From contig NZ_BEDT01000001.1 in assembly GCF_002260845.1 (NCBI RefSeq), positions 558,001-622,000 on the forward strand: 64,000 nt of DNA, read 5' to 3'. Below the pieces are notes generated by a model. The model did not search any database, was not told the origin of the DNA, and saw only the letters and a list, made by a program, of their open reading frames with translations. A program made the position numbers and the translations under genes. Below, piece after piece: positions 1 to 64,000 of the stretch. Position 1 is the first letter of the stretch; every line of letters begins with the position of its first letter. Source of the DNA: Pseudolactococcus reticulitermitis (GTDB taxonomy: Bacteria; Bacillota; Bacilli; Lactobacillales; Streptococcaceae).

Positions 1-632
1 CCATTTTTAGTCAGATAATAATCAGCATAAACATTGTCAATCAGCAAACCATCAATGCGATCAGCTTTCAAATCAAGTAGCGCTGAGTCGAAATCATCAT
101 ATAAAGTCGCATCATTGTCTTTGACAATATCCATGAGAATTTTAGGCTGTTTGGTAAAGGCGTCATAGCCAGAAGAACCCGTTTGAGCCCCCAAGGCTTT
201 ATTTTTCATCTCCGCAACCTTATCAATTTTACTTGATTTTTTAGTCACGAGCACTTGCTCATTTTTCATGTAAGGATTGGTAAACAGCACCTTTTTCTCA
301 CGTTCTGTCGTCACCGAATAACCATTCCAAATCAGATCAATCGACCCGTTTTCTAATTCAGTTTCTTTCATGTCCCAATCAATCGGTTGCATTGTCACTT
401 TAACCCCGTACTTTTTGAAAACAGCGTCAGCGAGGTCAATATCAAAGCCGACATTTTTGCCTTCTTTATCCTTGAAGCCCATGGGTACAAAGGTGTTGTC
501 AAAGCCGATAACGACTTCTTTTTTATCTTTAATCTCAGCCCAACTATCCTTAGCTTCTTTTTTACCACAGGCTGCCAATGTCACAAAGGTTGTTAAAACA
601 GCTACTATTCCTAAAAACTTTTTCAGTTGCAT
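1..632 (-). CDS. Polar amino-acid ABC transporter substrate-binding lipoprotein (3' end cut by window)
   Basis: Binds a polar amino acid (glutamine/histidine/cystine class) outside the cell and delivers it to the permease encoded upstream. About 210 residues are visible; the C-terminus lies beyond the left edge. The N-terminus has two lysines, a hydrophobic stretch and a lipobox L-A-A-C with Cys22, so it is a lipid-anchored surface protein. The following VVIGFDNTFVPMGFKD-type segment and the GSIDLIWNGYSVTTERRE segment are typical of the bacterial solute-binding family 3. ATG at 632-630 is chosen because GGAG sits 8 nt upstream. It is last in a permease-ATPase-binding protein operon. Substrate cannot be assigned from the sequence. 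Confidence 0.9.
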   Translation of the reverse strand, partial: MQLKKFLGIVAVLTTFVTLAACGKKEAKDSWAEIKDKKEVVIGFDNTFVPMGFKDKEGKNVGFDIDLADAVFKKYGVKVTMQPIDWDMKETELENGSIDLIWNGYSVTTEREKKVLFTNPYMKNEQVLVTKKSSKIDKVAEMKNKALGAQTGSSGYDAFTKQPKILMDIVKDNDATLYDDFDSALLDLKADRIDGLLIDNVYADYYLTKN

Positions 633-670
633 TTGTATTTCTCCTATTTGTTTGTTTAGCTCAACACCTA

Positions 671-1306
671 TCAGTCTACTTTAGCATTGACCTTGATAAT
701 GGTATCAGCGATTTTTTCAGCAAAATCCATATCGTGGGTGACAACGATTTGTGTCATCCCCAATTTTTTATTTTCCAAAATGAGATTAGCCACTTGATCA
801 CGCAAGGCTGGATCAAGGGCTGAGGTCGGCTCATCATAGCCAATGATTTTAGGGTCAATCATCATGGCGCGCGCCAAGGCAACCCGCTGTTTTTGCCCAC
901 CTGATAAACTAAAAGGATAGGCATTTTTTTGCTCGATGACTGCCAAATTGGTCAACAATTCTTCAGCTTTGGCAATCGCAACCTCTCTGGAGATTGACAT
1001 CGTTTTCATGGGTGAAAGCACCAGATTTTCAAGCACCGTCATATGAGGAAAAAGCTGGAAATCTTGGAAGACAAAGCCCAGTAGATTACGTGTAATCAAA
1101 GCATCTAATGCGACAGTTTCACCATCAAAAATGACTTGCCCCGCATCAATCGTTTCTAACCCTGCCAGCATTCTGAGTAGCGTTGTCTTGCCACCACCTG
1201 AGGGACCCGCAATCGCAACCACTTCGCCACTCGTGATGGTCAAATCAAAGCCATCAAAAATCACTTTGTCGCCAAATTTTTTGGTAATATTTTTTAATTC
1301 TAGCAT
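671..1306 (-). CDS. Polar amino-acid ABC transporter ATP-binding protein
   Basis: Cytoplasmic ATPase that powers the importer made with the flanking genes. 211 aa. Walker A GPSGGGKTT lies near residues 34-42, the ABC signature LSGGQKQRVALARAM near 133-147, and Walker B with the D-loop (DEPTSALD) near 158-165, followed by the switch histidine in VVTHDMDFA. It is somewhat shorter than the usual ~240 aa because the C-terminus stops soon after the H-loop, but every catalytic motif is present. It starts 8 nt after the permease stop, so the two are cotranscribed. Family GlnQ/HisP type; the specific amino acid is unknown. Confidence 0.93.
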   Translation of the reverse strand: MLELKNITKKFGDKVIFDGFDLTITSGEVVAIAGPSGGGKTTLLRMLAGLETIDAGQVIFDGETVALDALITRNLLGFVFQDFQLFPHMTVLENLVLSPMKTMSISREVAIAKAEELLTNLAVIEQKNAYPFSLSGGQKQRVALARAMMIDPKIIGYDEPTSALDPALRDQVANLILENKKLGMTQIVVTHDMDFAEKIADTIIKVNAKVD

Positions 1307-1314
1307 CTGATCTC

Positions 1315-1950
1315 CTATTTATAGTAATCAAAACCTTGTTCAATTTTCTTCGATAGAATGGTCAAGATACCAATGAAAATCAAATAAATCAAAGCAGCCA
1401 TCATGATTGGCACTAATGAGACATCACGGCTCATGGCAATTTTGCCTGCCCGCAATAAGTCGCCCAGTCCAACCACATAAATCAAGGAAGAATCTTTAAC
1501 AAGCGTGATGATTTCATTAAAGACTGACGGCAAAACAATTTTCATCACTTGTGGCATTTGAATATAACGAATCGTCTGCCACTTGCTGAGTTTTAACACC
1601 TTTGCTGCTTCCAATTGACCATTGGGCACGGCCTTAATCCCGCCTCGGAAGATTTCGGCAAAATAAGCCGCATAATTCAATGTGAAAGCCAGCAAGGCTG
1701 CTGGAAAGCGTGGCAAGGTTGGGCCAACCATGGGGAGGGCATAAAAAATGATAATCAGCTGTACCAAGAGTGGCGTGCCGCGCATGATCCAAACATAGAG
1801 GTTGACGAACCATTTGACAACCGGAATCCGTAGCAAGAACGCCATAACCATGCCGAGGGGAATGGCTAAAATGAGCGTTAAAATAAAGACGAGGACTGTC
1901 AATTTCAGACCATCTAATAATTGGGGTAAAATTTCTATAACGTAAGACAT
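1315..1950 (-). CDS. Polar amino-acid ABC transporter permease
   Basis: Integral membrane subunit of the importer, 211 aa from the start chosen here. An open frame extends to 1977, but ATG at 1950 is preceded by TGGAGAG at good spacing and begins MSYVIEILPQ, the usual N-terminus of the HisM/GlnP permease family. Hydrophobic segments lie roughly at residues 10-35, 45-70, 80-100 and 175-200. The EAA loop contacting the ATPase is visible as AAKVLKLSKWQTIRYIQMPQ. First gene of the operon, with a TATAAT box just upstream (1977-1982). Divergent from the FKBP gene. Confidence 0.92.
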   Translation of the reverse strand: MSYVIEILPQLLDGLKLTVLVFILTLILAIPLGMVMAFLLRIPVVKWFVNLYVWIMRGTPLLVQLIIIFYALPMVGPTLPRFPAALLAFTLNYAAYFAEIFRGGIKAVPNGQLEAAKVLKLSKWQTIRYIQMPQVMKIVLPSVFNEIITLVKDSSLIYVVGLGDLLRAGKIAMSRDVSLVPIMMAALIYLIFIGILTILSKKIEQGFDYYK

Positions 1951-1976
1951 ATTCTCTCCATTGTGTAATATATTCA

Positions 1977-1982
1977 ATTATA
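1977..1982 (-). promoter_or_regulatory. -10 box of the amino-acid ABC operon
   Basis: On the minus strand a perfect TATAAT precedes the permease SD by about 18 nt. No good -35 hexamer is seen at 16-18 nt, so the box is supported mainly by position and sequence. The intergenic region is shared with the divergent FKBP promoter. Confidence 0.5.
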
Positions 1983-2078
1983 GCATGATTTCTGAAAATT
2001 GTGACAGAGTTTCTGATTTATCCTCAAAATAGGTCTTTTTTTTAGAAAAACAAGTTGGATTATGATAGAATAGAAACT

Positions 2079-2606
2079 ATGAAAACTAAAAATAATTCTC
2101 TATGGCTAATTCTCATGGTTGCTGCTTTTGCAGTTATCACGATTGGATTGGTCTTTATCGCAAACAAACCTAGCAAAGAGTCTACAACTCCAGCTACTAG
2201 CCAAGCTGCCGGTCAAACTAAAAACGAGATGCAAGTCTTTACTAAACTTGCCAAAGCGAAAAAATTTGACGCAGCGAAAGTAAAAGAGCTCAAAGTTGAA
2301 GAGCTCAAAGCTGGCACAGGTGACGTTGTCGCTGAGACAGACACAATCAAAGCCAACTACACAGGTTGGAATGCTAAAGGTGTGATTTTTGACTCAACTA
2401 AAAAATCAAAAGATGCAGCTTTAGCACCGATTGAATTCCCATTATCAGGCGTTATTTCTGGTTGGACAAAAGGTTTAGCTGGTAAAAAAGTAGGCGGCGT
2501 CTACAAATTGACAATCCCAGCAGACATGGCTTATGGTAATCAAGCACCAACAGCTGAAGCATCAGGCCCACTCGAATTCGTCGTTGAAATTATTTCTAAA
2601 AAATAA
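2079..2606 (+). CDS. Membrane-anchored FKBP-type peptidyl-prolyl cis-trans isomerase
   Basis: Catalyses proline isomerisation, probably on secreted proteins at the outer face of the membrane. 175 aa. An N-terminal membrane anchor (about residues 8-28) lacks a lipobox cysteine, then comes a Ser/Thr/Ala-rich linker, then an FKBP domain from about residue 75 with the landmarks ANYTGW, a bulky-hydrophobic GVISGWTKGL segment, and IPADMAYGNQAP. An in-frame TTG 24 nt upstream (2055) is possible, but ATG at 2079 gives the cleaner membrane anchor. No SD is visible before either start, and a TATGAT box lies only about 12 nt upstream, so the mRNA may be leaderless or nearly so. Ends at a strong terminator. 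Confidence 0.85.
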   Translation: MKTKNNSLWLILMVAAFAVITIGLVFIANKPSKESTTPATSQAAGQTKNEMQVFTKLAKAKKFDAAKVKELKVEELKAGTGDVVAETDTIKANYTGWNAKGVIFDSTKKSKDAALAPIEFPLSGVISGWTKGLAGKKVGGVYKLTIPADMAYGNQAPTAEASGPLEFVVEIISKK

Positions 2607-2633
2607 GGATTGACGTCGTTCAAAACAAAATTT

Positions 2634-2673
2634 AAAAATCTCCTAGCAAGATTGAATTGCTAGGAGATTTTTT
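2634..2673. terminator. Bidirectional rho-independent terminator (FKBP gene / bacteriocin operon)
   Basis: A perfect 16-bp inverted repeat (arms 2634-2649 and 2657-2672, loop GATTGAA) carries a T-run on the plus strand and, because the arm starts with A5, a T-run on the minus strand too. It can end both the FKBP transcript and the convergent small-peptide operon. Confidence 0.9.
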
Positions 2674-2690
2674 GTCCGCATCACTTATTT

Positions 2691-2804
2691 TCAACAAGTA
2701 GGTAACATTTTATGACCTGATTTTCTTTCAATAAAACTGATTTCTTTTTTAGTAGTTGGGATGACAATAATTTCTGAAGTTTTTAATTTATCAACTATTC
2801 GCAT
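2691..2804 (-). CDS. 37-aa peptide, last gene of the bacteriocin locus, unknown function
   Basis: Short frame starting MRIVDKLKTSEIIVIPT and ending HKMLPTC. AGGAG lies 8 nt before the ATG, one of the best SDs in the region, and the stop is about 20 nt before the shared terminator. No signal peptide or TM segment; basic and amphipathic, with a single C-terminal cysteine. The same frame is open upstream back to a stop near 2905, so this could instead be the preserved C-terminal part of a longer, decayed protein. I do not recognise a family. Position suggests a role in, or a remnant of, bacteriocin immunity or regulation; this is inference only. Confidence 0.45.
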   Translation of the reverse strand: MRIVDKLKTSEIIVIPTTKKEISFIERKSGHKMLPTC

Positions 2805-2912
2805 TAAAGCTACTCCTAAACAAATCCCTGCCAAACAATGGTGATAGAGCTTTAAAATCAGAGGATGCAGAAACTGGATTATCCTCTTTTTTTGTTTATG
2901 CTATCAACAACC

Positions 2913-3170
2913 TTATCTACGGTAAAAGCTTCTATAAAATATGACGACTATCAAAAATACAATCTTCCAAAAATCTGATGGATAGTTGATATGTCTGGAT
3001 ATAAAAACAGTTATCGAAATGATTATTAGCAGAATAACTGCTTTGCTAACAGGTGTTTTCCCCGTGATATTTTTTCCGTTATACTGTCTTCCGTAGTGCG
3101 TTACAGTACGAGAGAAGAAGTTATAATCAAACCACCAACCAGAGCTAGTTTTTAAAGATATCCTTAAATA
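2913..3170 (-). pseudogene. Two-TM reading frame without a start codon, in frame after the stop of the 58-aa peptide
   Basis: 85 sense codons open directly after the TAA of the upstream peptide, in the same frame, ending ..FYRSFYRR. There is a polar, aromatic N-terminal part (SGWWFDYNFFSRTV...) and then two hydrophobic segments (about residues 44-58 and 67-80) joined by a short loop, closing in basic residues. No ATG, GTG or TTG occurs early in the frame, although AAGGA lies near its beginning. Its C-terminal half resembles the upstream peptide in layout (P-x2-x-A-(I/V)-L...TVF, loop with W, second TM, basic end). Most likely the second half of one four-TM protein split by a nonsense codon, or a gene that lost its start. 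Product unknown; possibly immunity. Confidence 0.45.
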
Positions 3171-3347
3171 TTATTCCAACCTTTTAACCTGTTTCATACT
3201 ACCTGCAAAATATGCTAGGCACACAACGCATAAAGAAATACAGCATTCCCACCAAGTCCATTTGCAAAATACAGTGAGCCCCAATATGATGAAAAGACAA
3301 ATAGCCAGTATAGCATCTTTAGGTCCAATCGGTAAATTTGTGTACAT
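3171..3347 (-). CDS. 58-aa cysteine-rich two-TM peptide coupled to the bacteriocin gene (candidate immunity protein)
   Basis: Starts MYTNLPIGPKDAILAICLFI and has two hydrophobic segments (about 11-28 and 34-50) joined by a KWTWW loop; six cysteines (17, 28, 35, 36, 40, 43), basic C-terminus. ATG lies 6 nt after the bacteriocin stop, and its SD (AGAGG) overlaps the last bacteriocin codons, so translation is coupled. Known class IIa immunity proteins are usually soluble four-helix bundles of ~80-115 aa, so this would be atypical; small membrane immunity peptides are known for other class II bacteriocins. The frame continues past the stop into another two-TM segment, so it may be a truncated product. 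Function inferred from position. Confidence 0.6.
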   Translation of the reverse strand: MYTNLPIGPKDAILAICLFIILGLTVFCKWTWWECCISLCVVCLAYFAGSMKQVKRLE

Positions 3348-3353
3348 AGTCTT

Positions 3354-3710
3354 TTATCCTCTATACCCACCAGGATTAGCTATTCCGCCAATTCCACCTG
3401 CAATGCCATTAACTAAGTTATGACCAATAGCAGTAGCAGTCTGTCCCCAATTGACCCAACAATGATTTTTATCGCAATTTAAACCATTCCCACCAGGAAT
3501 GACTCTTCTTGATTGAATAAAATAGTTGCTATCATATTGAACAGCGTTTTCTTCTTCAATGTCTGTTAATGTTATTTGTACTTGAGTTTCGTTGGAGATA
3601 ACATCATCGGCATGTACATCTGTTCCTGTGTAAAGAAAAATCCCCAACGTCATAACAAGAGCTACAGCTAAGTAAATAAACTTAGAATACTTTAAATTTT
3701 GAGTTTCCAT
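3354..3710 (-). CDS. Pediocin-like (class IIa-type) bacteriocin precursor with Sec signal peptide and acidic pro-region
   Basis: 118-aa precursor. Residues 1-34 form a Sec signal peptide (basic start, hydrophobic core 11-27, cleavage after VHA). Residues 35-67 are strongly acidic. Then come Arg68-Arg69 and a 49-residue C-terminus with a class IIa signature: GGNGL-x-C79-x4-C84-x-VNWGQ, then an amphipathic, glycine-rich tail ending NPGGYRG. Classical members have YGNGV-x-C-x4-C-x-V-x-W; here Tyr is replaced by Gly and Val by Leu. Cleavage after RR would give a mature peptide near the usual class IIa size; this is inference. The long pro-region replaces the usual double-glycine leader, and no dedicated ABC exporter is nearby. 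ATG at 3710 is chosen over upstream ATGs because a promoter -10 overlaps those and AGAAGG precedes this one. Expected target, by analogy: membranes of related bacteria via mannose-PTS. Confidence 0.75.
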   Translation of the reverse strand: METQNLKYSKFIYLAVALVMTLGIFLYTGTDVHADDVISNETQVQITLTDIEEENAVQYDSNYFIQSRRVIPGGNGLNCDKNHCWVNWGQTATAIGHNLVNGIAGGIGGIANPGGYRG

Positions 3711-3732
3711 AAACGAATAATACCTTCTTATA

Positions 3733-3761
3733 TTCATATTAGTGCAGTTAGCTACTGCCAA
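3733..3761 (-). promoter_or_regulatory. Promoter of the bacteriocin operon
   Basis: On the minus strand TTGGCA (3756-3761) and TATGAA (3733-3738) are separated by exactly 17 nt. Transcription would start about 20 nt before the bacteriocin ATG, just upstream of its AGAAGG SD, which excludes the upstream ATGs as starts. Confidence 0.65.
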
Positions 3762-3764
3762 AGC

Positions 3765-3781
3765 CCAAGTTCTAAACTTGG
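3765..3781. promoter_or_regulatory. Perfect palindrome abutting the bacteriocin -35 (candidate operator)
   Basis: CCAAGTT-CTA-AACTTGG, 7-bp arms, lies 3 nt upstream of the -35 hexamer. Location and symmetry suit an activator or repressor site; the nearby Rgg/MutR protein is the natural candidate. It also marks the boundary of the IS110 remnant, so a transposon-end origin is an alternative. Confidence 0.4.
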
Positions 3782-4175
3782 AATGTATGCTGTAGATTAG
3801 TACTTACCTCTAATCGCCTAGACGATTTTGGAAAGACTCTAACTACAGCTTTTTGTTAAATTGGTAATCAGTTTGATAACGCTCAGACGTTTTATATCGA
3901 ATAAGAATACAAGACAAAAAGCGAGTGAGTCTAACAACAGCTACACAATCAAAATAGATATGGAGACTATCATTATGACACTTTACGTTGGGATTGACGT
4001 CGCTAAAACAAACATGACTTAGCTATCTTGGGAGAACGTGGTGAGATTATAACCTGACACTTCCAACTCGTTAACTCGTGTCAAGGATTCAAAGCAAGGA
4101 TTCAAAGCCTTGAAAGAACATTTAGAACAACTTAATCAACCAACACCTAACATTTGTATCGCTTGAAATCTTACT
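3782..4175 (+). mobile_element. Decayed IS110-family element: non-coding left end plus broken transposase start
   Basis: From ATG 3975 (SD GGAG) the frame reads MTLYVGIDVAKTN, the start of an IS110/IS116/IS902 transposase with the first Asp of its DEDD catalytic set. One missing base after codon 12 shifts the frame; in the other frames the homology continues (LAILGERGEII, then FKALKEHLEQLNQPTPNICIA). A 13-bp tandem duplication (4082-4094 and 4095-4107) adds a second lesion, and everything after about 4175 is gone. About 190 nt upstream, with short inverted repeats (3812-3816/3823-3827 and 3848-3856/3914-3922), fit the non-coding left end that in IS110-type elements specifies the bridge RNA. 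Non-functional now. Boundaries are approximate. Confidence 0.75.
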
Positions 4176-4370
4176 TTATTCTTAACTTTTAATATAGTTT
4201 GTCTTTCCTTTTCTGATAATTAAATAAAATGCCACTCATAAGCTCTCACTTACTGCAATAGATTAGAAACAAAAACTAGCTAGTTAGAAAAATTTTTCTT
4301 GTTCCCCATATAAGTCGTTCGAACTAACTTACAAAATCAATTTTATCATACCAAAAACATTAAATTTAAA
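4176..4370. other. AT-rich gene-free stretch between IS110 remnant and rgg
   Basis: No convincing gene. The longest frame is 16 codons on the minus strand (near 4238-4189, MSGILFNYQK start), without the hydrophobic profile of an SHP pheromone. A short palindrome AACTAGCTAGTT is present. Probably scar sequence left by the insertion and decay of the IS element. Confidence 0.4.
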
Positions 4371-4421
4371 AAGTTGTGAATCTGCAACACTTTAGTTCCA
4401 AGTGTTGCGAATTCACAACTT
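4371..4421 (-). terminator. Long hairpin downstream of rgg, probable terminator
   Basis: 22-bp arms (4371-4392 and 4400-4421) with two central mismatches and a 7-nt loop. On the minus strand it is followed by TTTAAATTTAATG, which is only moderately T-rich. It lies 95 nt after the rgg stop. The length and symmetry are unusual for a plain terminator. Confidence 0.5.
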
Positions 4422-4515
4422 CGCTCTAATATTTTAAAGAGAAAGAACGAGAAAACTATGCTACATTTTTCTTAGTGTATCATATTTCTCTAGTAAGTTG
4501 CTTATTACGAATTAA

Positions 4516-5373
4516 TTAGCAATATTTTTCAATCTCCATGGCAAATCGATTAGCCATGCCAGTTGCACCTAATTTTTTCAACATGTCAATATCACTCTGA
4601 ACTTCTTTCAAAAGCTCAGAGTTTTTTTCTTTTTTATATTGCGAAAATTTCTTAAAAATATGTAGCGAAATTTTTTCCTCTATATCCCATTCTGTTAATA
4701 GATTATTAATTTCTTTTTCAATTCGCTCAGCTCGTCTGTAATAGCCTTTAAAAATCAGATAAACATAGAGATTTATCGCTGTTTTTTTTACAATTTTTCC
4801 ATTGAAAGCAATGATTTGAGATAATTCCTGACTTGCTAACATATCTTGTCCTAGATCATAAATTTCGTCATCATCTAAAATCTCTAAACATCTACCCAAA
4901 ATTTTGACTTCGAAAAATGTCCATTGCGGTATGCTTAATAAATATTTTTCGAGAAATTTTTTCTCAGCAGTTGTTATCAAATTCTCCTGAGATATATCAA
5001 GTATGGCTGATTTAGCTAGGATATTGAAGATTTTTTCCATTTTCAATCTAGCCTTTGGCTTTATCAAAGCTTTTAAGCCCTCTATGTCGCCTACCATGAC
5101 ATATGCTCTTATCTTTTTATTAAATACACAATATTGACTTGGCTCTATTGACATCAAAGCAACAAATTCACTTGCGGTCATATTAAGCCCATTTATCGCT
5201 GCTAAAAATCTGTCAGCTGAAAGCATACTTTCCCCACTTTCAAAACGAGATAACTGCGATTTATCAAGATAACTACTAGACATTGCAACATCAGAGAGCG
5301 TATAGCCTCGTTCTTCTCGAACTTGCTTATAATATGCGCCAATTTCTTGTGTTTCTACCACTTTTTTTGACAT
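4516..5373 (-). CDS. Rgg/GadR/MutR-family transcriptional regulator
   Basis: 285 aa, the family's normal length. N-terminal HTH_3 domain (about residues 10-65; ISQSQLSRFE-like segment here LDKSQLSRFESGESMLSADRF) followed by an all-helical C-terminal ligand domain rich in K/E/I/L. Rgg proteins often sense short peptide pheromones and frequently control adjacent bacteriocin or acid-stress genes. It is transcribed alone from its own promoter, in the same direction as the bacteriocin operon ~800 bp downstream, with the IS110 scar between. No SHP-type pheromone gene could be found next to it. Base composition is AT-rich like the bacteriocin island. Control of the bacteriocin promoter is plausible but unproven. 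Confidence 0.88.
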   Translation of the reverse strand: MSKKVVETQEIGAYYKQVREERGYTLSDVAMSSSYLDKSQLSRFESGESMLSADRFLAAINGLNMTASEFVALMSIEPSQYCVFNKKIRAYVMVGDIEGLKALIKPKARLKMEKIFNILAKSAILDISQENLITTAEKKFLEKYLLSIPQWTFFEVKILGRCLEILDDDEIYDLGQDMLASQELSQIIAFNGKIVKKTAINLYVYLIFKGYYRRAERIEKEINNLLTEWDIEEKISLHIFKKFSQYKKEKNSELLKEVQSDIDMLKKLGATGMANRFAMEIEKYC

Positions 5374-5448
5374 CTTTTCCCTACCTCTATAAGTTCAACA
5401 GTGTGTAAAATCAAATAAAATAACGATTAAAAACATTTCCCCCTTTAA

Positions 5449-5477
5449 ATTATACTGTTTTTATAGCTTGTTATCAA
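5449..5477 (-). promoter_or_regulatory. Promoter of the rgg gene
   Basis: TTGATA (5472-5477) and TATAAT (5449-5454) on the minus strand with exactly 17 nt between them, about 75 nt before the rgg ATG. Near-consensus vegetative promoter. Confidence 0.75.
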
Positions 5478-5493
5478 TTATGTTTTAACGATA

Positions 5494-5530
5494 TAAAAAA
5501 ACACTGAAAGAAAGTTCATCTCAGTGTTCT
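5494..5530 (-). terminator. Terminator of mgtE
   Basis: AACACTGA/TCAGTGTT stem (5500-5507 and 5521-5528) followed on the minus strand by T7, 50 nt after the mgtE stop. Confidence 0.8.
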
Positions 5531-5579
5531 TTAAAGTATTTTAATCATAAAAGATAAACAATGCCACACGAATCTTTCG

Positions 5580-6941
5580 TCAGAAGAAATGAATAAAAAT
5601 CCCAGCGATAGAAAAGTAGATAAAGACGCTAGTCAAATCTGACATGGTTGAAATAAATGGACCTGAGGCAACAGCAGGGTCAAAGCCTAAGCGATCCATA
5701 GCAACCGGAATCAAAGAACCTGCCAGATTTGCCACCGTAATGGCACAAAACATGGCGACACCAACTGCAAGACCAAGCATCATGTTACCTTTCCAGAGAC
5801 TGACGACGATAAAGATTGTCAAGCCAGTCACGGCACCTGTCACAAGACCCGTCGCTATTTCCGCCAAAATCAAGCCAAAAAATGAGCGATTGGCATCATC
5901 ATTGATTGAAATTCTGCGGACTGAGACCGCAAGAGATTGCGTACCAGCATTACCGGCTGTTCCGGTAATCAGACTGATAAAAATCGCCAGGACGGAAGCC
6001 TTGCTGACCAAACCGTCAAAATGGTCAATCAAACTCGCCGTTCCCATTCCCAAAAAGAGGAGGGCGACCAGCCAAGGCAGGCGTTTTGCCGCAGACTGAA
6101 TCGGGTTTTGATTGACATTGTCAGTATTAACGCCGGCCAAACCTGAGTAGTCACTTTGCGCTTCGTCGTCGATAACGTCAATGATGTCATCGACCGTCAC
6201 AATTCCCAGCATGATATTATCATGACTCACAACTGGCAGCGCCAACAAGTCATAGTCCCGAAAGTAACGGGCAACCCGCTCCTGCGGTTCATCAACATCC
6301 ACCTTGATGATGTGTTCATTGACAATATCTGAAATCAGCGTGTCATCATGAGAAATCAAGAGACTTCGCAAGGAAATCACGCCCAGAAGTTGCTTGTCAT
6401 TGTCCAAGACATAGACATAGTAAATCGTTTCGGCATCTTCGGCTGTCGCTTTGATGACTGTCATGGCTGAGCTGACGGTTTGATTGGCGACGACCGCGAC
6501 AAATTCTGTTGTCATCAAAGAGCCGGCTGTTTCCTCATCATAATGCATGAGGTTACGAATCTCCGTCACATTTTCAGGCGCCATCTGTGAAAAGATAGCT
6601 CTGCGTTCACGTTTGTTCAGATTCGTTAAGATGTCCGCAGCATTATCTGACGACATCTCATCAAACATAGCTGACAAGTACTCAGGCGCAATTTCCTGAA
6701 GATAAGGCTTAATATCAACCGCATCAAAATCAATATTCTCAAAAATCTCTGATAATTCTTGAGGGGATAAGATGCTGTAGAGTTCTAAACGCTCATCATC
6801 TGTAAAATCAAGATAAAACTGCGTTTGATCATAGATATGGTGATCCAAAAAAGCTTCTCGAAACGCTCGAATCTCATTATGATTTAGGAGTTCCTGCAAA
6901 TTTTCGAAAACATCTTGTGTTATTACATCTTCATTGTTCAT
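5580..6941 (-). CDS. mgtE: Magnesium transporter MgtE
   Basis: Mg2+ channel/transporter of the cytoplasmic membrane, 453 aa, normal for the family. Layout: N-terminal helical MgtE_N domain (about 25-130) with repeated EIAPEYLSAMF-type helices, a pair of CBS domains (about 135-255; MTTEFVAVVANQTV and NIMLGIVTVDDIIDVI), then five membrane segments (about 285-453) with the pore motif region GTAGNAGTQSLAVSVRR and the closing FDPAVASGPFISTMSD. The Mg2+-sensing N and CBS domains gate the pore. Expression is controlled by an M-box riboswitch upstream, an expected pairing. SD AAAGGAG lies about 12 nt before the ATG; a repeat element sits between the riboswitch terminator and this SD. Confidence 0.96.
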   Translation of the reverse strand: MNNEDVITQDVFENLQELLNHNEIRAFREAFLDHHIYDQTQFYLDFTDDERLELYSILSPQELSEIFENIDFDAVDIKPYLQEIAPEYLSAMFDEMSSDNAADILTNLNKRERRAIFSQMAPENVTEIRNLMHYDEETAGSLMTTEFVAVVANQTVSSAMTVIKATAEDAETIYYVYVLDNDKQLLGVISLRSLLISHDDTLISDIVNEHIIKVDVDEPQERVARYFRDYDLLALPVVSHDNIMLGIVTVDDIIDVIDDEAQSDYSGLAGVNTDNVNQNPIQSAAKRLPWLVALLFLGMGTASLIDHFDGLVSKASVLAIFISLITGTAGNAGTQSLAVSVRRISINDDANRSFFGLILAEIATGLVTGAVTGLTIFIVVSLWKGNMMLGLAVGVAMFCAITVANLAGSLIPVAMDRLGFDPAVASGPFISTMSDLTSVFIYFSIAGIFIHFF

Positions 6942-6957
6942 TTGTCTGAAAAACTCC

Positions 6958-7030
6958 TTTCTGCGATTTCATTTCTTGAAGTCTTGAAACTTGACATCCG
7001 CTTTCGCTCCTGCCAAGTGGGTTCATTCAT
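6958..7030. repeat. Diverged partial copy of the 94-bp repeat, in the mgtE leader
   Basis: Matches the first ~70 bp of the repeat at 48170-48451 (TTTCTGCGATTTCA..., CTTGAAACTTGAC, TCGCTCC-GCCAAG-GGGTTCA). Its minus-strand end (AAATCGCAGAAAGG) supplies the SD of mgtE, as the other copy does for ctsR. The small hairpin GATTTCA...TGAAGTC is preserved by changes on both arms compared with the ctsR copies. Confidence 0.7.
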
Positions 7031-7041
7031 CATTTATCCAT

Positions 7042-7084
7042 CAAAAAATCCGTACATCACCATAAGTTGATTTACAGATTTTCA
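7042..7084 (-). terminator. Expression-platform terminator of the M-box riboswitch
   Basis: Stem AAAATCTGTA...TACGGATTTT, with an inner ATCA/TGAT pairing, followed by T6 on the minus strand. It lies 14 nt downstream of the M-box and 100 nt upstream of mgtE, the place expected for the intrinsic terminator switched on at high Mg2+. Confidence 0.75.
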
Positions 7085-7097
7085 TCTTTTGTACACA

Positions 7098-7243
7098 CAC
7101 CTATCGTTGAACTTTAGCACTATACAACGTAAGAAAACTTCTAGCTACATTGCCCTTCACGAGCACATCTATTTAACCAGATTAGCGTCTCTAGACATTT
7201 CGAGGCTGTACCATATTTCCAGTATAGGAGCTACATCTAACAA
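7098..7243 (-). ncRNA. M-box (ykoK) magnesium riboswitch aptamer
   Basis: On the minus strand the conserved M-box blocks appear in order: GUUAG-AUG-AGCUCCU, AAAUGUCUAGAGACGCUAAU with GGUUAA following, and near the 3' side AGUGCUAAAGUUCAACGAU. These correspond block for block to the Bacillus mgtE leader as I remember it. Mg2+ binding folds the aptamer and lets the downstream terminator form, shutting off mgtE. Ends are approximate. A covariance search with the Rfam M-box model would be decisive. Confidence 0.85.
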
Positions 7244-7475
7244 TGATTTTTATTTGAAACAAAGCATATTTGACTATACTCTGAAAATTGGTAGTCCCTT
7301 ATTGTCTTATTCTACTACACTTGTTACCACTTTATTGTATCATTTTCTATTCTGCTTGGCTAGATATTTATGATGAGAAAAATTTTTTACTGAAGTAAAA
7401 TATGTTTTCTGATTCTATACATGATAATTTTTTTGAACCGAAAAATAACCATTAGCAACAAGTTCTGAAGTTTTA
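7244..7475. other. Intergenic: mgtE promoter region and pyrF 3' side
   Basis: AT-rich, no gene seen. The mgtE promoter should lie here; TATAGT near 7270 and TACAAT near 7336 on the minus strand are possible -10 boxes, but neither has a good -35. No clear terminator after pyrF was found. Confidence 0.4.
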
Positions 7476-8420
7476 TCACAACTCATCAATAAAATATTTA
7501 CCAGCTCCAATCAATACTGAATTGATTGACTGATTAAAGCTATCAACTGCTTTTAAAATACTATCTTTCGCTTCTTCTTCACTCACACCGACGGTTTGGT
7601 AGGCATAATTAATAGCTCTAGTACATGAGATAATGGCACCCAATCCTTTTTCGTTAAATGCTGCCTCCAATAATTTAATATCACCTCCTTGATAGCCAAT
7701 TCCGGGTACTAAAAATAAACTATTGGGCAATATTTCTCTGAATCTAGCCAAGTCTTTCGCGTATGTCGCACCAATAACTGCGCCAACATCTGAAAAGCCG
7801 TATTTGCCAATCGGATTTGAGCAGCTATTAATATAATCACAAACTAATTCTGAAATACACTTCCCATTATTTTCAATAATTTGATCCTGAAGTTCTCCTG
7901 AAGAAGGATTACTTGTTTTGACTAAAATAATAGTTCCTTTATCATTACCACTACTTAAATCAACAAATGGATCTAACCCATCACTTCCCAAATAAGGATT
8001 TACAGTCACAGCATCTACCGCTACAGATGACATCCATTCATCCTCAGTACTTTTATAGAAGGCCTCCGCATATGCTTGTGATGTCGTGCCTATATCCCCT
8101 CTTTTAGCATCCGCAATGACAAGCAACCCTCGTTTTTGGGCATATTCTACTGTTTGCCAAAAAGCTGCCACGCCAAAATGATCATATTTTTCATAATAAG
8201 CCAGTTGTGGTTTTACTACTGGGACTTTATCAGCAATAGTATCTATGATCAGTTTATTAAATTCAAAAATAGCATAGCCAGCACCTTCGGGCGTTTTACC
8301 ATACATTTTTTCTGCTCTTTCCAGAAGGACACTTGGAAACTTGTCCAAGATAGGGTCTAACCCAACACAAAGATGTGATTTTGTTCTAATCACTCGTTCC
8401 ATATACTTATCTGCAAACAT
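7476..8420 (-). CDS. pyrF: Orotidine-5'-phosphate decarboxylase, type 2
   Basis: Converts OMP to UMP in de novo pyrimidine synthesis, cytoplasmic. 314 aa, the length of the longer type-2 OMP decarboxylases rather than the ~235-aa type-1 enzyme usual in lactic acid bacteria. Visible: CVGLDPILDKFP start of the barrel, VVKPQLAYYE lysine strand, and the catalytic D-x-K-x2-D set in VIADAKRGDIGTT; phosphate-binding loop VPGIGYQGGD. SD GAGGAG precedes the ATG. Follows the MFS gene by 48 nt with no terminator, so cotranscribed. No other pyrimidine gene is adjacent. The organism may have a second, pyrDB-linked pyrF elsewhere; transfer is plausible given composition. Confidence 0.88.
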   Translation of the reverse strand: MFADKYMERVIRTKSHLCVGLDPILDKFPSVLLERAEKMYGKTPEGAGYAIFEFNKLIIDTIADKVPVVKPQLAYYEKYDHFGVAAFWQTVEYAQKRGLLVIADAKRGDIGTTSQAYAEAFYKSTEDEWMSSVAVDAVTVNPYLGSDGLDPFVDLSSGNDKGTIILVKTSNPSSGELQDQIIENNGKCISELVCDYINSCSNPIGKYGFSDVGAVIGATYAKDLARFREILPNSLFLVPGIGYQGGDIKLLEAAFNEKGLGAIISCTRAINYAYQTVGVSEEEAKDSILKAVDSFNQSINSVLIGAGKYFIDEL

Positions 8421-8468
8421 GATTTCTCCTCTTTCATTTCTTGAATTTTACTTTAAATCCTATATTTT

Positions 8469-9683
8469 TTAATCTCCATTGACATCACTTCTACTAAAAA
8501 TAACTAATACGATTAAAATCACACAGACATTATTCATAATATAAGCCCAGTCAGCACCTATTTTTGAGGCTAGAAAACCAGAATAGGTCACACCAAGCGG
8601 AACAGAAAATCCAGAAATAAAACTCAAAAGTGCAAAAACACGACCTTGATAACCTACAGGTACCACACTTTGAAAATAAGAAGTCATCGGAACGTTGATG
8701 AGTATCGTGATAAAACCGATGACAAATTCTAGTGCTAAAAACAGGGAAAAGAAAAGAAATCTTGCTTGACCTTGAAAAACAACCGACAACAAACCCATGA
8801 CGACCATCACGCTCGAATTAACAATAAATAATTTTGAGAGAAAATGTCGTGAATTGCTTTCAGATTTTTTGGCTAAATAGACTCCTGACAAAATAACTCC
8901 TAGCGTATAAATAACTAAAAGTAAACCGAAAAATTGTGATGAAATATGATATTTTTGAATCACAATTCCTGGAAAAATGACTTCTTCTTGATTCGCCACA
9001 AAAAAATTCAAGGCAGATGCCAAAAGGTAAAAATTCCGAACGCCTTTGTGTGCCTTGACAAATCGCAAGCCTTCTTTAAAATTGCCAATAAAGCCAACAG
9101 CATCGTTTACCTCTTTATCACTATTGACCTGATAACTCATTTGTGACAGAACAAAACTGGCAATTAAATACATCATGGCGCATAGTAGGGCGACAAATTT
9201 GAAACCAAAAAAACCATAAATGACAGTTGATAACATGGGGGCACCGAAAGTAGCAATGTTGTCCCAAACAGATTTAAGACCATTGTATTTTTCAAGTTGA
9301 TTTTTGGGCACAATTTCTGTAAATAAAACCTTAGTGGCAAGCTCAACTGTTACTGCAAGTAAGCTCATCAAGGCTGAAATCATCCCAATCACGATGAATG
9401 GTCTAAAGCCCAATAGCAAAATCAAAAATTCTAGCGCTGTTAGTATGAGTAAGCCTAATAAACTAAACATAGCGACTTTTTTCTTTGACTGCTTTTCAAT
9501 CCACACGCCAATAACTGGCATCAAAAACATCTGTGGCAGCATGGCACACGTAAAAAATAGTCCTGAAATAGCAAGCGAATTCGTCAGTTTCAAGATAAAT
9601 AATGGCAGTACCACTGGATACATCGCTCTTGCAAATTCGCTAAAAATGCGAGAGAGAAACAGTATCTTTAGATTTTTAGACAT
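8469..9683 (-). CDS. MFS transporter, unknown substrate
   Basis: 404 aa with about 12 hydrophobic segments, typical of the MFS (MFS_3-like drug-exporter group). Landmarks: RIFSEFARAMYPVVLPLF in TM1, the loop after TM2 GVWIEKQSKKK (the G-x3-D/E-R/K-x-G/S-R-R/K position), and SGFLASKIGADWAY near the C-terminus. SD GAAGG precedes ATG. First gene of a two-gene operon with type-2 pyrF, driven by a promoter overlapped by a cre site. The pairing hints at export of, or protection from, a pyrimidine-related compound, but this is speculation; substrate cannot be read from the sequence. Confidence 0.8.
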   Translation of the reverse strand: MSKNLKILFLSRIFSEFARAMYPVVLPLFILKLTNSLAISGLFFTCAMLPQMFLMPVIGVWIEKQSKKKVAMFSLLGLLILTALEFLILLLGFRPFIVIGMISALMSLLAVTVELATKVLFTEIVPKNQLEKYNGLKSVWDNIATFGAPMLSTVIYGFFGFKFVALLCAMMYLIASFVLSQMSYQVNSDKEVNDAVGFIGNFKEGLRFVKAHKGVRNFYLLASALNFFVANQEEVIFPGIVIQKYHISSQFFGLLLVIYTLGVILSGVYLAKKSESNSRHFLSKLFIVNSSVMVVMGLLSVVFQGQARFLFFSLFLALEFVIGFITILINVPMTSYFQSVVPVGYQGRVFALLSFISGFSVPLGVTYSGFLASKIGADWAYIMNNVCVILIVLVIFSRSDVNGD

Positions 9684-9800
9684 TTTGTATTTCCTTCAGA
9701 TACAATAACTTTAACGCATATGATAGTTTTTATGACAAATTCAAAAATAAATGGCTTTAAATGAGATAGACGACATACTTAGCACACACGTAACAATCTG

Positions 9801-9838
9801 ATTATATAACACTTTCCATCTATTAGCAAGCGCTTCCT
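9801..9838 (-). promoter_or_regulatory. Promoter of MFS-pyrF operon with overlapping cre site
   Basis: TTGCTA (9824-9829) and TATAAT (9801-9806) on the minus strand are 17 nt apart. The -35 lies inside AGGAAGCGCTTGCT (9825-9838), which matches the CcpA cre consensus TGWAARCGYTWNCW at 12 of 14 positions. CcpA binding here would block RNA polymerase, so repression on preferred sugars is predicted. Confidence 0.65.
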
Positions 9839-9905
9839 GCCATAAAGACCGTCATTTGTCATATTTTAAATTCAAAGGTATTGCTACCAATAATCTTCAA
9901 AACTT

Positions 9906-9938
9906 AAAAAGGACCTCTCATCATGAGAAATCCTTTTA
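9906..9938. terminator. Terminator of the relQ-nadK-rlu operon
   Basis: AAAAGGA...CTCAT-c-ATGAG...TCCTTTT stem with A/T tails on both sides; on the minus strand TTTTTAAG follows it, 30 nt after the rlu stop. May work in both directions. Confidence 0.7.
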
Positions 9939-9967
9939 TTTAATATCATTTTATCAACGCTTATCTG

Positions 9968-10870
9968 TCACACCTTATCCAGTAGCACCTGCATATCCTG
10001 AGGCAAGGGAGACGCTAAGCAAAGTTCCTCATCTGTAAATGGATGTCTAAAACTCAGAAAATGACAATGCAAGGCTTGGCGTGCAATCTTATCCCGCTTG
10101 CCACCATACAAATCATCTCCCAATAGCGGCGCGCCCAAATGTGAAAAATGAACCCTAATCTGATGCGTCCGACCCGTATGGAGCTGAATATCCACCAGGG
10201 TAAAATGCGCCTGTGACTGGATAATCTCATAAGACGTATGGGCAAATTTAGCCGTTGGATGCTCGCTATCGACCACTGCCCGTTCAATAATCGAGCCATC
10301 CTTCCGACCAATCGGTACTTGAATATCAGCCGATTGGTCAAGCTGATTGGAGGTGTGAACCAAGGCAAAATATCGCTTGGTCACCCCTTTTTGCTGCAAC
10401 ATTTTATCCAATACACTATGAGCGTAACCATGTTTCGCAAAAAGCATAAGGCCTGACGTATCTTTATCTAGTCGCGTGACGACATGGACTTTTTGATTGT
10501 CATAGCCTTGTGCTTTTAAATAACCTGCCACATAATTACTCATGGTGCTATCTGGATAATTGACGCCCGTAACACTGGCAATCCCTGCTGGCTTATCCAA
10601 CACGAGAAAATGGTCATCTTCATAAACAATGGTTAAGGGCATTTCTTGCTGTTTCAAGGTCACTGTCGCTGTTTCCGATGGGATATGAATAGTGACCTTA
10701 TCTCCCTCAGAGACATGATAAATGGCGTTTTGTTTGACACCATTGACCTGCAAATCCCCGCCAGCAAATTTGATTTTAGCCAGTAGATGCTTTGAAATGC
10801 CATGTTGCTTGAGAAATGTTTTGAGTAGGATACCGTTTTGATTGGCAGCCACTAAAAAGTCAAATCTCAT
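9968..10870 (-). CDS. RluA/RluD-family ribosomal large subunit pseudouridine synthase
   Basis: Isomerises uridine to pseudouridine in rRNA. 300 aa. N-terminal S4-like RNA-binding part (about 1-75, LAKIKFAGGDLQVNG), then the RluA catalytic domain with the catalytic Asp motif THVVTRLDKDTSGL written here as VVTRLDKDTSGLML (about 131-144) and the C-terminal LHTGRTHQIRVHFSHLGAPLLGD signature (about 231-253). Starts 4 nt inside the end of nadK (ATGA overlap), so translation is coupled. This is the yjbO position of the conserved relQ-nadK-rlu cluster. Exact target uridine is not deducible. Confidence 0.93.
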   Translation of the reverse strand: MRFDFLVAANQNGILLKTFLKQHGISKHLLAKIKFAGGDLQVNGVKQNAIYHVSEGDKVTIHIPSETATVTLKQQEMPLTIVYEDDHFLVLDKPAGIASVTGVNYPDSTMSNYVAGYLKAQGYDNQKVHVVTRLDKDTSGLMLFAKHGYAHSVLDKMLQQKGVTKRYFALVHTSNQLDQSADIQVPIGRKDGSIIERAVVDSEHPTAKFAHTSYEIIQSQAHFTLVDIQLHTGRTHQIRVHFSHLGAPLLGDDLYGGKRDKIARQALHCHFLSFRHPFTDEELCLASPLPQDMQVLLDKV

Positions 10871-11685
10871 TTGACTTCACCAATGAATGAATTTTTGACG
10901 CGGTGCCAAAAGCCAGTATGCCCCCCATTAACAAAGGAAATCTCTCCGCCGTCCAGACTATAGGTCACAGAAGCGATTTGATCATAAAAATACTCTAGCT
11001 GATCCACCGTTAATAAATAGTCATCAGCATTTTCCAGCTCAATGGTGACGGTATCTTTTTCAGCGATAATCATGGGCGCGCCAAGTGTTCGGTAGACCAA
11101 ATTATTCAGTGAAGCAACCTCCGTCACTTGAAAGGCATGGACACGCGGGTGCATGACAGCACCACCAATTGATTTATTATAGGCCGTTGAGCCAGTTGGT
11201 GTCGAAACTGACAGACCGTCGCCACGGAATTTTTCAAATAGAAAGTCTGAAATCTTGACATCTGCGACCAGCGTTTTTGATACCCGTTTAATGACCGACT
11301 CATTTAAGGCGAGATGCGTCTTGAGGCGACCATCTGTAAAATGGATTTGCACTTTCAAGAGTTGATATTTAAAAGCTTCTTCAGGTTTCTCGTTTTGAAT
11401 GGCTTCAACGACTTGCGTCAACTCATGCTCTTGAAAATCTGCATAAAAACCCAGATGGCCTGTGTGAACCCCGATAAATCTCACTGTATCTAACTGCGCT
11501 TCATAGTAATGGAGCGCAGCTAATAAAGTCCCATCGCCACCGACTGAAATGATAATTTCGGGATTTTTTTCATCAAAAATAAAGCCTGCCGCCAAACACA
11601 ATTTTTCCAATTCTGTCGCAATCATTTGCGTTTTTTTATAGGTATTTTTAACGATCCAAATCTTTTTACCAGTTGTGTTCTTCAT
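10867..11685 (-). CDS. nadK: NAD kinase
   Basis: Phosphorylates NAD to NADP in the cytoplasm. 272 aa from ATG 11685; a start at 11694 adds three residues and cannot be excluded. The nucleotide-binding GGDGTLL motif lies near residue 50, NESVIKR near 127, and the GDGLSVSTPTGSTAYNKSIGGA glycine-rich NAD site near 155-176. Overlaps the 3' end of relQ by about 20 nt and the start of rlu by 4 nt, so all three are one operon, an order conserved in Firmicutes. Confidence 0.95.
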   Translation of the reverse strand: MKNTTGKKIWIVKNTYKKTQMIATELEKLCLAAGFIFDEKNPEIIISVGGDGTLLAALHYYEAQLDTVRFIGVHTGHLGFYADFQEHELTQVVEAIQNEKPEEAFKYQLLKVQIHFTDGRLKTHLALNESVIKRVSKTLVADVKISDFLFEKFRGDGLSVSTPTGSTAYNKSIGGAVMHPRVHAFQVTEVASLNNLVYRTLGAPMIIAEKDTVTIELENADDYLLTVDQLEYFYDQIASVTYSLDGGEISFVNGGHTGFWHRVKNSFIGEVK

Positions 11686-12343
11686 CAAAATCATCCCGAT
11701 TTTCTACACCATCATCAACTTTATGCCGTGATGGATTAAACAAAAGCTGTGCTTCCTGAATTTCTTCGCGAATGGTACTCATTTCTTCATCCAAGGCATA
11801 GGCAATTTTCGCCGTCACAGCCAAACGGTTGCGCAGCTCCTCAGGAAAAGCGCCTTGATATTTGTAATTGAGCGAGTGTTCAATCGTCGCCCAAAAATTC
11901 ATGGCCAAGGTCCGAATTTGAATTTCTGCCAAAATATTTTTTCTGCCATCAACCATTTCAACTGGATACTCGATAATCACATGGTAACTGCGATAGCCAG
12001 ATTCCTTTTGATGGTTGATATAATCCCGTTCCTGAACGATTTTAAAATCCTTGCGCTGACGGAGCAAGTTTAACACTTCTTCTACATCTTCCACAAACTG
12101 CACCATCACGCGCACACCTGCAATATCTTGCATTTCTGTGATATTTTCAGGTGTAAACCCACGCAAGCGTGCCTTGTTTTTGATGGATTCAGCAGGTTTC
12201 ACACGCCCCGTCACAAATTCAATCGGCGAATGACGATTTTGCTTTTGATATTGTTTACGCGCACCGCGCAGCTTGATTTTGAGTTCACCGACCGCTTGAA
12301 TATAGGGATCGAGAAAAGCTTCCCAGTTAAATTTATCTGTCAT
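11666..12343 (-). CDS. relQ: Small alarmone synthetase RelQ (GTP pyrophosphokinase)
   Basis: Makes (p)ppGpp from ATP and GDP/GTP without a hydrolase domain. 225 aa from ATG 12343 (MTDKFNWEAFLDPY, typical RelQ start). A GTG start 33 nt upstream is open but has no better SD. Synthetase landmarks: GRVKPAESIKNK, DIAGVRVMVQF (G-loop/Mg2+ region), GYRSYHVIIEYP, and AEIQIRTLAMNFWATIEHSLNYKY. The C-terminal helix used for tetramerisation follows. First gene of relQ-nadK-rlu, divergent from the CYTH protein; the same arrangement as yjbK/yjbM in Bacillus. Confidence 0.93.
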   Translation of the reverse strand: MTDKFNWEAFLDPYIQAVGELKIKLRGARKQYQKQNRHSPIEFVTGRVKPAESIKNKARLRGFTPENITEMQDIAGVRVMVQFVEDVEEVLNLLRQRKDFKIVQERDYINHQKESGYRSYHVIIEYPVEMVDGRKNILAEIQIRTLAMNFWATIEHSLNYKYQGAFPEELRNRLAVTAKIAYALDEEMSTIREEIQEAQLLFNPSRHKVDDGVENRDDFDEEHNW

Positions 12344-12496
12344 ATGTGGTCTAGATCGCGCATTTTTACAAGTCACAGCTTAAAGACTACTAGCTCTAAG
12401 TCTCCCTAGCGGTAAAAATTTGCTATCTCTCCTTTTTTTCAGTACAATAAAATCAATAATTACAACCTATTCTACCATAAAAAAAGAGGATTTTCT

Positions 12497-13087
12497 ATGC
12501 AAACCAATCTTGAGATTGAATACAAAACCTTGCTCAGCCTGTCTGAATTTGATCAGCTGAGTAAACGGTTTAGCCACATTACACCAGTCCGCCAGACCAA
12601 TCATTACTTTGATACGCCTGACCTGCAACTCCGAGGGAATAAACTGTCCCTGCGCATTCGCACATTTGATGATGATGCCGAAATGACACTCAAAATCCCA
12701 CAAAAAGTGGGGAATTTAGAACATAATATTGCCTTGACGTCTGAAGAAGCCTATGCCATTTTAGACCTGAAAAAACTCCCGCAAAATGGCATCAATATTC
12801 AAAGCATTCTTGAGCTTTTAAAAGGCTATGCAATTGACCTCGCTGCGATTTCTGTTTTAGGTTCTCTAACCACAACCCGTCGTGAATATGAAACGACTAT
12901 CGGGCTCATGGCACTGGATAAAAATGAGTATTCAGGCAAAGTAGACTATGAACTGGAATTAGAAGTGGCCGATGCCCCAAGCGGGGAAAAGCATTTCAAT
13001 CATTTCTTGAAAGATAATCAGATTGAATACCGTTATGCCCGCAGTAAAGTCGTTAGATTTTTAGAGTCTATCGGCAAGATGCCTTAA
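12497..13087 (+). CDS. CYTH-domain protein (YjbK type)
   Basis: Putative inorganic tri/polyphosphate-binding enzyme of the CYTH (triphosphate tunnel metalloenzyme) superfamily. 196 aa. The family signature E-x-E-x-K is at residues 6-10 region (LEIEYKTLL), followed by alternating charged strands (YFDTPDLQLRGNKLSLRIR, MTLKIPQK, VDYELELEVAD) that line the tunnel. SD AGAGG precedes ATG. Divergent from relQ, a conserved pairing in Firmicutes that suggests a link between alarmone and polyphosphate metabolism. Exact substrate is unknown. Confidence 0.88.
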   Translation: MQTNLEIEYKTLLSLSEFDQLSKRFSHITPVRQTNHYFDTPDLQLRGNKLSLRIRTFDDDAEMTLKIPQKVGNLEHNIALTSEEAYAILDLKKLPQNGINIQSILELLKGYAIDLAAISVLGSLTTTRREYETTIGLMALDKNEYSGKVDYELELEVADAPSGEKHFNHFLKDNQIEYRYARSKVVRFLESIGKMP

Positions 13088-13276
13088 TTTTTTAAAATAA
13101 CATAAAAATATACCCATTCTTCCCAAAACCCTTTAATACCAATGAAGTAATCGTTTTCAGTCACATTTTCCGTAGCAAATTACTTTAGTCTCAACCAATA
13201 TTTTGGTAGAATAGTATTAAGAAACATCGGAAAATTTTTTTCAGATGCCAGACTATTCAGAAACTCAGGTATAATC

Positions 13277-13798
13277 ATGACGAGTGAAATCCAACACTAC
13301 TTTACACTTTTTAATGATAGCTTCAACCATTTCGAAACTGGCGAGCATGATTGGTTTTTAAACCCCGTCGTGACGCCAACCGCCATCAGAGACATTCGAG
13401 ATGCTTACCAACTGACCAAGGATGTGGCCACCTACAACGCCGTCCTTGACCGAGTTTATAAGGCTACCCTTGACTTTATGACTGTCAGTTTTGCAGGACG
13501 TCAAACAGGACGCCGCTTCCTCTTAGTACTTCAAGCTGAAATGGTAAGAAAAACGCCACTTGATTATAACAATCAAGTCCTCTGCAACATCTTACACCAG
13601 CTCAACTTCAAAGTCTCTGACTTTGTTAAACAGTTCCCCTTTGCTAGAGCTAGCTTAGTTCGTAGTCAACGTGATTTTCATTCAGAAAAACTAAGTACTT
13701 TACCGACAACTTTCATTTACTTTGAAGATGATGCCGTTAAAATTGAGCATCTCCCGCAGAGTCAAATCTTTGCCTATCTCAATCAAAAAAGCAGCTGA
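13277..13798 (+). CDS. Hypothetical protein, 173 aa
   Basis: Not recognised. Soluble, predicted mostly helical, no signal or TM. Notable segments: HYFTLFNDSFNHFETGEHDW at the start, FAGRQTGRRFLLVLQAEM in the middle, and a C-terminal LPTTFIYFEDDAVKIEHLP. A weak AGGT lies 8 nt before the ATG. TAGAAT at 13207-13212 may be a -10; a TATAAT directly before the ATG (13270-13275) is too close to serve this start. Convergent with ylbG, sharing a terminator that overlaps both 3' ends. Probably lineage-restricted. Confidence 0.7.
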   Translation: MTSEIQHYFTLFNDSFNHFETGEHDWFLNPVVTPTAIRDIRDAYQLTKDVATYNAVLDRVYKATLDFMTVSFAGRQTGRRFLLVLQAEMVRKTPLDYNNQVLCNILHQLNFKVSDFVKQFPFARASLVRSQRDFHSEKLSTLPTTFIYFEDDAVKIEHLPQSQIFAYLNQKSS

Positions 13799-13825
13799 AT
13801 TTTAAAGTTCAACTGCTTTTTGATT
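13781..13825. terminator. Bidirectional terminator shared by the hypothetical gene and ylbG
   Basis: Arms 13781-13799 and 13808-13825 pair almost perfectly (AATCAAAAAAGCAG.. with CTGCTTTTTGATT). It covers the last codons of both convergent genes, an economical overlap. Confidence 0.85.
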
Positions 13826-14140
13826 TTCTTGATTTTTAGCTGCTTGGACAGTCTCTTGGAAAGCACTTGAAAAATCCCGATTCAGATGATCAAATTCTGA
13901 AACCTTGACCGCCTTAACAAAATGCAAAGCCATAAGTTTAGGCACAAGCGTCTCAAGCGTCGCCGTATCCACATATAATAGCGCATAACGCACTTTCTTA
14001 CTGCTATAACCCAGATCGCCAAACCGGCTCAATTGGCGCACATATTTATAACTGCTATAATACACATAAATCGCCGTCCGCCCCACAATCTCGAGTGGCG
14101 GAATTGCCTTTTTTTCAAACTCAGTGGTGATGTCTACCAT
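13802..14140 (-). CDS. ylbG: YlbG family protein (DUF2129)
   Basis: 112 aa small cytoplasmic protein. The segments GRTAIYVYYSSYKYVRQLSRFGDLGYSSKKVRYALLYVD and the following LHFVKAVKVSE match the DUF2129/YlbG family in sequence and length. Function is unknown; in Firmicutes it regularly sits beside ylbF, as here, with a 20-nt overlap implying translational coupling. The C-terminal ~20 residues are charged and probably disordered. Confidence 0.85.
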   Translation of the reverse strand: MVDITTEFEKKAIPPLEIVGRTAIYVYYSSYKYVRQLSRFGDLGYSSKKVRYALLYVDTATLETLVPKLMALHFVKAVKVSEFDHLNRDFSSAFQETVQAAKNQENQKAVEL

Positions 14141-14498
14141 GGTGACCGCCTTTCTTTAGGGGAAGATTTTCGTCGACAACGATTGCATCAGAAACCACGT
14201 TAGAAATGGCTTTAGCCAACTCCGAAAGCCTCGTCTGCACATCATTTTCCGCTAATTTCAGCTGGTAAATGGTGTCAGTCATTAAGATTTCCTGCTGCAA
14301 AGCACGAATTTCGGGTCGATAGGTGATGTAGGCTCTGTTTTCTTCTAAGGTCTGTAATTTTTGCTGTAGGTCAGCGTCGGATTCAAAGGCCAGTTTTCGT
14401 GCCTTAAAATCAGCTACCACATCCAACTTCATGAACGTAGCTGCCACCCTATCTGCCAAGTCATCTAATTCTATTATTTTTTCATCAATTATCAACAT
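14121..14498 (-). CDS. ylbF: YlbF/RicF-family protein
   Basis: 125 aa, helical YlbF/YmcA fold (about 15-110) with a C-terminal Gly/His tail (KKGGHHGRHHH) that may bind metal. In Bacillus YlbF (RicF) joins YmcA and YaaT (RicT) in the Ric complex that controls RNase Y-dependent mRNA processing; ricT is present at 19432-20202, so part of that system is encoded in this window. A TATAAT box ends only 7 nt before the ATG and no SD is present, suggesting a leaderless mRNA. A clpP terminator separates it from clpP upstream. Confidence 0.8.
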   Translation of the reverse strand: MLIIDEKIIELDDLADRVAATFMKLDVVADFKARKLAFESDADLQQKLQTLEENRAYITYRPEIRALQQEILMTDTIYQLKLAENDVQTRLSELAKAISNVVSDAIVVDENLPLKKGGHHGRHHH

Positions 14499-14505
14499 TA
14501 GGTCT

Positions 14506-14511
14506 ATTATA
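14506..14511 (-). promoter_or_regulatory. -10 box of ylbF, 7 nt from its ATG
   Basis: TATAAT on the minus strand; the expected transcription start coincides with the ATG at 14498. A weak TTGGTC lies 18 nt upstream as -35. Supports leaderless translation. Confidence 0.5.
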
Positions 14512-14542
14512 TCAAAAATTAAAGCTTCTGACCAACCCTCAA

Positions 14543-14577
14543 AAAAAGCCTAAGCGATTAAGCTCAGGCTTCTGTCA
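14543..14577 (-). terminator. Terminator of clpP
   Basis: AAGCCTGAGC...GCTTAGGCTT stem with T7 on the minus strand, directly after the clpP stop. Confidence 0.85.
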
Positions 14578-14584
14578 GAGTTGC

Positions 14585-15181
14585 TTATTTCAAGTCATTA
14601 CGGTTCATGATTTCATCAATGAAGCCATATTCTAAGGTTTCTTCTGCTGACATCCAACGGTCACGTTCGGCATCTTTATGGACTTTATTGACCGTTTGAC
14701 CAGAGTTATCTGCCAAGATTTTTTCCAATGTTTTACGCGTTCTTGACAAGTGGTCTGCAACAATTTGCATATCTGTTTGTTGCGTACCACCACCAGTACC
14801 GCCCATTGGTTGGTGAATCAAATATTCAGCATTTGGCAGCATGAAACGTTTCCCTTTGGCTCCTGAAGACGCAATAATCGTGCCCATAGATGCCGCAACA
14901 CCCATGACAATGGTCTGAACATCCGATTTGATGAAATTCATGGTATCGACAATGGCAAGACCAGCAGAAACTGAGCCACCTGGTGAATTGATATAGAGAT
15001 AAATATCTTTTGTTGAATCTTGGGCATCTAAGAATAAAAGTTGGGCAATGACGGCATTGGCCATATTATCTTCAACTTCACCTGTCAGCATAATGATTCT
15101 GTCTTTCAAAAGACGTGAGTAAATATCATACGCGCGTTCACCGCGGCTTGATTGTTCAATGACTGTAGGAATGAGTGCCAT
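14585..15181 (-). CDS. clpP: ATP-dependent Clp protease proteolytic subunit
   Basis: Serine peptidase that forms the tetradecameric chamber served by ClpC, ClpE or ClpX. 198 aa, normal length. Catalytic triad visible: Ser in [14 protein letters not shown] (about 97), His in YLIHQPMGG (about 122), Asp in the helix preceding [12 protein letters not shown] (MSAEE..). Monocistronic with SD AGGAG and its own terminator. The promoter is overlapped by a perfect CtsR operator, so it is induced on heat or protein damage. The partner ClpC is encoded at 45223-47670. Confidence 0.97.
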
Positions 15182-15216
15182 GTGAGTAACTCCTTTATTT
15201 TCTTTTTGTAACTCCT

Positions 15217-15246
15217 ATTATAGCGCATTGGTCAAAAATGGTCAAA
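15217..15246 (-). promoter_or_regulatory. clpP promoter overlapped by a CtsR operator
   Basis: -35 TTGACC (15240-15245) and -10 TATAAT (15217-15222) on the minus strand are 17 nt apart. GGTCAAA-AAT-GGTCAAA (15230-15246, read on the plus strand) is a perfect CtsR tandem heptad and covers the -35 and part of the spacer, explaining repression by CtsR. Confidence 0.9.
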
Positions 15247-15324
15247 GATTTAGACCACAAAACTTTATCTGCGCTTTACTGCTTCTAATTATAGCAAAAG
15301 TCAGACTATTTTTCTGAAACAAAG

Positions 15325-16323
15325 TCAGTCATCCCCCTCAAATGCCTGCTCCCGCAATTTTGCCAACCGATTCTCCCGCTTTTTAGTCAAATCACGGACA
15401 GCGCCACGTGGGATGATGTCTTCATAAGTGACCTGACTTTGCGCTGTCTGACCATCAAATTGTTTCAAATACTCCATGACTTCACGCACAATCGCAGTTG
15501 GTGTCGAGGCACCTGCAGTCACGGCGACTGTCGCCTCCTCTGACAACTCAGTCAACCATTCTGGTTTGATTTCGGAAACATCTGCCACCCGATGAGCTGG
15601 TACACCCGCCTGATTGCGGGACACTTCTGCTAAACGGTTGGTGTTATTTGAGCGCGGATCGCCAACGACGATTGTCAAATCACAGCCAACTGCTTGCTCA
15701 GCGACAGCTTCTTGGCGCTCAGACGTGGCTTGACAAATATCGCTATGCTCGACGACTTGCGGAAATTTCTCATGCACCGCTGCCATAATATCTGACACAT
15801 CCCACATGCTCATGGTCGTCTGATTGGTCATGAAAATTTTGCCAGTCAGCTCAAGCGCCTCTAAATCTTGTAAGTTAGACAAGAGATGGATACGGTCTGG
15901 GTCAATGCCCAGCACGCCTTCTGGTTCTGGGTGGCCTTTCTTGCCGATATAGATGATTTCATAGCCATCTGCCAAACGTTCCCTGACGATTTCATGCGTA
16001 ATCAAAACATCCGGACAACTGGCATCAACTACCGTTAAGCCTTTTTCAGCGGCTCGCTGTCTCACGGCGTCTGAAATACCATGCGCTGTAAAAATCACTG
16101 TCCCATGGTCAATAGTTTCTAAAATCGCTAGGCGATTTTCGCCGTCTATCGTCTGCACCCCAATTTTTTCAAAACTTTCCGTGACATGGTGGTTATGCAC
16201 AATCATCCCTAGAATATAAATAGGGCGCGGTAAATCTGGACTCTTGGCGACATTCTTGGCGATAACCATAGCGTCAATAACACCATAACAATAGCCCATC
16301 GGCGTGATATGTTTGATCTTCAT
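15325..16323 (-). CDS. ispH: 4-hydroxy-3-methylbut-2-enyl diphosphate reductase
   Basis: Last enzyme of the MEP isoprenoid pathway; reduces HMBPP to IPP/DMAPP with a 4Fe-4S cluster. 332 aa. Three cluster cysteines are present: Cys12 (PMGYCYGV), one in [13 protein letters not shown] and one in [15 protein letters not shown]; the HNHHVTE and FTAHGIS histidine motifs and the catalytic Glu in MTNQTTMS region also fit. The C-terminal ~45 residues (after VREVMEYL) are a charged extension. Monocistronic, divergent from cysK. Streptococcaceae normally use the mevalonate route, so a full-length ispH is noteworthy. Confidence 0.93.
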
Positions 16324-16426
16324 AAATTTTTTTTATACCCGTTTTCGTTTTTTGATAAGCCGAAAATTTTTTTAAGCTGTATAATAGTATTATAAACTAT
16401 TTACTAACATTTTGGAGGACACGGAT

Positions 16427-17353
16427 ATGTCAAAAATTTACGACAATATTACAGATTTGATTGGCGGGACACCCATCGTCAAATTGCGTCATGTTGACGA
16501 AGACTCGGCTGATGTTTACGTCAAGCTAGAAGCCTTTAACCCTGGTGGCTCTGTCAAGGACCGTATTGCCCTGAACATGATTCGTGCCGCCGAAGCTGAC
16601 GGCTCGCTCAAACCCGGCGGTACTATTGTTGAACCGACTTCTGGGAATACTGGGATTGGGCTGGCATTCGTTGGTGCGGCACTTGGCTATAAAGTCATCA
16701 TCGTCCTCCCTGAAACCTTCTCTATCGAACGTCGTCGCCTCATTCAGGCTTACGGCGCAGAGCTCGTCTTGACCCCCGCTGCTGGCGGCATGGGTGCTGC
16801 CATTGCTAAAGCCAAAGAACTAGCTGAAGACAATGGCTACTTTTTACCGCTGCAATTTGAAAATCCAGCCAATCCACGCATTCATGAAGAAACAACGGGG
16901 CCTGAAATTATCGCCGCCTTTGGCGAACATGGTTTAGATGCCTTTGTGGCAGGTGCTGGCACTGGCGGCACGGTGTCTGGTGTATCACATGTCCTCAAAA
17001 AAGCTAATCCGACTATCGGAATCTATGTTGTAGAAGCTGATGAATCCGCGGTTTTCTCTGGTGAAAAACCTGGTCCACATAAAATCCAAGGCATCTCACC
17101 GGGCTTTATTCCCGGTACACTTGATACGAAATCTTATGATGAGATTATCCGCGTGACCTCTGATGATGCCATCGCAACGGGTCGTGCCATCGGTGGTCAA
17201 GAAGGGTTCCTCCTTGGTATTTCTGGTGGAGCTGCTGTTTACGCAGCCAAACAAGTCGCCAAAAAACTCGGTAAAGGTAAAAAAGTCCTCGCTGTCGCAC
17301 CTGATAACGGCGAACGTTATCTGTCTACTTTCCTTTATGATTTTGGGGAATAA
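16427..17353 (+). CDS. cysK: Cysteine synthase (O-acetylserine sulfhydrylase)
   Basis: PLP enzyme forming cysteine from O-acetylserine and sulfide. 308 aa from ATG 16427, chosen because GGAGG lies 9 nt upstream and [16 protein letters not shown] is the usual start. PLP lysine in [13 protein letters not shown] (about 43), substrate loop PTSGNTGIG (about 68-76), phosphate loop GTGGTVSG (about 174-181) and the C-terminal ISGGAA. A TATAAT box lies at 16380-16385. Ends in a strong terminator. Single gene. Confidence 0.96.
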
Positions 17354-17374
17354 ACTCTGCAATCTTTCCTAATC

Positions 17375-17402
17375 AAAAAACGCCTTATTTGGCGTTTTTT
17401 TG
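17375..17402 (+). terminator. Terminator of cysK
   Basis: AAAAAACGCC-TTATTT-GGCGTTTTTT, 22 nt after the cysK stop, with T-run on the plus strand. Confidence 0.9.
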
Positions 17403-17444
17403 TTTGTCTACACGATTTAAAACTGACCGTAAGCACGTATCAAA

Positions 17445-17472
17445 AAAAGAATATCAACTGTGATATTCTTTT
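17445..17472. terminator. Terminator of sodA
   Basis: AAAAGAATATCA-ACTG-TGATATTCTTTT stem followed by T-run on the minus strand, just after the sodA stop; convergent with the cysK terminator. Confidence 0.8.
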
Positions 17473-17489
17473 AGACTACTTTGATTGAT

Positions 17490-18101
17490 TTATTTAGCTG
17501 TTGCGTAAAGTTCGTTGACTTTATCCCAGTTGACAAGTTCAAAGAATGCTGCGATGTAGTCAGGACGAACATTATGGTATTTAAGATAGTAAGCATGTTC
17601 CCAAACATCCAAACCAAGGACAGGTGTTTCACCATCTGTAATCGGATTGTCTTGATTGGCTGTTGATGTGACTTTAAGCTCACCATTGGCATCCACTACC
17701 AACCATGCCCAACCGCTACCGAAACGACCAGTTGCGGCTGTTTTGAAGACTTCTTTGAAAGCATCAAAGTCACCAAATTTAGCAGCGATGGCGTCACCGA
17801 TTGCACCAGTTGGCACACCACCAGCATTTGGTGCCAAGATTTCCCAGAAGAAACTATGGTTGACATGACCACCACCATTGTTTTGAACAGCAGTACGGAT
17901 GTCATCAGGAACTGAAGCCAAATTTTTAACGAGTTCAAGCGCTGATTTGTCAGCCAATTCAGGATGTTTGTCAAGCGCTGCGTTCAAGTTTGCGACATAA
18001 GTTGCATGGTGTTTATCATGGTGCAATTTCATCGTTGCTTCATCGAAAAATGGTTCGAGTGCATCATATGCGTAAGGTAGTTCTGGAAGTGTGTGTGCCA
18101 T
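17490..18101 (-). CDS. sodA: Superoxide dismutase (Mn/Fe family)
   Basis: Dismutates superoxide in the cytoplasm. 203 aa, normal length. Metal ligands visible: His in [15 protein letters not shown] (about 27), His in NHSFFWEIL (about 81), Asp and His in the C-terminal [21 protein letters not shown] (about 165 and 169). The residues [23 protein letters not shown] fit Mn-type enzymes of lactic acid bacteria. Single gene with SD AGAGGTACC-like upstream and its own terminator. Confidence 0.96.
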
Positions 18102-18230
18102 GTTGGTACCTCTTTCTTTGATTTGATGAGATTTGTTATACCCTTATTCTACTCTAAAAAATAGGAGATAGCTAATTTTTTGATTGCTATTTTTAGTTAA
18201 AATAACTATCCATTCATTTAGAATTTTTGC

Positions 18231-19097
18231 TTATGAGAGTTGATGATAACTTTGATAAAGCTCCTGCCGCACCAAGCCACGTGTTTTAGCGACTTTTTTG
18301 ATGGCAGCGTTAGGTTTCTCTCCCGCTTGAATCAAGGCTTCAACAGCTTCTAAATCGGTCAATTCTGTTGCGTCGTCCAGTGCAACATCATCAGACCCAC
18401 TGACAATAATCAAACACTCCCCCTTAATCGGATGTGTCTCAAGCGATGCCAAGACTTCAGAAATCCGACCACGGCGATATTCTTCGAAAAGTTTGGTCAA
18501 CTCCCGCACAAAAGCCACCTCACGATCACCGTAAACAGTCAATAGATTGGTCAGGGTCGCAGCCACCCGATGCGGAGACTCATAAAAAATCTGACTTTCA
18601 GGATAAGCCAACTTTTCAGTCAAAAAAGCGACTTGTTCTGACTTCTTCCGAGGTAAAAAACCGTAAAAAACATGCGGTTGTGGCGCAATGCCAGAGGCAA
18701 TCAAGGCCGTAATCCCAGCGCTTGCACCGGGTAAGGCGACAACATCAATATCCTCAGCAATACAGGCCAGCACCAAATCATGTCCCGGGTCAGAAATCGA
18801 CGGCAACCCTGCATCTGAAACCTGAGCAAGGGATTTACCCGATGCTAAAAATTGCACCATTTTTGACAGTTTCAGCCCACTATTATGTTCGTGAAAACTT
18901 TCTTGTGGTGTGTCAATCTCAAAATGATTGAGTAGTTTTTGCGTATTGCGCGTGTCTTCCGAGGCAATCAAATCAACCGTTTGTAAGATGTTGACCGCTC
19001 GAAAGGTCATGTCATCCAAATTCCCGATCGGTGTCGGCACTAAATACAGCGTGCCTGCTGACTTTTCGCCCTTAAAACTCTGCTGAAAATTCATCAT
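18231..19097 (-). CDS. rsmI: 16S rRNA (cytidine1402-2'-O)-methyltransferase
   Basis: SAM-dependent methyltransferase acting on 16S C1402. 288 aa from the ATG at 19097, which overlaps the yabA stop (ATGA); an alternative ATG follows at once. Landmarks: GTLYLVPTPIGNLDDMTFRAV, ASEDTRNTQKLLNHF, VSDAGLPSISDPG and LPGASAGITALIASGI, all signatures of the RsmI/TP-methylase family. Last gene of tmk-holB-ricT-yabA-rsmI. The open frame extends to 19127, but the coupled start is more natural. Confidence 0.94.
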   Translation of the reverse strand: MMNFQQSFKGEKSAGTLYLVPTPIGNLDDMTFRAVNILQTVDLIASEDTRNTQKLLNHFEIDTPQESFHEHNSGLKLSKMVQFLASGKSLAQVSDAGLPSISDPGHDLVLACIAEDIDVVALPGASAGITALIASGIAPQPHVFYGFLPRKKSEQVAFLTEKLAYPESQIFYESPHRVAATLTNLLTVYGDREVAFVRELTKLFEEYRRGRISEVLASLETHPIKGECLIIVSGSDDVALDDATELTDLEAVEALIQAGEKPNAAIKKVAKTRGLVRQELYQSYHQLS

Positions 19098-19432
19098 CGA
19101 TACAAAATCTCCGCACAATACAGACACGTCTCACCCGGCTCCAAACGCTGACCATAAAAATCCCGACACACATGAAAGCCGTCTTCGTAAATTTCCTGCA
19201 AATTTGACATAGGCACTTTCTTCGTCGATTTTTCGTTCTTATTTTCTGAACTATGTGGCTCTGAAAACTCCGCCAAACGATCGCGCAAGCGCGCATTTTC
19301 CAAGCGTAGGCTTGTATTCTCTGTTAATAATTTTTGGTAGTTACTTTTAATATCACTGACTTGCGTGAGTGTCGCCACCAAACCTTCTTCAAGCTCTGAT
19401 AAATGCTCAAAGAAAGACATTTTATCTGGCAT
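19094..19432 (-). CDS. yabA: DNA replication initiation control protein YabA
   Basis: 112 aa. Regulates DnaA by bridging DnaA and the DnaN clamp. The N-terminal leucine-rich coiled coil (about 6-55, HLSELEEGLVATLTQVSDI) drives oligomerisation; the C-terminal zinc motif is seen as C-H-V-C...C-L-Y-C-type residues (FHVCRDFYG...ETCLYCAEIL). Its ATG overlaps the ricT stop by 1 nt and its stop overlaps rsmI. Conserved position in Firmicutes. Confidence 0.93.
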   Translation of the reverse strand: MPDKMSFFEHLSELEEGLVATLTQVSDIKSNYQKLLTENTSLRLENARLRDRLAEFSEPHSSENKNEKSTKKVPMSNLQEIYEDGFHVCRDFYGQRLEPGETCLYCAEILYR

Positions 19433-20202
19433 TAGACCACCTCGATTTCTGAAATATCATAATCCTGAACATGATTATCCAGTCTCACTTTGACCGTATT
19501 GGATAAGATATTCATGCCAATCACCCGAGCCTGACCATCAACCGTTTTGATGGTATCCCCAAAGTCTGGGAAATTTTGGCGCGCCTGACGATAAAAATCA
19601 TCTTCATAAGTCAGGCAACACATCAAACGACCACACAGACCATTCAACTTGCTCTGGTTGAGCGATAAAGCCTGATTTTTAGCCATCTTAATGCTGACAT
19701 TAGGAAATTCGCCCATAAATTCTGAACAGCAAAGCGGGCGCCCACAAGGGCCAATGCCACCAAAAGTTTTGGCCACATCACGTGAGCCAATTTGCCGTAA
19801 TTCAATCCGTGTCTTGAAGCTGCTGGCTAAATCTTTTAAGAGCGCTCTGAAATCCACACGATGTTCTGCTGTAAAGCTAATATACAGGCGTTTGTAATCA
19901 AGCGTGTATTTCACTTCAATCACTTTCATGTCAAGGCCATGTTCCTGCACCAAACGTTTGACCGTTTCTTTAGCAGCATCAGAATCTTTGGCAACTTTAT
20001 CTGCCATTTCAAAATCTAGGACATTGGCTTGAGAGATGATATAGCCAGCACTTGCGAGGTCTGACGAGACTTCACGGACAACGTGCCCCATCATTTTATA
20101 TTTTTCAGTTTTAATCACCACAATGTCAGCAATCGCATAATGGCTATTGCTTGACACAAAAAGATTATCTTCTCCATGGGTAAATTTGATTTCGTAATTC
20201 AT
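19432..20202 (-). CDS. ricT: RicT (YaaT), PSP1-domain protein
   Basis: 256 aa. In Bacillus, part of the RicA-RicF-RicT complex that carries Fe-S clusters and directs RNase Y maturation of mRNAs. The PSP1 domain (about 60-145) is followed by conserved cysteine groups GPCGRPLCC and NGLCGRLMCC (about 151-159 and 187-196), the likely cluster ligands. Some streptococcal annotations call this family a signal-peptidase-II-like or competence-related protein, but PSP1 identity is clear. Partner RicF-like ylbF is at 14121-14498; no ymcA (ricA) is in the window. Confidence 0.92.
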   Translation of the reverse strand: MNYEIKFTHGEDNLFVSSNSHYAIADIVVIKTEKYKMMGHVVREVSSDLASAGYIISQANVLDFEMADKVAKDSDAAKETVKRLVQEHGLDMKVIEVKYTLDYKRLYISFTAEHRVDFRALLKDLASSFKTRIELRQIGSRDVAKTFGGIGPCGRPLCCSEFMGEFPNVSIKMAKNQALSLNQSKLNGLCGRLMCCLTYEDDFYRQARQNFPDFGDTIKTVDGQARVIGMNILSNTVKVRLDNHVQDYDISEIEVV

Positions 20203-20257
20203 AGTTTTCTTTCTGAATGCCTTATGGCATGGCTCAATATTAAGATAGATAGCAGAA

Positions 20258-21127
20258 CTAGCCTAAAATAATTTTTTCTAGACTGGCTTGAAAATTGACA
20301 TTGGCACGCCAGTATTTTTGTGCCGTAAACACATTTTGCGCCCATTGAGGTTGCCGATTTTTGACAAATAAGATGGCAAGGATATTAAACGCCAAACCCT
20401 GCATTTTTTTGTCTTTAAATAAAGGGGCTAACTGTATAATTTGTAGCATTGCCTCATCGATATTGACATTGCTGGCGAGTGCCTTGGTAAATTTCTCTAA
20501 CTGCCTAATACTCTCCAAAAATGCCTTATCTCCCGCTAATTCCTCAGCGTCAGTCAAAGAGGTTACAATCTCTGAGATGATGGTTGCATCTGTCTTGAGC
20601 GTACCCGTTTGCTCTAAAAATTGCTGAATAAATTCAGACTGATTTGGAAAGGTGATGACTTGCGCCCGAGATTTAATGGTCTCTAGCACCATATTTTCGG
20701 ATGCTGTGAGTAAAAAGATATAAATTTCAGACTCAGGCTCCTCTATAGACTTGAGCAAAGCATTGGCGGCATTGACATGGAGCTTTTCAGCCCCGTCAAT
20801 CACCACGACTTGCCGATTTGTCTCGAAACCAGACTGTGAAAAAGTCAGCAACAAATCCCTAATCTGCTGTGTCTTAATCGTCTGACCATCAGGCTTAACG
20901 ATATGCAAATCCGTAAAATCATTAGCCGCAACCAAGCGACATTCCCGACATTGACCACAAGGCAAACCGTCTTTTTGCTCCAGACAAAAGCGCGACTGGG
21001 CTAACCAAATCGCCATCTCCATCGCACCAAAGCCACCTGAAAATAAGAAAGCATGATGTAATTTGTCATGCTTTAGAACTTGAGAAAATCGAGCAAAAAG
21101 TTCAGGTTGTAAGTCAGAAATCGCCAT
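20258..21127 (-). CDS. holB: DNA polymerase III delta' subunit
   Basis: Clamp-loader subunit. 289 aa, within family range. AAA+-like N-terminal domain with a degenerate P-loop ([11 protein letters not shown], lacking the GKT), zinc module [19 protein letters not shown], and the SRC-equivalent motif [12 protein letters not shown]. The lack of a functional Walker A is normal for delta'. Overlaps tmk by 14 nt. Second gene of the tmk cluster. Confidence 0.93.
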
Positions 21128-21761
21128 TAAAAATCTCCGGAAAGCGTGTCTGTAATGTCGCCAAAGTCGCTGCTACGACTTGATCAATTGCTTGCGACGC
21201 ATCAATCGTCACAATCCGCTCAGGATTAGCTTTGGCAATGGCTTGATAGCCAGCACGCACTTTTTGGTGCATGTCTTGTGTTTCTAAATCAAGCCGATTG
21301 ACTTCACGGTCACCTGTCATCACTCGCGACAAGCCAACCGCAGTATCAACATCAAAATACAGGGTCAAGTCTGGTAAGAGACCATCCGTCGCAAAGTGAT
21401 TAATTGCTTCAACATCAGCCACTTTAATCCCACGCGCATAGCCCTGATAAGCAACAGATGAGTCGATAAAGCGGTCAATCATCACGATTTTGCCTGCTGC
21501 TAAAGCAGGACGGACTTTTTCGTTCAAATGTTGTCTGCGAGCTGCCGCAAATAAGAGCAGTTCTGTCTTGCCATCAATCGCTGTATTTTCAGGTGCGAGA
21601 ATAATCTCACGGATACTCTCCGCAATCCGAATGCCACCTGGTTCACGCGTCGTTAAAATATCAGCGCCTGCTTGTGTTAATAGTGGTAAAATCTTATGTA
21701 ATATCGTTGTTTTGCCAGCACCCTCAGGCCCTTCCAACGTAATCAAAATTCCTTTAGTCAT
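21114..21761 (-). CDS. tmk: Thymidylate kinase
   Basis: Phosphorylates dTMP to dTDP. 215 aa. P-loop GPEGAGKTT (about 10-18), DR-x motif TREPGG (about 39-44), dTMP-binding [16 protein letters not shown] (about 95-110) and LID region DREVNRLD. First gene of tmk-holB-ricT-yabA-rsmI; starts about 14 nt after the CBS-protein stop, so it may be cotranscribed with that gene. Confidence 0.96.
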
Positions 21762-21774
21762 AGTTTAAATTATA

Positions 21775-22506
21775 TCATTTTTTTGCCAAAATTTGGGGCA
21801 AATCTGCGATATTGATGAGACCAATCACATCTGCTGGTCTGACTTTTTTGTAGTCCGTGACTTTGGTAATCAGCAAAACGACTGATTTCTGACCCAGTTT
21901 CATCTCGTCAAGCAGGATTTTTTCCGCCTCAAAAATCGAGGCTGACGCTGGTATAAACCTCACGATGGCTTGTGACTGCGCCAACATATCTGACACATTT
22001 GGTTTTTTAGAAACGGTTAAAGCATGCACAAGCGCATTGGCCGTGATGATTTGGCGCATGACAATTTTGCCATTTCGAATGACTGGAAACTGGGTATGAT
22101 GATGTCGCCTGATTAAGTCAATCACGGTTTCAAACTCGGCGTGTTCTGGGACAAAAATGACTTCTGACGCAAATAGCTGGCCGACTGTGATGGGCTGGGT
22201 CAGAACATCGTGGACGTGCTGAATCAGCGTGACAACTTCTGGCTGGATGACGAAATAATTGTCAGATAGCTTATGCTGCATCATATTGCGGAGATTATTA
22301 AACAGCTCAAAATCCATTGCGTACTCACGCGCACCGGGTATGCCCGTCATGATGGCATCTGTCAGTTGGGACATGGGCATATATTTGCCTGTTTTGTTAA
22401 ACTTTCTATTGGCAAAAGTCTCTATTTTTTTGTAAATTGAAATAAATTGTTCGTTCAAATTATTGGGTGTTGCATCTAATTGCTGCGCCATTTGTCTATC
22501 AGTCAT
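21775..22506 (-). CDS. CBS-domain pair protein (YkuL-like)
   Basis: 243 aa from ATG 22506; GAGAGGTG lies 9 nt upstream, which favours this over the upstream frame start at 22530. The N-terminal ~115 residues are helical and polar (DFELFNNLRNMMQHK); the C-terminal part holds two CBS motifs (VGQLFASEVIFVPEHAEFE and VRFIPASASIFEAEKILL) that normally bind adenine nucleotides. No catalytic domain. Probably a nucleotide- or c-di-AMP-responsive regulator; function not established. Divergent from walR. Confidence 0.75.
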   Translation of the reverse strand: MTDRQMAQQLDATPNNLNEQFISIYKKIETFANRKFNKTGKYMPMSQLTDAIMTGIPGAREYAMDFELFNNLRNMMQHKLSDNYFVIQPEVVTLIQHVHDVLTQPITVGQLFASEVIFVPEHAEFETVIDLIRRHHHTQFPVIRNGKIVMRQIITANALVHALTVSKKPNVSDMLAQSQAIVRFIPASASIFEAEKILLDEMKLGQKSVVLLITKVTDYKKVRPADVIGLINIADLPQILAKK

Positions 22507-22579
22507 ATCAAAAGCACCTCTCACTTCCATTTTAACATGGTTCGCATCAATTCGTCTAATCGCCTATAAACACTTTTGA

Positions 22580-22608
22580 TTGCTGAAATGCGTAAAAAGC
22601 GCTATAAT
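22580..22608 (+). promoter_or_regulatory. Promoter of walRKJ
   Basis: TTGCTG (22580-22585) and TATAAT (22603-22608) with 17 nt between, 25 nt upstream of the walR ATG (SD GGAG). Confidence 0.75.
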
Positions 22609-22633
22609 AAAGCTATTAATGGAGAAATGATAT

Positions 22634-23341
22634 ATGAAAAAAATTCTTGTTGTTGATGACGAAAAACCAATTTCTGATATCGTCAAATTCAATCTTACAA
22701 AAGAAGGCTACGAAGTCTTGACCGCTTTTGACGGCGAGGAAGCACTTGACGTTTTTGCGGCTGAACAGCCTGACCTGATTTTGCTGGACCTGATGTTACC
22801 ACAAAAAGACGGCCTTGAAGTGGCTCGCGAAATTCGCAAATCTTCAGAAGTACCGATTATCATGGTTTCTGCCAAGGACAGTGAATTTGATAAGGTGATC
22901 GGTCTGGAATTAGGTGCAGATGACTATGTCACTAAGCCTTTTTCAAACCGTGAACTTTTAGCCCGTGTCAAAGCTAATTTGCGCCGCTCTAATCTGGCGC
23001 CAGAGACCACAGCAACTGGCGCTGATAAAAAAGAAATCCGGATTGGTGACATTACCATTGCGCCCGAAAAATATGCGGCCTATAAAAATGATAAACATAT
23101 CGATTTGACGCATCGTGAGTTTGAGCTTTTGCACTATCTGGCACAACATGTCGGTGAGGTGATGACGCGTGAGCATTTGCTGGAAACGGTCTGGGGCTAT
23201 GATTATTTCGGCGATGTTCGGACGGTTGACGTGACCATTCGTCGCTTGCGCGAAAAGGTAGAAGATACGCCAAGTCGCCCTGAGTATGTTGCAACACGTC
23301 GTGGCGTCGGTTATTATTTGAGTAATCCGAATGAAAAATAA
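22634..23341 (+). CDS. walR: Essential response regulator WalR (VicR/YycF)
   Basis: OmpR-family activator of cell-wall hydrolase genes. 235 aa. Receiver domain 1-120 with acidic pocket Asp8/Asp9, phospho-acceptor Asp52 ([11 protein letters not shown]) and Lys in VTKPFSN; winged-helix DNA-binding domain about 135-232 with [13 protein letters not shown] and the recognition-helix region [13 protein letters not shown]. Overlaps walK by 11 nt. First gene of walR-walK-walJ; the streptococcal-type operon without yycH/yycI. Confidence 0.96.
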
Positions 23342-24761
23342 ACTCCCTTTCACAAGTACTATTCTATTTAAAGCGGTAATCTCACATTTACTGCTTTTTT
23401 CAGCTTTCTTTAGCTTGAATGCACATGGCTTCCTCACCCATCAAGCCTCTTTAACACGGCTTTGTATTTTCTATGTCTGCTCGCTCATTCTACTGGTCTG
23501 GTTTACCACACGAATTTCTATCGGTTTAAATCAAATTTCAGATCAAATTGATGATTTCACCGAGCAAAAATACACGGTGAGAAAGCAAATTCCGGGTCAT
23601 ACCGAAATCAACCAACTCTATGATAAAGTGGTCAACCTTGGTGAGAAAACGGAACACACTCAGGAAAGATTAGAATCCTCTAGCACGCGACTAAATGGTA
23701 TCCTGACCTACATGACGGACGGGGTCATTGCGACGGACAGGCGCGGCAAAATCGTCCTCGCGAATCATTCTGCTTTAGAATATCTCAATGTCACAGAAAA
23801 AGACCTCCTCTCTCGAAAACTAATTGAAGCCTTGGATATTGCCGCAGACTACACCTTTCGAGAGTTACTGGAAGCTGAGCCTGAAATCATCCTCGACTCT
23901 GAAAATGCCATGGGCGAATTTACGACTTTACGGATTAAATTTGCCCTTTTCCGCCGAGAATCAGGGTTTATTTCAGGGGTCGTTGCTGTTTTACACGACG
24001 TCACAGAACAGGAAAAAAATGAACGAGAACGGCGCTTATTCGTTTCCAACGTCTCGCATGAATTGCGGACACCTCTAACCTCTGTCAAATCTTATCTGGA
24101 AGCACTCGATGAAGGTGCTATCAATGACCCTGACATTGCCCCCGGCTTTATTAAAGTCTCGCTGAAAGAAACGGATCGGATGATTCGAATGATTCGAGAT
24201 TTAGTCACCTTGTCTCGCATGGATTCTGATACCATTGCCCTCGAAAAAGAAGTGATTAACTTCGTTGCTTTTCTTCATTTTCAACTCAACCGTTTCGATC
24301 AGATTGTCGGCAATAGCGATGAAAATGACAAGCAATTCAAGATTGTCCGGCAAATCCCGCTCCAACCGATTTGGATGGAAATTGATACCGATAAAATGGG
24401 GCAAGTCATTGATAATCTGATGAACAATGCCATTAAGTACAGCCCTGCTGGTGGTAATATTACCGTCAGCTTGGAGCAGACCAAGACGCAAGTTCTCTTG
24501 CGCATTGCAGACGAAGGGCTTGGTATTCCTAAAAAAGATTTGCCTAAAATCTTCGACCGTTTTTATCGTGTTGATAAGGCGCGCAGCCGTGAACAAGGCG
24601 GGACTGGACTGGGGCTTGCCATCGTTCGGGATATCGTCAAAATGCACAACGGTTTCGTCTGGGCTAAATCTGATGGCGAAACCGGGACGATTTTTACTGT
24701 CGTTCTGCCGTACGCACCGCTCGAAGCTGAGACTGATGATTGGGCTGGGCTGGTAGATTAG
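23331..24761 (+). CDS. walK: Sensor histidine kinase WalK (VicK/YycG)
   Basis: 476 aa. N-terminus has two hydrophobic segments (about 11-30 and 43-62) with only a very short outer loop, then a HAMP-like helix, a PAS domain (about 115-220, [23 protein letters not shown]), HisKA with the phospho-His in [18 protein letters not shown] (about 240) and a HATPase domain with [31 protein letters not shown] and [10 protein letters not shown]. The lack of a large extracytoplasmic sensor domain follows the streptococcal VicK pattern. Partner WalR is immediately upstream. Confidence 0.95.
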
Positions 24762-24774
24762 ACTTAACATAAAA

Positions 24775-24801
24775 ACTACCATTTTTAAAATTCATGGTAG
24801 T
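24775..24801 (+). other. Hairpin between walK and walJ
   Basis: ACTACCAT...ATGGTAGT stem, not followed by a clean T-run. Could be an RNA-processing or partial-attenuation element that separates walRK from walJ expression. Confidence 0.45.
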
Positions 24802-24824
24802 GTACTTTTAGCAAGGAAATGAAA

Positions 24825-25631
24825 TTGACAGAAGAAAATGGATTTAACTACAGTATATTAGCCAGTGGTTCGACTGGTAATGTCACATATATCGAGACAT
24901 CTGAGCGCAAAATTTTAGTCGATGCCGGACTTTCTGGTAAAAAAATCGAGGGTCTCATGAATGAAATCGGCCGTAGCTTGAGCGATGTCGATAGCCTGCT
25001 TGTAACCCATGAACATAAAGATCACGTTGCTGGACTAGGCGTCCTGGCCCGCAAATACAAAATGGATCTCTATGCCAACGAGCAAACGTGGCAAGCTATT
25101 GGGGAATCCTGTGGGAAGATTGATACAGCTCAAAAACACGTCTTTGAAATGGGTAAGATGCTGACCTTCGGCGATATGGATGTCGAAAGTTTTGGTGTCA
25201 GTCATGACGCCGCGGCGCCACAATTTTACAAATTTATGAAAGATGGCAAGAGCTTTGTCATGCTGACAGATACTGGCTATGTCAGCGATCGGATGCGGGG
25301 TACAATCGAAAATGCGGATGCTTACTTGATGGAATCAAATCACGATGTCGAAATCCTGCGGATGGGGAACTACCCTTGGCGGTTAAAACAACGGATTCTT
25401 TCCGACCACGGCCATTTGTCAAATGAAGATGGGGCGAGTACAGCACTCTCTGTCATCGGCAAGCAAACTAAAAAAATCCTGCTCGGTCACCGCAGTCAGG
25501 AAAACAATCTGAAAGAACTGGCGCATATGACCATGGAAAATACGCTGATGCAGCATGATATTGATGCCCAAAATGACGTGGTCGTTTTGGACACGAGCCA
25601 TGTCGAAGCAAGCCCTTTGTATCATATTTGA
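24825..25631 (+). CDS. walJ: WalJ (VicX/YycJ) metallo-beta-lactamase-fold hydrolase
   Basis: About 268 aa. Metallo-beta-lactamase fold with the metal motif THEHKDH (about 60-66), SHDAA and the C-terminal DHGHLSNEDGAS. Proposed exonuclease/DNA-repair or cell-wall-linked role in Firmicutes. An ATG at 24819 sits only 1 nt after AAGGA, too close to be read; the TTG two codons later (24825) has the SD at 7 nt, so I take TTG as the start. Third gene of the wal operon. Confidence 0.9.
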   Translation: MTEENGFNYSILASGSTGNVTYIETSERKILVDAGLSGKKIEGLMNEIGRSLSDVDSLLVTHEHKDHVAGLGVLARKYKMDLYANEQTWQAIGESCGKIDTAQKHVFEMGKMLTFGDMDVESFGVSHDAAAPQFYKFMKDGKSFVMLTDTGYVSDRMRGTIENADAYLMESNHDVEILRMGNYPWRLKQRILSDHGHLSNEDGASTALSVIGKQTKKILLGHRSQENNLKELAHMTMENTLMQHDIDAQNDVVVLDTSHVEASPLYHI

Positions 25632-25635
25632 GACA

Positions 25636-25660
25636 ATAAAAAAACTCATCCAAGGATGGA
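25636..25660 (-). terminator. Terminator of the DUF4044 gene
   Basis: Short CATCC-TT-GGATG stem followed by AGTTTTTTT on the minus strand, just after the small gene and facing walJ. Confidence 0.6.
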
Positions 25661-25667
25661 TAAGCCA

Positions 25668-25787
25668 TTAGATAAAGACTGAAATTGCTGCTGCAACTGC
25701 TGCAAAAACAGTTAAAATCAGCATCAACCAGACAATGAGCATGACAACTTTTTGAAAAGTTGTTTTTTGTTGTTTTTTATAAGCCAT
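25668..25787 (-). CDS. 39-aa single-TM protein, DUF4044 family
   Basis: MAYKKQQKTTFQKVV followed by one membrane helix (about 15-38). The basic start with KTTFQK and a VWLMLILTVF helix match the short streptococcal/lactococcal DUF4044 family in length and pattern. Function unknown. Below the size of normal ORF calling. Transcribed against walJ. SD is weak. Confidence 0.75.
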   Translation of the reverse strand: MAYKKQQKTTFQKVVMLIVWLMLILTVFAAVAAAISVFI

Positions 25788-25856
25788 ATAGAGATTTTAC
25801 CGCAAAATGCCATGTTTTTCAAGCACTTAGTTAAGGCTTAATTAAGTGATAAATGA

Positions 25857-25862
25857 TATAAT
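25857..25862 (+). promoter_or_regulatory. -10 box of the Fe-S/GNAT gene
   Basis: TATAAT in GATATAATAAAG, about 105 nt upstream of the ATG, with no clear -35. It starts the structured leader described next. Confidence 0.5.
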
Positions 25863-25879
25863 AAAGCTTATAGTAATCT

Positions 25880-25915
25880 CCGCTAAAAAGGATGTCCATC
25901 AGACCATTTTAGTGG
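25880..25915 (+). promoter_or_regulatory. Leader hairpin upstream of the Fe-S/GNAT gene
   Basis: CCGCTAAAA (25880-25888) pairs with TTTTAGTGG (25907-25915), one G-U, around an 18-nt loop. It lies about 50 nt before the gene. No T-run follows, so not a terminator; possible RNA regulatory element. Confidence 0.35.
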
Positions 25916-25967
25916 TGGCTTTAAAACGAGACTGTATTTTAAAAATACTAGAAAAAGAGGAGATTTA

Positions 25968-26555
25968 ATGGAAGGTAATAAAATCAACGGTAAGACAGTC
26001 ACAGAAGCAGACTTACTATCGCTTGGTTATCGTAAATATTACTCTGACGACCTAGATGTTTTTTACAATAAGGACATTTGTGCTCACGTCGGAAATTGTG
26101 TCCGTGGCGATTCAAAGGTTTTTGAAGTCGGTCGCAGACCTTGGATTATCACGGGTAATGCCGAATCTGTTGAACAATGTATCACTGTCGTCAATTCTTG
26201 TCCGAGTGGCGCTTTAAAATGGTGCTACCATGGTCAAGATAATTTCATTGAGGGGGAAATGACTATGCCAAACTTTACATTTGAAGATCAAGAAGATCAA
26301 ATTGCTTTGATTAACGCAGATACACAGCAACAAGCTGGCGAAATCACCTTTACGGAAGCAGAAGATACCCTTGTCATTGTCCATACAGGTGTCAATCCTG
26401 AATTTCGAGGCAATGGCTTAGCTGAACAACTCGTCGCTAAAATGGTCGAAAAAGCCCGCCGTGAAGACAAGAAAATCTTCCCAATCTGTCCCTTTGCCCA
26501 AAAAGAATTTAAAGAAAAACCTGAATACGCCGATGTTTTGCGTCAGGATCTTTGA
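25968..26555 (+). CDS. Fusion of a mono-cluster 4Fe-4S ferredoxin-like domain and a YjdJ-type GNAT acetyltransferase
   Basis: 195 aa. Residues about 20-85 form a divergent Fer4_19-type domain with cysteines in NKDICAHVGNCVRGDSK and QCITVVNSCPSGALKWCY. Residues about 100-195 resemble the small YjdJ/COG2388 GNAT family, with the acetyl-CoA loop region HTGVNPEFRGNGLAEQLVAKMVEKAR and the closing CPFAQKEFKEKPEY. These two modules occur together in Firmicutes; substrate unknown. Monocistronic with SD AGAGGAG and a terminator; ~105-nt leader contains a hairpin. Confidence 0.82.
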   Translation: MEGNKINGKTVTEADLLSLGYRKYYSDDLDVFYNKDICAHVGNCVRGDSKVFEVGRRPWIITGNAESVEQCITVVNSCPSGALKWCYHGQDNFIEGEMTMPNFTFEDQEDQIALINADTQQQAGEITFTEAEDTLVIVHTGVNPEFRGNGLAEQLVAKMVEKARREDKKIFPICPFAQKEFKEKPEYADVLRQDL

Positions 26556-26558
26556 ACT

Positions 26559-26593
26559 AAAAAATGGTATCAGAAGTCTGATGCCATTTTTTT
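26559..26593 (+). terminator. Terminator of the Fe-S/GNAT gene
   Basis: AAAATGGTATCAGA...TCTGATGCCATTTTTTT, one mismatch, immediately after the stop; A-run on the other side allows it to serve the convergent MFS gene. Confidence 0.85.
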
Positions 26594-26602
26594 GTTAAGA
26601 AA

Positions 26603-27778
26603 TTATGCAACTTTTTTGCCATGGACGAAATAATAAAGCACCAAAGAAAGGATCACAACAGCCACCATTAATTCAAATAAGACTTTGAAACCAAGGATTG
26701 GTGCAATAATGCCCAAAATAACAGGGCCAACACCAAAAGCCAAGTCAAACAAGATAAAGTAAGTCGATGTCGCAACCCCAAGCCGTTCAATAGGCACCAT
26801 TTTAGCAATCGTTGACTGGATTGTTGATTGTAGATTACCAAAGCCAACACCAATCAGAATAGCTGAGATGACAAAGAGCCATACACCATTGACCTGAGAA
26901 AGGGTGATAAAGCCGAGAATTAAGGCAATAAACGAGGGATAGATAACGAAGTTTTCACCTTTCTTATCCGCCAGAACGCCTGTGAATAGTCGACTAACCA
27001 GCACTGAAAGGGCATAGATAACGAAGAAAAGGCTAGTGTACTCAGCCATGTGCTGCTCTTTCATGAAAAAGCTGAGATCGCTTTGGATGGCACTATAAGT
27101 AATTGCCGCAATCATCATCACAAAGGCAATTGGCAAAACTTTTGGCGCTACAAAACTATGAATGCTCATTTTTTGCTGATGCCCTTTGTTAGGCAGTTCA
27201 ACAGCCTCCTCATGAATAAAGAAAATAGCCGCTAAAATCAAAATACCGATGATAATTTCCAGCAAGAAAAGTTTTTGAAACCCGACGGTATCGATTAAAA
27301 CAAGGGCTAAAAATGGCCCCATGGCTGTCGCAATAACTGTCGATAGACTGAAATAGGAAATCCCTTCTGATTTTCGTTTAGCTGGGACAACTAAGACAAT
27401 CGCAGTATTAGTAATCGTCCCAATCAAGCCGACTGCAACCCCTTGAATAAAGCGCATCACAGCCAAAAGCGTCAGGCTATGCACCAAAGGATAGGCAATC
27501 AAACTCACCAGCAAGATGCCGCCACCAAGCAATAAAATTTGCTTGGTATCTAATTTCGCCATAATCATGCCACTGGATAAGCGAGCAAATAACGACCCGA
27601 TAACCGTGAGACCAACAAGCAATCCACCGACTGCCTGTGATAAGCCTAATTCTTCTACCGCATAAGGCCCAATAGCAACGGTTAGGCTGTAAAATGTCAT
27701 CATGACCAATAAATTGATGATAAAAATCTCTAAAAATGACTGATTAAATATCTTTGTCACTTGATGTTCTGCTTCCAT
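26603..27778 (-). CDS. MFS transporter (YfcJ/sugar- or drug-efflux-like)
   Basis: 391 aa from ATG 27778, preceded by AAGGGGG; the open frame to 27871 lacks this SD. Twelve hydrophobic segments. First loop GLTVIGSLFARLSSGMIMAKLDTKQ contains the MFS family motif region. TM11-12 ends VLYYFVHGKKVA. Substrate unknown. Expression seems to pass through a ~240-nt structured leader with an attenuator-like terminator and an operator-like palindrome, so it is probably induced by a specific signal. Confidence 0.82.
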   Translation of the reverse strand: MEAEHQVTKIFNQSFLEIFIINLLVMMTFYSLTVAIGPYAVEELGLSQAVGGLLVGLTVIGSLFARLSSGMIMAKLDTKQILLLGGGILLVSLIAYPLVHSLTLLAVMRFIQGVAVGLIGTITNTAIVLVVPAKRKSEGISYFSLSTVIATAMGPFLALVLIDTVGFQKLFLLEIIIGILILAAIFFIHEEAVELPNKGHQQKMSIHSFVAPKVLPIAFVMMIAAITYSAIQSDLSFFMKEQHMAEYTSLFFVIYALSVLVSRLFTGVLADKKGENFVIYPSFIALILGFITLSQVNGVWLFVISAILIGVGFGNLQSTIQSTIAKMVPIERLGVATSTYFILFDLAFGVGPVILGIIAPILGFKVLFELMVAVVILSLVLYYFVHGKKVA

Positions 27779-27847
27779 AATTTCCCCCTTTTGACATCTC
27801 ACGATATATTTGAGGTGTCTTCCACTTTTAAATGATGATATTATGGC

Positions 27848-27864
27848 TTGTAAACGTTTTACAA
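27848..27864. promoter_or_regulatory. Operator-like palindrome (LacI/CcpA type) upstream of the MFS gene
   Basis: TTGTAAA-CG-TTTTACAA has the central CG and symmetric arms of LacI-family operators; it fits cre only loosely because of spacing. 70 nt upstream of the MFS ATG. Confidence 0.4.
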
Positions 27865-27879
27865 ACCACAATAAAAAGC

Positions 27880-28029
27880 AAAAACACCCAAATGGGCGCC
27901 TTTACTTTTAAATCAGATATTTTTTATCCAATTAGGCTGATTTTAATCTGCTTCAGGTTAAAGCTGTTCAATACTTGTTGCTTTAAAGGTTCCCAAAGCA
28001 AAATAATAAATTAATATAATTTCATTATA
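27880..28029 (-). promoter_or_regulatory. Structured leader of the MFS gene with attenuator-like terminator
   Basis: On the minus strand, from a TATAAT (28024-28029) downward: hairpin TTGCTTT...AAAGCAA (27978-28001), hairpin TTAAAATCAG...CTGATTTAAAA (27905-27946), then a G-U-rich stem GGCGCCC-ATTT-GGGTGTT followed by T5 (27880-27901), all 100 nt upstream of the gene. This succession resembles an aptamer plus intrinsic terminator. No known riboswitch motif was recognised. Confidence 0.45.
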
Positions 28030-28141
28030 CCATATTTTGCTTTGTATTTCTAGAACATTTCTATAATTATTCCTATATTTAAAAGTTTTTAAAAAATACA
28101 TAAGTTATTCTATCTTCGTGAGTCAATCCCAAAATGCTATC

Positions 28142-28170
28142 AAAAAACACCTGCCATCACTGGCAAGCGT
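28142..28170 (-). terminator. Terminator of fba
   Basis: CTTGCCA-GTGA-TGGCAGG stem followed by TGTTTTTT on the minus strand, about 75 nt after the fba stop. Confidence 0.7.
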
Positions 28171-28243
28171 TGATTTTATCATATTTTAAAATTGAATTAA
28201 ACTTTGTTTGCTCACAATCAAAGATTGCTTCGCAGAATAAGAC

Positions 28244-29125
28244 TTAGGCTTTATTTGCAGAACCGAAAACGTCAATACGTTCTTCAACTGCTGCTTGAAC
28301 GGCGTCAATACCTGGTTTAAGGAATTTACGTGGGTCAAACAATTTTTTAGCTTCGTAGTCAGCTTCGTTGGCATCGTAGTCACGTGCAAATTGACGAGTT
28401 GCTGCTGCAAAGGCTTGTTGTGATTCAGTGTTAACGTTGACTTTGGCAACACCCATTTTGATTGCTGCACGGATTTGGTCATCAGGGATACCAGAACCAC
28501 CGTGAAGGACGATTGGGAAACCAGGAACAGCGTCAGTTAATTTTTGAAGGTGATCCAAATCAAGACCAGTCCAGTTAGCTGGGTAAGGACCATGAATGTT
28601 ACCGATACCAGCTGCAAGGAAGTCAATACCTGTTTTAACCATTTCAACTGCATCTTCGATTGGTGCTAATTCACCAGAACCGATGATACCGTCTTCTTCA
28701 CCACCGATAGTCCCAACTTCAGCTTCGACTGAGATACCTTTAGCGTGAGCAAGCGCAACGATTTCTTTCGTTTTTTCAAGGTTTTCAGCGATTGGCAGAT
28801 GTGAACCGTCAAACATCAATGATGTGTAACCAACTTCGATAACTTCTTTAGCGTCTTCATAATGACCGTGGTCAAGGTGAATCGCAACTGGTACAGTGAT
28901 GTTCATTGATTCCACAAGGTTTTCAATGATGTATTTAGCTGTTTTGTAGCCACCCATGTATTTACCAGCGCCCATAGACGTTTGGATAAGTACTGGAGCT
29001 TGTTTAGCTTGAGCTGCACGCAAGATAGCTTGTGTCCACTCCAAGTTGTTTGTATTGAATCCACCGATTGCGTAGCCATTTTCACGAGCTGCTGCAACGA
29101 ATTTTTCTGCTGAAACGATTGCCAT
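28244..29125 (-). CDS. fba: Class II fructose-1,6-bisphosphate aldolase
   Basis: Glycolytic zinc aldolase, cytoplasm. 293 aa, normal. Zinc histidines in VAIHLDHGHYED (about 80-86) and HGGSGIPDD (about 208), glycine loop GIGNIHGPYP, N-terminal MAIVSAEKFVAAARENGYAIGGFNTNN. Strong codon bias and GGAGG SD fit high expression; TATAAT lies about 50 nt upstream. Monocistronic. Confidence 0.97.
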   Translation of the reverse strand: MAIVSAEKFVAAARENGYAIGGFNTNNLEWTQAILRAAQAKQAPVLIQTSMGAGKYMGGYKTAKYIIENLVESMNITVPVAIHLDHGHYEDAKEVIEVGYTSLMFDGSHLPIAENLEKTKEIVALAHAKGISVEAEVGTIGGEEDGIIGSGELAPIEDAVEMVKTGIDFLAAGIGNIHGPYPANWTGLDLDHLQKLTDAVPGFPIVLHGGSGIPDDQIRAAIKMGVAKVNVNTESQQAFAAATRQFARDYDANEADYEAKKLFDPRKFLKPGIDAVQAAVEERIDVFGSANKA

Positions 29126-29278
29126 TTCTTAAGTTCCTCCAAAATTTATTTAACGAGTTAATTATACCACTTTGTGAAGGATTATTCTAGTTTTTAGTCG
29201 ATTTATTTTATTTTCATCAACTTTTCTCGTTTATTTGCTGAAAATTACAGCTAAATTTACAGCCTATTTACCTAACAA

Positions 29279-29320
29279 AAAAACTTACGTCCTTCAAAAT
29301 TTCCAAAGTCGTAAGTTTTT
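29279..29320 (-). terminator. Terminator of pyc
   Basis: AAAAACTTACG...CGTAAGTTTTT perfect 11-bp arms, T-run on the minus strand, 12 nt after the pyc stop. Confidence 0.85.
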
Positions 29321-29331
29321 AACAATTATTT

Positions 29332-32300
29332 TTATTTCATTTCGATCAATAAATCTTGTGTGGCAATCGCTTCTGCTGCCTTGACATAGATTCTCTTCAC
29401 TTCACCATCAAATGGTGCCTCAATCGTTGTTTCCATCTTCATCGCTTCTGTGACCATCAGCGGTTGCCCTTTGACAACTTTCTCATCAGGTTTGACAAGA
29501 ACTGTCACGACTGAACCCGGCATGGTTGCACCGATATGATTTGGATTAGATGGCTCCGCTTTTTCCTTAACGACAGCTGTCGTTTTAATCGACGTATCTT
29601 TGACAACCATCTCACGACGTTGCCCATTGAGGTTAAAGAAGAGCGTTTTATTGCCTTCATTATCAGGTTCAGAGATGCTATCCAGACGGATTAACAAGGT
29701 CTTACCTTTTTCGATTTGAACCGAAATCTTTTCACCGACACGCATACCGTTAAAGAATGTCGGTGTGTCAAGTAAGGTCACACTGCCAAACTCATTTTGC
29801 ATTTTTTGGTAATCAAGAAAGACCTGTGGATAAAGGATATAGCTCAACACCTCATGACGACCAGGCGCATAGCCCAATTTCTCAGTCAACTCAACCACGA
29901 CATCGTCAAAATTAACCGGTGTCGCATGTAAACCTGGACGATCTGTGATAAAGGGCTTATCTTTGAGAATAATTTTTTGCAATTTCTCTGGGAAACCACC
30001 AACTGGCTGGCCTAAATCACCAGCAAAGAAACTAATCACTGATTCAGGGAAGCTCAGCGAAGCGCCTTTTTCGTAGATATCTGCTTCAGTCAGATCATTT
30101 TGTACCATAAAGAGCGCCATATCGCCGACAACTTTAGAAGATGGTGTCACCTTGATAATGTCACCAAACATCATGTTGACCGTGTGATACATGGCTTTGA
30201 CTTCATCAAAGCGCAAGCCCAAGCCAACAGCTGTTGCCTGCGATTGGAGGTTGGTATATTGACCACCCGGCATTTCATGTAGATAAACTTCTGTCTGCGG
30301 GCTAGTCAGACCTTTTTCAAATGGTGCATAGAACTTGCGAACGTCTTCCCAGTAATGGTTGATTTGCGCTGCATTTTCAATATCTAACTCCGGTGCGCGT
30401 TTACCATTTTCCAAAGCATAGTAAAGGGATGACATACTTGGTTGACTCGTGCCTGATGACATGGCAGCCGTCGCCACATCCACGATATCCACACCTGCCG
30501 TTACCGCTGCTGAACAAGTGATGATGCCATTGCCAGACGTATCATGCGTATGCAAATGGAGCGGCATATCAACCGTTTCTTTCAACTCTGAAATCAAACG
30601 GTAAGCCGCTTGAGGTTTCAAAATACCCGCCATATCTTTAATGGCCAAAATATGCGCACCTGTTGCTTGGAGTTCTTTCGCCAAATCTTTATAATATTTG
30701 ATATTATATTTTTGACGATTATCGTCCAAGATATCGCCTGTGTAACACATGGTTGCTTCAACAATCTTACCGGTATCACGGACAGCTTGGATCGATTTTT
30801 CCATCTGTGGCAGCCAGTTAAGCGAGTCAAAGACACGGAAAACATCTATGCCTTCTTCCGCCGCAACTTTGATAAATTCTTGGATAACATTATCTGGATA
30901 GTTTTGGTAGCCAACCGCATTTGACCCACGGAAAAGCATTTGGAACATGGTGTTGGGCATTAATTTACGGAGTTCCCGCAAACGATACCAAGGACTTTCA
31001 TTGAGGAAACGATAGGCGACATCAAAGGTTGCCCCGCCCCACATCTCAGATGAGAAAAGGTTAGGCAAGCCTTGGTCGACTGCTGCTGCAACTTGTCGCA
31101 TGTCTTGCAAGCGCACACGTGTTGCCAAAAGACTTTGATGGGCATCACGAAAAGTCGTATCGGTCAACAACACTTCCTTGCGAGATTTGACATAATCAAC
31201 AACGGCGTCAGCACCCTTGGTCTCTAAGATATTCTTAGTCGTTAGCGTTTCGATTTTCTTGACTTTCGGATAGCGTGTTTCATCAAAATAAGGTTTAGCC
31301 GTTTGATTAACCCCTGGGAAGCCATTAACTGTGATATTGGCGATGTATTTCATCGTTTTATTACCACGGTCGCGCAAACGCGGGAAGCTAAAGAGCTCCG
31401 GTGTACTGTCGATAAAGGTCGTCTTGGCCTCTCCCGACACAAATTCCGAGTGATTGAGGACATTTCTTAGGAACGGAATATTGGTCTTAACGCCACGAAT
31501 CCGGAATTCACGGAGACAACGATCCATTTTACGGATAGCTTCCTTAAAGTCAGTCGCATTGGTAATGACTTTAACGAGTAAGCTGTCAAAATAGGGCGTC
31601 ACTTCATAACCAGAATAGGCATTGCCGACATCTAAACGGACACCAAAACCACCCGGCGAACGATAAGTGTCAATTTTACCTGTATCAGGTAAGAAATTAT
31701 TTTCAGGGTCTTCTGTTGTAATCCGACATTGGATGGCAGAGCCTAATAAGGGCATTTTATCTTGTTCAGGTATTTTGACATCTTTGTGAAGATCAGCGCC
31801 CTCAGCGATTAAAATCTGAGCTTGGACGATGTCAATGCCTGTCACCACTTCTGTAATCGTATGTTCAACCTGAACACGTGGATTGACTTCGATAAAGTAA
31901 AATTCATTGTCTTTCACCAAAAACTCGACGGTACCGGCATTGACATAGCCAACGTGTTGGCAGAGTTTGACTGCGGCATCACAAATCCGTTGCCGCAAAT
32001 CATCCGACATGCCAACGCTCGGTGCGACTTCGATGACTTTTTGATTCCGACGTTGCACAGAACAGTCACGCTCATATAAATGCACGACATTGCCATGCGC
32101 ATCACCGAGGATTTGAACTTCAATATGTTTCGGATTGGTAATGTATTTTTCGACATAGATTTCATCAGAACCAAAGGCTGATTTGGCTTCTGATGCGGCA
32201 CGCGCATAACCATCACGTGCCTCAGCTTCATTATGCGCCACACGCATACCGCGACCGCCACCACCAAGAGCAGCTTTAATCATGACTGGATAGCCAAAAG

Positions 32301-32745
32301 TACGACCAAAGGCAAGCGCGCCTTCCAAGTCCACCGGCCCTTCAGTTCCCGGAATAGAGCCAACACCAGCTGCGATAGAGGCTTCTTTGGCTTTGATTTT
32401 GTCGCCAAAAATATCCAGATGGTGCAAAGTTGGCCCAACAAAAATCAAACCAGCTGCTTCGACCTTACGAGCAAAGTCAATATTTTCTGACAACAAGCCA
32501 TAACCTGGATGAATCGCTTCAGCACCAGACTCAAGCGCAATCCGGACAATATCATCACTATCAAGATAGGCATCAATCGGTTTCTTACCTGCGCCAACTT
32601 GGTAGGCTTCATCGGCTTTAAAGCGGTGAACAGAATACTCATCTTCTTTGGCATAAATCGCTACGGTTGAGATACCCAACTCGTTACACGCACGGAAGAC
32701 ACGGATAGCAATTTCGCCACGGTTAGCAACTAGTAGTTTTTTCAT
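29332..32745 (-). CDS. pyc: Pyruvate carboxylase
   Basis: Biotin enzyme forming oxaloacetate from pyruvate and bicarbonate; feeds aspartate synthesis. 1137 aa, normal. Order: biotin carboxylase domain (1-450; ATP-grasp loop GGGGRGMRV near 163-171, VQRRNQKV, EVNPRVQVEHTITE), carboxyltransferase barrel (about 530-800; LLTDTTFRDAHQSLLATRVR, metal-binding LHLHTHDTSGNG), PYC_OADA domain, and biotinyl domain with VTEAMKMETT at the C-terminus (Lys about 20-40 residues from the end). In other lactococci it is controlled by c-di-AMP; the regulatory site cannot be judged here. Sits just after ftsW, a common order in lactococci and streptococci with pyc or ppc. Confidence 0.97.
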   Translation of the reverse strand: MKKLLVANRGEIAIRVFRACNELGISTVAIYAKEDEYSVHRFKADEAYQVGAGKKPIDAYLDSDDIVRIALESGAEAIHPGYGLLSENIDFARKVEAAGLIFVGPTLHHLDIFGDKIKAKEASIAAGVGSIPGTEGPVDLEGALAFGRTFGYPVMIKAALGGGGRGMRVAHNEAEARDGYARAASEAKSAFGSDEIYVEKYITNPKHIEVQILGDAHGNVVHLYERDCSVQRRNQKVIEVAPSVGMSDDLRQRICDAAVKLCQHVGYVNAGTVEFLVKDNEFYFIEVNPRVQVEHTITEVVTGIDIVQAQILIAEGADLHKDVKIPEQDKMPLLGSAIQCRITTEDPENNFLPDTGKIDTYRSPGGFGVRLDVGNAYSGYEVTPYFDSLLVKVITNATDFKEAIRKMDRCLREFRIRGVKTNIPFLRNVLNHSEFVSGEAKTTFIDSTPELFSFPRLRDRGNKTMKYIANITVNGFPGVNQTAKPYFDETRYPKVKKIETLTTKNILETKGADAVVDYVKSRKEVLLTDTTFRDAHQSLLATRVRLQDMRQVAAAVDQGLPNLFSSEMWGGATFDVAYRFLNESPWYRLRELRKLMPNTMFQMLFRGSNAVGYQNYPDNVIQEFIKVAAEEGIDVFRVFDSLNWLPQMEKSIQAVRDTGKIVEATMCYTGDILDDNRQKYNIKYYKDLAKELQATGAHILAIKDMAGILKPQAAYRLISELKETVDMPLHLHTHDTSGNGIITCSAAVTAGVDIVDVATAAMSSGTSQPSMSSLYYALENGKRAPELDIENAAQINHYWEDVRKFYAPFEKGLTSPQTEVYLHEMPGGQYTNLQSQATAVGLGLRFDEVKAMYHTVNMMFGDIIKVTPSSKVVGDMALFMVQNDLTEADIYEKGASLSFPESVISFFAGDLGQPVGGFPEKLQKIILKDKPFITDRPGLHATPVNFDDVVVELTEKLGYAPGRHEVLSYILYPQVFLDYQKMQNEFGSVTLLDTPTFFNGMRVGEKISVQIEKGKTLLIRLDSISEPDNEGNKTLFFNLNGQRREMVVKDTSIKTTAVVKEKAEPSNPNHIGATMPGSVVTVLVKPDEKVVKGQPLMVTEAMKMETTIEAPFDGEVKRIYVKAAEAIATQDLLIEMK

Positions 32746-32814
32746 ATATAAAGCCTTTCAATTTTTTACAGAAATTAAATTAACATACCTCAATATATCA
32801 CATTCGCACGCTGA

Positions 32815-34098
32815 TTAGCCATGCAAAGCAGTTGATGAGAGGTCAGAAAAATCATATTTAGCAGTCATTTCTGCCAGTTCTCGCCGTTTTTCATCTGCAG
32901 AAATGTTAAGGACAAAGCCTATCCCAACTGATAAGGTCAGAAGAGAATTTCCCCCTTGGCTCAGGAATGGGAATGTCACACCCGTGGACGGAATCAAACC
33001 TGAAATCCCACCGATATTGACCAGCACCTGTGCAAACAAAATCCCACCAACACCAATCGCCATCATGCTATTAAAAGGATCTTTAGCTCGAATGCCGACC
33101 ATGAAAATGCGCATGATTAGAAAGAAGAGAATGCCTAAAATAATAATCCCGCCAATCAAGCCCAACTCCTCAATCACGATTGCAAAGATAAAGTCAGTAT
33201 GGGCTTCTGGTAGATAGCCTTTTTTCTCGATGGAATTACCTAAGCCACGACCGAACCAGCCACCATTTGAAATGGCATAATACCCATTAATCAGTTGGTG
33301 ACCTGAGTCGCCTGTATCTTGAAAGGGATTGGCGAAGGCAATAAAGCGTTTATTGACATAAGCAATCGACCCAAGGAAACTCGGAATGATATTCCCGCCG
33401 GTAATCTTCAGGAGCGCTAACATCACAAGCGTCAGGGAGCCGAAAATTTTCATAAAGCCTGTGCCCCAGCGGTAAGAGATACCACTGGCCGCTAGGACTG
33501 TTGCCGAACTAATAATAATTAGCAACGCATTCCCCATATCGGGCATGATGACGACTGCCCCAATCATCGCGACCATCCAAATCCGCCAACCACTGATGAA
33601 ATTGACCCAAAATTGATTGCGATCAAAGAGCGCATTGAGATCGTAAGTTCGAATTTTTTCTTGTTTATTGGCGAAAGTGGCTGATAAAAACCAGACGGCA
33701 ACTAATTTCAAATATTCAGCCGGCTGAATCGTCCCAATTCCCGGCACAGCAATCCAGCCGTGAGCACCATTGACAGGTGGAGCTAGAAATCTTGCAATAA
33801 ACAGCAAGACCATCATGACCGGAATCAAGATGCCGAACCAGTTCCGACTTCTCAATTTATCGACCTTGATACGATAGATAATCACAATCATGATCAAAGA
33901 AAATACAAAGAAAATGGTCTGATTTCGAAAGAGTTGATAAGGCGGTAAGCCAAGTTCTATCTGATGGGGAACGGTCGCTGAGAAGACCATAATCAGACCT
34001 AGCACCGATAAAATCAGATAGGGAATAAGAATCGAGTAATTTATAAAATGTCTTTTTTTGAGTTCTTTCATTGTCATAACGTTGCGTTTGTCACACAA
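32815..34098 (-). CDS. ftsW: FtsW/RodA-family peptidoglycan glycosyltransferase
   Basis: SEDS membrane glycosyltransferase for septal peptidoglycan. 427 aa with about ten TM segments. Landmarks: PEAHTDFIFAIVIEELGLIGG, GNSIEKKGYLPEAHTD, INGYYAISNGGWFGRGLG and the C-terminal IPSTGVTFPFLSQGGNSLL, all diagnostic. The SD AAGGA has correct spacing (7 nt) to a TTG at 34098, whereas the internal ATGs at 34077 and 34071 have none, so TTG is taken as start. Leader upstream is structured. FtsW rather than RodA by neighbour pyc; not certain. Confidence 0.92.
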   Translation of the reverse strand: MCDKRNVMTMKELKKRHFINYSILIPYLILSVLGLIMVFSATVPHQIELGLPPYQLFRNQTIFFVFSLIMIVIIYRIKVDKLRSRNWFGILIPVMMVLLFIARFLAPPVNGAHGWIAVPGIGTIQPAEYLKLVAVWFLSATFANKQEKIRTYDLNALFDRNQFWVNFISGWRIWMVAMIGAVVIMPDMGNALLIIISSATVLAASGISYRWGTGFMKIFGSLTLVMLALLKITGGNIIPSFLGSIAYVNKRFIAFANPFQDTGDSGHQLINGYYAISNGGWFGRGLGNSIEKKGYLPEAHTDFIFAIVIEELGLIGGIIILGILFFLIMRIFMVGIRAKDPFNSMMAIGVGGILFAQVLVNIGGISGLIPSTGVTFPFLSQGGNSLLTLSVGIGFVLNISADEKRRELAEMTAKYDFSDLSSTALHG

Positions 34099-34099
34099 C

Positions 34100-34240
34100 T
34101 TTTTTTCCTTTAATTGGTCACTTGTCTAGCTGCCATCACAGACAACGGCAAATAGTACTTTGTCATCTGTCCACGCCCATTTGAGAATCGGCGTGACGAT
34201 TATTTATCGTAATTAAGTTACATTATATCATTTTTTGAAA
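34100..34240 (-). promoter_or_regulatory. ftsW promoter and structured 5' leader
   Basis: On the minus strand a TATAAT (near 34222) begins a ~120-nt leader containing CACGCC...GGCGTG (6-bp GC-rich stem), ACGAT...ATCGT and GACAA...TTGTC hairpins before the AAGGA SD. No terminator. Could affect mRNA stability or translation. Confidence 0.4.
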
Positions 34241-34280
34241 TAAAAAAAAGAAAGGTGTTGAAATTTTCTAACAACTTTCT
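34241..34280 (-). terminator. Terminator of coaE-pmrA-rpmG
   Basis: GAAAGTTGTT...AACACCTTTC stem (one mismatch) followed by T8 on the minus strand, 60 nt after rpmG. Confidence 0.8.
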
Positions 34281-34340
34281 CTCAATGTTCGGTTTACAAT
34301 GTCTTTTAGTCAATTTTTCTAGCGACTGCCTCCCTATCGT

Positions 34341-34487
34341 TCAGGTTTCGATGTGCATAATGACTTTCCGATCTTTCGGACAATATTTTAAAACCTGTAC
34401 TTTATCCGGATGCGTCGCCTTATTTTTAGATGAAATATAGTTTTGCTGCCCACATTTCGTACATTTAAGATTAATCTTAACGCGCAA
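34341..34487 (-). CDS. rpmG: 50S ribosomal protein L33
   Basis: 48 aa: [20 protein letters not shown]... ending VIMHIET. Cys9, Cys12 and Cys36 are present; the position three residues after Cys36 is not Cys, so one usual zinc ligand is missing and it is of the zinc-poor type. Starts with TTG, overlapping the end of pmrA by 11 nt; SD GGGGT about 9 nt upstream. Gene order coaE-pmrA-rpmG is conserved in streptococci. Too short for normal ORF calling. Confidence 0.9.
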
Positions 34488-35694
34488 TATCTCTTACCCC
34501 GAGCAATTTTCTAAAATTAAAGAAAGACCAGATGAGATTAAATAAGACAAAACAGCTTGTGACGATAAACACGGCACGGTAGCTGATATAGCCTGCAATG
34601 GCACTTCCCAAAAGTGGGCCTGCGACTTGCCCGAAGTTGGTAAACATTTGGTTAAAACTGAAAATCCGAGAAATCCCTTCTGGTGGCGTAATTCTTGACA
34701 GTAAGGAATTGACAGATGGCATCAAGGCGCCAGAACCAAAGCCTAACATGAATCGGAAAAAGCCTAACTGAAACGGTGTCTTGACAAAAATCATGGGAAT
34801 ATAAATCAAGAAACTGTAAATCAGCCCTAAAATAATCAAGCGATGACTACCAATTTTATCCCCTATTTTCCCCAATGTACCAGATGATAACACGGCAGAT
34901 AGTCCCGCAGCTGACACAATAAAACCTGAAATCGTCATCAGATTACCTGACGTCCCGCCATTTAACTCCCGAATATAAAGTGCTAAAATGGGGGCAATTG
35001 ATTGCACGGTGAGCTGTAAGACAAAACTCGTGATAAATAGGCCAAATAAAATTTGGCGATTGGTCACACGTGCCAAGATTTCTTTGGTTGAGAGCAAATC
35101 TCTTTTTTCAACAGGTGTAAAGTCTTCTTTAACAAGGCATACGGTCAACAAAGTGACGAGTAATAAAATCCCGCCAGTAATCAGAAAAACATTTTCCATG
35201 CCAACACTCTGAGCCAGAAAGCCACCGATTGATGGGCCGATTAAAGCGCCAGCAATCATACCCGTTGAGAGCATCCCTAGCGCATAACCACTTTTTTCTC
35301 TAGGCACTTGACTGGCAATCAAGGCTGTCGAATTCGGAATATAACCTGAGAATAAGCCATTTAGTAGCCTCATAATCAAGAGCCACCAAACATTGGGAAC
35401 AAAAGCCAGAGCCCCCATGGTAAAGGTCATCACAACAGAAGCCCGAATCATCATCAGCCGCCGACCGCGTTGGTCAGCAAGTCGCCCCCAGACAGGTGCA
35501 ATGAGGCCACTCGCAAGCGCGCTAACTGAAATTGCCAGACCTGCAAATAATTCAACTTGATGTCCGCTAACCCCTAATTTTTCAACATAGAGCGCCATAA
35601 ACGGCATCACTAGCGATACACTCGCTGCCGTAAAAAAAGTGCCAAACCAAGCCACAAACAAATTACGTTTCCAATTAATTTCGATAATAACCAC
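34477..35694 (-). CDS. pmrA: Multidrug MFS efflux pump, PmrA family
   Basis: About 404 aa with 12 TM segments; sequence follows pneumococcal PmrA closely from memory: [15 protein letters not shown] start, [57 protein letters not shown] (motif C, antiporter). Exports dyes and fluoroquinolones in the homologue. The frame opens at GTG 35694, but its SD (AAGGAAG) overlaps that codon; an ATT at 35688 has the SD at 7 nt and would give the family N-terminus M-I-E-I-N-W. Between coaE and rpmG. Confidence 0.9.
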
Positions 35695-35817
35695 TTCCTT
35701 CTATCTTTTATAGTTGACTTCGGTTAACTTTACCACATCAACTCAAACATATAAAATAACAAATTCATCAAGTCCAAAGCGCTGCAAAAAACGAACACCG
35801 TCAGTTGACAGCACCCG

Positions 35818-36396
35818 CTAAATCTCGCTTATTAAACTTGCTAATTGATTTTCCAGTACTTCTATTGTATCACAATTTTCGATAATTCGGGTCGCTAAAC
35901 TGCGCTTCTCATCTATGGGCATCTGCGCTTTAATTCTTAAAAGTGCCTCTTTTTCTGACAAACCATTGCGTTTCATCAGGCGTTTGAGCTGAAATTCTTG
36001 GGGTGCGTAAACTAGCCAAGTTTCATCAAATCCTGTATAATCCCGCTCAAATAAGAGTGGAATATCCATAAAAACTAGCTGGGATGAACTGGTCTCGCAC
36101 CGTCTCAAAAGTTCCGTCCGAATGATATTATCCTGCACAGCTGATAATTTCTCACGCGCAACTGGGTCTGAAAAAATCAAAGCACCAAACTTGGCGCGAT
36201 CCAAAGCACCATTTTCCAGAAAATAAGCCTGGCCAAACGTATCACGAATGGCGATATATAAGGCACCGCCTACTTCCTGCAACTCTCTTACAACAGCATC
36301 CGCATCAATCACATCATAACCATGCGCCCGTAAATATGATGTCACAACAGACTTTCCAGTAGCAATGCCACCTGTTATCCCAATTACTTTTTTCAT
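35818..36396 (-). CDS. coaE: Dephospho-CoA kinase
   Basis: Last step of coenzyme A synthesis. 192 aa. P-loop GITGGIATGKS (about 6-16), DADxV motif VIDADAVVREL (about 33), MDIPLLFE (about 106-113) and VYAPQEFQLKRLMKRNGLSEKEALLRI. Monocistronic start upstream of pmrA; 123-nt gap with no terminator seen, so cotranscription with pmrA-rpmG is likely. Divergent from DUF1827. Confidence 0.95.
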   Translation of the reverse strand: MKKVIGITGGIATGKSVVTSYLRAHGYDVIDADAVVRELQEVGGALYIAIRDTFGQAYFLENGALDRAKFGALIFSDPVAREKLSAVQDNIIRTELLRRCETSSSQLVFMDIPLLFERDYTGFDETWLVYAPQEFQLKRLMKRNGLSEKEALLRIKAQMPIDEKRSLATRIIENCDTIEVLENQLASLISEI

Positions 36397-36486
36397 ATCA
36401 CTATTATATCATTTTTCTATTCCAATATTTTTAATTTTCAAACTAAAAGTGTTATAATAGAGTTAAAGAACAAATGGAGGAAAGCT

Positions 36487-36792
36487 ATGAAAATCATCAA
36501 TGTCACTAACAACTACCCTGATCTTGTCCGCCAGCAACTTAGAAATACCGATGCTTTGACGGTTGAAGTTTATTCTGCTGGCAATACGACTGCTATCTTT
36601 ACGAGAGCTGCTAGTCACTACGAACTCATTGTGACGAATAAACACCGAGCGATTCGAGCTGATGAGCGCGAAGGTATTCAGAAGTTTTTCCTCAAAAAAC
36701 GTTTGGATCAATCTATTATCAATCACGATCAGATTTCAATCATTGATGAACCGAGATTGCTTGAAATTTCCTATCCAATTATTACAAAATAA
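36487..36792 (+). CDS. DUF1827 family protein
   Basis: 101 aa, soluble, alpha/beta. MKIINVTNNYPDLVRQQLRN and DALTVEVYSAGNTTAIFT and the C-terminal KKRLDQSIINH match the lactococcal/streptococcal DUF1827 family. SD TGGAGGAAAG before ATG. Function unknown. TATAAT at 36453-36458 serves as -10. Confidence 0.8.
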   Translation: MKIINVTNNYPDLVRQQLRNTDALTVEVYSAGNTTAIFTRAASHYELIVTNKHRAIRADEREGIQKFFLKKRLDQSIINHDQISIIDEPRLLEISYPIITK

Positions 36793-36823
36793 AAAACTGC
36801 ATCCATGATGATGAGCAGTTTTT
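36788..36823 (+). terminator. Terminator of the DUF1827 gene
   Basis: AAAACTGC...GCAGTTTTTTAT directly after the stop. Confidence 0.85.
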
Positions 36824-36856
36824 TATTTTATTCAAAATTTAGGACGGTCTGACTTT

Positions 36857-38260
36857 TTAGTGCGTAAACCCTTGCACGCGTTTGTTCTCATCTTTTCGTC
36901 GTAAAAATCGTGAGTCGTCCAATTTTGCAATGGCCCATTTGAAATCTTCCGCAAATTCTTCTGCTACATTCATACTCAAATCAGCACGGACGACATAGCG
37001 CTGGATAATCGTATCGGATAAATCAGCCGGAAGTGGATAGGCAGGAACTTGCCAGCCTTTCATTTGGAGCATATCTGCCAGTTCATACAGGGTCCATTCT
37101 TGTTTATCCTCATCTTTTAGCCTGTAACAAACTATCGGCAACTGCTCCCCCGCATTGTAAAGGGTAAAACGACCTGTTGATTCTACTGTTTCCGCTAAAA
37201 ATCGGGCAACATCATGCGTCCGCTGATGAATGGCTTTGTAACCGTTGAAGCCAAAGCGCATGAAATTATAGAATTGACCGATGATTGGGCTGGCACTCCG
37301 AGAAAAATTAATCGCCATGGTCGGCATATCGCCCCCCAAGTAAGACACGCTGAAAATCAACTCCTCTGGCAGATACGTTTTATCGCGCCAAAGTACCCAA
37401 CCGATGCCGGGATAAACAAGGCCATATTTATGCCCAGACGTATTGATTGACACGACATTATCAAGCTGAAAATCCCACTTGAGCTCGGGTGACATGAAGG
37501 GCGTGTACATCCCGCCAGATGCAGCATCGACATGAATCGGAATGCTGATTTTTGCCGTTTGATTGTAATCGGTGAGCACGGCATCAAGACCTGCGATGTC
37601 GTCGTAGCAACCGGTATAGGTGATACCCAGAATACCGACAACGCCTATCGTGTAGTCGTCAAAATAGCTGGTGATGTCAGAAATGTCAAGACTCATCTTA
37701 TCAGCCGTCATCGGCACTTCGCGCAGCTCAACATCGAAATACACGGCGAACTTTTCCCAGCAGACTTGGTAGCCTGATGAAATGACGAGATTCGGTCGCT
37801 GACCTGAAATATCAACGCCCACAGCTTTAGCCCGTGCCCGCCAACGAAACTTCATCGCCATACCGCCCAGCATACAAGCTTCCGAACTGCCAACGGTTGA
37901 GGTCCCCATATAGGTTTCTTGTTCTGGTGCATGCCAAAGATCAGCAATCATGTTCACACAACGATTTTCAAGCTCTGCTGTTCGCGGATATTCACTCTTG
38001 TCAATGGCGTTTTTTTCCAGCGTTTCCCCCATGAGCAAGCTCGCCTCAGGCTCCATATAAGTCTGACAAAAAGTCGCTAAATTTTGCCGCGCCGCGCCCT
38101 CATCTAAGAGTTCATCCTTAATCAGTTGGTAAGCAATCCGCGGCTCAATCGGATCTGCGCCTAATTTGTACTTGGGAATATCGCGCTCTGACGCACTCGA
38201 CCCAAAAATAGGCTGTAAGTAAGTGGCTTTCTTGGATTGGTCATTTTTTCCGTATAGCAT
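36857..38260 (-). CDS. gadB: Glutamate decarboxylase
   Basis: PLP enzyme forming GABA and CO2 from glutamate, consuming a cytoplasmic proton: acid resistance. 467 aa, normal. N-terminal DIPKYKLGADPIEPRIAYQLI, substrate region MGTSTVGSSEACMLGGMAMK, HVDAASGGMYTPF, and PLP lysine in SINTSGHKYGLVYPG (about 275). The C-terminal plug ends QGFTH, with the His needed for pH gating. Normally paired with the antiporter gadC; none is present here. Monocistronic. Confidence 0.96.
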   Translation of the reverse strand: MLYGKNDQSKKATYLQPIFGSSASERDIPKYKLGADPIEPRIAYQLIKDELLDEGAARQNLATFCQTYMEPEASLLMGETLEKNAIDKSEYPRTAELENRCVNMIADLWHAPEQETYMGTSTVGSSEACMLGGMAMKFRWRARAKAVGVDISGQRPNLVISSGYQVCWEKFAVYFDVELREVPMTADKMSLDISDITSYFDDYTIGVVGILGITYTGCYDDIAGLDAVLTDYNQTAKISIPIHVDAASGGMYTPFMSPELKWDFQLDNVVSINTSGHKYGLVYPGIGWVLWRDKTYLPEELIFSVSYLGGDMPTMAINFSRSASPIIGQFYNFMRFGFNGYKAIHQRTHDVARFLAETVESTGRFTLYNAGEQLPIVCYRLKDEDKQEWTLYELADMLQMKGWQVPAYPLPADLSDTIIQRYVVRADLSMNVAEEFAEDFKWAIAKLDDSRFLRRKDENKRVQGFTH

Positions 38261-38343
38261 ATAATACCTCCATTTGATTCACATCTTAGTCTTATTCTAA
38301 CATAAAAAGTCCGTTCAACTGGCTTATAACTCATTTACACTAA

Positions 38344-38371
38344 CAAAAAAAACCGTCAGTAGACGGTTTAT
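38344..38371 (-). terminator. Terminator of pflB
   Basis: AACCGTC-TACT-GACGGTT with T8 on the minus strand, about 20 nt after the pfl stop. Confidence 0.9.
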
Positions 38372-38392
38372 CAGTATTTAATGCAAGTGTTC

Positions 38393-40693
38393 TTAAACAT
38401 CCATTGACAAAACTTCATGGAAGACACGGTGTGTCAATTCTTGTTTTTGTTCTTTTGTGAGGTATTTTGTGTTGACACAGTAACCTGAGATACGCACGAT
38501 AACATCTTCGCCGTTAAGGATTTTATCTTTAACGTCTGCCAAGTCCATGACGTTCAAGTTGACGTGTTGTCCGCCATCTTCAAAGTAGCCATCCAAAACA
38601 TCAACCAAGTTAGCGACTTGCTCATCACGCGTTTTACCAAGCGCTTTTGGTGACACTTGCGTTGTCAGAGAAATCCCATCATTGGCATTCTTGAATTCCA
38701 ATTTTTCAAGGGTGCGGAGGTTTTGCAACCAACCACCTTTAGCTTTGTTAGATGGGTTAGCCCCTGGCGAGAAGAATTCAACTTCGCTGATGTTAGATGA
38801 ACCATCTTCGTTGAGGAAAACACCGCGGTGAACTGGCGAGTTACCCGTTTGTTTAGAGTAGGCCACGTTAGAGGTGATCGTCAACAATGACACCGTTGCT
38901 TCCGCATCTTTGTGCAATTGGTGGCTAGCCAAACGGCTATGGTATTCCGCCATCAACCATTTTGCGATGTCATCCGCCCGGTCATCATCTTCACCATAGC
39001 GTGGGAAATCACCGATTGTTTCGTAATCGTAGATATAACCATTTTCATCGCGGATTGGTTTAACTGTCGCATATTTAATCGCTGACAAAGTATCAACGGT
39101 ATTTGCAAAACCACAGATACCGAATCCCATGTTCGCACGTTGGTGGCTTGGCAAGAAGGCCATTTGAACGGCTTCATAGTTGTATTTATCCGTCATGTAG
39201 TGGATGATATTCAAAGCATCTACATAGGTATCTGTCAACCAGTCAAGCGATTTTTCAAAGTTAGCTTTAACCTCGTCAAAGCTCAAAACATCAGATTTGA
39301 TTGGGTCGATGTCAAAGACTTTGTAGTCACGATGCACATCATCATACCCGCCATTGATACCCGTCAAGAGGGCTTTCAAGACGTTGACGCGTGCGCCAAA
39401 GTACTGAATATTGTGACGGCCTTCTTCATTTTCTGGGTCAAGTGGTGAGACACAACAAGAGATACATGACATTTCGCCATAACCGTCCTCAGCCATTGTC
39501 TTCACACCTTCGTATTGGATTGAAGAGTGTTTGTGGCTCATGCTCATACAGTAGCGTTTGAAAGCATAGGGTAATTCGCTCGCCCAAAGGACTGTCAAGT
39601 TTGGCTCTGGTGAGTTGCCGACATTGTCCAAGGTGTTCAAGAAACGGTAATCCATTTTTGTCACACGGTGTTTGCCGTCGTTACCGACACCAGCCATTGA
39701 TGTTGTGATGAAAGTTGGGTCACCTGAGTAAAGGGCATCGTATTCTTTCGTCCGTGCAAATTTAACAGTCCGCAATTTCAAGACGAAATCATCAACAAAC
39801 TCTTGGATTTCTGACTCAGTGAAAGTCCCACGCGCCAAGTCACGTTCCGCAAAGATGTCAAGCACGATTGGCACACGACCAAGTGAAGTAGCCGCACCAT
39901 TGATCACACGACAAGCTGCCATGAAAGCGATATTCACCCATTGGATGGCTTCTTTAACGTTTTTGGCAGGTTTGCGAACGTCCACACCGTACAAATCACC
40001 AAGTTTCGCAACTTCGCCGAGTGCTTGGTATTGCATATTGATTTCTTCACGGAGACGGATTGTTTCTTCGTTGATTTCTTTAATCGCATTCCAGTCAGCG
40101 AATTTTTCTTTCATCAAGAAATCTGCACCATAAACTGCCAAACGGGCATAAACCCCGATAATACGACCACGTGAGTAAGCATCTGGCAAACCAGTTACTG
40201 TGTGGGCGTGACGCGCACGACGAATGTTAGAGGTATAAGCACGGAAGATACCATCATTTACCGTCGTGACGTGTTTGGTATAGATTTCATGCATGAGTGG
40301 ATCTGGCGTGTAACCATGCTCTTTCAACGCCGTTTCGGCCATCCGAGCGCCACCTCTCGGCATGAATGACAGACGGAAAAGTTCTGAGTTTTGAAGCCCA
40401 TAGATCAGTTCGTTTTCTTGGTCAATGTAACCAGCTGGGATATCAGCGATTGACGCTGCGCGATCCGTATCCATAGGGAACTGAGACGCTTCATAACGGT
40501 CTTTCGTTGACTCGATGATGTCTTTGATTTTCAAAGAACGTTCTGTCGGTCCTGCAAGGAAAGACTCGTCCCCATCATAATTTTTGTGGTTAGCTTTGAC
40601 AAAACGAGAAACGCTGACTTTTTCTTTCCAGTCTGTTCCCTCAAATCCTGCCCAAGCTTCTTCAAAAACGTTTTCAGTCACTTCTGTTTTCAT
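38393..40693 (-). CDS. pflB: Pyruvate formate-lyase
   Basis: Converts pyruvate and CoA to acetyl-CoA and formate by a glycyl radical. 766 aa. Active-site cysteine pair in [14 protein letters not shown] (about 415), glycine radical region near the C-terminus [14 protein letters not shown] (family consensus RVSGYxVxF), plus [19 protein letters not shown]. Inactivated by oxygen; needs PflA, not in this window. SD AGGAG. Promoter with cre site and leader hairpin; terminator follows. Confidence 0.97.
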
Positions 40694-40722
40694 GTTTTAT
40701 TATCTCCTATTTTTGACGAGAA

Positions 40723-40744
40723 AGGTAACATTCCCTTGTTACCT
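40723..40744 (-). promoter_or_regulatory. Hairpin in the pfl 5' UTR
   Basis: AGGTAAC...GTTACCT stem close to the predicted transcript 5' end; probably stabilises this highly expressed mRNA. Confidence 0.5.
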
Positions 40745-40762
40745 GTTTTATTTTACACCTTC

Positions 40763-40791
40763 ATTCTATCATACAGAAAACGGTTACACAA
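40763..40791 (-). promoter_or_regulatory. pfl promoter with cre site
   Basis: TTGTGT (40786-40791) and TAGAAT (40763-40768) are 17 nt apart. TGTAACCGTTTTCT (40775-40788) matches the CcpA cre consensus at 13 of 14 positions and overlaps the -35 and the spacer, implying repression on rapidly used sugars. Confidence 0.75.
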
Positions 40792-40892
40792 GTTAAAAGT
40801 GGGATTTTATTGAGTTTCTTTTATGTAACAGATTGATAATTTTTCACATCTGTATCATTTAAAAGTTAAACCTGTATCAATACAAAAAGTTA

Positions 40893-41807
40893 TTAAAACA
40901 TTCGTTTCTTTAACATAACCCGAAAAACAAGCCATGAAATCGCTGTTGCAGCCACCATAATCAACCAAAACGCATAGGGGACATTTTGAAAAGGCAGCTT
41001 CACATTCATGCCATACAATCCCGCAATAATCGCTGGAATGGTCATGATAAAGGTCGCGCTTGTCATAATTTTCATCATAATATTCAAATTATTGGAAACA
41101 ATATTCGAAAAGAGATCACTCAAATTTTCAAGCAGCTTCAACTGAATTTTAGTCGTTGTCAAAGCCTGATCCGCTTCAACATAAATATCAAAAATGCGAT
41201 CTGAAAACCCATTTTCGCCCTGTTCTCGCAGATAAGTCATCAATTTTTGGTAGACTTCGATATTATCCTCAAGCGCCGCTTCAAAATAAATCAAACTTTT
41301 TTGCGACCGAATCATTTCCATGAGTTGCGCATTTTCCTGAGAGCGTGCCAACTCTTTCTCTATCACCTTCATTCGTTTCTTATACTGAGACAACTCATGG
41401 TTAAACGAGCGACCGAGGACACTCATCATCTGAAAAATCAACTCATGCTGGTAGCGAGTCGCATCATAATGCCGCTCAACAATTGGCGTTAAATCATACT
41501 CATGATTCAAGGATAAAATCACAGCCTTCTTCTTTGGGTTCACAATCAAAGAAAAAGGATAAACTTCCGTTGCATCAGCCTCCACACACGGATACTGCAA
41601 CAAAAGCAAGAGATTGTGATGCCCATCTATCTCAAACCGCGCATTTTCATCATCATCCAAAATGCCTGCGATATAATCAAAAGGGAACTCATAAGTGGTC
41701 GCAAGATGCCCAATCTCCTCTTTTGTCGGTTGTATCACGAGTGTAAAATCAGCACCGTCAATTGATGTGATGAGTTTATTTTGTTCTAATTTATAATTTG
41801 TAATCAT
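40893..41807 (-). CDS. CorA-family magnesium/divalent cation transporter
   Basis: 304 aa: large cytoplasmic N-terminal domain (1-240) with long helices, then two TM segments at the C-terminus. The diagnostic GMN motif is present in AGLYGMNVKLPF, after MTIPAIIAGLYG. Family imports Mg2+, Co2+ or Ni2+. Third Mg2+-related gene product after mgtE; no M-box here. Next to, and just 14 nt downstream of, the VanZ-RDD gene, so likely one operon. Confidence 0.9.
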   Translation of the reverse strand: MITNYKLEQNKLITSIDGADFTLVIQPTKEEIGHLATTYEFPFDYIAGILDDDENARFEIDGHHNLLLLLQYPCVEADATEVYPFSLIVNPKKKAVILSLNHEYDLTPIVERHYDATRYQHELIFQMMSVLGRSFNHELSQYKKRMKVIEKELARSQENAQLMEMIRSQKSLIYFEAALEDNIEVYQKLMTYLREQGENGFSDRIFDIYVEADQALTTTKIQLKLLENLSDLFSNIVSNNLNIMMKIMTSATFIMTIPAIIAGLYGMNVKLPFQNVPYAFWLIMVAATAISWLVFRVMLKKRMF

Positions 41808-41821
41808 AAGAGATGTTTTAA

Positions 41822-42946
41822 CTACTCCTCTGGTTTATTTTGGTAGGTCGACACCAATCTTGTTCCGGATAGAATTTCATGGAAAAATTGTTTGGTAAAT
41901 AGGCTGATGATTAAACTCAAAATAAAAACGAGGATTAGAAAGCCATCAAACAAGGATAGAAAATAATACGTCCCTAACTCGGAGTCCACGACCCTGCCCG
42001 TTTGCCCCAGCACATAAAGCTCAGCTGCAAATAAACCATTGACCAAAACGTAGCCAAATACATTTCTCAGCAAGACTTGCATCATGCCGGCCTTTTGACC
42101 TGATTTATCCGTCAGCTTCAAATGGACCAGTCTTTGACCAAAGGTTGGCCACCCGATAAGCTCTGGCAGGACAATCCAGAAAAGGTAGAGCAGGATGAGC
42201 ACAAGCTGATTGGGATGACTAACAAGCAGGTTATAGGCGATATTACAGACAACAATCACAGTGATATCCAGCAAAATAGCCACATTTTTACGACTAATAG
42301 AGACTTTATGACTTCTCTCTTCTAATGTTGCAACGATGGCTTCTTTTTTAGGTAACATTTTCCCAAGAGCACCTGAGAGCAACCAGCCCAACATGGCTCC
42401 ACTTGTGTTTAAGAATAGATCATCTACGTCAAACAACCGATAGGGGCGCGGATAGAGTCCAAACAGGGCTGAACGCTGAATCAGCTCAAAAGAGAGGGTC
42501 AAACTAAAAGATAGCACCAGACTTGTTAGAAAGCTTTTTTTATACTGATAGCGCAGAAACATGCCAAACGGCAGCGTCAAAAGCAGATTAAAAAACGGCT
42601 GGATAAACTGCGGGCTTTTGGCTGCATGCAACCACGTACTAGGCTGTGTGAGCACAAAACCAGAATAAGTGATAAAATCCCGAACAAAATCAAATAAATG
42701 AAAATTTTCGACAGGCCCCGTCATCGCCCTAACTTGCTCGATTGTCGGCAGGGGTAAAATGGTCAAGGCATAGGCACAAAGGATGTAAAAGACGAAAGCG
42801 TAGTTGACGCCAACCAGCCAACCCGATATGGCACCATAACGATGATATTGCCTGATTAAGAAAGGAAGCAAGAGCAGGATTGCCAAAAAGGGAAACATCA
42901 CGACAATCAAACGAATGGACGAGATGTAGGGTGCTAAGTTTGCCAT
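41822..42946 (-). CDS. VanZ-like and RDD domain membrane protein
   Basis: 374 aa. N-terminal VanZ-like domain (about 35-190; LTLPFGMFLRYQYKKS..., SLTLSFELIQRSALFGLYPRPYRLFDVDDLFLNTSGAMLGWLL) and C-terminal RDD domain (about 225-365; LLDITVIVVCNIAYN, ELIGWPTFGQRLVHLKLTDKSG) with about nine TM segments in all. VanZ proteins are linked to teicoplanin resistance; the function of this fusion is unknown. The same fusion occurs in streptococci and lactococci. Confidence 0.85.
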   Translation of the reverse strand: MANLAPYISSIRLIVVMFPFLAILLLLPFLIRQYHRYGAISGWLVGVNYAFVFYILCAYALTILPLPTIEQVRAMTGPVENFHLFDFVRDFITYSGFVLTQPSTWLHAAKSPQFIQPFFNLLLTLPFGMFLRYQYKKSFLTSLVLSFSLTLSFELIQRSALFGLYPRPYRLFDVDDLFLNTSGAMLGWLLSGALGKMLPKKEAIVATLEERSHKVSISRKNVAILLDITVIVVCNIAYNLLVSHPNQLVLILLYLFWIVLPELIGWPTFGQRLVHLKLTDKSGQKAGMMQVLLRNVFGYVLVNGLFAAELYVLGQTGRVVDSELGTYYFLSLFDGFLILVFILSLIISLFTKQFFHEILSGTRLVSTYQNKPEE

Positions 42947-42984
42947 AAGAATCTCCAGTAAAAATATAGTACCTCAATTATACC

Positions 42985-43010
42985 AAAAAAGAACCCCTAG
43001 AGGTTCTCTT
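42985..43010 (-). terminator. Terminator of eno
   Basis: AGAACC-TCTAGG-GGTTCT with T6 on the minus strand, 35 nt after the eno stop. Confidence 0.85.
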
Positions 43011-43042
43011 CTATGTCAAGTCTCTGACATCAGATGAACTGA

Positions 43043-44395
<1,353 letters not shown>

Positions 44396-44546
44396 CTAGT
44401 GGAGCATTTTTTTCTTACCACCTTATATTACCACTATTTTACGGATATTTCAAGGAAAAATACCGCACCAAACCTTTTTTTACAGAAAATTTTCATTTCC
44501 ATGGTTTACACAGTCAAACTTTGTATCGTTCGCTCAATTTGGTAAC

Positions 44547-44577
44547 AAAAAAGCCGACACATTGTGTCAACTTTTTT
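44547..44577 (-). terminator. Terminator of hpf
   Basis: AAAAAAG..GACACATTGTGTC..CTTTTTT imperfect stem with T6 on the minus strand, 16 nt after hpf. Confidence 0.7.
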
Positions 44578-44592
44578 GTTCAAGCATAAAAC

Positions 44593-45144
44593 TTAGTTAG
44601 TTTCAATCAGACCGATATTCCCATCTTCTCGGCGGTAAACAATGCTAGTCGCACCTGTTTCACCATCTGTAAAGATGAAGAAATCATGGTCAATCAAATC
44701 CATTTGAAGCACAGCTTCTTCAGCATCCATTGGTTTCAAATCAATGTTTTTAGTCCGAACGATATCGATGTTAGCTTCTTCGATTTCTTCTTCTGGTGCT
44801 AATTCGACAAAGGTATCAAAGACTTTACCAGTTGCGACATGGTTACGTTTCTTTTGGACTTTTGTTTTGTATTTGCGAATTTGGCGTTCCAGTTTTTCTT
44901 GAACCAAATCAACTGAGCCATACAACTCTTGAGAGGTATCTTCCGCACGAAGTGTGATGTTTTTAGCTGGAATTGTCACTTCAACTTTTGACGTTTTTTC
45001 AGCATAAACTTTAAGATTAACGTGGGCAGTCAGCTCTTGATTTTCAGTAAAATACTTTTCAAGTTTGCTGATCTTTTCTTCAACGTAGCTGCGGATGCTG
45101 TCTGTAACTTCGATGTTTTCACCGCGAATGTTAAATTTAATCAT
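44593..45144 (-). CDS. hpf: Ribosome hibernation promoting factor, long form
   Basis: 183 aa from ATG 45144 (SD AGAGGTGAT; frame open to 45201 is not used). N-terminal S30EA/YfiA domain (1-95; MIKFNIRGENIEVTDSIRSYVEEK), linker, then C-terminal dimerisation domain (about 125-183; KNIDLKPMDAEEAVLQMDLIDHDFFIFTD) that joins two 70S ribosomes into 100S. Induced in stationary phase. Placed next to clpC without obvious shared promoter. Confidence 0.95.
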   Translation of the reverse strand: MIKFNIRGENIEVTDSIRSYVEEKISKLEKYFTENQELTAHVNLKVYAEKTSKVEVTIPAKNITLRAEDTSQELYGSVDLVQEKLERQIRKYKTKVQKKRNHVATGKVFDTFVELAPEEEIEEANIDIVRTKNIDLKPMDAEEAVLQMDLIDHDFFIFTDGETGATSIVYRREDGNIGLIETN

Positions 45145-45222
45145 AATAATCACCTCTTTATCTTTTATACTTTTATTATACCGTGAAAACGGTTTTTTCA
45201 CAAATATTTTACAATATATTTT

Positions 45223-47670
45223 TTATAAATTAGCAACCTTAATCGTCAGCTCGCCTTTTGAAACGCCTACAGCCACACTGTTTCCGGCTTTAATCTCGCC
45301 TGATAATATTTTATCTGACAGCGGATTTTCTAGTTTTTTCTCTAAGGCTTTTCTAATTGGTCTAGCCCCATATTCTGGCTCAAAACCATTTTTAGCGATG
45401 AATTGATAAGCACTGGCTGATAGTTTCAAAGTAATATGCCGCGCTGCCATCCGTTTGATCAAAGGCTTAGCCATGATTTTCACGATATCTGATAATTCCT
45501 GCTCAGACAGTGGGTGGAAGACGATACTTTCGTCAATACGGTTGAGAAACTCTGGCCGATAGCGTTTTTTCAGCTCTTCCAAAATTCTCGACTTCATGGC
45601 GACGTAGTCGGTCGAGGCATTTGCCGCACCGAATCCGACGGTCTTATCATCACGTAGGGAGGTCGCCCCCAGATTGCTGGTCATGATGATAATCGTGTTC
45701 CGGAAGTCGACCTTACGCCCCTTACCATCTGTGATGAAACCATCATCGAGGATTTGCAGCAAGAGGTTAAAGACATCTGGGTGGGCTTTTTCAGCTTCGT
45801 CAAATAAGACGACGGCATAAGGCTTATTCCGAACCTGCTCAGTCAGCTGACCGCCCTCGTCGTAGCCGACATAGCCCGGAGGCGCCCCAACTAAACGACT
45901 GGTGTTAAATTTTTCCATGTATTCGCTCATGTCGATGCGAATCATGCTGTTTTCATCGCCAAAAACAGTCTCTGCTAAAGCTTTGGCAAGCTCTGTTTTT
46001 CCGACACCCGTTGGTCCTAGGAACATGAAAGAGCCCATCGGACGTCTGTCATCGGAGATGCCTGAACGGCTACGACGAATGGCACTAGCAACAGCAGTCA
46101 CGGCTTCGCTTTGACCAATGACACGTTTATGGAGTTCTTTTTCGAGATGAATCAAGCGGGTCATCTCATTTTTAGTCATCTGCGTGACCGGCACGCCAGT
46201 CAAGTTAGAGACGACCCCAAAAACATCTGCCTCACGCACGCGCGCTGACTGTGTTTTAACCGTCAATTTTTCACGCTTGGTATCATTTTTTTGCAAGTCC
46301 TGATTTAAACTTTTAGCCAGTGCAAAGTCTTGATTGATAATTGCCTCTTGGAGCTGTTCATCGAGCTGTAAAGCCTGTTTATCAAGCTTACTTTGCTCCG
46401 ACAGATTATTTTTAGCCGAAATTTTAACGGCTGCTGCGGCTTCATCAAGCAAGTCAATCGCTTTATCAGGCAGTCTGCGGCTTGGCATATAACGCACACT
46501 AAGCTGAACAGCTGCCTTGACAGCATCTGGGTCAAAAGTCACTTGGTGGAAGGCTTCAAATTTGCTTTGTAGCCCTTGGAGAATGGCAATTGATTCCTCT
46601 GCTGACGGTTCATCAACAGTTACTTTAGCAAAGCGACGTTCCAAAGCCGCATCTTTTTCGATGTATTTTTGGTACTCGTTAAAGGTCGTCGCACCAATCA
46701 ACTGAAATTCGCCACGAGCCAGTGCAGGTTTCATAATATTTGAGGCATCCGTAACCGAATCCGTCCCGCCACCAGCACCAACGATGGTATGCAGTTCATC
46801 AACAAAAACAATCGTTTTCGCATCTTGACTGACCTCATCGACAATGGCAGTCATCCGATCCTCAAACTCCCCACGGAATTTAGTGCCGGCAACGACATTG
46901 GCAATATTCAGCGACATCAGACGCACCCCTTGCATATTGGCAGGAATATCGCCGTTTATCATGCGTTGCGCCAAGCCTTCGATAATGGCTGATTTACCAA
47001 CACCGGGTTCGCCAACGAGAACGGGATTATTTTTCGTGCGACGGCTCAAAATATGAATCACGCGCTCAATTTCCTTGTCTCTGCCAATCATCGGATCAAT
47101 CCGACCTTGTCTGGCGTCTTCTGTCACATCACGCGCTACTGAATCAAGGGTCGGCGTGATGCTTGTCGCCGCAACACCCGACGCCACATCCCGTTTGCCC
47201 ATCGGCGTAACGGCTTTTTTCGCTATTTTTTTAACGTTCATATTACCAAGCTCAATCAAATCTTTGATGATTTCAGCAATCTTGATTTTATTGAGTTCTA
47301 AGAGTTTCTTGGCGACATTGTCGTCATCTGTCAACATCACATAGAGCAGGTGTTCAGACCCTGTTTCTGCCAGATGATTTTGTGCCGCAAGCGCAGCCGC
47401 TTCAAGCAAGAGCAGTTCGACCTTAGGCGAGAATTGGATTTTTTGAACAGCTTGTGTCTTTTCAGGCAACTGGTGCTGTTCGATTTCATCCAGCGCCATC
47501 TCAATCGTCACCTCATGATCCGTTAAAATGTTTTGGCCAAAGCTATCGCTGCTTGACAAAATTCCCGCCAAGATGTGTGACGTTTCTGCATAATCATAAC
47601 CATTGCCCGCCGCAAAAATGCGAGCTGTTTTGAGAATATCTTCAAGTATGTGTGTGTAATGTTGTGTCAT
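45223..47670 (-). CDS. clpC: AAA+ Clp ATPase ClpC
   Basis: 815 aa. Unfolds proteins for ClpP; often acts with adaptors. N-terminal double Clp_N repeat (about 5-145), AAA-1 with Walker A GEPGVGKSA (about 222) and FVDELHTIVGAGG, coiled middle domain (about 410-480, DKQALQLDEQLQEA), AAA-2 with GPTGVGKTELAK (about 555) and the C-terminal AAA_lid. No N-terminal zinc finger, so ClpC rather than ClpE. Directly after ctsR (50 nt) under the same promoter and CtsR operator. No McsA/McsB genes are present. Confidence 0.95.
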   Translation of the reverse strand: MTQHYTHILEDILKTARIFAAGNGYDYAETSHILAGILSSSDSFGQNILTDHEVTIEMALDEIEQHQLPEKTQAVQKIQFSPKVELLLLEAAALAAQNHLAETGSEHLLYVMLTDDDNVAKKLLELNKIKIAEIIKDLIELGNMNVKKIAKKAVTPMGKRDVASGVAATSITPTLDSVARDVTEDARQGRIDPMIGRDKEIERVIHILSRRTKNNPVLVGEPGVGKSAIIEGLAQRMINGDIPANMQGVRLMSLNIANVVAGTKFRGEFEDRMTAIVDEVSQDAKTIVFVDELHTIVGAGGGTDSVTDASNIMKPALARGEFQLIGATTFNEYQKYIEKDAALERRFAKVTVDEPSAEESIAILQGLQSKFEAFHQVTFDPDAVKAAVQLSVRYMPSRRLPDKAIDLLDEAAAAVKISAKNNLSEQSKLDKQALQLDEQLQEAIINQDFALAKSLNQDLQKNDTKREKLTVKTQSARVREADVFGVVSNLTGVPVTQMTKNEMTRLIHLEKELHKRVIGQSEAVTAVASAIRRSRSGISDDRRPMGSFMFLGPTGVGKTELAKALAETVFGDENSMIRIDMSEYMEKFNTSRLVGAPPGYVGYDEGGQLTEQVRNKPYAVVLFDEAEKAHPDVFNLLLQILDDGFITDGKGRKVDFRNTIIIMTSNLGATSLRDDKTVGFGAANASTDYVAMKSRILEELKKRYRPEFLNRIDESIVFHPLSEQELSDIVKIMAKPLIKRMAARHITLKLSASAYQFIAKNGFEPEYGARPIRKALEKKLENPLSDKILSGEIKAGNSVAVGVSKGELTIKVANL

Positions 47671-47719
47671 TTATCCTTAGTTTCCTTAGTTCTGTGGTCG
47701 GTTAGCTTGGCGCAATCAC

Positions 47720-48160
47720 TTAGTCCAGCTTATCTAGTCGATGGATGATTGCGGTTAATAAAATGGCGCGTTGTAAGTCTGTCAAGACCGGTTGGCTCAG
47801 TGTCGCAAGCAGGAGATTGCCCTCACGCTCGGTCACAATTTTTTCGTTAAACATCAACTGCATGAGATCCTGTACCATGCTAACAGTCATTTTTTCAGGC
47901 ATTTTGTTCAAAATGTCCATTAAGAAATCATGCGCATCTGAATACTGAATCCTGACAATCCGAATATAGCCGCCACCGCCACGCTTACTTTCAACTTCAA
48001 AGCCTTTTGGCAGCGTGAAGCGCGTTTTAATGACATAGTTAATCTGGCTCGGTACAACGCCAAAATGCTCCGCGATTTCTGAGCGTCGAATTTCAATTTC
48101 CGCTGCCTGAGCCAGTAACTCCTTGAGATACTTCTCAATCATATCTGATGTGTTTTTCAC
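47720..48160 (-). CDS. ctsR: Heat-shock repressor CtsR
   Basis: 146 aa from GTG 48160 (SD AGGGG, V-K-N-T-S-D-M-I-E start as in Bacillus CtsR). The frame is open upstream through the repeats, but that is coincidental. Helix-turn-helix (SEIAEHFGVVPSQINYVIKTRF) and the wing with the GGGG motif (ESKRGGGGYIRI) that also senses temperature. Represses clpC, clpP and its own operon; it binds GGTCAAA tandem repeats found at 15230 and 48517. Confidence 0.96.
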   Translation of the reverse strand: MKNTSDMIEKYLKELLAQAAEIEIRRSEIAEHFGVVPSQINYVIKTRFTLPKGFEVESKRGGGGYIRIVRIQYSDAHDFLMDILNKMPEKMTVSMVQDLMQLMFNEKIVTEREGNLLLATLSQPVLTDLQRAILLTAIIHRLDKLD

Positions 48161-48169
48161 AATTTCCCC

Positions 48170-48451
48170 TTTCTGCGATTTCACTTTGTGGAATCTTGAA
48201 ACTTGACCTACGCTCACGCTCCGTCCAAGCGGGGTCACTCGCGAACTTTGTCCGCTCAAAGGCTTTCTGCGATTTCACTTCGTAAAATCTTGAAACTTGA
48301 CCTGCGCTGACGCTCCGTCCAAGCGGGGTCATTCGCGAACTTTGTCCGCTCAAAGGCTTTCTGCGATTTCACTTTGTGGAATCTTGAAACTTGACCTGCG
48401 CTGACACTCCGTCCAAGCGGGGTCGTTCGCGAACTTTGTCCGCTCAAAGGC
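48170..48451. repeat. Three tandem 94-bp repeats in the ctsR-clpC leader
   Basis: Units 48170-48263, 48264-48357 and 48358-48451, about 90-95% identical, each beginning TTTCTGCGATTTCAC on the plus strand and ending TCCGCTCAAAGGC. They lie between the CtsR-controlled promoter and the ctsR SD, so are transcribed as 5' UTR. Each contains a small hairpin (GATTTCAC...GTGGAATC), conserved in all copies. A partial fourth copy precedes mgtE at 6958. Confidence 0.85.
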
Positions 48452-48516
48452 TTTCATTCGCACCTATAATCACTGCTACCAAGTAATTTATACTCGGTTA
48501 CACTTGTCTGATATTT

Positions 48517-48533
48517 TCTGACCTTGTTTGACC
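48517..48533 (-). promoter_or_regulatory. CtsR operator of the ctsR-clpC operon
   Basis: GGTCAAA-CAA-GGTCAGA on the minus strand, one mismatch from the ideal CtsR tandem heptad. It immediately follows TACAAT (likely -10), placing it over the transcription start. Auto-repression expected. Confidence 0.85.
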
Positions 48534-48647
48534 ATTGTATCATTTTTCAAGCTGTTTTGCTACTTTCAAGCCCGATTAAAAGACTGTGCTTACCTGCTTG
48601 ACTTGTCGCAGGCAAGACGCTCACATCCCGAATGCTTTAAGCGACAC

Positions 48648-48677
48648 AAAAAGCCATCCGCTCATCCAGATGGCTTG
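48648..48677 (-). terminator. Terminator of greA
   Basis: AAGCCATC...GATGGCTT with T5 on the minus strand after greA. Confidence 0.8.
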
Positions 48678-48700
48678 ATTGTGTTGCTATCTCCTGACGA

Positions 48701-49183
48701 TTATTTAGAAGAGACTTTGATAATTTCCACTTCCATTTCACCGACTGGCAATGGAATGGTAACTTTATCACCGGTTTTACGACCGATAAGCGCTACCGCA
48801 ATCGGTGATTCATTTGAAATCTTACCGTTGAAGGGATCAGCTTCGGCAGACCCAACAATTTTATAAGTTTCTTGCTCGTCTTCGCCAATTTCAACAAAAG
48901 TGACGGTTTTTCCAAGTGCGACTTCATTGCGTTTCACACCCGCATTGTCGACGATTTCAGCGTTACGAAGCATCGTCTCTACTGTCGCGATACGACCTTC
49001 AACGAAGGCTTGTTCATCTTTGGCTGCTTCGTACTCAGAGTTTTCTGATAAATCGCCATAAGAACGCGCAACTTTAATCCGTTCAACAACTTCTGCGCGT
49101 TTCACGAGTTTGAGATTGTCTAATTCTGCTTCTAATTCTTCAAAGCCCTCGCGGGTCATTTGATAGGTTTTGGTATCTGCCAT
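48701..49183 (-). CDS. greA: Transcription elongation factor GreA
   Basis: 160 aa from ATG 49183 ([21 protein letters not shown] start). N-terminal coiled-coil hairpin (1-75) and C-terminal FKBP-like domain (80-160, [34 protein letters not shown]). Stimulates cleavage of backtracked transcripts by RNA polymerase. The frame is open 33 nt further upstream, but no SD supports it; the SD before the chosen ATG is weak as well. Downstream of mltG in the same direction, the usual order. Confidence 0.95.
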
Positions 49184-49293
49184 AATAAGATGTTGAGTCA
49201 CTGATTGTAGACGCATCTAACTTGGATTTTAATCGTCGTTAGACATAGCTACACCCAATGAAACTCATCTCCTTTCCCTCTTTTAAATATAAT

Positions 49294-50874
49294 TTATTGT
49301 GCTTCTTTGTTAGCCAATTTGTCATTAACATATTTTTGGACATTGGCATCATGCTCAGCTTGCGTTTCTGAGAAGTAAACTTTGCCAGTTGTCACATCTG
49401 CTACGAAATACAAGTCATCGTTATCTGTTGGCTCGACTGCTGCTTTGATGGCAGACAGGCTTGGGTTGGTCACTGGACCAGGACCATAGCCCAAGTTCAG
49501 ATACAAGTTAAACGGCGAGTCTAACGACGTATTCACTGCTGCATCTTCTGCCAAAGTCGTTTTTTGCCCCAATTTACCTTCGGCATACAGGATTGAAATA
49601 TTTGAGCCTAAGGTCATCCCAACGTTCATCCGATTATAGAAAACTTGCGCCACATTGCGTCGATCCGCATCATTGTTGGCTTCTTTTTCAGTCAAGGCTG
49701 CGATAGACAGAATTTCATTGACCGTTTTCGGATTAGGACCCTCTTTAATCGTCGCATAGTAAGGTTTCAGATTTTGATTCATGGTTGCAATCATCTGCTC
49801 AACGACGGTGGTCATCGTTGATTTTTTCGTGTACTCATACGTCGCAGGGAACAAATAGCCCTCTAGCTGATATTTCACGCCTGAATCAGTTGCTGGTAAT
49901 GACTCGAAAAGCTCCGGATAAGTCGTCTTCATTTTTTCGATAAAGGCTGGATCCGTCACCACTTTTAAGAATTCTTCCTTGGTAAACGGCGTTTTATCCT
50001 TGTCTGATTTCGTCAGCACATTGTCTGAAATCTTCTCAGCCATCTGGTCAATGGTAAAACCTTCTGGAATCGTTATTTTTCCTAAAATAGGTTCAACAGG
50101 TTTCTCTGTCCCACCTTCTTGTAAAGTTTTCGCAATCGTTGTTAATGACATACTTGGCGACAGATTATAATAACCCGATTTAAAGCCAGTCAAACTTTTC
50201 AATTTCGTATAATATTGGAAAGCCGTCGCATTTTTGATAATATGTTTTTTTTCAAGAATTTGACCGATTTCCTTGCTCGCAACACCTGCAGGAATTTCAA
50301 CGGCCTTGGTTGATTTATCTGTCGTACTATACGGCTGAATCTCGCTCATCACATATTGATAGCCTAAGAAGCCCGTCGCGCCGCCAACAATAAATAAAAC
50401 CAGGACAACGATTGCGATAATCTTGCCGGCTAATTTTTTAGATTTTTTCTTGGTTGAACGCGTATAATTTTCTTTCGATTGACGCGTCACTCTTTTGATA
50501 TTTTTAATTTCTGCTGTATCCTCTATTGAAGTTTGGTCTGCTTCTGCATCAAACGCTTCAGATGACACAGGTGTGTCTTGAAACGCTAAATCTGATGGCG
50601 TTTGTTGCGCTTTTGCCAACCGACCAGTCGCCACACGTGATGTAAGGGGACGCGCAACTTTTTCGACATCGTCGGTATCCGTTGATGACAGCTTATCCGA
50701 AACACGATTAGAAACTTGTGATGGCGTTTCGGGCGTCACTGATGTTTTTTTAGGCGCAGAAAATCCTGTCTCTGACGCAACATCATCAAGAGATTGGTTA
50801 GCCTCTTCTAATTGGCGGAGAATTTTGTCCTTAAACGTCTCTCGCTCAAATTTTTTCGTATCTTTATCTACCAA
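49294..50874 (-). CDS. mltG: Endolytic murein transglycosylase MltG
   Basis: 526 aa. Long acidic, low-complexity cytoplasmic N-terminus (1-145), one TM (about 150-172), then the extracellular YceG/MltG domain (about 200-520) with TIPEGFTIDQMAEKI, LEGYLFPATYEY, the catalytic Glu in ALTEKEANNDADR and PFNLYLNLGYGPGPVTNP. Cuts nascent glycan chains at sites of peripheral wall synthesis; in streptococci works with MreCD/PBP1a. Followed by greA. Confidence 0.94.
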   Translation of the reverse strand: MVDKDTKKFERETFKDKILRQLEEANQSLDDVASETGFSAPKKTSVTPETPSQVSNRVSDKLSSTDTDDVEKVARPLTSRVATGRLAKAQQTPSDLAFQDTPVSSEAFDAEADQTSIEDTAEIKNIKRVTRQSKENYTRSTKKKSKKLAGKIIAIVVLVLFIVGGATGFLGYQYVMSEIQPYSTTDKSTKAVEIPAGVASKEIGQILEKKHIIKNATAFQYYTKLKSLTGFKSGYYNLSPSMSLTTIAKTLQEGGTEKPVEPILGKITIPEGFTIDQMAEKISDNVLTKSDKDKTPFTKEEFLKVVTDPAFIEKMKTTYPELFESLPATDSGVKYQLEGYLFPATYEYTKKSTMTTVVEQMIATMNQNLKPYYATIKEGPNPKTVNEILSIAALTEKEANNDADRRNVAQVFYNRMNVGMTLGSNISILYAEGKLGQKTTLAEDAAVNTSLDSPFNLYLNLGYGPGPVTNPSLSAIKAAVEPTDNDDLYFVADVTTGKVYFSETQAEHDANVQKYVNDKLANKEAQ

Positions 50875-51022
50875 ATTAACAATCTTCTACTTTCATATGA
50901 CATATTTATCCCGATTTACCTTTGGCATCTCAGGTTGCGTGTCATGAGTTATCGTATCATTTTAGATTATACACGAAAATCCTTGAAAATCAAGAATTTA
51001 ATAAAAAATATGGATTGCTCCA

Positions 51023-51604
51023 TCATTTTTTAATGACTAAATCATCATCTTCATCGTCGTCTTCTTCATCATCGTCTTCTTCCTCAATGCCATCAACCTC
51101 AGCATCATCGATATCGACTTCTTCAAGCTCAACGTCAAAGGCTTCAACTTCGTCTTTTTCGTCATCTGGATTTTCATCATCATATGTCACATTCGCGTCA
51201 GTGATGTCATCATCATCTTCAGGATCATCATCGCTATAGTCAATGTCGATACCATCTGCCGCAAAAGCGTTAACTTTTTTACGTTTTTTCTTAGGACGAT
51301 CGCCCTCGTCATCCAACTCATCCAAGGCAACAACTTCTTCGTCAATCTCGTCAATGGCGTACCATGAGCGCAAAGCCCAGACATTATTGCCAAGTGGAAT
51401 GAAACTGCCGTCTGTGTTTAATTCCGTATAAAAGCGTGACAGACGTTCGCGAATTTCACTGTCTGATTTGCCAAGATAGTCTTGGATGTCATTGACAAGG
51501 ACATTAAAGTCCATTTCTTTGCCTTTTTCTTCCAGCATCGCGTGTGCGACTTCAATCATCGAAAGTTCTGACAAATCTTGATTTTCAAATGCTTTAATTT
51601 TCAA
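51023..51604 (-). CDS. rpoE: RNA polymerase delta subunit
   Basis: 193 aa. Folded N-terminal domain (1-90; [41 protein letters not shown]) and a very acidic Asp/Glu tail (about 95-193). Increases RNA polymerase recycling and promoter selectivity. Apparent Ser-rich ORFs on the opposite strand are shadows of this tail. Monocistronic. Confidence 0.95.
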
Positions 51605-51661
51605 TTGTTTATCTCCATCAAACTAGTTTACTACTACCATTTTACCACAAGATTCAGGATT

Positions 51662-52174
51662 TTAGTAATGCATGAGCACTTTATAAGCGTAATCGCCAAT
51701 TTTGTCACGACCATTCAGATCATCTAGCTCAATCAAGAAGGCACAACCTGCGACAATCCCACCAAGTTGTTCAATCAATTCAATCGTTGCTTTAACTGTC
51801 CCACCTGTTGCCAACAAATCATCCACGATGAGGACACGTTGTCCTGGTTTGATGGCATCTGCGTGCATGGTCAGCGTATCAAAACCGTACTCTTTTTCAT
51901 ATTGCGCTTCAATCACTTGGCGGGGTAATTTACCGGGTTTTCTAACTGGCGCAAAGCCAATGCCCAACTCGAAAGCGACAGGACAGCCAACGATAAAGCC
52001 ACGGGCTTCAGGACCGACAATCATATCGATTTGTTTGTCTTGCGCGTATTGCACAATTTCACGGATCGCATAGCTATACGCATTGCCATCAGCCATCAAA
52101 GGCGAAATGTCACGAAATTCGATCCCTTTTTCGGGGTAATCAGGAATGGTTGCAATATAATTTTTTAAATCCAT
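51662..52174 (-). CDS. apt: Adenine phosphoribosyltransferase
   Basis: Salvage of adenine to AMP. 170 aa. PRPP-binding motif [13 protein letters not shown] (about 118-130), [21 protein letters not shown]. Directly follows recJ (1-nt gap), a conserved pairing in lactococci and streptococci. Confidence 0.97.
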
Positions 52175-52175
52175 G

Positions 52176-54401
52176 TTAGGTCTCTTTCAATTTACGATAA
52201 ATGTCAGCGACAGGCGATAAAGCAAAGAAAGCTTGTTGCTTGACTAAGGCTTGTAGGGCTTGATAAATTTGGCTCTCTGAAATCTCACGTTTGGCAGCAG
52301 CTTGATTGACGGTCATTAGACCATCTTGAATTGTCACAAAGTCCAATTCTTCAAAAATCTGAACCATTTTAACCAGTAAAATGTCAGGAATTTTCAAAAA
52401 CTCAGCCAAGTTTTTTAGTTTATAGCGCACATCAAATTCTGGATATTGATAAATCGTTTTATAAAACTTGGCAAATTGGTCCCGCGTGCCGCCACCTGTC
52501 AGATAGTAGGCTTGCTTAATTTGATTTTGGAAATAAATCGCTGTAAAGTCATGTTCAGCCAGGATTTTTTCTAGCCTTGCCAAGGCTTTCGCATCATTGG
52601 GCGTTTCCGCAATCACCAGAACCTCACTCATTATAGCATGATTTTCCGATTCATTTGTGAAAATAAAGGCATTTTCTGGAATTTGTGTCTGATTTTGCTG
52701 ATTGCGCAGGTCAATCAGCTGACTGCCTTCAACTCGCGCGTCTGTAATCATCAGTTGAACAGCTGTATTGCCATTCCAGGTATTGACTGATAAAGTCACA
52801 GCAAGATCTGGTGTCGTCTGTTCAAAATCAAGTGTCTCCTGACCATGACCGAAATAAATCGCTTCTAATTGCGTTTTATCTTGCTGAATTTTTAATTTGA
52901 GATGGGCATTTTGTTGCCCCATGGCGCGACTTTGCACCACTTGATAGTCGCTCACCAAAAACTGAGGTTTAGGATTTTCCTGACCGAATGGCGCTAACTG
53001 AGCCAGTGATTTGATCGTCTCTAAAGTCATATCTGATAAAGCGATTTTGTCATCCAAAATCAACGTCTTTTTCTCAGACATATCGATTTTATTTTTCGTG
53101 ATAAAATCTGCAATCACCGCTTTAATCTCAGGTAACTTAGCCAGCTCAAAAGTCATGCCAGCTGCTTGCGCGTGACCGCCAAAGGCAAGCAATAAATCAC
53201 GATGATGGGTCAAAGCCTCAAAGATATTAAAGGCTGGAATCGAGCGGGCTGAGCCTTTTAAAATGCCATTTTCTTCTGACAGCATGACAATCGGCTTACC
53301 TGTTTTTTGCAGTAATTGCCCTGCGACAATCCCAAGCACACCGGGATTCCAACCCGTCTGATAAATAAACTGAACCGGACTATCGTCTAACTGACTTTCA
53401 GCCTCGGTCAGCATCTCAGCTACAATCGCTTTACGTGCAACATTTTTCTGGTCAATCATTTCAGCGATTTGGCGGGTTTCGTCTTCATCCCAACCTGTCA
53501 ATAATTCGATAGCAGGGTTGGGATCATCAATGCGACCGAGGGCATTTAGTCTTGGCGCAATTTGAAAGCCGATTGTTTCCTCAGTGATGTCATTTGGGTC
53601 AATGCCTGCCACTTTGAGCAAAGCCTCCAGTCCGACACGTTCTGTATTTTTCAGAATTTCTAAACCAAATTTGACTAAAACTCGATTTTCATCAGTGAGT
53701 GACATCATATCGGCAATCGTGCCAATTGCAACTAAGTCGAGCATTTCTGAAGGGACGTATTCTAAGAGCGCACAGGCGACTTTAAAGGCAACACCACAGC
53801 CAGCCAATTCTTTAAAGGGATAATGACCGTCTGGATGCTCAGGATGAATAATCGCGTAGGCATCTGGTAGCGTTTCAGGGAGCGAATGGTGGTCGGTGAT
53901 GATGACATCACAGCCACTCTCTTGGGCGTAAGCCACCGCTTCATGACCGGCAACACCATTGTCCACCGTAATAATCAGGCCGACGCCTTCATTTTCGATG
54001 AAATACTTATACACGTCCAGATTCGGGCCATAGCCGTCGGTGAAACGATTAGGTAAGTAAACCAGACTTTCCGCACCAATTTCATCCAGCGCTGTTTTCA
54101 TGATACTGGCACTGGTCATGCCATCCGCATCATAATCGCCATAAATCAAGATAAGCTCTTGATTGGCGACTGCCTGACGAATGCGTTCCACCGCACGACT
54201 CATGCTATAAAACAAGAAAGGATCATGCAAATTTTCAAGTGACGGATTTAAAAAGGTGGTTAAGTCTGCTTCCGTTCGAATGTGACGTTTCCAGAGCAAC
54301 CGAGCTGAAAGGTCATCTAATTTTTGTTTTTTGACTAATTTGACAAAATCATCTGACGGTTCATCCGTATTGAGTTGCCAATCATAGGTAGGTGTGATCA
54401 T
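52176..54401 (-). CDS. recJ: Single-stranded-DNA-specific exonuclease RecJ
   Basis: 741 aa, longer than E. coli RecJ, as usual in Firmicutes. DHH domain motifs: [14 protein letters not shown] (about 81-94), [46 protein letters not shown]1 domain with [12 protein letters not shown]; extra C-terminal ~200 residues (recJ_C-like, with winged helix) present. 5'-3' exonuclease in recombination and mismatch repair. Starts 4 nt inside the SDR gene end. Confidence 0.95.
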
Positions 54402-55129
54402 TTTAGATTGAAAAACCTCCGTGTTATTTTATCTGCTAGACTCGGGAAATTCATTGAAAAGATGCGCGCCAAGTTGAGCTGCCAAGGTAAATTTAATTCT
54501 TGCCTATTGGTCTCAAGATGGCTGACGATTTTTTTCGCAACAAAAGCTGCTGTGACTGCATGCCTACCAACTTTTGCCAAATAATCAGGGTTTGCAGCGT
54601 GAAATTTGGTTAAGACAGGACCAGTATTGACGACTAGCACCTTAATCTTGGCATCCGCGACTTCTTGCCGTAGTGCATTTGAAAAGCCACGGACAGCAAA
54701 TTTCGTCGCCGCATAAGCGGTCGTTTTAGCTGTTGCCATGTAGCTTGCAATAGATGCGATATTAATAATTTGACCCGATTTCTCTGCCATCATATCCGGT
54801 AAAAAGGCACGTGTAACTTGCATCAAGGCCAAGACATTAACATCAAACATCTGACGAACAGCGGCATTATCATCAGCCAAAAACGGCTTGAAATAGCCAT
54901 AGCCTGCATTGTTGATTAAGACATCAATGGCACCAAATTGCTTAGAGATATGTTGACAGGTCTCGGTGAGCGCAACTTCATCTGACAAATCAACCTGATA
55001 AAGATGCTCTGACAAGTCTTTTAGACTACTAACATCGCGCGATAATAAAATAAGTCGATAGCCCTGAACCTGTTTGGCGATTTCGCATGCAATATCTCCT
55101 GTCGCACCCGTTATCAGCAGATTTTTCAT
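54398..55129 (-). CDS. Short-chain dehydrogenase/reductase (YqjQ-type)
   Basis: 243 aa, NAD(P)-binding Rossmann protein. Cofactor loop [13 protein letters not shown] (about 7), NNAGYGYF, catalytic Ser/Tyr/Lys in [10 protein letters not shown] and [10 protein letters not shown] (about 153-158). Substrate unknown. Conserved between rnz and recJ; overlapping start/stop with both. Confidence 0.9.
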
Positions 55130-56067
55130 GGCTGAATCACTTCTTCATAGAAATCTTTGACAACATAACTATTCTCAAAAGTCTGTTTTGCCTCTTTAAC
55201 GAGCTGTGTCACTAAGGGACCAACATAGCGGGCTGAAATATGGGTCAGCAACAAGCGTTTCACGTGCGCTTGTTTGGCAACTTCTGCAGCCTGTTGTGTC
55301 GTTGAATGGCCATGATTTCTAGCGATTTTGGCTTCACTGGCTTCGTAAGTCGCCTCATGAACGAGTAGATCACTGCCAATTGCTAGGCGAATCGCTTGGT
55401 CTGTCTGGCGTGTATCCCCTAGAATCGTCACCACACGCCCTCTTTTATCTGGGCCTATAAAATCTGCGGCTTTAATCAAGTTGCCGTCGATTTCAATATC
55501 TTGACCATTTTTGACCTTGCCAAAAAGTGGTCCAAAGGGAACGCCAGCAGCTTTGAGTGCTTGCGCGTCCAGCTCGCCTTTTTTATCTTTTTCAACCACG
55601 CGATAGCCCATGCAATAAATCGTGTGGTCTAGTGGCGACATGTGGACTTCAAAGGTTTCATCTGAAAAGATTTGACCCGCATGACTGGCATCCAACTCAT
55701 GGAAATGAATCCGATAGCTGAGCTTACTGCCTGACAATCTAAGGGAGGTCATGACATAGTTTTTAATGCCAACTGGCCCATAAATGTCGAGATTTTGCGG
55801 TTGGTCGTCTGAGGAAGATGTCTGAAAGCTCCGACTAGACAAAAAACCAGGCAGACCAAAAATATGATCGCCGTGCAGATGCGTGATAAAAATTTTCGTA
55901 ATTTTTCGTGGGCGAATGTTCGTCTCTAAAATTTGATGTTGGGTCGCTTCACCACAATCAAATAGCCAGATTTCATGACGCTCTGCAAGCAATTTCAGCG
56001 CGATTGACGTCACATTTCGCTGCTTGGCTGGCTGCCCAGCACCAGTGCCCAAAAATTGTATTTCCAT
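55126..56067 (-). CDS. rnz: Ribonuclease Z
   Basis: tRNA 3' end maturation; metal-dependent. 313 aa. Beta-lactamase fold with [17 protein letters not shown] start, metal motif [15 protein letters not shown] (about 60-74), the flexible arm [22 protein letters not shown], and [11 protein letters not shown]...THISARY. First gene of rnz-SDR-recJ-apt, with overlapping starts. Adjacent to a tRNA gene. Confidence 0.95.
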
Positions 56068-56149
56068 GGTTTCCTTTCGCTCATCAAGCTTATGAACACC
56101 TAAAAAATCAACTAAATATTTTTTGAGGTGGTCTTATAAAAGAAAAAAA

Positions 56150-56221
56150 TCCGTCCTGAGGGAATCGAACCCCCATCTCAAGAACCGGAATCTTACGTGA
56201 TATCCATTACACTAAGGACGG
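56150..56221 (-). tRNA. tRNA-Arg (anticodon CCG)
   Basis: Cloverleaf on the minus strand: acceptor CCGTCCT/AGGACGG, discriminator A, D arm GTGTAATGGATATCAC, anticodon loop TTCCGGT with CCG, T arm GGGGG-TTCGATT-CCCTC. CCA is not encoded. A T-run follows the 3' end as terminator. Reads the CGG codon, rare in this AT-rich organism. Confidence 0.93.
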
Positions 56222-56273
56222 AATTTTTGTTTGACAACTACTATAGTTTAACAAATTTTCTGCTAAAAGGCAA

Positions 56274-56312
56274 AAAAACTTCTCCTAAATGGAAAAGTTT
56301 TTTGATTTATTT
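56274..56312. terminator. Terminator of the DUF3788-VOC operon
   Basis: AAAAAACTTCTCC...GGAAAAGTTTTTT imperfect stem with T-runs on both strands, just past the VOC gene and before the tRNA. Confidence 0.75.
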
Positions 56313-56342
56313 TGAGATGACCAAACACCCTTGATGCTAAAA

Positions 56343-56795
56343 TCATTCAATAGATAATCCTATTTCCGGAATACCTGATTCATTTAAGTGTTTCGGTACG
56401 CGAAGGTGCCAAAAGACGCCGAATTGGTCAATAACTTCGCAAACCCAATCCTGTTCTTCAACTGATACTTCCTTGCAAAGACTGGCGTCTTTTTTTAGCA
56501 TTTCAAATGTGCGACGTAAATCAGCTTCATGCGAAAAGAAAACATAAAACAACATCGCAGGGCAAACATCAATCGTAAATTTATCGATAAAGCGACGATC
56601 CGGTAAATATTTTCGCTCAGAGATACTTAAATAAAGCTCACCATTTTGCAAAAGGTCTTGGTGGATAATTAATCCGGCATCATCCAACCAAGGTTCAGAT
56701 AACTCAAGATTAAAAGCCTCTTTGTAGAACTTGACCGCCTCCTGCCCATTTTCCACATAGACATGGTTCCTAATTTTACTGATGTAATGTGTCAT
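56343..56795 (-). CDS. VOC-superfamily (glyoxalase-like) protein
   Basis: 150 aa from ATG 56795 (SD AAGGAAG; frame continues upstream to 57011 but overlaps the preceding gene). PhnB/glyoxalase-like beta-alpha-beta modules: IRNHVYVENGQEAVKFYKEAFNLEL, DEFGVFWHLRV-like end (DQFGVFWHLR). No convincing metal triad. Function unknown. Second gene after DUF3788. Confidence 0.8.
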   Translation of the reverse strand: MTHYISKIRNHVYVENGQEAVKFYKEAFNLELSEPWLDDAGLIIHQDLLQNGELYLSISERKYLPDRRFIDKFTIDVCPAMLFYVFFSHEADLRRTFEMLKKDASLCKEVSVEEQDWVCEVIDQFGVFWHLRVPKHLNESGIPEIGLSIE

Positions 56796-56832
56796 AGCAA
56801 ACTTCCTTTCTTTCATTTTGAGAAACATATTT

Positions 56833-57246
56833 TTATTTTCTATTCGGTTTTCTTTTGATTGCCAATAATTTGATAAAATCAGCAAACATTGCTGTATCAG
56901 TCGGCTCAAACATGAGCCATTTGCCGTCATGATAGGTCTTGGTCTGATCGTAAATAGCTTGCACGACTTCCGAGTAACTCTCCCTATCTGCCTCAAATTT
57001 CTCCCGTTCATATTTTCCTAGAATCACCATAAAGCCAAAGTGATTTTCTCTTGCATACAAGGTACACAAGGTTTTTCCACCACGACGGTATTTATATTCG
57101 TATGTCCATGCTTTACCACCCTGATGCCAGATTTGCTCCATCTCATATCTGGCATCAATCATCTCGTTCAACTGCATCCAGATATCGTATAAAGGTTTTC
57201 CAAGTAAAGTGAGCATATCGTTCCGACTTGCTTTCTTTTCAAGCAT
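56833..57246 (-). CDS. DUF3788 family protein
   Basis: 137 aa from ATG 57246, which has AGGAGG about 8 nt upstream; the frame extends further but has no better start. Soluble; GKPLYDIWMQLNEMID, WTYEYKYRRGGKTLCTLYARENHFGFMVILGKYE and DGKWLMFEP match the DUF3788 family. Usually near VOC or regulator genes in Firmicutes; function unknown. 37 nt before the VOC gene. Confidence 0.75.
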   Translation of the reverse strand: MLEKKASRNDMLTLLGKPLYDIWMQLNEMIDARYEMEQIWHQGGKAWTYEYKYRRGGKTLCTLYARENHFGFMVILGKYEREKFEADRESYSEVVQAIYDQTKTYHDGKWLMFEPTDTAMFADFIKLLAIKRKPNRK

Positions 57247-57311
57247 CGCACTCTCCTCCTGATTATATTCTTCACATCTCTTCTTCATCATTTTACCATA
57301 TTTCAAATAAA

Positions 57312-57340
57312 AAAACAGCCTACTATTTTAGTAGGCTGTC
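57312..57340 (-). terminator. Terminator of the miaA-hflX operon
   Basis: ACAGCCTACTA-TTT-TAGTAGGCTGT, 11-bp arms, T7 on the minus strand, right after the SPFH gene. Confidence 0.9.
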
Positions 57341-57356
57341 GTCTAAGCTTTCAGGT

Positions 57357-58253
57357 TCAGCCCTTAGCTTTCAAGGCTGTCAAAATTTGTGTTCGAATAT
57401 CTTCGATTCCGTCTGGTTGGCTTGGCAAGAAAACTGACGAATTGCCATTATTGGCAAATTGGTTCAGCGTATCTAGATATTGGTTGGTCAATAGAATCGA
57501 CATGATTTGATCTTCAGAAATATCCACACCGGTATCTTTCATTTCCTTGATTGACAGGGCTAAGCCATCAACAATTGCTTTACGTTGCTCGGCAATCCCG
57601 ACCCCGTGCAGGCGATCTTTTTCAGCATCGGCCTCAGCTGCTGTGACGATTTTAATCTTGTCTGCATTGGCAAGCTCTTGCGCTGCAACACGTTTCCGCT
57701 GTGCCGCATTGATTTCATTCATGGATTGTTTGACTTCGGCGTCTGGCTCAACTTTTGTAATCAAGGTTTTCACAATGATATAACCGTAAGTTGACATTTC
57801 TTCAGCCACTTGGCGTTGGACTTCGAGGGCAATCTCATCTTTTTTCTCGAACAGTTCATCCAAGGTCAATTTGGGCACACTTGAGCGCAAAGCATCTTCA
57901 ATGTAAGACTTAATTTGCTCACCCGGATTCATCAGCTTGTAATAAGCGTCTGTCACGTTCTGCTCATTCACCCGATACTGCGTCGCCACCGTCATTTGAA
58001 CGAAAACGTTGTCTTGCGTTTTCGTTTCGACGTTCATGTCGTTTTGGAGCAAACGGAGTTGCACGCGCGCGGCAATCCGATCAATGCCGAAAGGTAATTT
58101 AAAGTGGAAACCAGAATTTGCAATCGTCGTAAACTTACCAAAACGCTCAATAATGACAACGCTTTGTTGTTTGACGACATAAAACAAACTCGAGAGACTC
58201 GCCAAAATCACAATGATAATGATGAGTAGAAAAATAAGAAATACTGCTGTCAT
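57357..58253 (-). CDS. SPFH/band-7 membrane protein (stomatin/HflK-like)
   Basis: 298 aa. One N-terminal TM (about 4-26), then the SPFH domain (about 28-190; SVVIIERFGKFTTIANSGFHFKLPFGIDRI) and a long charged coiled coil (about 190-250, AADAEKDRLHG region). Forms oligomeric membrane microdomains and affects FtsH or membrane-protein quality. Last gene of the miaA operon; starts 4 nt inside the preceding gene. Confidence 0.88.
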   Translation of the reverse strand: MTAVFLIFLLIIIIVILASLSSLFYVVKQQSVVIIERFGKFTTIANSGFHFKLPFGIDRIAARVQLRLLQNDMNVETKTQDNVFVQMTVATQYRVNEQNVTDAYYKLMNPGEQIKSYIEDALRSSVPKLTLDELFEKKDEIALEVQRQVAEEMSTYGYIIVKTLITKVEPDAEVKQSMNEINAAQRKRVAAQELANADKIKIVTAAEADAEKDRLHGVGIAEQRKAIVDGLALSIKEMKDTGVDISEDQIMSILLTNQYLDTLNQFANNGNSSVFLPSQPDGIEDIRTQILTALKAKG

Positions 58254-58924
58254 TTTACGCCTACTTTCTGGATATACAGTGAAAATGTTCTATGACTGAA
58301 TTGTACCATTTTTTTATTACAAATGCTATGATTTACCAGTTTATCGTACTGCGCCAAGCCGTCTGTGATATTTAGGGCAGTTATTTTAAGATATTCGGCA
58401 TTTTCAGACTTGGTCGTGAGCGCATCTAAGGCAACGGATTCGCCAAAGTCACCGAAGTCATGGACAGCCATGGTGATGCGACCATTATCCAACGTCACGA
58501 CATACTGCGGAAAGAGTTGCGCGATTTCAAACAAGAGGTCATCTGTGATGGGGGTATCAGCAAATTCAGGAAAAACAATCGCTTGCCCAGCAGTATTTTC
58601 ATAGGCGAAACCAAAAGATTGCCCCGATAAATTTAAGCGAATAAAGCGAAAAGTCGGGGCATGGCTCGCGCCCTCTAAGTCAAAGGTCGGCTGAGCTGAA
58701 AAACTCTTAAAGGTCGTTGACAGTTCTAAAAAATAGTCTGTCGCCACTTCTGGTCCTTGTTTTTGGTACAACTCAGCAAAATAAGCATTGACCACACTTG
58801 GCGGCGGACAGATATAAGCTAATTTTTCCGCCGCCGTTTCTAAAGTTGCCAAACGATTGGTCAATAAAATGCGATCCATAGCCATAAAACCGCCAGCTTG
58901 AATGGCTAACTCAATATAATCCAT
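58250..58924 (-). CDS. Conserved hypothetical protein between hflX and SPFH gene
   Basis: 224 aa, soluble. Starts MDYIELAIQAGGFMAMDRIL; notable PPPSVVNAYFAELYQKQGPEVATDYFLELS. Position between hflX and a downstream gene is conserved in streptococci, where it is sometimes misnamed a cystathionine beta-lyase; no PLP or catalytic motif is visible here. Overlaps hflX by 14 nt and the SPFH gene by 4. Function unknown. Confidence 0.75.
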   Translation of the reverse strand: MDYIELAIQAGGFMAMDRILLTNRLATLETAAEKLAYICPPPSVVNAYFAELYQKQGPEVATDYFLELSTTFKSFSAQPTFDLEGASHAPTFRFIRLNLSGQSFGFAYENTAGQAIVFPEFADTPITDDLLFEIAQLFPQYVVTLDNGRITMAVHDFGDFGESVALDALTTKSENAEYLKITALNITDGLAQYDKLVNHSICNKKMVQFSHRTFSLYIQKVGVK

Positions 58925-60164
58925 CTTCTTCTAACCTCCATTTCTCCCGCTCAGAAATAGTTCCTGACACGTGATAAGTTTCCGTCTCATCTTCCGCGAC
59001 CACGGTCTCAATCAACGCCATTTTTCTAAGCATGGGCAGGCGATAAGCTGCTGCATAGGGCAAATCTAGCCCAAAAGGCACAAACAATTCCCTAACCTTA
59101 GCAATCATCGCTTGCCGCAATTGCTGAACGCCCGCCTCAGATTTAATCGAAATCTGCACACTTGGCAAAATAGTGGGGGCAAAATTGTCAGCCAAATCCA
59201 GTTTATTATAAACTGTCAAAATCGGAAGCTCCGACATGCCCAAATCTTTCATGATACTTGCCACAACATCTTCATGAATTTTATGATTGGGATCCGACGC
59301 ATCAATCACGTGTAGCAGTAAATCAACATTTTTCGACTCCTCAAGCGTCGACTTAAAAGCCTGCACCAGCTCCGTCGGTAAATCCTGAATAAACCCGACC
59401 GTATCGGTCAATGTGACTGTGAATTCATCTTGTAGTGAAAAATCTTTAGTCGTTGCATCCAAAGTCGCAAATAATTCATCTTGTTCATACTGGATTTTTT
59501 GCGTCAAGGCATTAAAGACTGAGGACTTTCCTGCATTGGTATAGCCGATTAAGCCCAGCTTAAAGACGCTTGACTGATTGCGTTTTTGGCGACTGTTTTC
59601 CTGAACCTTCTCAGCCTTTTTCAGCTGTGCTTCGATGATTTCAAGCCGATGGCGAATATGCCTGCGGTCAGTTTCCAATCGACTTTCACCTGCACCACGC
59701 GAGCCAATCCCACCCGCTTGACGACTGAGTGCAAGTCCCTTACTCCCCGACAAACGTGGCAGTAAATATTTCAACTGCGCCAATTCGACCTGCAACATGC
59801 CGACATGGCTTCTCGCTCGCAGCGCAAAAATATCTAAAATCAATTGCATCCGGTCGATGACTTTCACACCTAGAAAGCCTTCCAGATTGATATTTTGTCG
59901 CGGTGTCAATTTTTCGTTAAAAATGACCGTATCCGCTTCGTCAGCCTCTAGATTGTCTTTGATTTCTTGGAGTTTCCCAATCCCGACCAAGTATTTGCCG
60001 TCCAGTCGCTCTTTCTTTTGCGTGAAAACGGTCGTCACAAGCGCACCAGCTGTCTCAGCGAGACTGGCCAATTCCGTCATCGACGCCTCAAAAGTCTGGT
60101 TGTTGTCAAAGGTTTCAACACCGACTAACACCACTTTTTCCTGCATTTTTTCAGTTTTTATCAT
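58911..60164 (-). CDS. hflX: Ribosome-rescuing GTPase HflX
   Basis: 417 aa. N-terminal HflX subdomain (about 20-180; LVGIGKLQEIKDN, TVIFNEKLTPRQNINLE, GSRGAGESRLETDRR), G domain with P-loop GYTNAGKSSVFNAL (about 205-218), DTVGFIQDLP (G3) and YNKLD (G4). Splits stalled 70S ribosomes after heat or antibiotic stress. Overlaps miaA (14 nt) and the next gene. Confidence 0.95.
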   Translation of the reverse strand: MIKTEKMQEKVVLVGVETFDNNQTFEASMTELASLAETAGALVTTVFTQKKERLDGKYLVGIGKLQEIKDNLEADEADTVIFNEKLTPRQNINLEGFLGVKVIDRMQLILDIFALRARSHVGMLQVELAQLKYLLPRLSGSKGLALSRQAGGIGSRGAGESRLETDRRHIRHRLEIIEAQLKKAEKVQENSRQKRNQSSVFKLGLIGYTNAGKSSVFNALTQKIQYEQDELFATLDATTKDFSLQDEFTVTLTDTVGFIQDLPTELVQAFKSTLEESKNVDLLLHVIDASDPNHKIHEDVVASIMKDLGMSELPILTVYNKLDLADNFAPTILPSVQISIKSEAGVQQLRQAMIAKVRELFVPFGLDLPYAAAYRLPMLRKMALIETVVAEDETETYHVSGTISEREKWRLEEDGLY

Positions 60165-61053
60165 CTAAAAACCCTTCTATTTTTTGGTCAACCTGTTCCT
60201 GAAAATCTGGCGCCAAAATATCTTGAAAGTCAACAGCCATCCGATTTTTAAACCAGGTGATTTGTCGCTTGCTGTAACGTCTCGAATTTTGCTTGACTGC
60301 TTCAACCGCTGCTTCTAAGGTCATCTGCCCATCAAAATAAGGGAAGAACTCCTTATAGCCAATGGCACGTGACACCTGTGCGGTGCTAAATTGGTCATAG
60401 AGCATCTTAGCCTCATCTAGCAAGCCTACTGCCATCATCAAATCAACCCGCTGGTTAATCCGCTCATATAAGACAGGACGCGCTGTATTCAAGCCAATAA
60501 TCAAAAACGCCTTATCTGACTTGTGATTTTCCAAATCTTCACCAAATTTTGCGATTTCCAAGGCTCTAATGGCACGACGGTGGTTGAGTTCTGGAATTTC
60601 AAGCTCAAGATCGGCAACCTTGTCAAATAATTGCGCATCACTTAGCGTCTCCAATTCCTGACGCAAGGCTCGCATCTCCTCATGATGACCAGCACCACCT
60701 AAATGATACCCCTCTATCAAACTTTGCAGATAAAGCCCTGTGCCGCCCACGATAATCGGTAATTTACCTCGCGATAAAATATCAGCGATAGCGGTATTAG
60801 CTTCGCTGACAAAATCATGCGCGCTGAATGTTTCCGTCAAATCACGTACATCAATCAAATGGTGGGGCACAGCAGCCTGTTCACTTTCTGTCGCCTTAGC
60901 TGTCCCGATATGAACGTCTCGATAGACTTGCTGACTATCGCCATTGATAATTTCACCGTCATATTTTCGGGCAATGTCGATTGACAAAGCCGTTTTACCG
61001 ACCGCTGTTGGCCCCGCAATCACAATAATTTTATTTTCTGTCAAATTTTTCAC
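60151..61053 (-). CDS. miaA: tRNA dimethylallyltransferase MiaA
   Basis: Adds dimethylallyl to A37 of tRNAs reading UNN codons. About 300 aa. P-loop IAGPTAVGKTALS near the N-terminus, NGDSQQVYRDVHIGTAKA, HHLIDVRDLTETFSAHDFV, GGTGLYLQSLIEG, and RRYSKRQITWFKN. The start is uncertain: the ORF is open to 61251, but family starts lie close to the P-loop; GTG at 61053 or 61062 and TTG at 61044 all fit, none with an SD. A TATAAT at 61081-61086 leaves a leader of only ~10-30 nt. Confidence 0.92.
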   Translation of the reverse strand: MKNLTENKIIVIAGPTAVGKTALSIDIARKYDGEIINGDSQQVYRDVHIGTAKATESEQAAVPHHLIDVRDLTETFSAHDFVSEANTAIADILSRGKLPIIVGGTGLYLQSLIEGYHLGGAGHHEEMRALRQELETLSDAQLFDKVADLELEIPELNHRRAIRALEIAKFGEDLENHKSDKAFLIIGLNTARPVLYERINQRVDLMMAVGLLDEAKMLYDQFSTAQVSRAIGYKEFFPYFDGQMTLEAAVEAVKQNSRRYSKRQITWFKNRMAVDFQDILAPDFQEQVDQKIEGFLDDKN

Positions 61054-61111
61054 TTTTTTCACTTTTTTTGTTATGATTAAATTATAGCATATTACCGAGG
61101 AGGATTTTAAT

Positions 61112-61279
61112 ATGAATAAATTTGGTAAAGGCATCATCACTGGGGTTATCGGCACAATTGCTGCAACTGCTGCTGGCATGTTTACAATCAAGAAAACAAT
61201 CATTGACCCTGAACTCAAAAAAGAAGCATTCATCAATGAAAACCGCCGCAAAGCTGCACGTAAACGCGTGTCACACTAA
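61112..61279 (+). CDS. 55-aa DUF3042 family protein
   Basis: MNKFGKGIITGVIGTIAATAA start (one TM or membrane-associated helix, about 5-24) then IKKTIIDPELKKEAFINENRRKAARKR, matching the DUF3042 family. Strong SD GAGGAGG. Divergent from miaA, as in other lactic acid bacteria. Function unknown. Too short for standard ORF tracks. Confidence 0.88.
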   Translation: MNKFGKGIITGVIGTIAATAAGMFTIKKTIIDPELKKEAFINENRRKAARKRVSH

Positions 61280-61295
61280 TCATATCAATCTATCA

Positions 61296-61329
61296 AAAAG
61301 AGCTATCAAAAATTTGACAGCTCTTTTTT
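61296..61329. terminator. Shared terminator of DUF3042 and the YtxH gene
   Basis: AAAAAGAGCTATCAAA...TTTGACAGCTCTTTTTT, about 11-bp arms with one mismatch; A/T-runs on both sides. Confidence 0.85.
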
Positions 61330-61338
61330 TGACTATTT

Positions 61339-61908
61339 TTATTCAGCAATCTCAGGTTCTTGCCTTGTGGCTTCTGAAACTAATTGATCTGCTTTGGCAG
61401 AGATTTCATCTGCCTTTTTAACCAAATCTTCTTGTTCTAGTTCCAGTTCAAAGTCATCTTCTGCTGCTTCGGCTTGTTCTGGCACTGTACTTTTAATATC
61501 GTTGACTTTATCAGCGATTTTTTCTTTTGTCAATGCCAAGAAATCTAGAACTTTTTCTTTTGACAATTCGCCTGAATCAATTTTAGCTTTGATATCCTCT
61601 TTTTTAGCAACTAGGAAATCTTTTGCTTTTTCAGCTGAGATGTCCCCATTGTCAAATTTTTCTCTGATATCATTGTATTTCTCAGTTGAAAACTCAACCA
61701 ATTGTCCAGATTTTTCATCATAAAAATTAACTGCTGTCTCTTTGAGGTCATCCAATTTGGCTTTAGGATCTTCTTTATAATCTTGGTAAAAATCTTTGAC
61801 GTCTTGACGTAATTTCTTACCTTCTTTTGGTGCTGCCGCCAAAGCCGCTGCAGCTCCTGCCAACGCTCCTAAAATTGCACCTACTAAAAAACCAGTTTTT
61901 TTAGCCAT
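61339..61908 (-). CDS. YtxH-domain (general stress-like) protein
   Basis: 189 aa. N-terminal glycine/alanine-rich hydrophobic helix (4-26, TGFLVGAILGALAGAAAALAAAPKEGKKLR) typical of YtxH, then a long highly charged helical tail with repeated KAKDFL/KVLDFL segments. Probably membrane-anchored. Lies 72 nt after the DUF948 gene, so may share its promoter. Linked to stress response in Bacillus; function unproven. Confidence 0.83.
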   Translation of the reverse strand: MAKKTGFLVGAILGALAGAAAALAAAPKEGKKLRQDVKDFYQDYKEDPKAKLDDLKETAVNFYDEKSGQLVEFSTEKYNDIREKFDNGDISAEKAKDFLVAKKEDIKAKIDSGELSKEKVLDFLALTKEKIADKVNDIKSTVPEQAEAAEDDFELELEQEDLVKKADEISAKADQLVSEATRQEPEIAE

Positions 61909-61980
61909 TATTTTTCTCCTTTAGATGATGATTTATTTAAACTCTAAACATATCCTATTAAACTTTGGGTTAGTCTAGTA

Positions 61981-62379
61981 TTAGGCCTTACTTTTTTTGC
62001 GACTAAAGAATTTACCAGCACCACGTCCTAAGGTAACGACAGCAGTCGCTTTCCCAGCATTTGACGCTTTACCTTTAAAGCGTTTCGCCAAAGCATTACC
62101 AGATTGATTGACCTTAGAAATACTTTCAGATAAGTCAGCAACAGCTGTGAAAAGCGGGTCAATCGTGACGATTTTACTGTTCACATCGTCAAGCAACGTA
62201 TTCGTCTTCGCCATCAAGGTGTCTGCTTGCTTGAGCAAAATATCCGTATCCTGTGTGACGATGGCGATTGTCCGGTTGACTTCATCAACTGTTTTCATAG
62301 TCTTGGTAATTAAAACAACCAAGAAGAGCACCAAGACTGCAACAGCAACTGCGATAATAATCAATGCCATATCTCCCAT
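61981..62379 (-). CDS. DUF948 family membrane protein
   Basis: 132 aa. N-terminal TM (about 4-24) followed by a coiled coil with heptads (VDEVNRTIAIVTQDTDILLKQADTLMAKTNTLL) and a basic C-terminus (GRGAGKFFSRKKSKA). Matches DUF948. Often precedes a YtxH protein in Firmicutes, as here. Function unknown. Confidence 0.83.
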   Translation of the reverse strand: MGDMALIIIAVAVAVLVLFLVVLITKTMKTVDEVNRTIAIVTQDTDILLKQADTLMAKTNTLLDDVNSKIVTIDPLFTAVADLSESISKVNQSGNALAKRFKGKASNAGKATAVVTLGRGAGKFFSRKKSKA

Positions 62380-62495
62380 ACCTACCTCTTTCTAAATGCG
62401 TTACTTTCTACTTTCCTTGACATAAGAGCAACTCTATCTCGCTCACCTGCTACCATTGCCAAGGCTTAAAATACCTATAGTTGCATTATAGCAAA

Positions 62496-63293
62496 TTACG
62501 GCTTATTAAGGAAATATTTGCTCACTTTGTGATGAATTAAAAAGAGGATAATGCCAAGGACGATGAGGACGAGCGATAATGCCTGCGAGACGCGGATGGG
62601 ACCTAGCATGAGGCTATCCGTCCGCATCCCTTCAATCACGAAGCGCCCTAAGCCGTACCAAACCAGATAGAAAGCAAGGACATCGCCCGATTTTAAAGCT
62701 TTGAGACGATGGCGGAGGGACATGACGAGGGCAAAGCCGACGAGATTCCAAGAGGATTCATAGAGAAATGTTGGCGTGCGGTAGCTATTGTCAATATACA
62801 TCTGATTTTTGATGACACTCGGCAGATAATCCAAAGATTTGACCGCCTTACCAAACGCTTCTTGGTTAAAGAAATTGCCCCAGCGCCCCATGGCTTGTGC
62901 CACTAGGACTCCCGGCACAGCAATATCTAGAAAATCAAGAGGCGCAATCAGCTTATAATAAGAAAAGATAAAGAGGGTCACTGCACCCGCAATCAGACCA
63001 CCATAAATGGCAAGACCGCCATGCCAAACGGCGAAAATTTCAGCTGGATTTTGACGATAAGCGCCAAAATCAAACAAGATATAATAGAGACGCGCCCCAA
63101 TAATCGCAATCGGAAAAGCAATCAAAATGAAATCTAACATATCATCTGGCTTGATTTTTTTGCGCGGCGCTTCTTTCATCGCCAGCCAAACAGCCAGCAC
63201 AACGCCCGCAACAATACATAAGGCATACCAACGAATTTCCAATGGTCCAAGTTTTAGTGCGATTGGATTAATCGCTAAAAATAATGCGCTCAT
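62496..63293 (-). CDS. lgt: Prolipoprotein diacylglyceryl transferase
   Basis: Transfers diacylglycerol to the lipobox cysteine of prolipoproteins, such as the binding protein at 1-632. 265 aa from ATG 63293, 1 nt after the hprK stop. Seven TM segments; signature [14 protein letters not shown] (about 132-145), [11 protein letters not shown] and [12 protein letters not shown]. Same operon as hprK, a standard order. Confidence 0.96.
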
Positions 63294-63294
63294 C

Positions 63295-64000
63295 TTATGA
63301 ATTCTTCGCAATCAAATTAGAGAGACGTTCTTCGAACATCTTGGTGGCATCAAAGCCCATCTGTTTTGCTCGGAAATTCATCACCGCTGCTTCGATGATA
63401 ACTGACACATTTCGCCCAGTCGTCACTGGAATTTTGACCTGCGGTACAGAAACACCTGAAAACTCCGTCGTCGTTTCCCCATTGCCAAGCCGATCGTAGG
63501 TGTTGCCTTTTTCATATTTTTCCAAATAAACCGTCAAATCAATTTTCGAGCTGTCCATGACTGCACCAGCACCAAACAGGCTCATGACATCAATAATCCC
63601 AACGCCACGCAGTTCAATCAAATGACGGAGAATTTCAGCAGGTTCTCCCATAACCGTAAATTCATCTTTTTGGTAAACATCAACGCGGTCATCTGCCACT
63701 AAACGATGCCCCCGCTTAATCAATTCCAAACCTGTTTCAGATTTCCCGATACCAGATGACCCTTGAATGAGGACACCCACACCGAAAATATCCATGAGGA
63801 CGCCATGAACCGTTGTCCGTGTTGAGAGTTTTTCATCTAAAAAGGCTGTAATGGCACCATTAAGACGGCTAGTGGGTTCTGTTGATTGCAAGAGAACCGT
63901 GTCGCGTTTTTTAGCGACACTCACCATTTCATCTGGAATAGGTAATCCCCTTGCTACAATAATCGCAGGCGTTGCATCTGTGACGATATTTTTAAGTAAA
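63295..64000 (-). CDS. hprK: HPr kinase/phosphorylase (5' part cut by the window)
   Basis: Phosphorylates Ser46 of HPr, the co-regulator of CcpA, linking glycolytic flux to catabolite repression. About 235 C-terminal residues visible; frame continues beyond 64000. P-loop [19 protein letters not shown] and the signature of the C-terminal domain [46 protein letters not shown]. An ATG at 63927 is internal. First visible gene of hprK-lgt. Its CcpA target sites are at 9825 and 40775. Confidence 0.95.

Follow-up and report, generated by a model that had tools for sequence, protein, structure and literature searches.

A pediocin-type core behind a Sec-type signal and an acidic Arg-ending segment in Pseudolactococcus reticulitermitis, and a leader module shared with unrelated secreted proteins

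Introduction

Several described systems resemble the locus studied here in one part or another. Double-glycine peptides begin right after the GG of their leader, and the cognate immunity protein of class IIa bacteriocins is a soluble four-helix protein of the EntA_Immun type. In lantibiotic systems, which use ABC export, NisP and EpiP remove the leader extracellularly after Arg and thereby activate the exported peptide. Enterocin P, bacteriocin 31 and hiracin JM79 pair a pediocin-type core with a Sec signal, consist of these two parts only and are processed by signal peptidase, as described in the accessible text of PMC3546714, which also gives GL(V)xCxKxxCxVxW as the consensus of the class IIa group. 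In EntV (enterocin O16) of E. faecalis, signal, pro-segment and core follow one another, and maturation proceeds from 170 to 136 and then to 68 amino acids, with GelE as the second extracellular protease (accessible text of PMC6606811).

Here we analyze a predicted bacteriocin gene of P. reticulitermitis, located in a 64,000-nucleotide stretch of contig NZ_BEDT01000001.1 (hereafter, the window). Its product would share the pediocin-type core and the Sec signal with enterocin P and its like, but adds an acidic stretch of 35 residues that holds an Arg site, and a GGNGL box. With EntV it shares the order of the three parts, and EntV-like precursors have a similar N-terminus, but the EntV core is unrelated and the DIEEEN..YD motif is absent there; the EntV-type model NF058576 did not match the window protein up to E 10, and did match the EntV-like precursor L017. 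An Arg cut would be held in common with the NisP and EpiP systems, but those peptides are lantibiotics exported by ABC transporters, and the window genome has no subtilase match. We give a probability of about three in four to the reading developed below, in which a pediocin-type core would be carried on a modular Sec leader that is removed by two cuts.

Results

A three-part precursor

The precursor frame extends on the minus strand, which an earlier reading had left unstated, from an ATG at 3710 to a TAA stop at 3354-3356, and falls into three parts (Table 1). Since an intact copy with 96% protein identity is found in L. raffinolactis NBRC 100932 (locus L012), of the same genus as the window genome (a 2.17 Mb assembly belonging to the Lactococcus raffinolactis group), it is not a chance ORF. 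Between the two copies dN (0.018) is lower than dS (0.054), on few changes, and the core alone shows one nonsynonymous and no synonymous change, too few for judging selection.

Table 1. Features of the locus, with positions in the window and the basis of each assignment
Feature	Positions	Strand	Basis
Putative bacteriocin precursor ORF, 118 aa	3354..3710	-	PF01721 above cut-off; intact relative in L. raffinolactis NBRC 100932
Putative Sec-type signal peptide, residues 1-34, VHA end	3609..3710	-	By eye; EntV-like N-termini similar
Acidic pro-segment, residues 35-69, carries TLTDIEEENAVQYD and IQSRR	3504..3608	-	Left-out profile; site comparison
Pediocin-type core, residues 70-118	3357..3503	-	PF01721 over residues 74-104; PDB class IIa chains
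58-aa hydrophobic ORF, candidate immunity protein	3171..3347	-	Starts 6 nt past bacteriocin stop
IS110-like element remnant, internally deleted	3727..4206	+	Both ends copied in G002; match to annotated IS110 family transposase of L. formosensis
Palindrome 4371-4421 beside TATGAT box 4345-4350	4345..4421	-	By eye; possible Rgg-controlled promoter
Rgg-family regulator, 285 aa	4516..5373	-	PF21259 Rgg_C 3.9e-23; TIGR01716 6e-26; open in L012
13-codon hydrophobic ORF MFLIVILFDFTHC	5395..5436	-	Purine-rich ribosome-binding site; TTGATA-17-TATAAT; one residue changed in L012
Terminator-like hairpin near exchanged-block border	2634..2672	-	

The first two parts are as an earlier sequence-only reading had drawn them. 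The N-terminus up to VHA34 resembles a Sec signal by eye, and the N-terminal part of the precursor gives 39% over residues 1-66 and 29% over residues 1-77 against the EntV-like E. faecalis precursors L016 and L017. The segment behind it is acidic (net charge −6 for residues 35-69 and −8 for residues 35-67) and ends in SRR (Arg68-Arg69), and the core, of 4872 Da, has a net charge of +1. Predicted folds were poor (mean pLDDT 37.0 for the precursor and 51.5 for the core alone) and carry no weight either way, so that the structure prediction proposed at that time for residues 70-118 neither supports nor weakens the assignment.

The core is of the pediocin kind

The same reading had called residues 70-118 pediocin-like and had named a missing profile match as a result that would speak against it. 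A match was found, to Pfam Bacteriocin_II (PF01721, residues 74-104) at 34.2 bits and E 2.6e-8, above the curated cut-off of 24.5 bits, and in phmmer searches the core matched the solved class IIa chains of carnobacteriocin B2 (3.5e-5), leucocin A (2.5e-4) and curvacin A (4.3e-4). The CxxxxC pair (C79, C84) in the N-terminal half is kept, as is VNW; the box reads GGNGL in the window and in L012 alike and lacks the class IIa Tyr, and outside this residue the core agrees with the group consensus as given in the accessible text of PMC3546714. Of the two box changes that had seemed atypical, Tyr-to-Gly is indeed unusual, but Val-to-Leu is ordinary, a YGNGL box being reported for class IIa in the accessible parts of PMC4155820 and PMC3546714.

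At E 0.001 the core was matched in 8 of 146 genomes, its own included. The nearest core outside the genus among these genomes (46% over 48 residues) belongs to L003, a peptide of G048 which we take to be ubericin A-like class IIa and which has a double-glycine leader and a YGNGL box. No NCBIfam model describes the core. Judged by its profile and chain matches it is of the pediocin kind, and the peptide very probably acts like a class IIa bacteriocin. We have nevertheless not filed it as strict class IIa, because the box Tyr is missing and the leader departs from that of the class, with 35 residues between the Sec signal and the core.

The leader recurs on unrelated cores

Searching plasmids with the precursor (tblastn) retrieved eight records, in which the best match per record spanned N-terminal residues 1 to 61-77 at most and never reached 80% of the query. 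Three of them (L. lactis LB7, E. faecium pSDGJQ5 and E. faecalis LR962625) resemble the window precursor as far as Arg68 and continue with a different core. We sorted 20 loci with such leaders (among them the identical pair L020 and L025, and L015 and L021 with one core in common) into type A, with the pediocin core (2 loci); type B, with a two-Cys GGTPNxCN core (6); type C, whose core is rich in glycine and about 100 residues long (3, of which one was assigned by eye); type D, with a hydrophobic-hairpin core (4); and type E, with longer precursors (4), leaving L137 unclassified. Within type E, the NlpC/P60 and LnsA matches of L033 and L139 are weak, all being below cut-off, L135 is linked solely at E 0.017-0.039, and the truncated L035 was assigned by eye. 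Among the 17 cores that could be excised, no match across types A to E was found below E 0.3.

A pro-segment profile built from 11 sequences, with the window and L012 left out, recovered the window precursor at 36.6 bits (3.7e-10), and none of the 615 other reading frames of the window or of 2000 in-place shuffles scored above 10.2 bits. A profile of type B alone gave 45.0 bits (best decoy 11.9), and one of types C to E alone 20.3 bits (best decoy 11.0). The window precursor carries the pro-segment feature L-x-[DT]-IE...YD after its Sec-type signal, and no Pfam or NCBIfam model spans the pro-segment in the proteins scanned. When searched on its own (alignment A2), the pro-segment was matched at E 0.01 in 10 of 395 genomes of Lactobacillales, five of them already sources of A2 and five new, the latter from further families of the order; at E 0.001 it matched in 5 of 103 Enterococcaceae, with no new ones, and in 2 of 398 genomes of Bacilli, both Lactobacillales. 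The matches of an alignment that included the signal peptide (A1) were mostly signal-peptide look-alikes (at E 0.01, 38 of 105 genomes in one set and 47 of 335 in another), and A2 took its place.

According to these comparisons the signal and acidic segment form a module that Lactobacillales carry on five or more unrelated secreted cores. The three-part layout that had been called unusual is present, but its leader is not peculiar to this gene and EntV offers a bacteriocin precedent (accessible text of PMC6606811). In the literature covered, with many subscription papers outside its scope, we found neither an account of such a leader module nor one of a single core that occurs with a Sec pro-leader as well as with a double-glycine leader.

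Some of these loci show further features. The type D precursors L136, L134, L029 and L027 combine the pro-segment with R-Q-[KP]-R and a hydrophobic hairpin and end in variable C-terminal tails, a layout that recalls small polymorphic toxins; a nuclease reading of the tails of L134 and L136 found no support in profile scans. The secreted proteins L033 and L139 (G188), of about 370 aa, combine the pro-segment and a basic site with the weak enzyme resemblance. In the L. lactis LB7 plasmid (L013 5960-6050) the first part of the precursor's signal peptide is in a different frame from the annotated CDS, near an A run, and in an E. faecalis plasmid about 2 kb separate a type B precursor (L021 4579-5298) from a predicted vanY-like gene.

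The proposed second cut and a candidate protease

A basic site ending in Arg follows the pro-segment in 17 of the 20 loci, the exceptions being L138 (full length), L035 (at a contig edge) and L137 (a short ORF). In types A and B (8 loci) it ends 8-9 residues past the YD, a position at which shuffled sequences match in 1-7%, and at this fixed spacing, in these two types only, the site is convincing as judged against the shuffles. In types C to E the sites lie 38-94 residues past the motif and are singly weak, because shuffles do as well in 14-41%.

Type B, which we take to be the Bac32/enterocin IT kind, has the acidic segment, the YD-x4-IQxR spacing and the Sec design in common with the window (E. 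faecium pSDGJQ5, E. faecalis LR962625, L. lactis LB7 and E. gallinarum pEG001), but its core, with two Cys near the C-terminus, is unrelated to class IIa. Double-glycine leaders, too, are found with type B cores, in L022 (Ligilactobacillus salivarius), L023 (E. faecalis, annotated as enterocin 1071A family) and L024 (L. garvieae); there the core is preceded by GG, and in the Sec versions by QER or QKR. Aligning the two E. faecalis junctions sets GG/GWADFLGG (L023) against QER/GWGDFLGG (L015), with 43 of 48 core residues identical, and LB7 and L024 agree in 39 of 48 core residues, with junctions that differ by about two residues. Because the double-glycine relatives start after GG, the Sec versions of type B would have their first residue behind the Arg or close to it. 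The same YD-x4-IQxR is present in the window leader, and we infer that its second cut falls after Arg68 or Arg69. The EntV-like L016 differs in this respect, since counting 68 residues back from the protein end places the cut before LGSC and not after Arg.

Neither of the two activators that the known systems bring to mind was matched. A NisP-like subtilase gave no match in the window genome or in NBRC 100932 (control positive in 7 of 14 genomes), and a GelE-like M4 protease gave none in these two genomes either (control positive in 2 of 14), with assembly gaps possible in both searches. One HtrA-type protease each was found in the window genome and in NBRC 100932; we weakly favor HtrA as the leading candidate for the second cut, and we know of no Arg specificity of this protease. 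A C39 peptidase was matched once in the window's own genome, on contig C3 (the window is on C1), and not in NBRC 100932. The absence of a nearby ABC exporter, noted earlier from the letters, is correct for exporters of the bacteriocin type (C39); an ordinary amino-acid ABC transporter, assigned by eye, lies at 671-1977. In L. lactis, HtrA is described as the sole housekeeping surface protease in the accessible text of PMC545053.

The downstream 58-aa protein

The ORF directly downstream encodes a hydrophobic protein of 58 aa, unlike a four-helix immunity protein of the EntA_Immun type, with no Pfam match above cut-off. The gene recurs at a second locus, where both genomes have it intact: in the window genome it stands alone (L106), and in NBRC 100932 its neighbor is a decayed copy of the bacteriocin gene (L009/L107). 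Between the window and L012 the gene has dN 0 and dS 0.19; compared with L106 the values are 0.03 and 0.43, and with L107 0.05 and 0.83. The copies are under purifying selection, as orphan immunity genes behave. Relatives were matched in 9 of 195 genomes, with some copies broken. In the Enterococcus plasmid loci L143-L145 they are annotated as hypothetical or, once and despite a length of 69 aa, as "DNA helicase UvrB". A 105-aa ORF beside the relative in G010 was considered as a class IIa immunity protein and found no Pfam or NCBIfam support.

The upstream region and its exchange

Upstream of the precursor gene, an IS110-like remnant begins 16 nt before the ATG in the opposite orientation, in the window and in L012. 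A promoter scan returned no minus-strand site between 3711 and 4045, and the TATGAT box seen by eye beside the palindrome is absent from its list. The stretch 4311-4394, with this box and half of the palindrome, recurs whole or in part in G000 (contig C5), G001-G003 and G005-G010, and at three of these places (G005:C23, G006:C95 and G008:C6) it adjoins another rgg-like match. It is possibly a shared Rgg-controlled promoter of the genus. The 13-codon ORF ahead of rgg may, speculatively, be a short pheromone or an rgg leader.

In 250-base bins, the region 2750-5500 is 93.6-98.8% identical between the window and NBRC 100932 and its flanks are 79.4-90.0% identical; because identity in it is far above that of the flanks, the block at about 2.7-5.5 kb of the window has been exchanged as a unit. 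In the congener G008 a Sec-type precursor of 174 aa (L108 4114-4811), with a QR/G site and accompanied by a 55-aa hydrophobic ORF, is immediately preceded by the same palindrome and an Rgg orthologue (79% at the DNA level, with the frame broken near its end). That precursor had no Pfam match above cut-off and no NCBIfam match, and PHROGs gave no match at E 0.01 for six proteins, the two G008 ORFs among them. From the G008 arrangement, the Rgg and promoter of the window were probably once part of such a cassette, before the IS110-like insertion. Because the remnant separates the gene from the possible Rgg-linked promoter, its expression is uncertain.

Discussion

The proposed maturation route, read from the sequence, is as follows. 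Residues 1-34 would direct the precursor to the Sec translocase and be taken off by signal peptidase. The acidic segment (35-69) would remain on the exported peptide, probably holding the cationic core inactive or soluble, and would display the IQSRR cutting site; a surface or secreted protease would then cleave after Arg68 or Arg69, releasing a peptide of about 49 residues that, by family, should hit target cells via the mannose-PTS. The comparison with related precursors argues for Sec export and for a further cleavage at the basic site, and the latency role of the segment and the mannose-PTS target are inferred.

A simpler route would be that of an ordinary Sec-dependent class IIa peptide with a single cut, in which the acidic segment is kept as a long N-terminal extension, just as enterocin P, bacteriocin 31 and hiracin JM79 are processed by signal peptidase (accessible text of PMC3546714). 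We consider this improbable, since the segment is conserved on unrelated cores, its Arg end lies at a fixed spacing in types A and B, and the double-glycine relatives of type B start their core directly at GG, which places the segment outside the active peptide there. Far less credible still is a double-glycine bacteriocin that a C39 exporter, encoded elsewhere, would cut behind the GG of PGG. A GG pair does stand just ahead of NGLNC, and the single C39 match of the genome, on another contig, could supply the enzyme, but NBRC 100932 carries the same gene without a C39 match, a Sec-type signal precedes the precursor, the residues before the GG are unlike a double-glycine leader, and the cut would strip the start of the pediocin box. 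The two-cut reading is the one we prefer.

Two further alternatives concern the surroundings of the gene. We hold it at about even odds that the 58-aa protein gives immunity, and rate a shade below even that it is a small membrane protein of other function that merely lies 3' of the bacteriocin gene. Its relatives, 47-53% identical among the matches listed and mostly over 53 residues, occur in 234 plasmid records (233 from Enterococcus), and in the three plasmid records inspected they adjoin genes with UV-resistance annotations, in one case with a Y-family polymerase; relatives in G003, G007 and G010 have no recognizable bacteriocin nearby, and G010 and G001 hold broken copies. Such a function accords less well with the 6-nt distance between the bacteriocin stop and the ORF, with the two loci that pair the gene with an intact or decayed bacteriocin sequence, and with the purifying selection on L106, where the bacteriocin is gone. 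It is also conceivable, though doubtful, that the bacteriocin gene is a silenced relic, cut off from its Rgg-linked promoter by the IS110-like insertion, with selection acting on the 58-aa protein only. The position of the remnant in both strains would fit, as would the G008 promoter region lying directly ahead of a Sec-type precursor and the second locus, which keeps the 58-aa gene with the bacteriocin decayed (NBRC 100932) or absent (own genome). However, the precursor is open in both strains with dN below dS, albeit on few changes, the high identity of the block (94-99%, compared with 79-90% outside) points to recent spread, and read-through from upstream is possible.

Beyond this locus, the two-cut reading may extend to a general route by which Lactobacillales mature antibacterial proteins exported through Sec, alongside the double-glycine/C39 route. 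The pro-motif [ST]L-x-[DT]-IE-x-x-N...YD would mark the precursor, keep it latent and be recognized by a common Arg-cutting surface factor, and cores would swap between both kinds of leader. Just as tentatively, the cores served would comprise the pediocin, the two-Cys enterocin, the glycine-rich protein of about 100 residues, the hydrophobic-hairpin protein and an NlpC/LnsA-like enzyme. We rate this wider reading lower, as something we doubt more than believe; the poor chance control for basic sites in types C to E lowers its odds slightly. If the leader is such a module, searching for it would find secreted antibacterial proteins, whose cores could then be read off, and the ends of the mature forms would be predicted for several enterococcal and lactococcal proteins that lack annotation. 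It would also raise a direct question, namely which surface protease activates the proteins that bear this leader.
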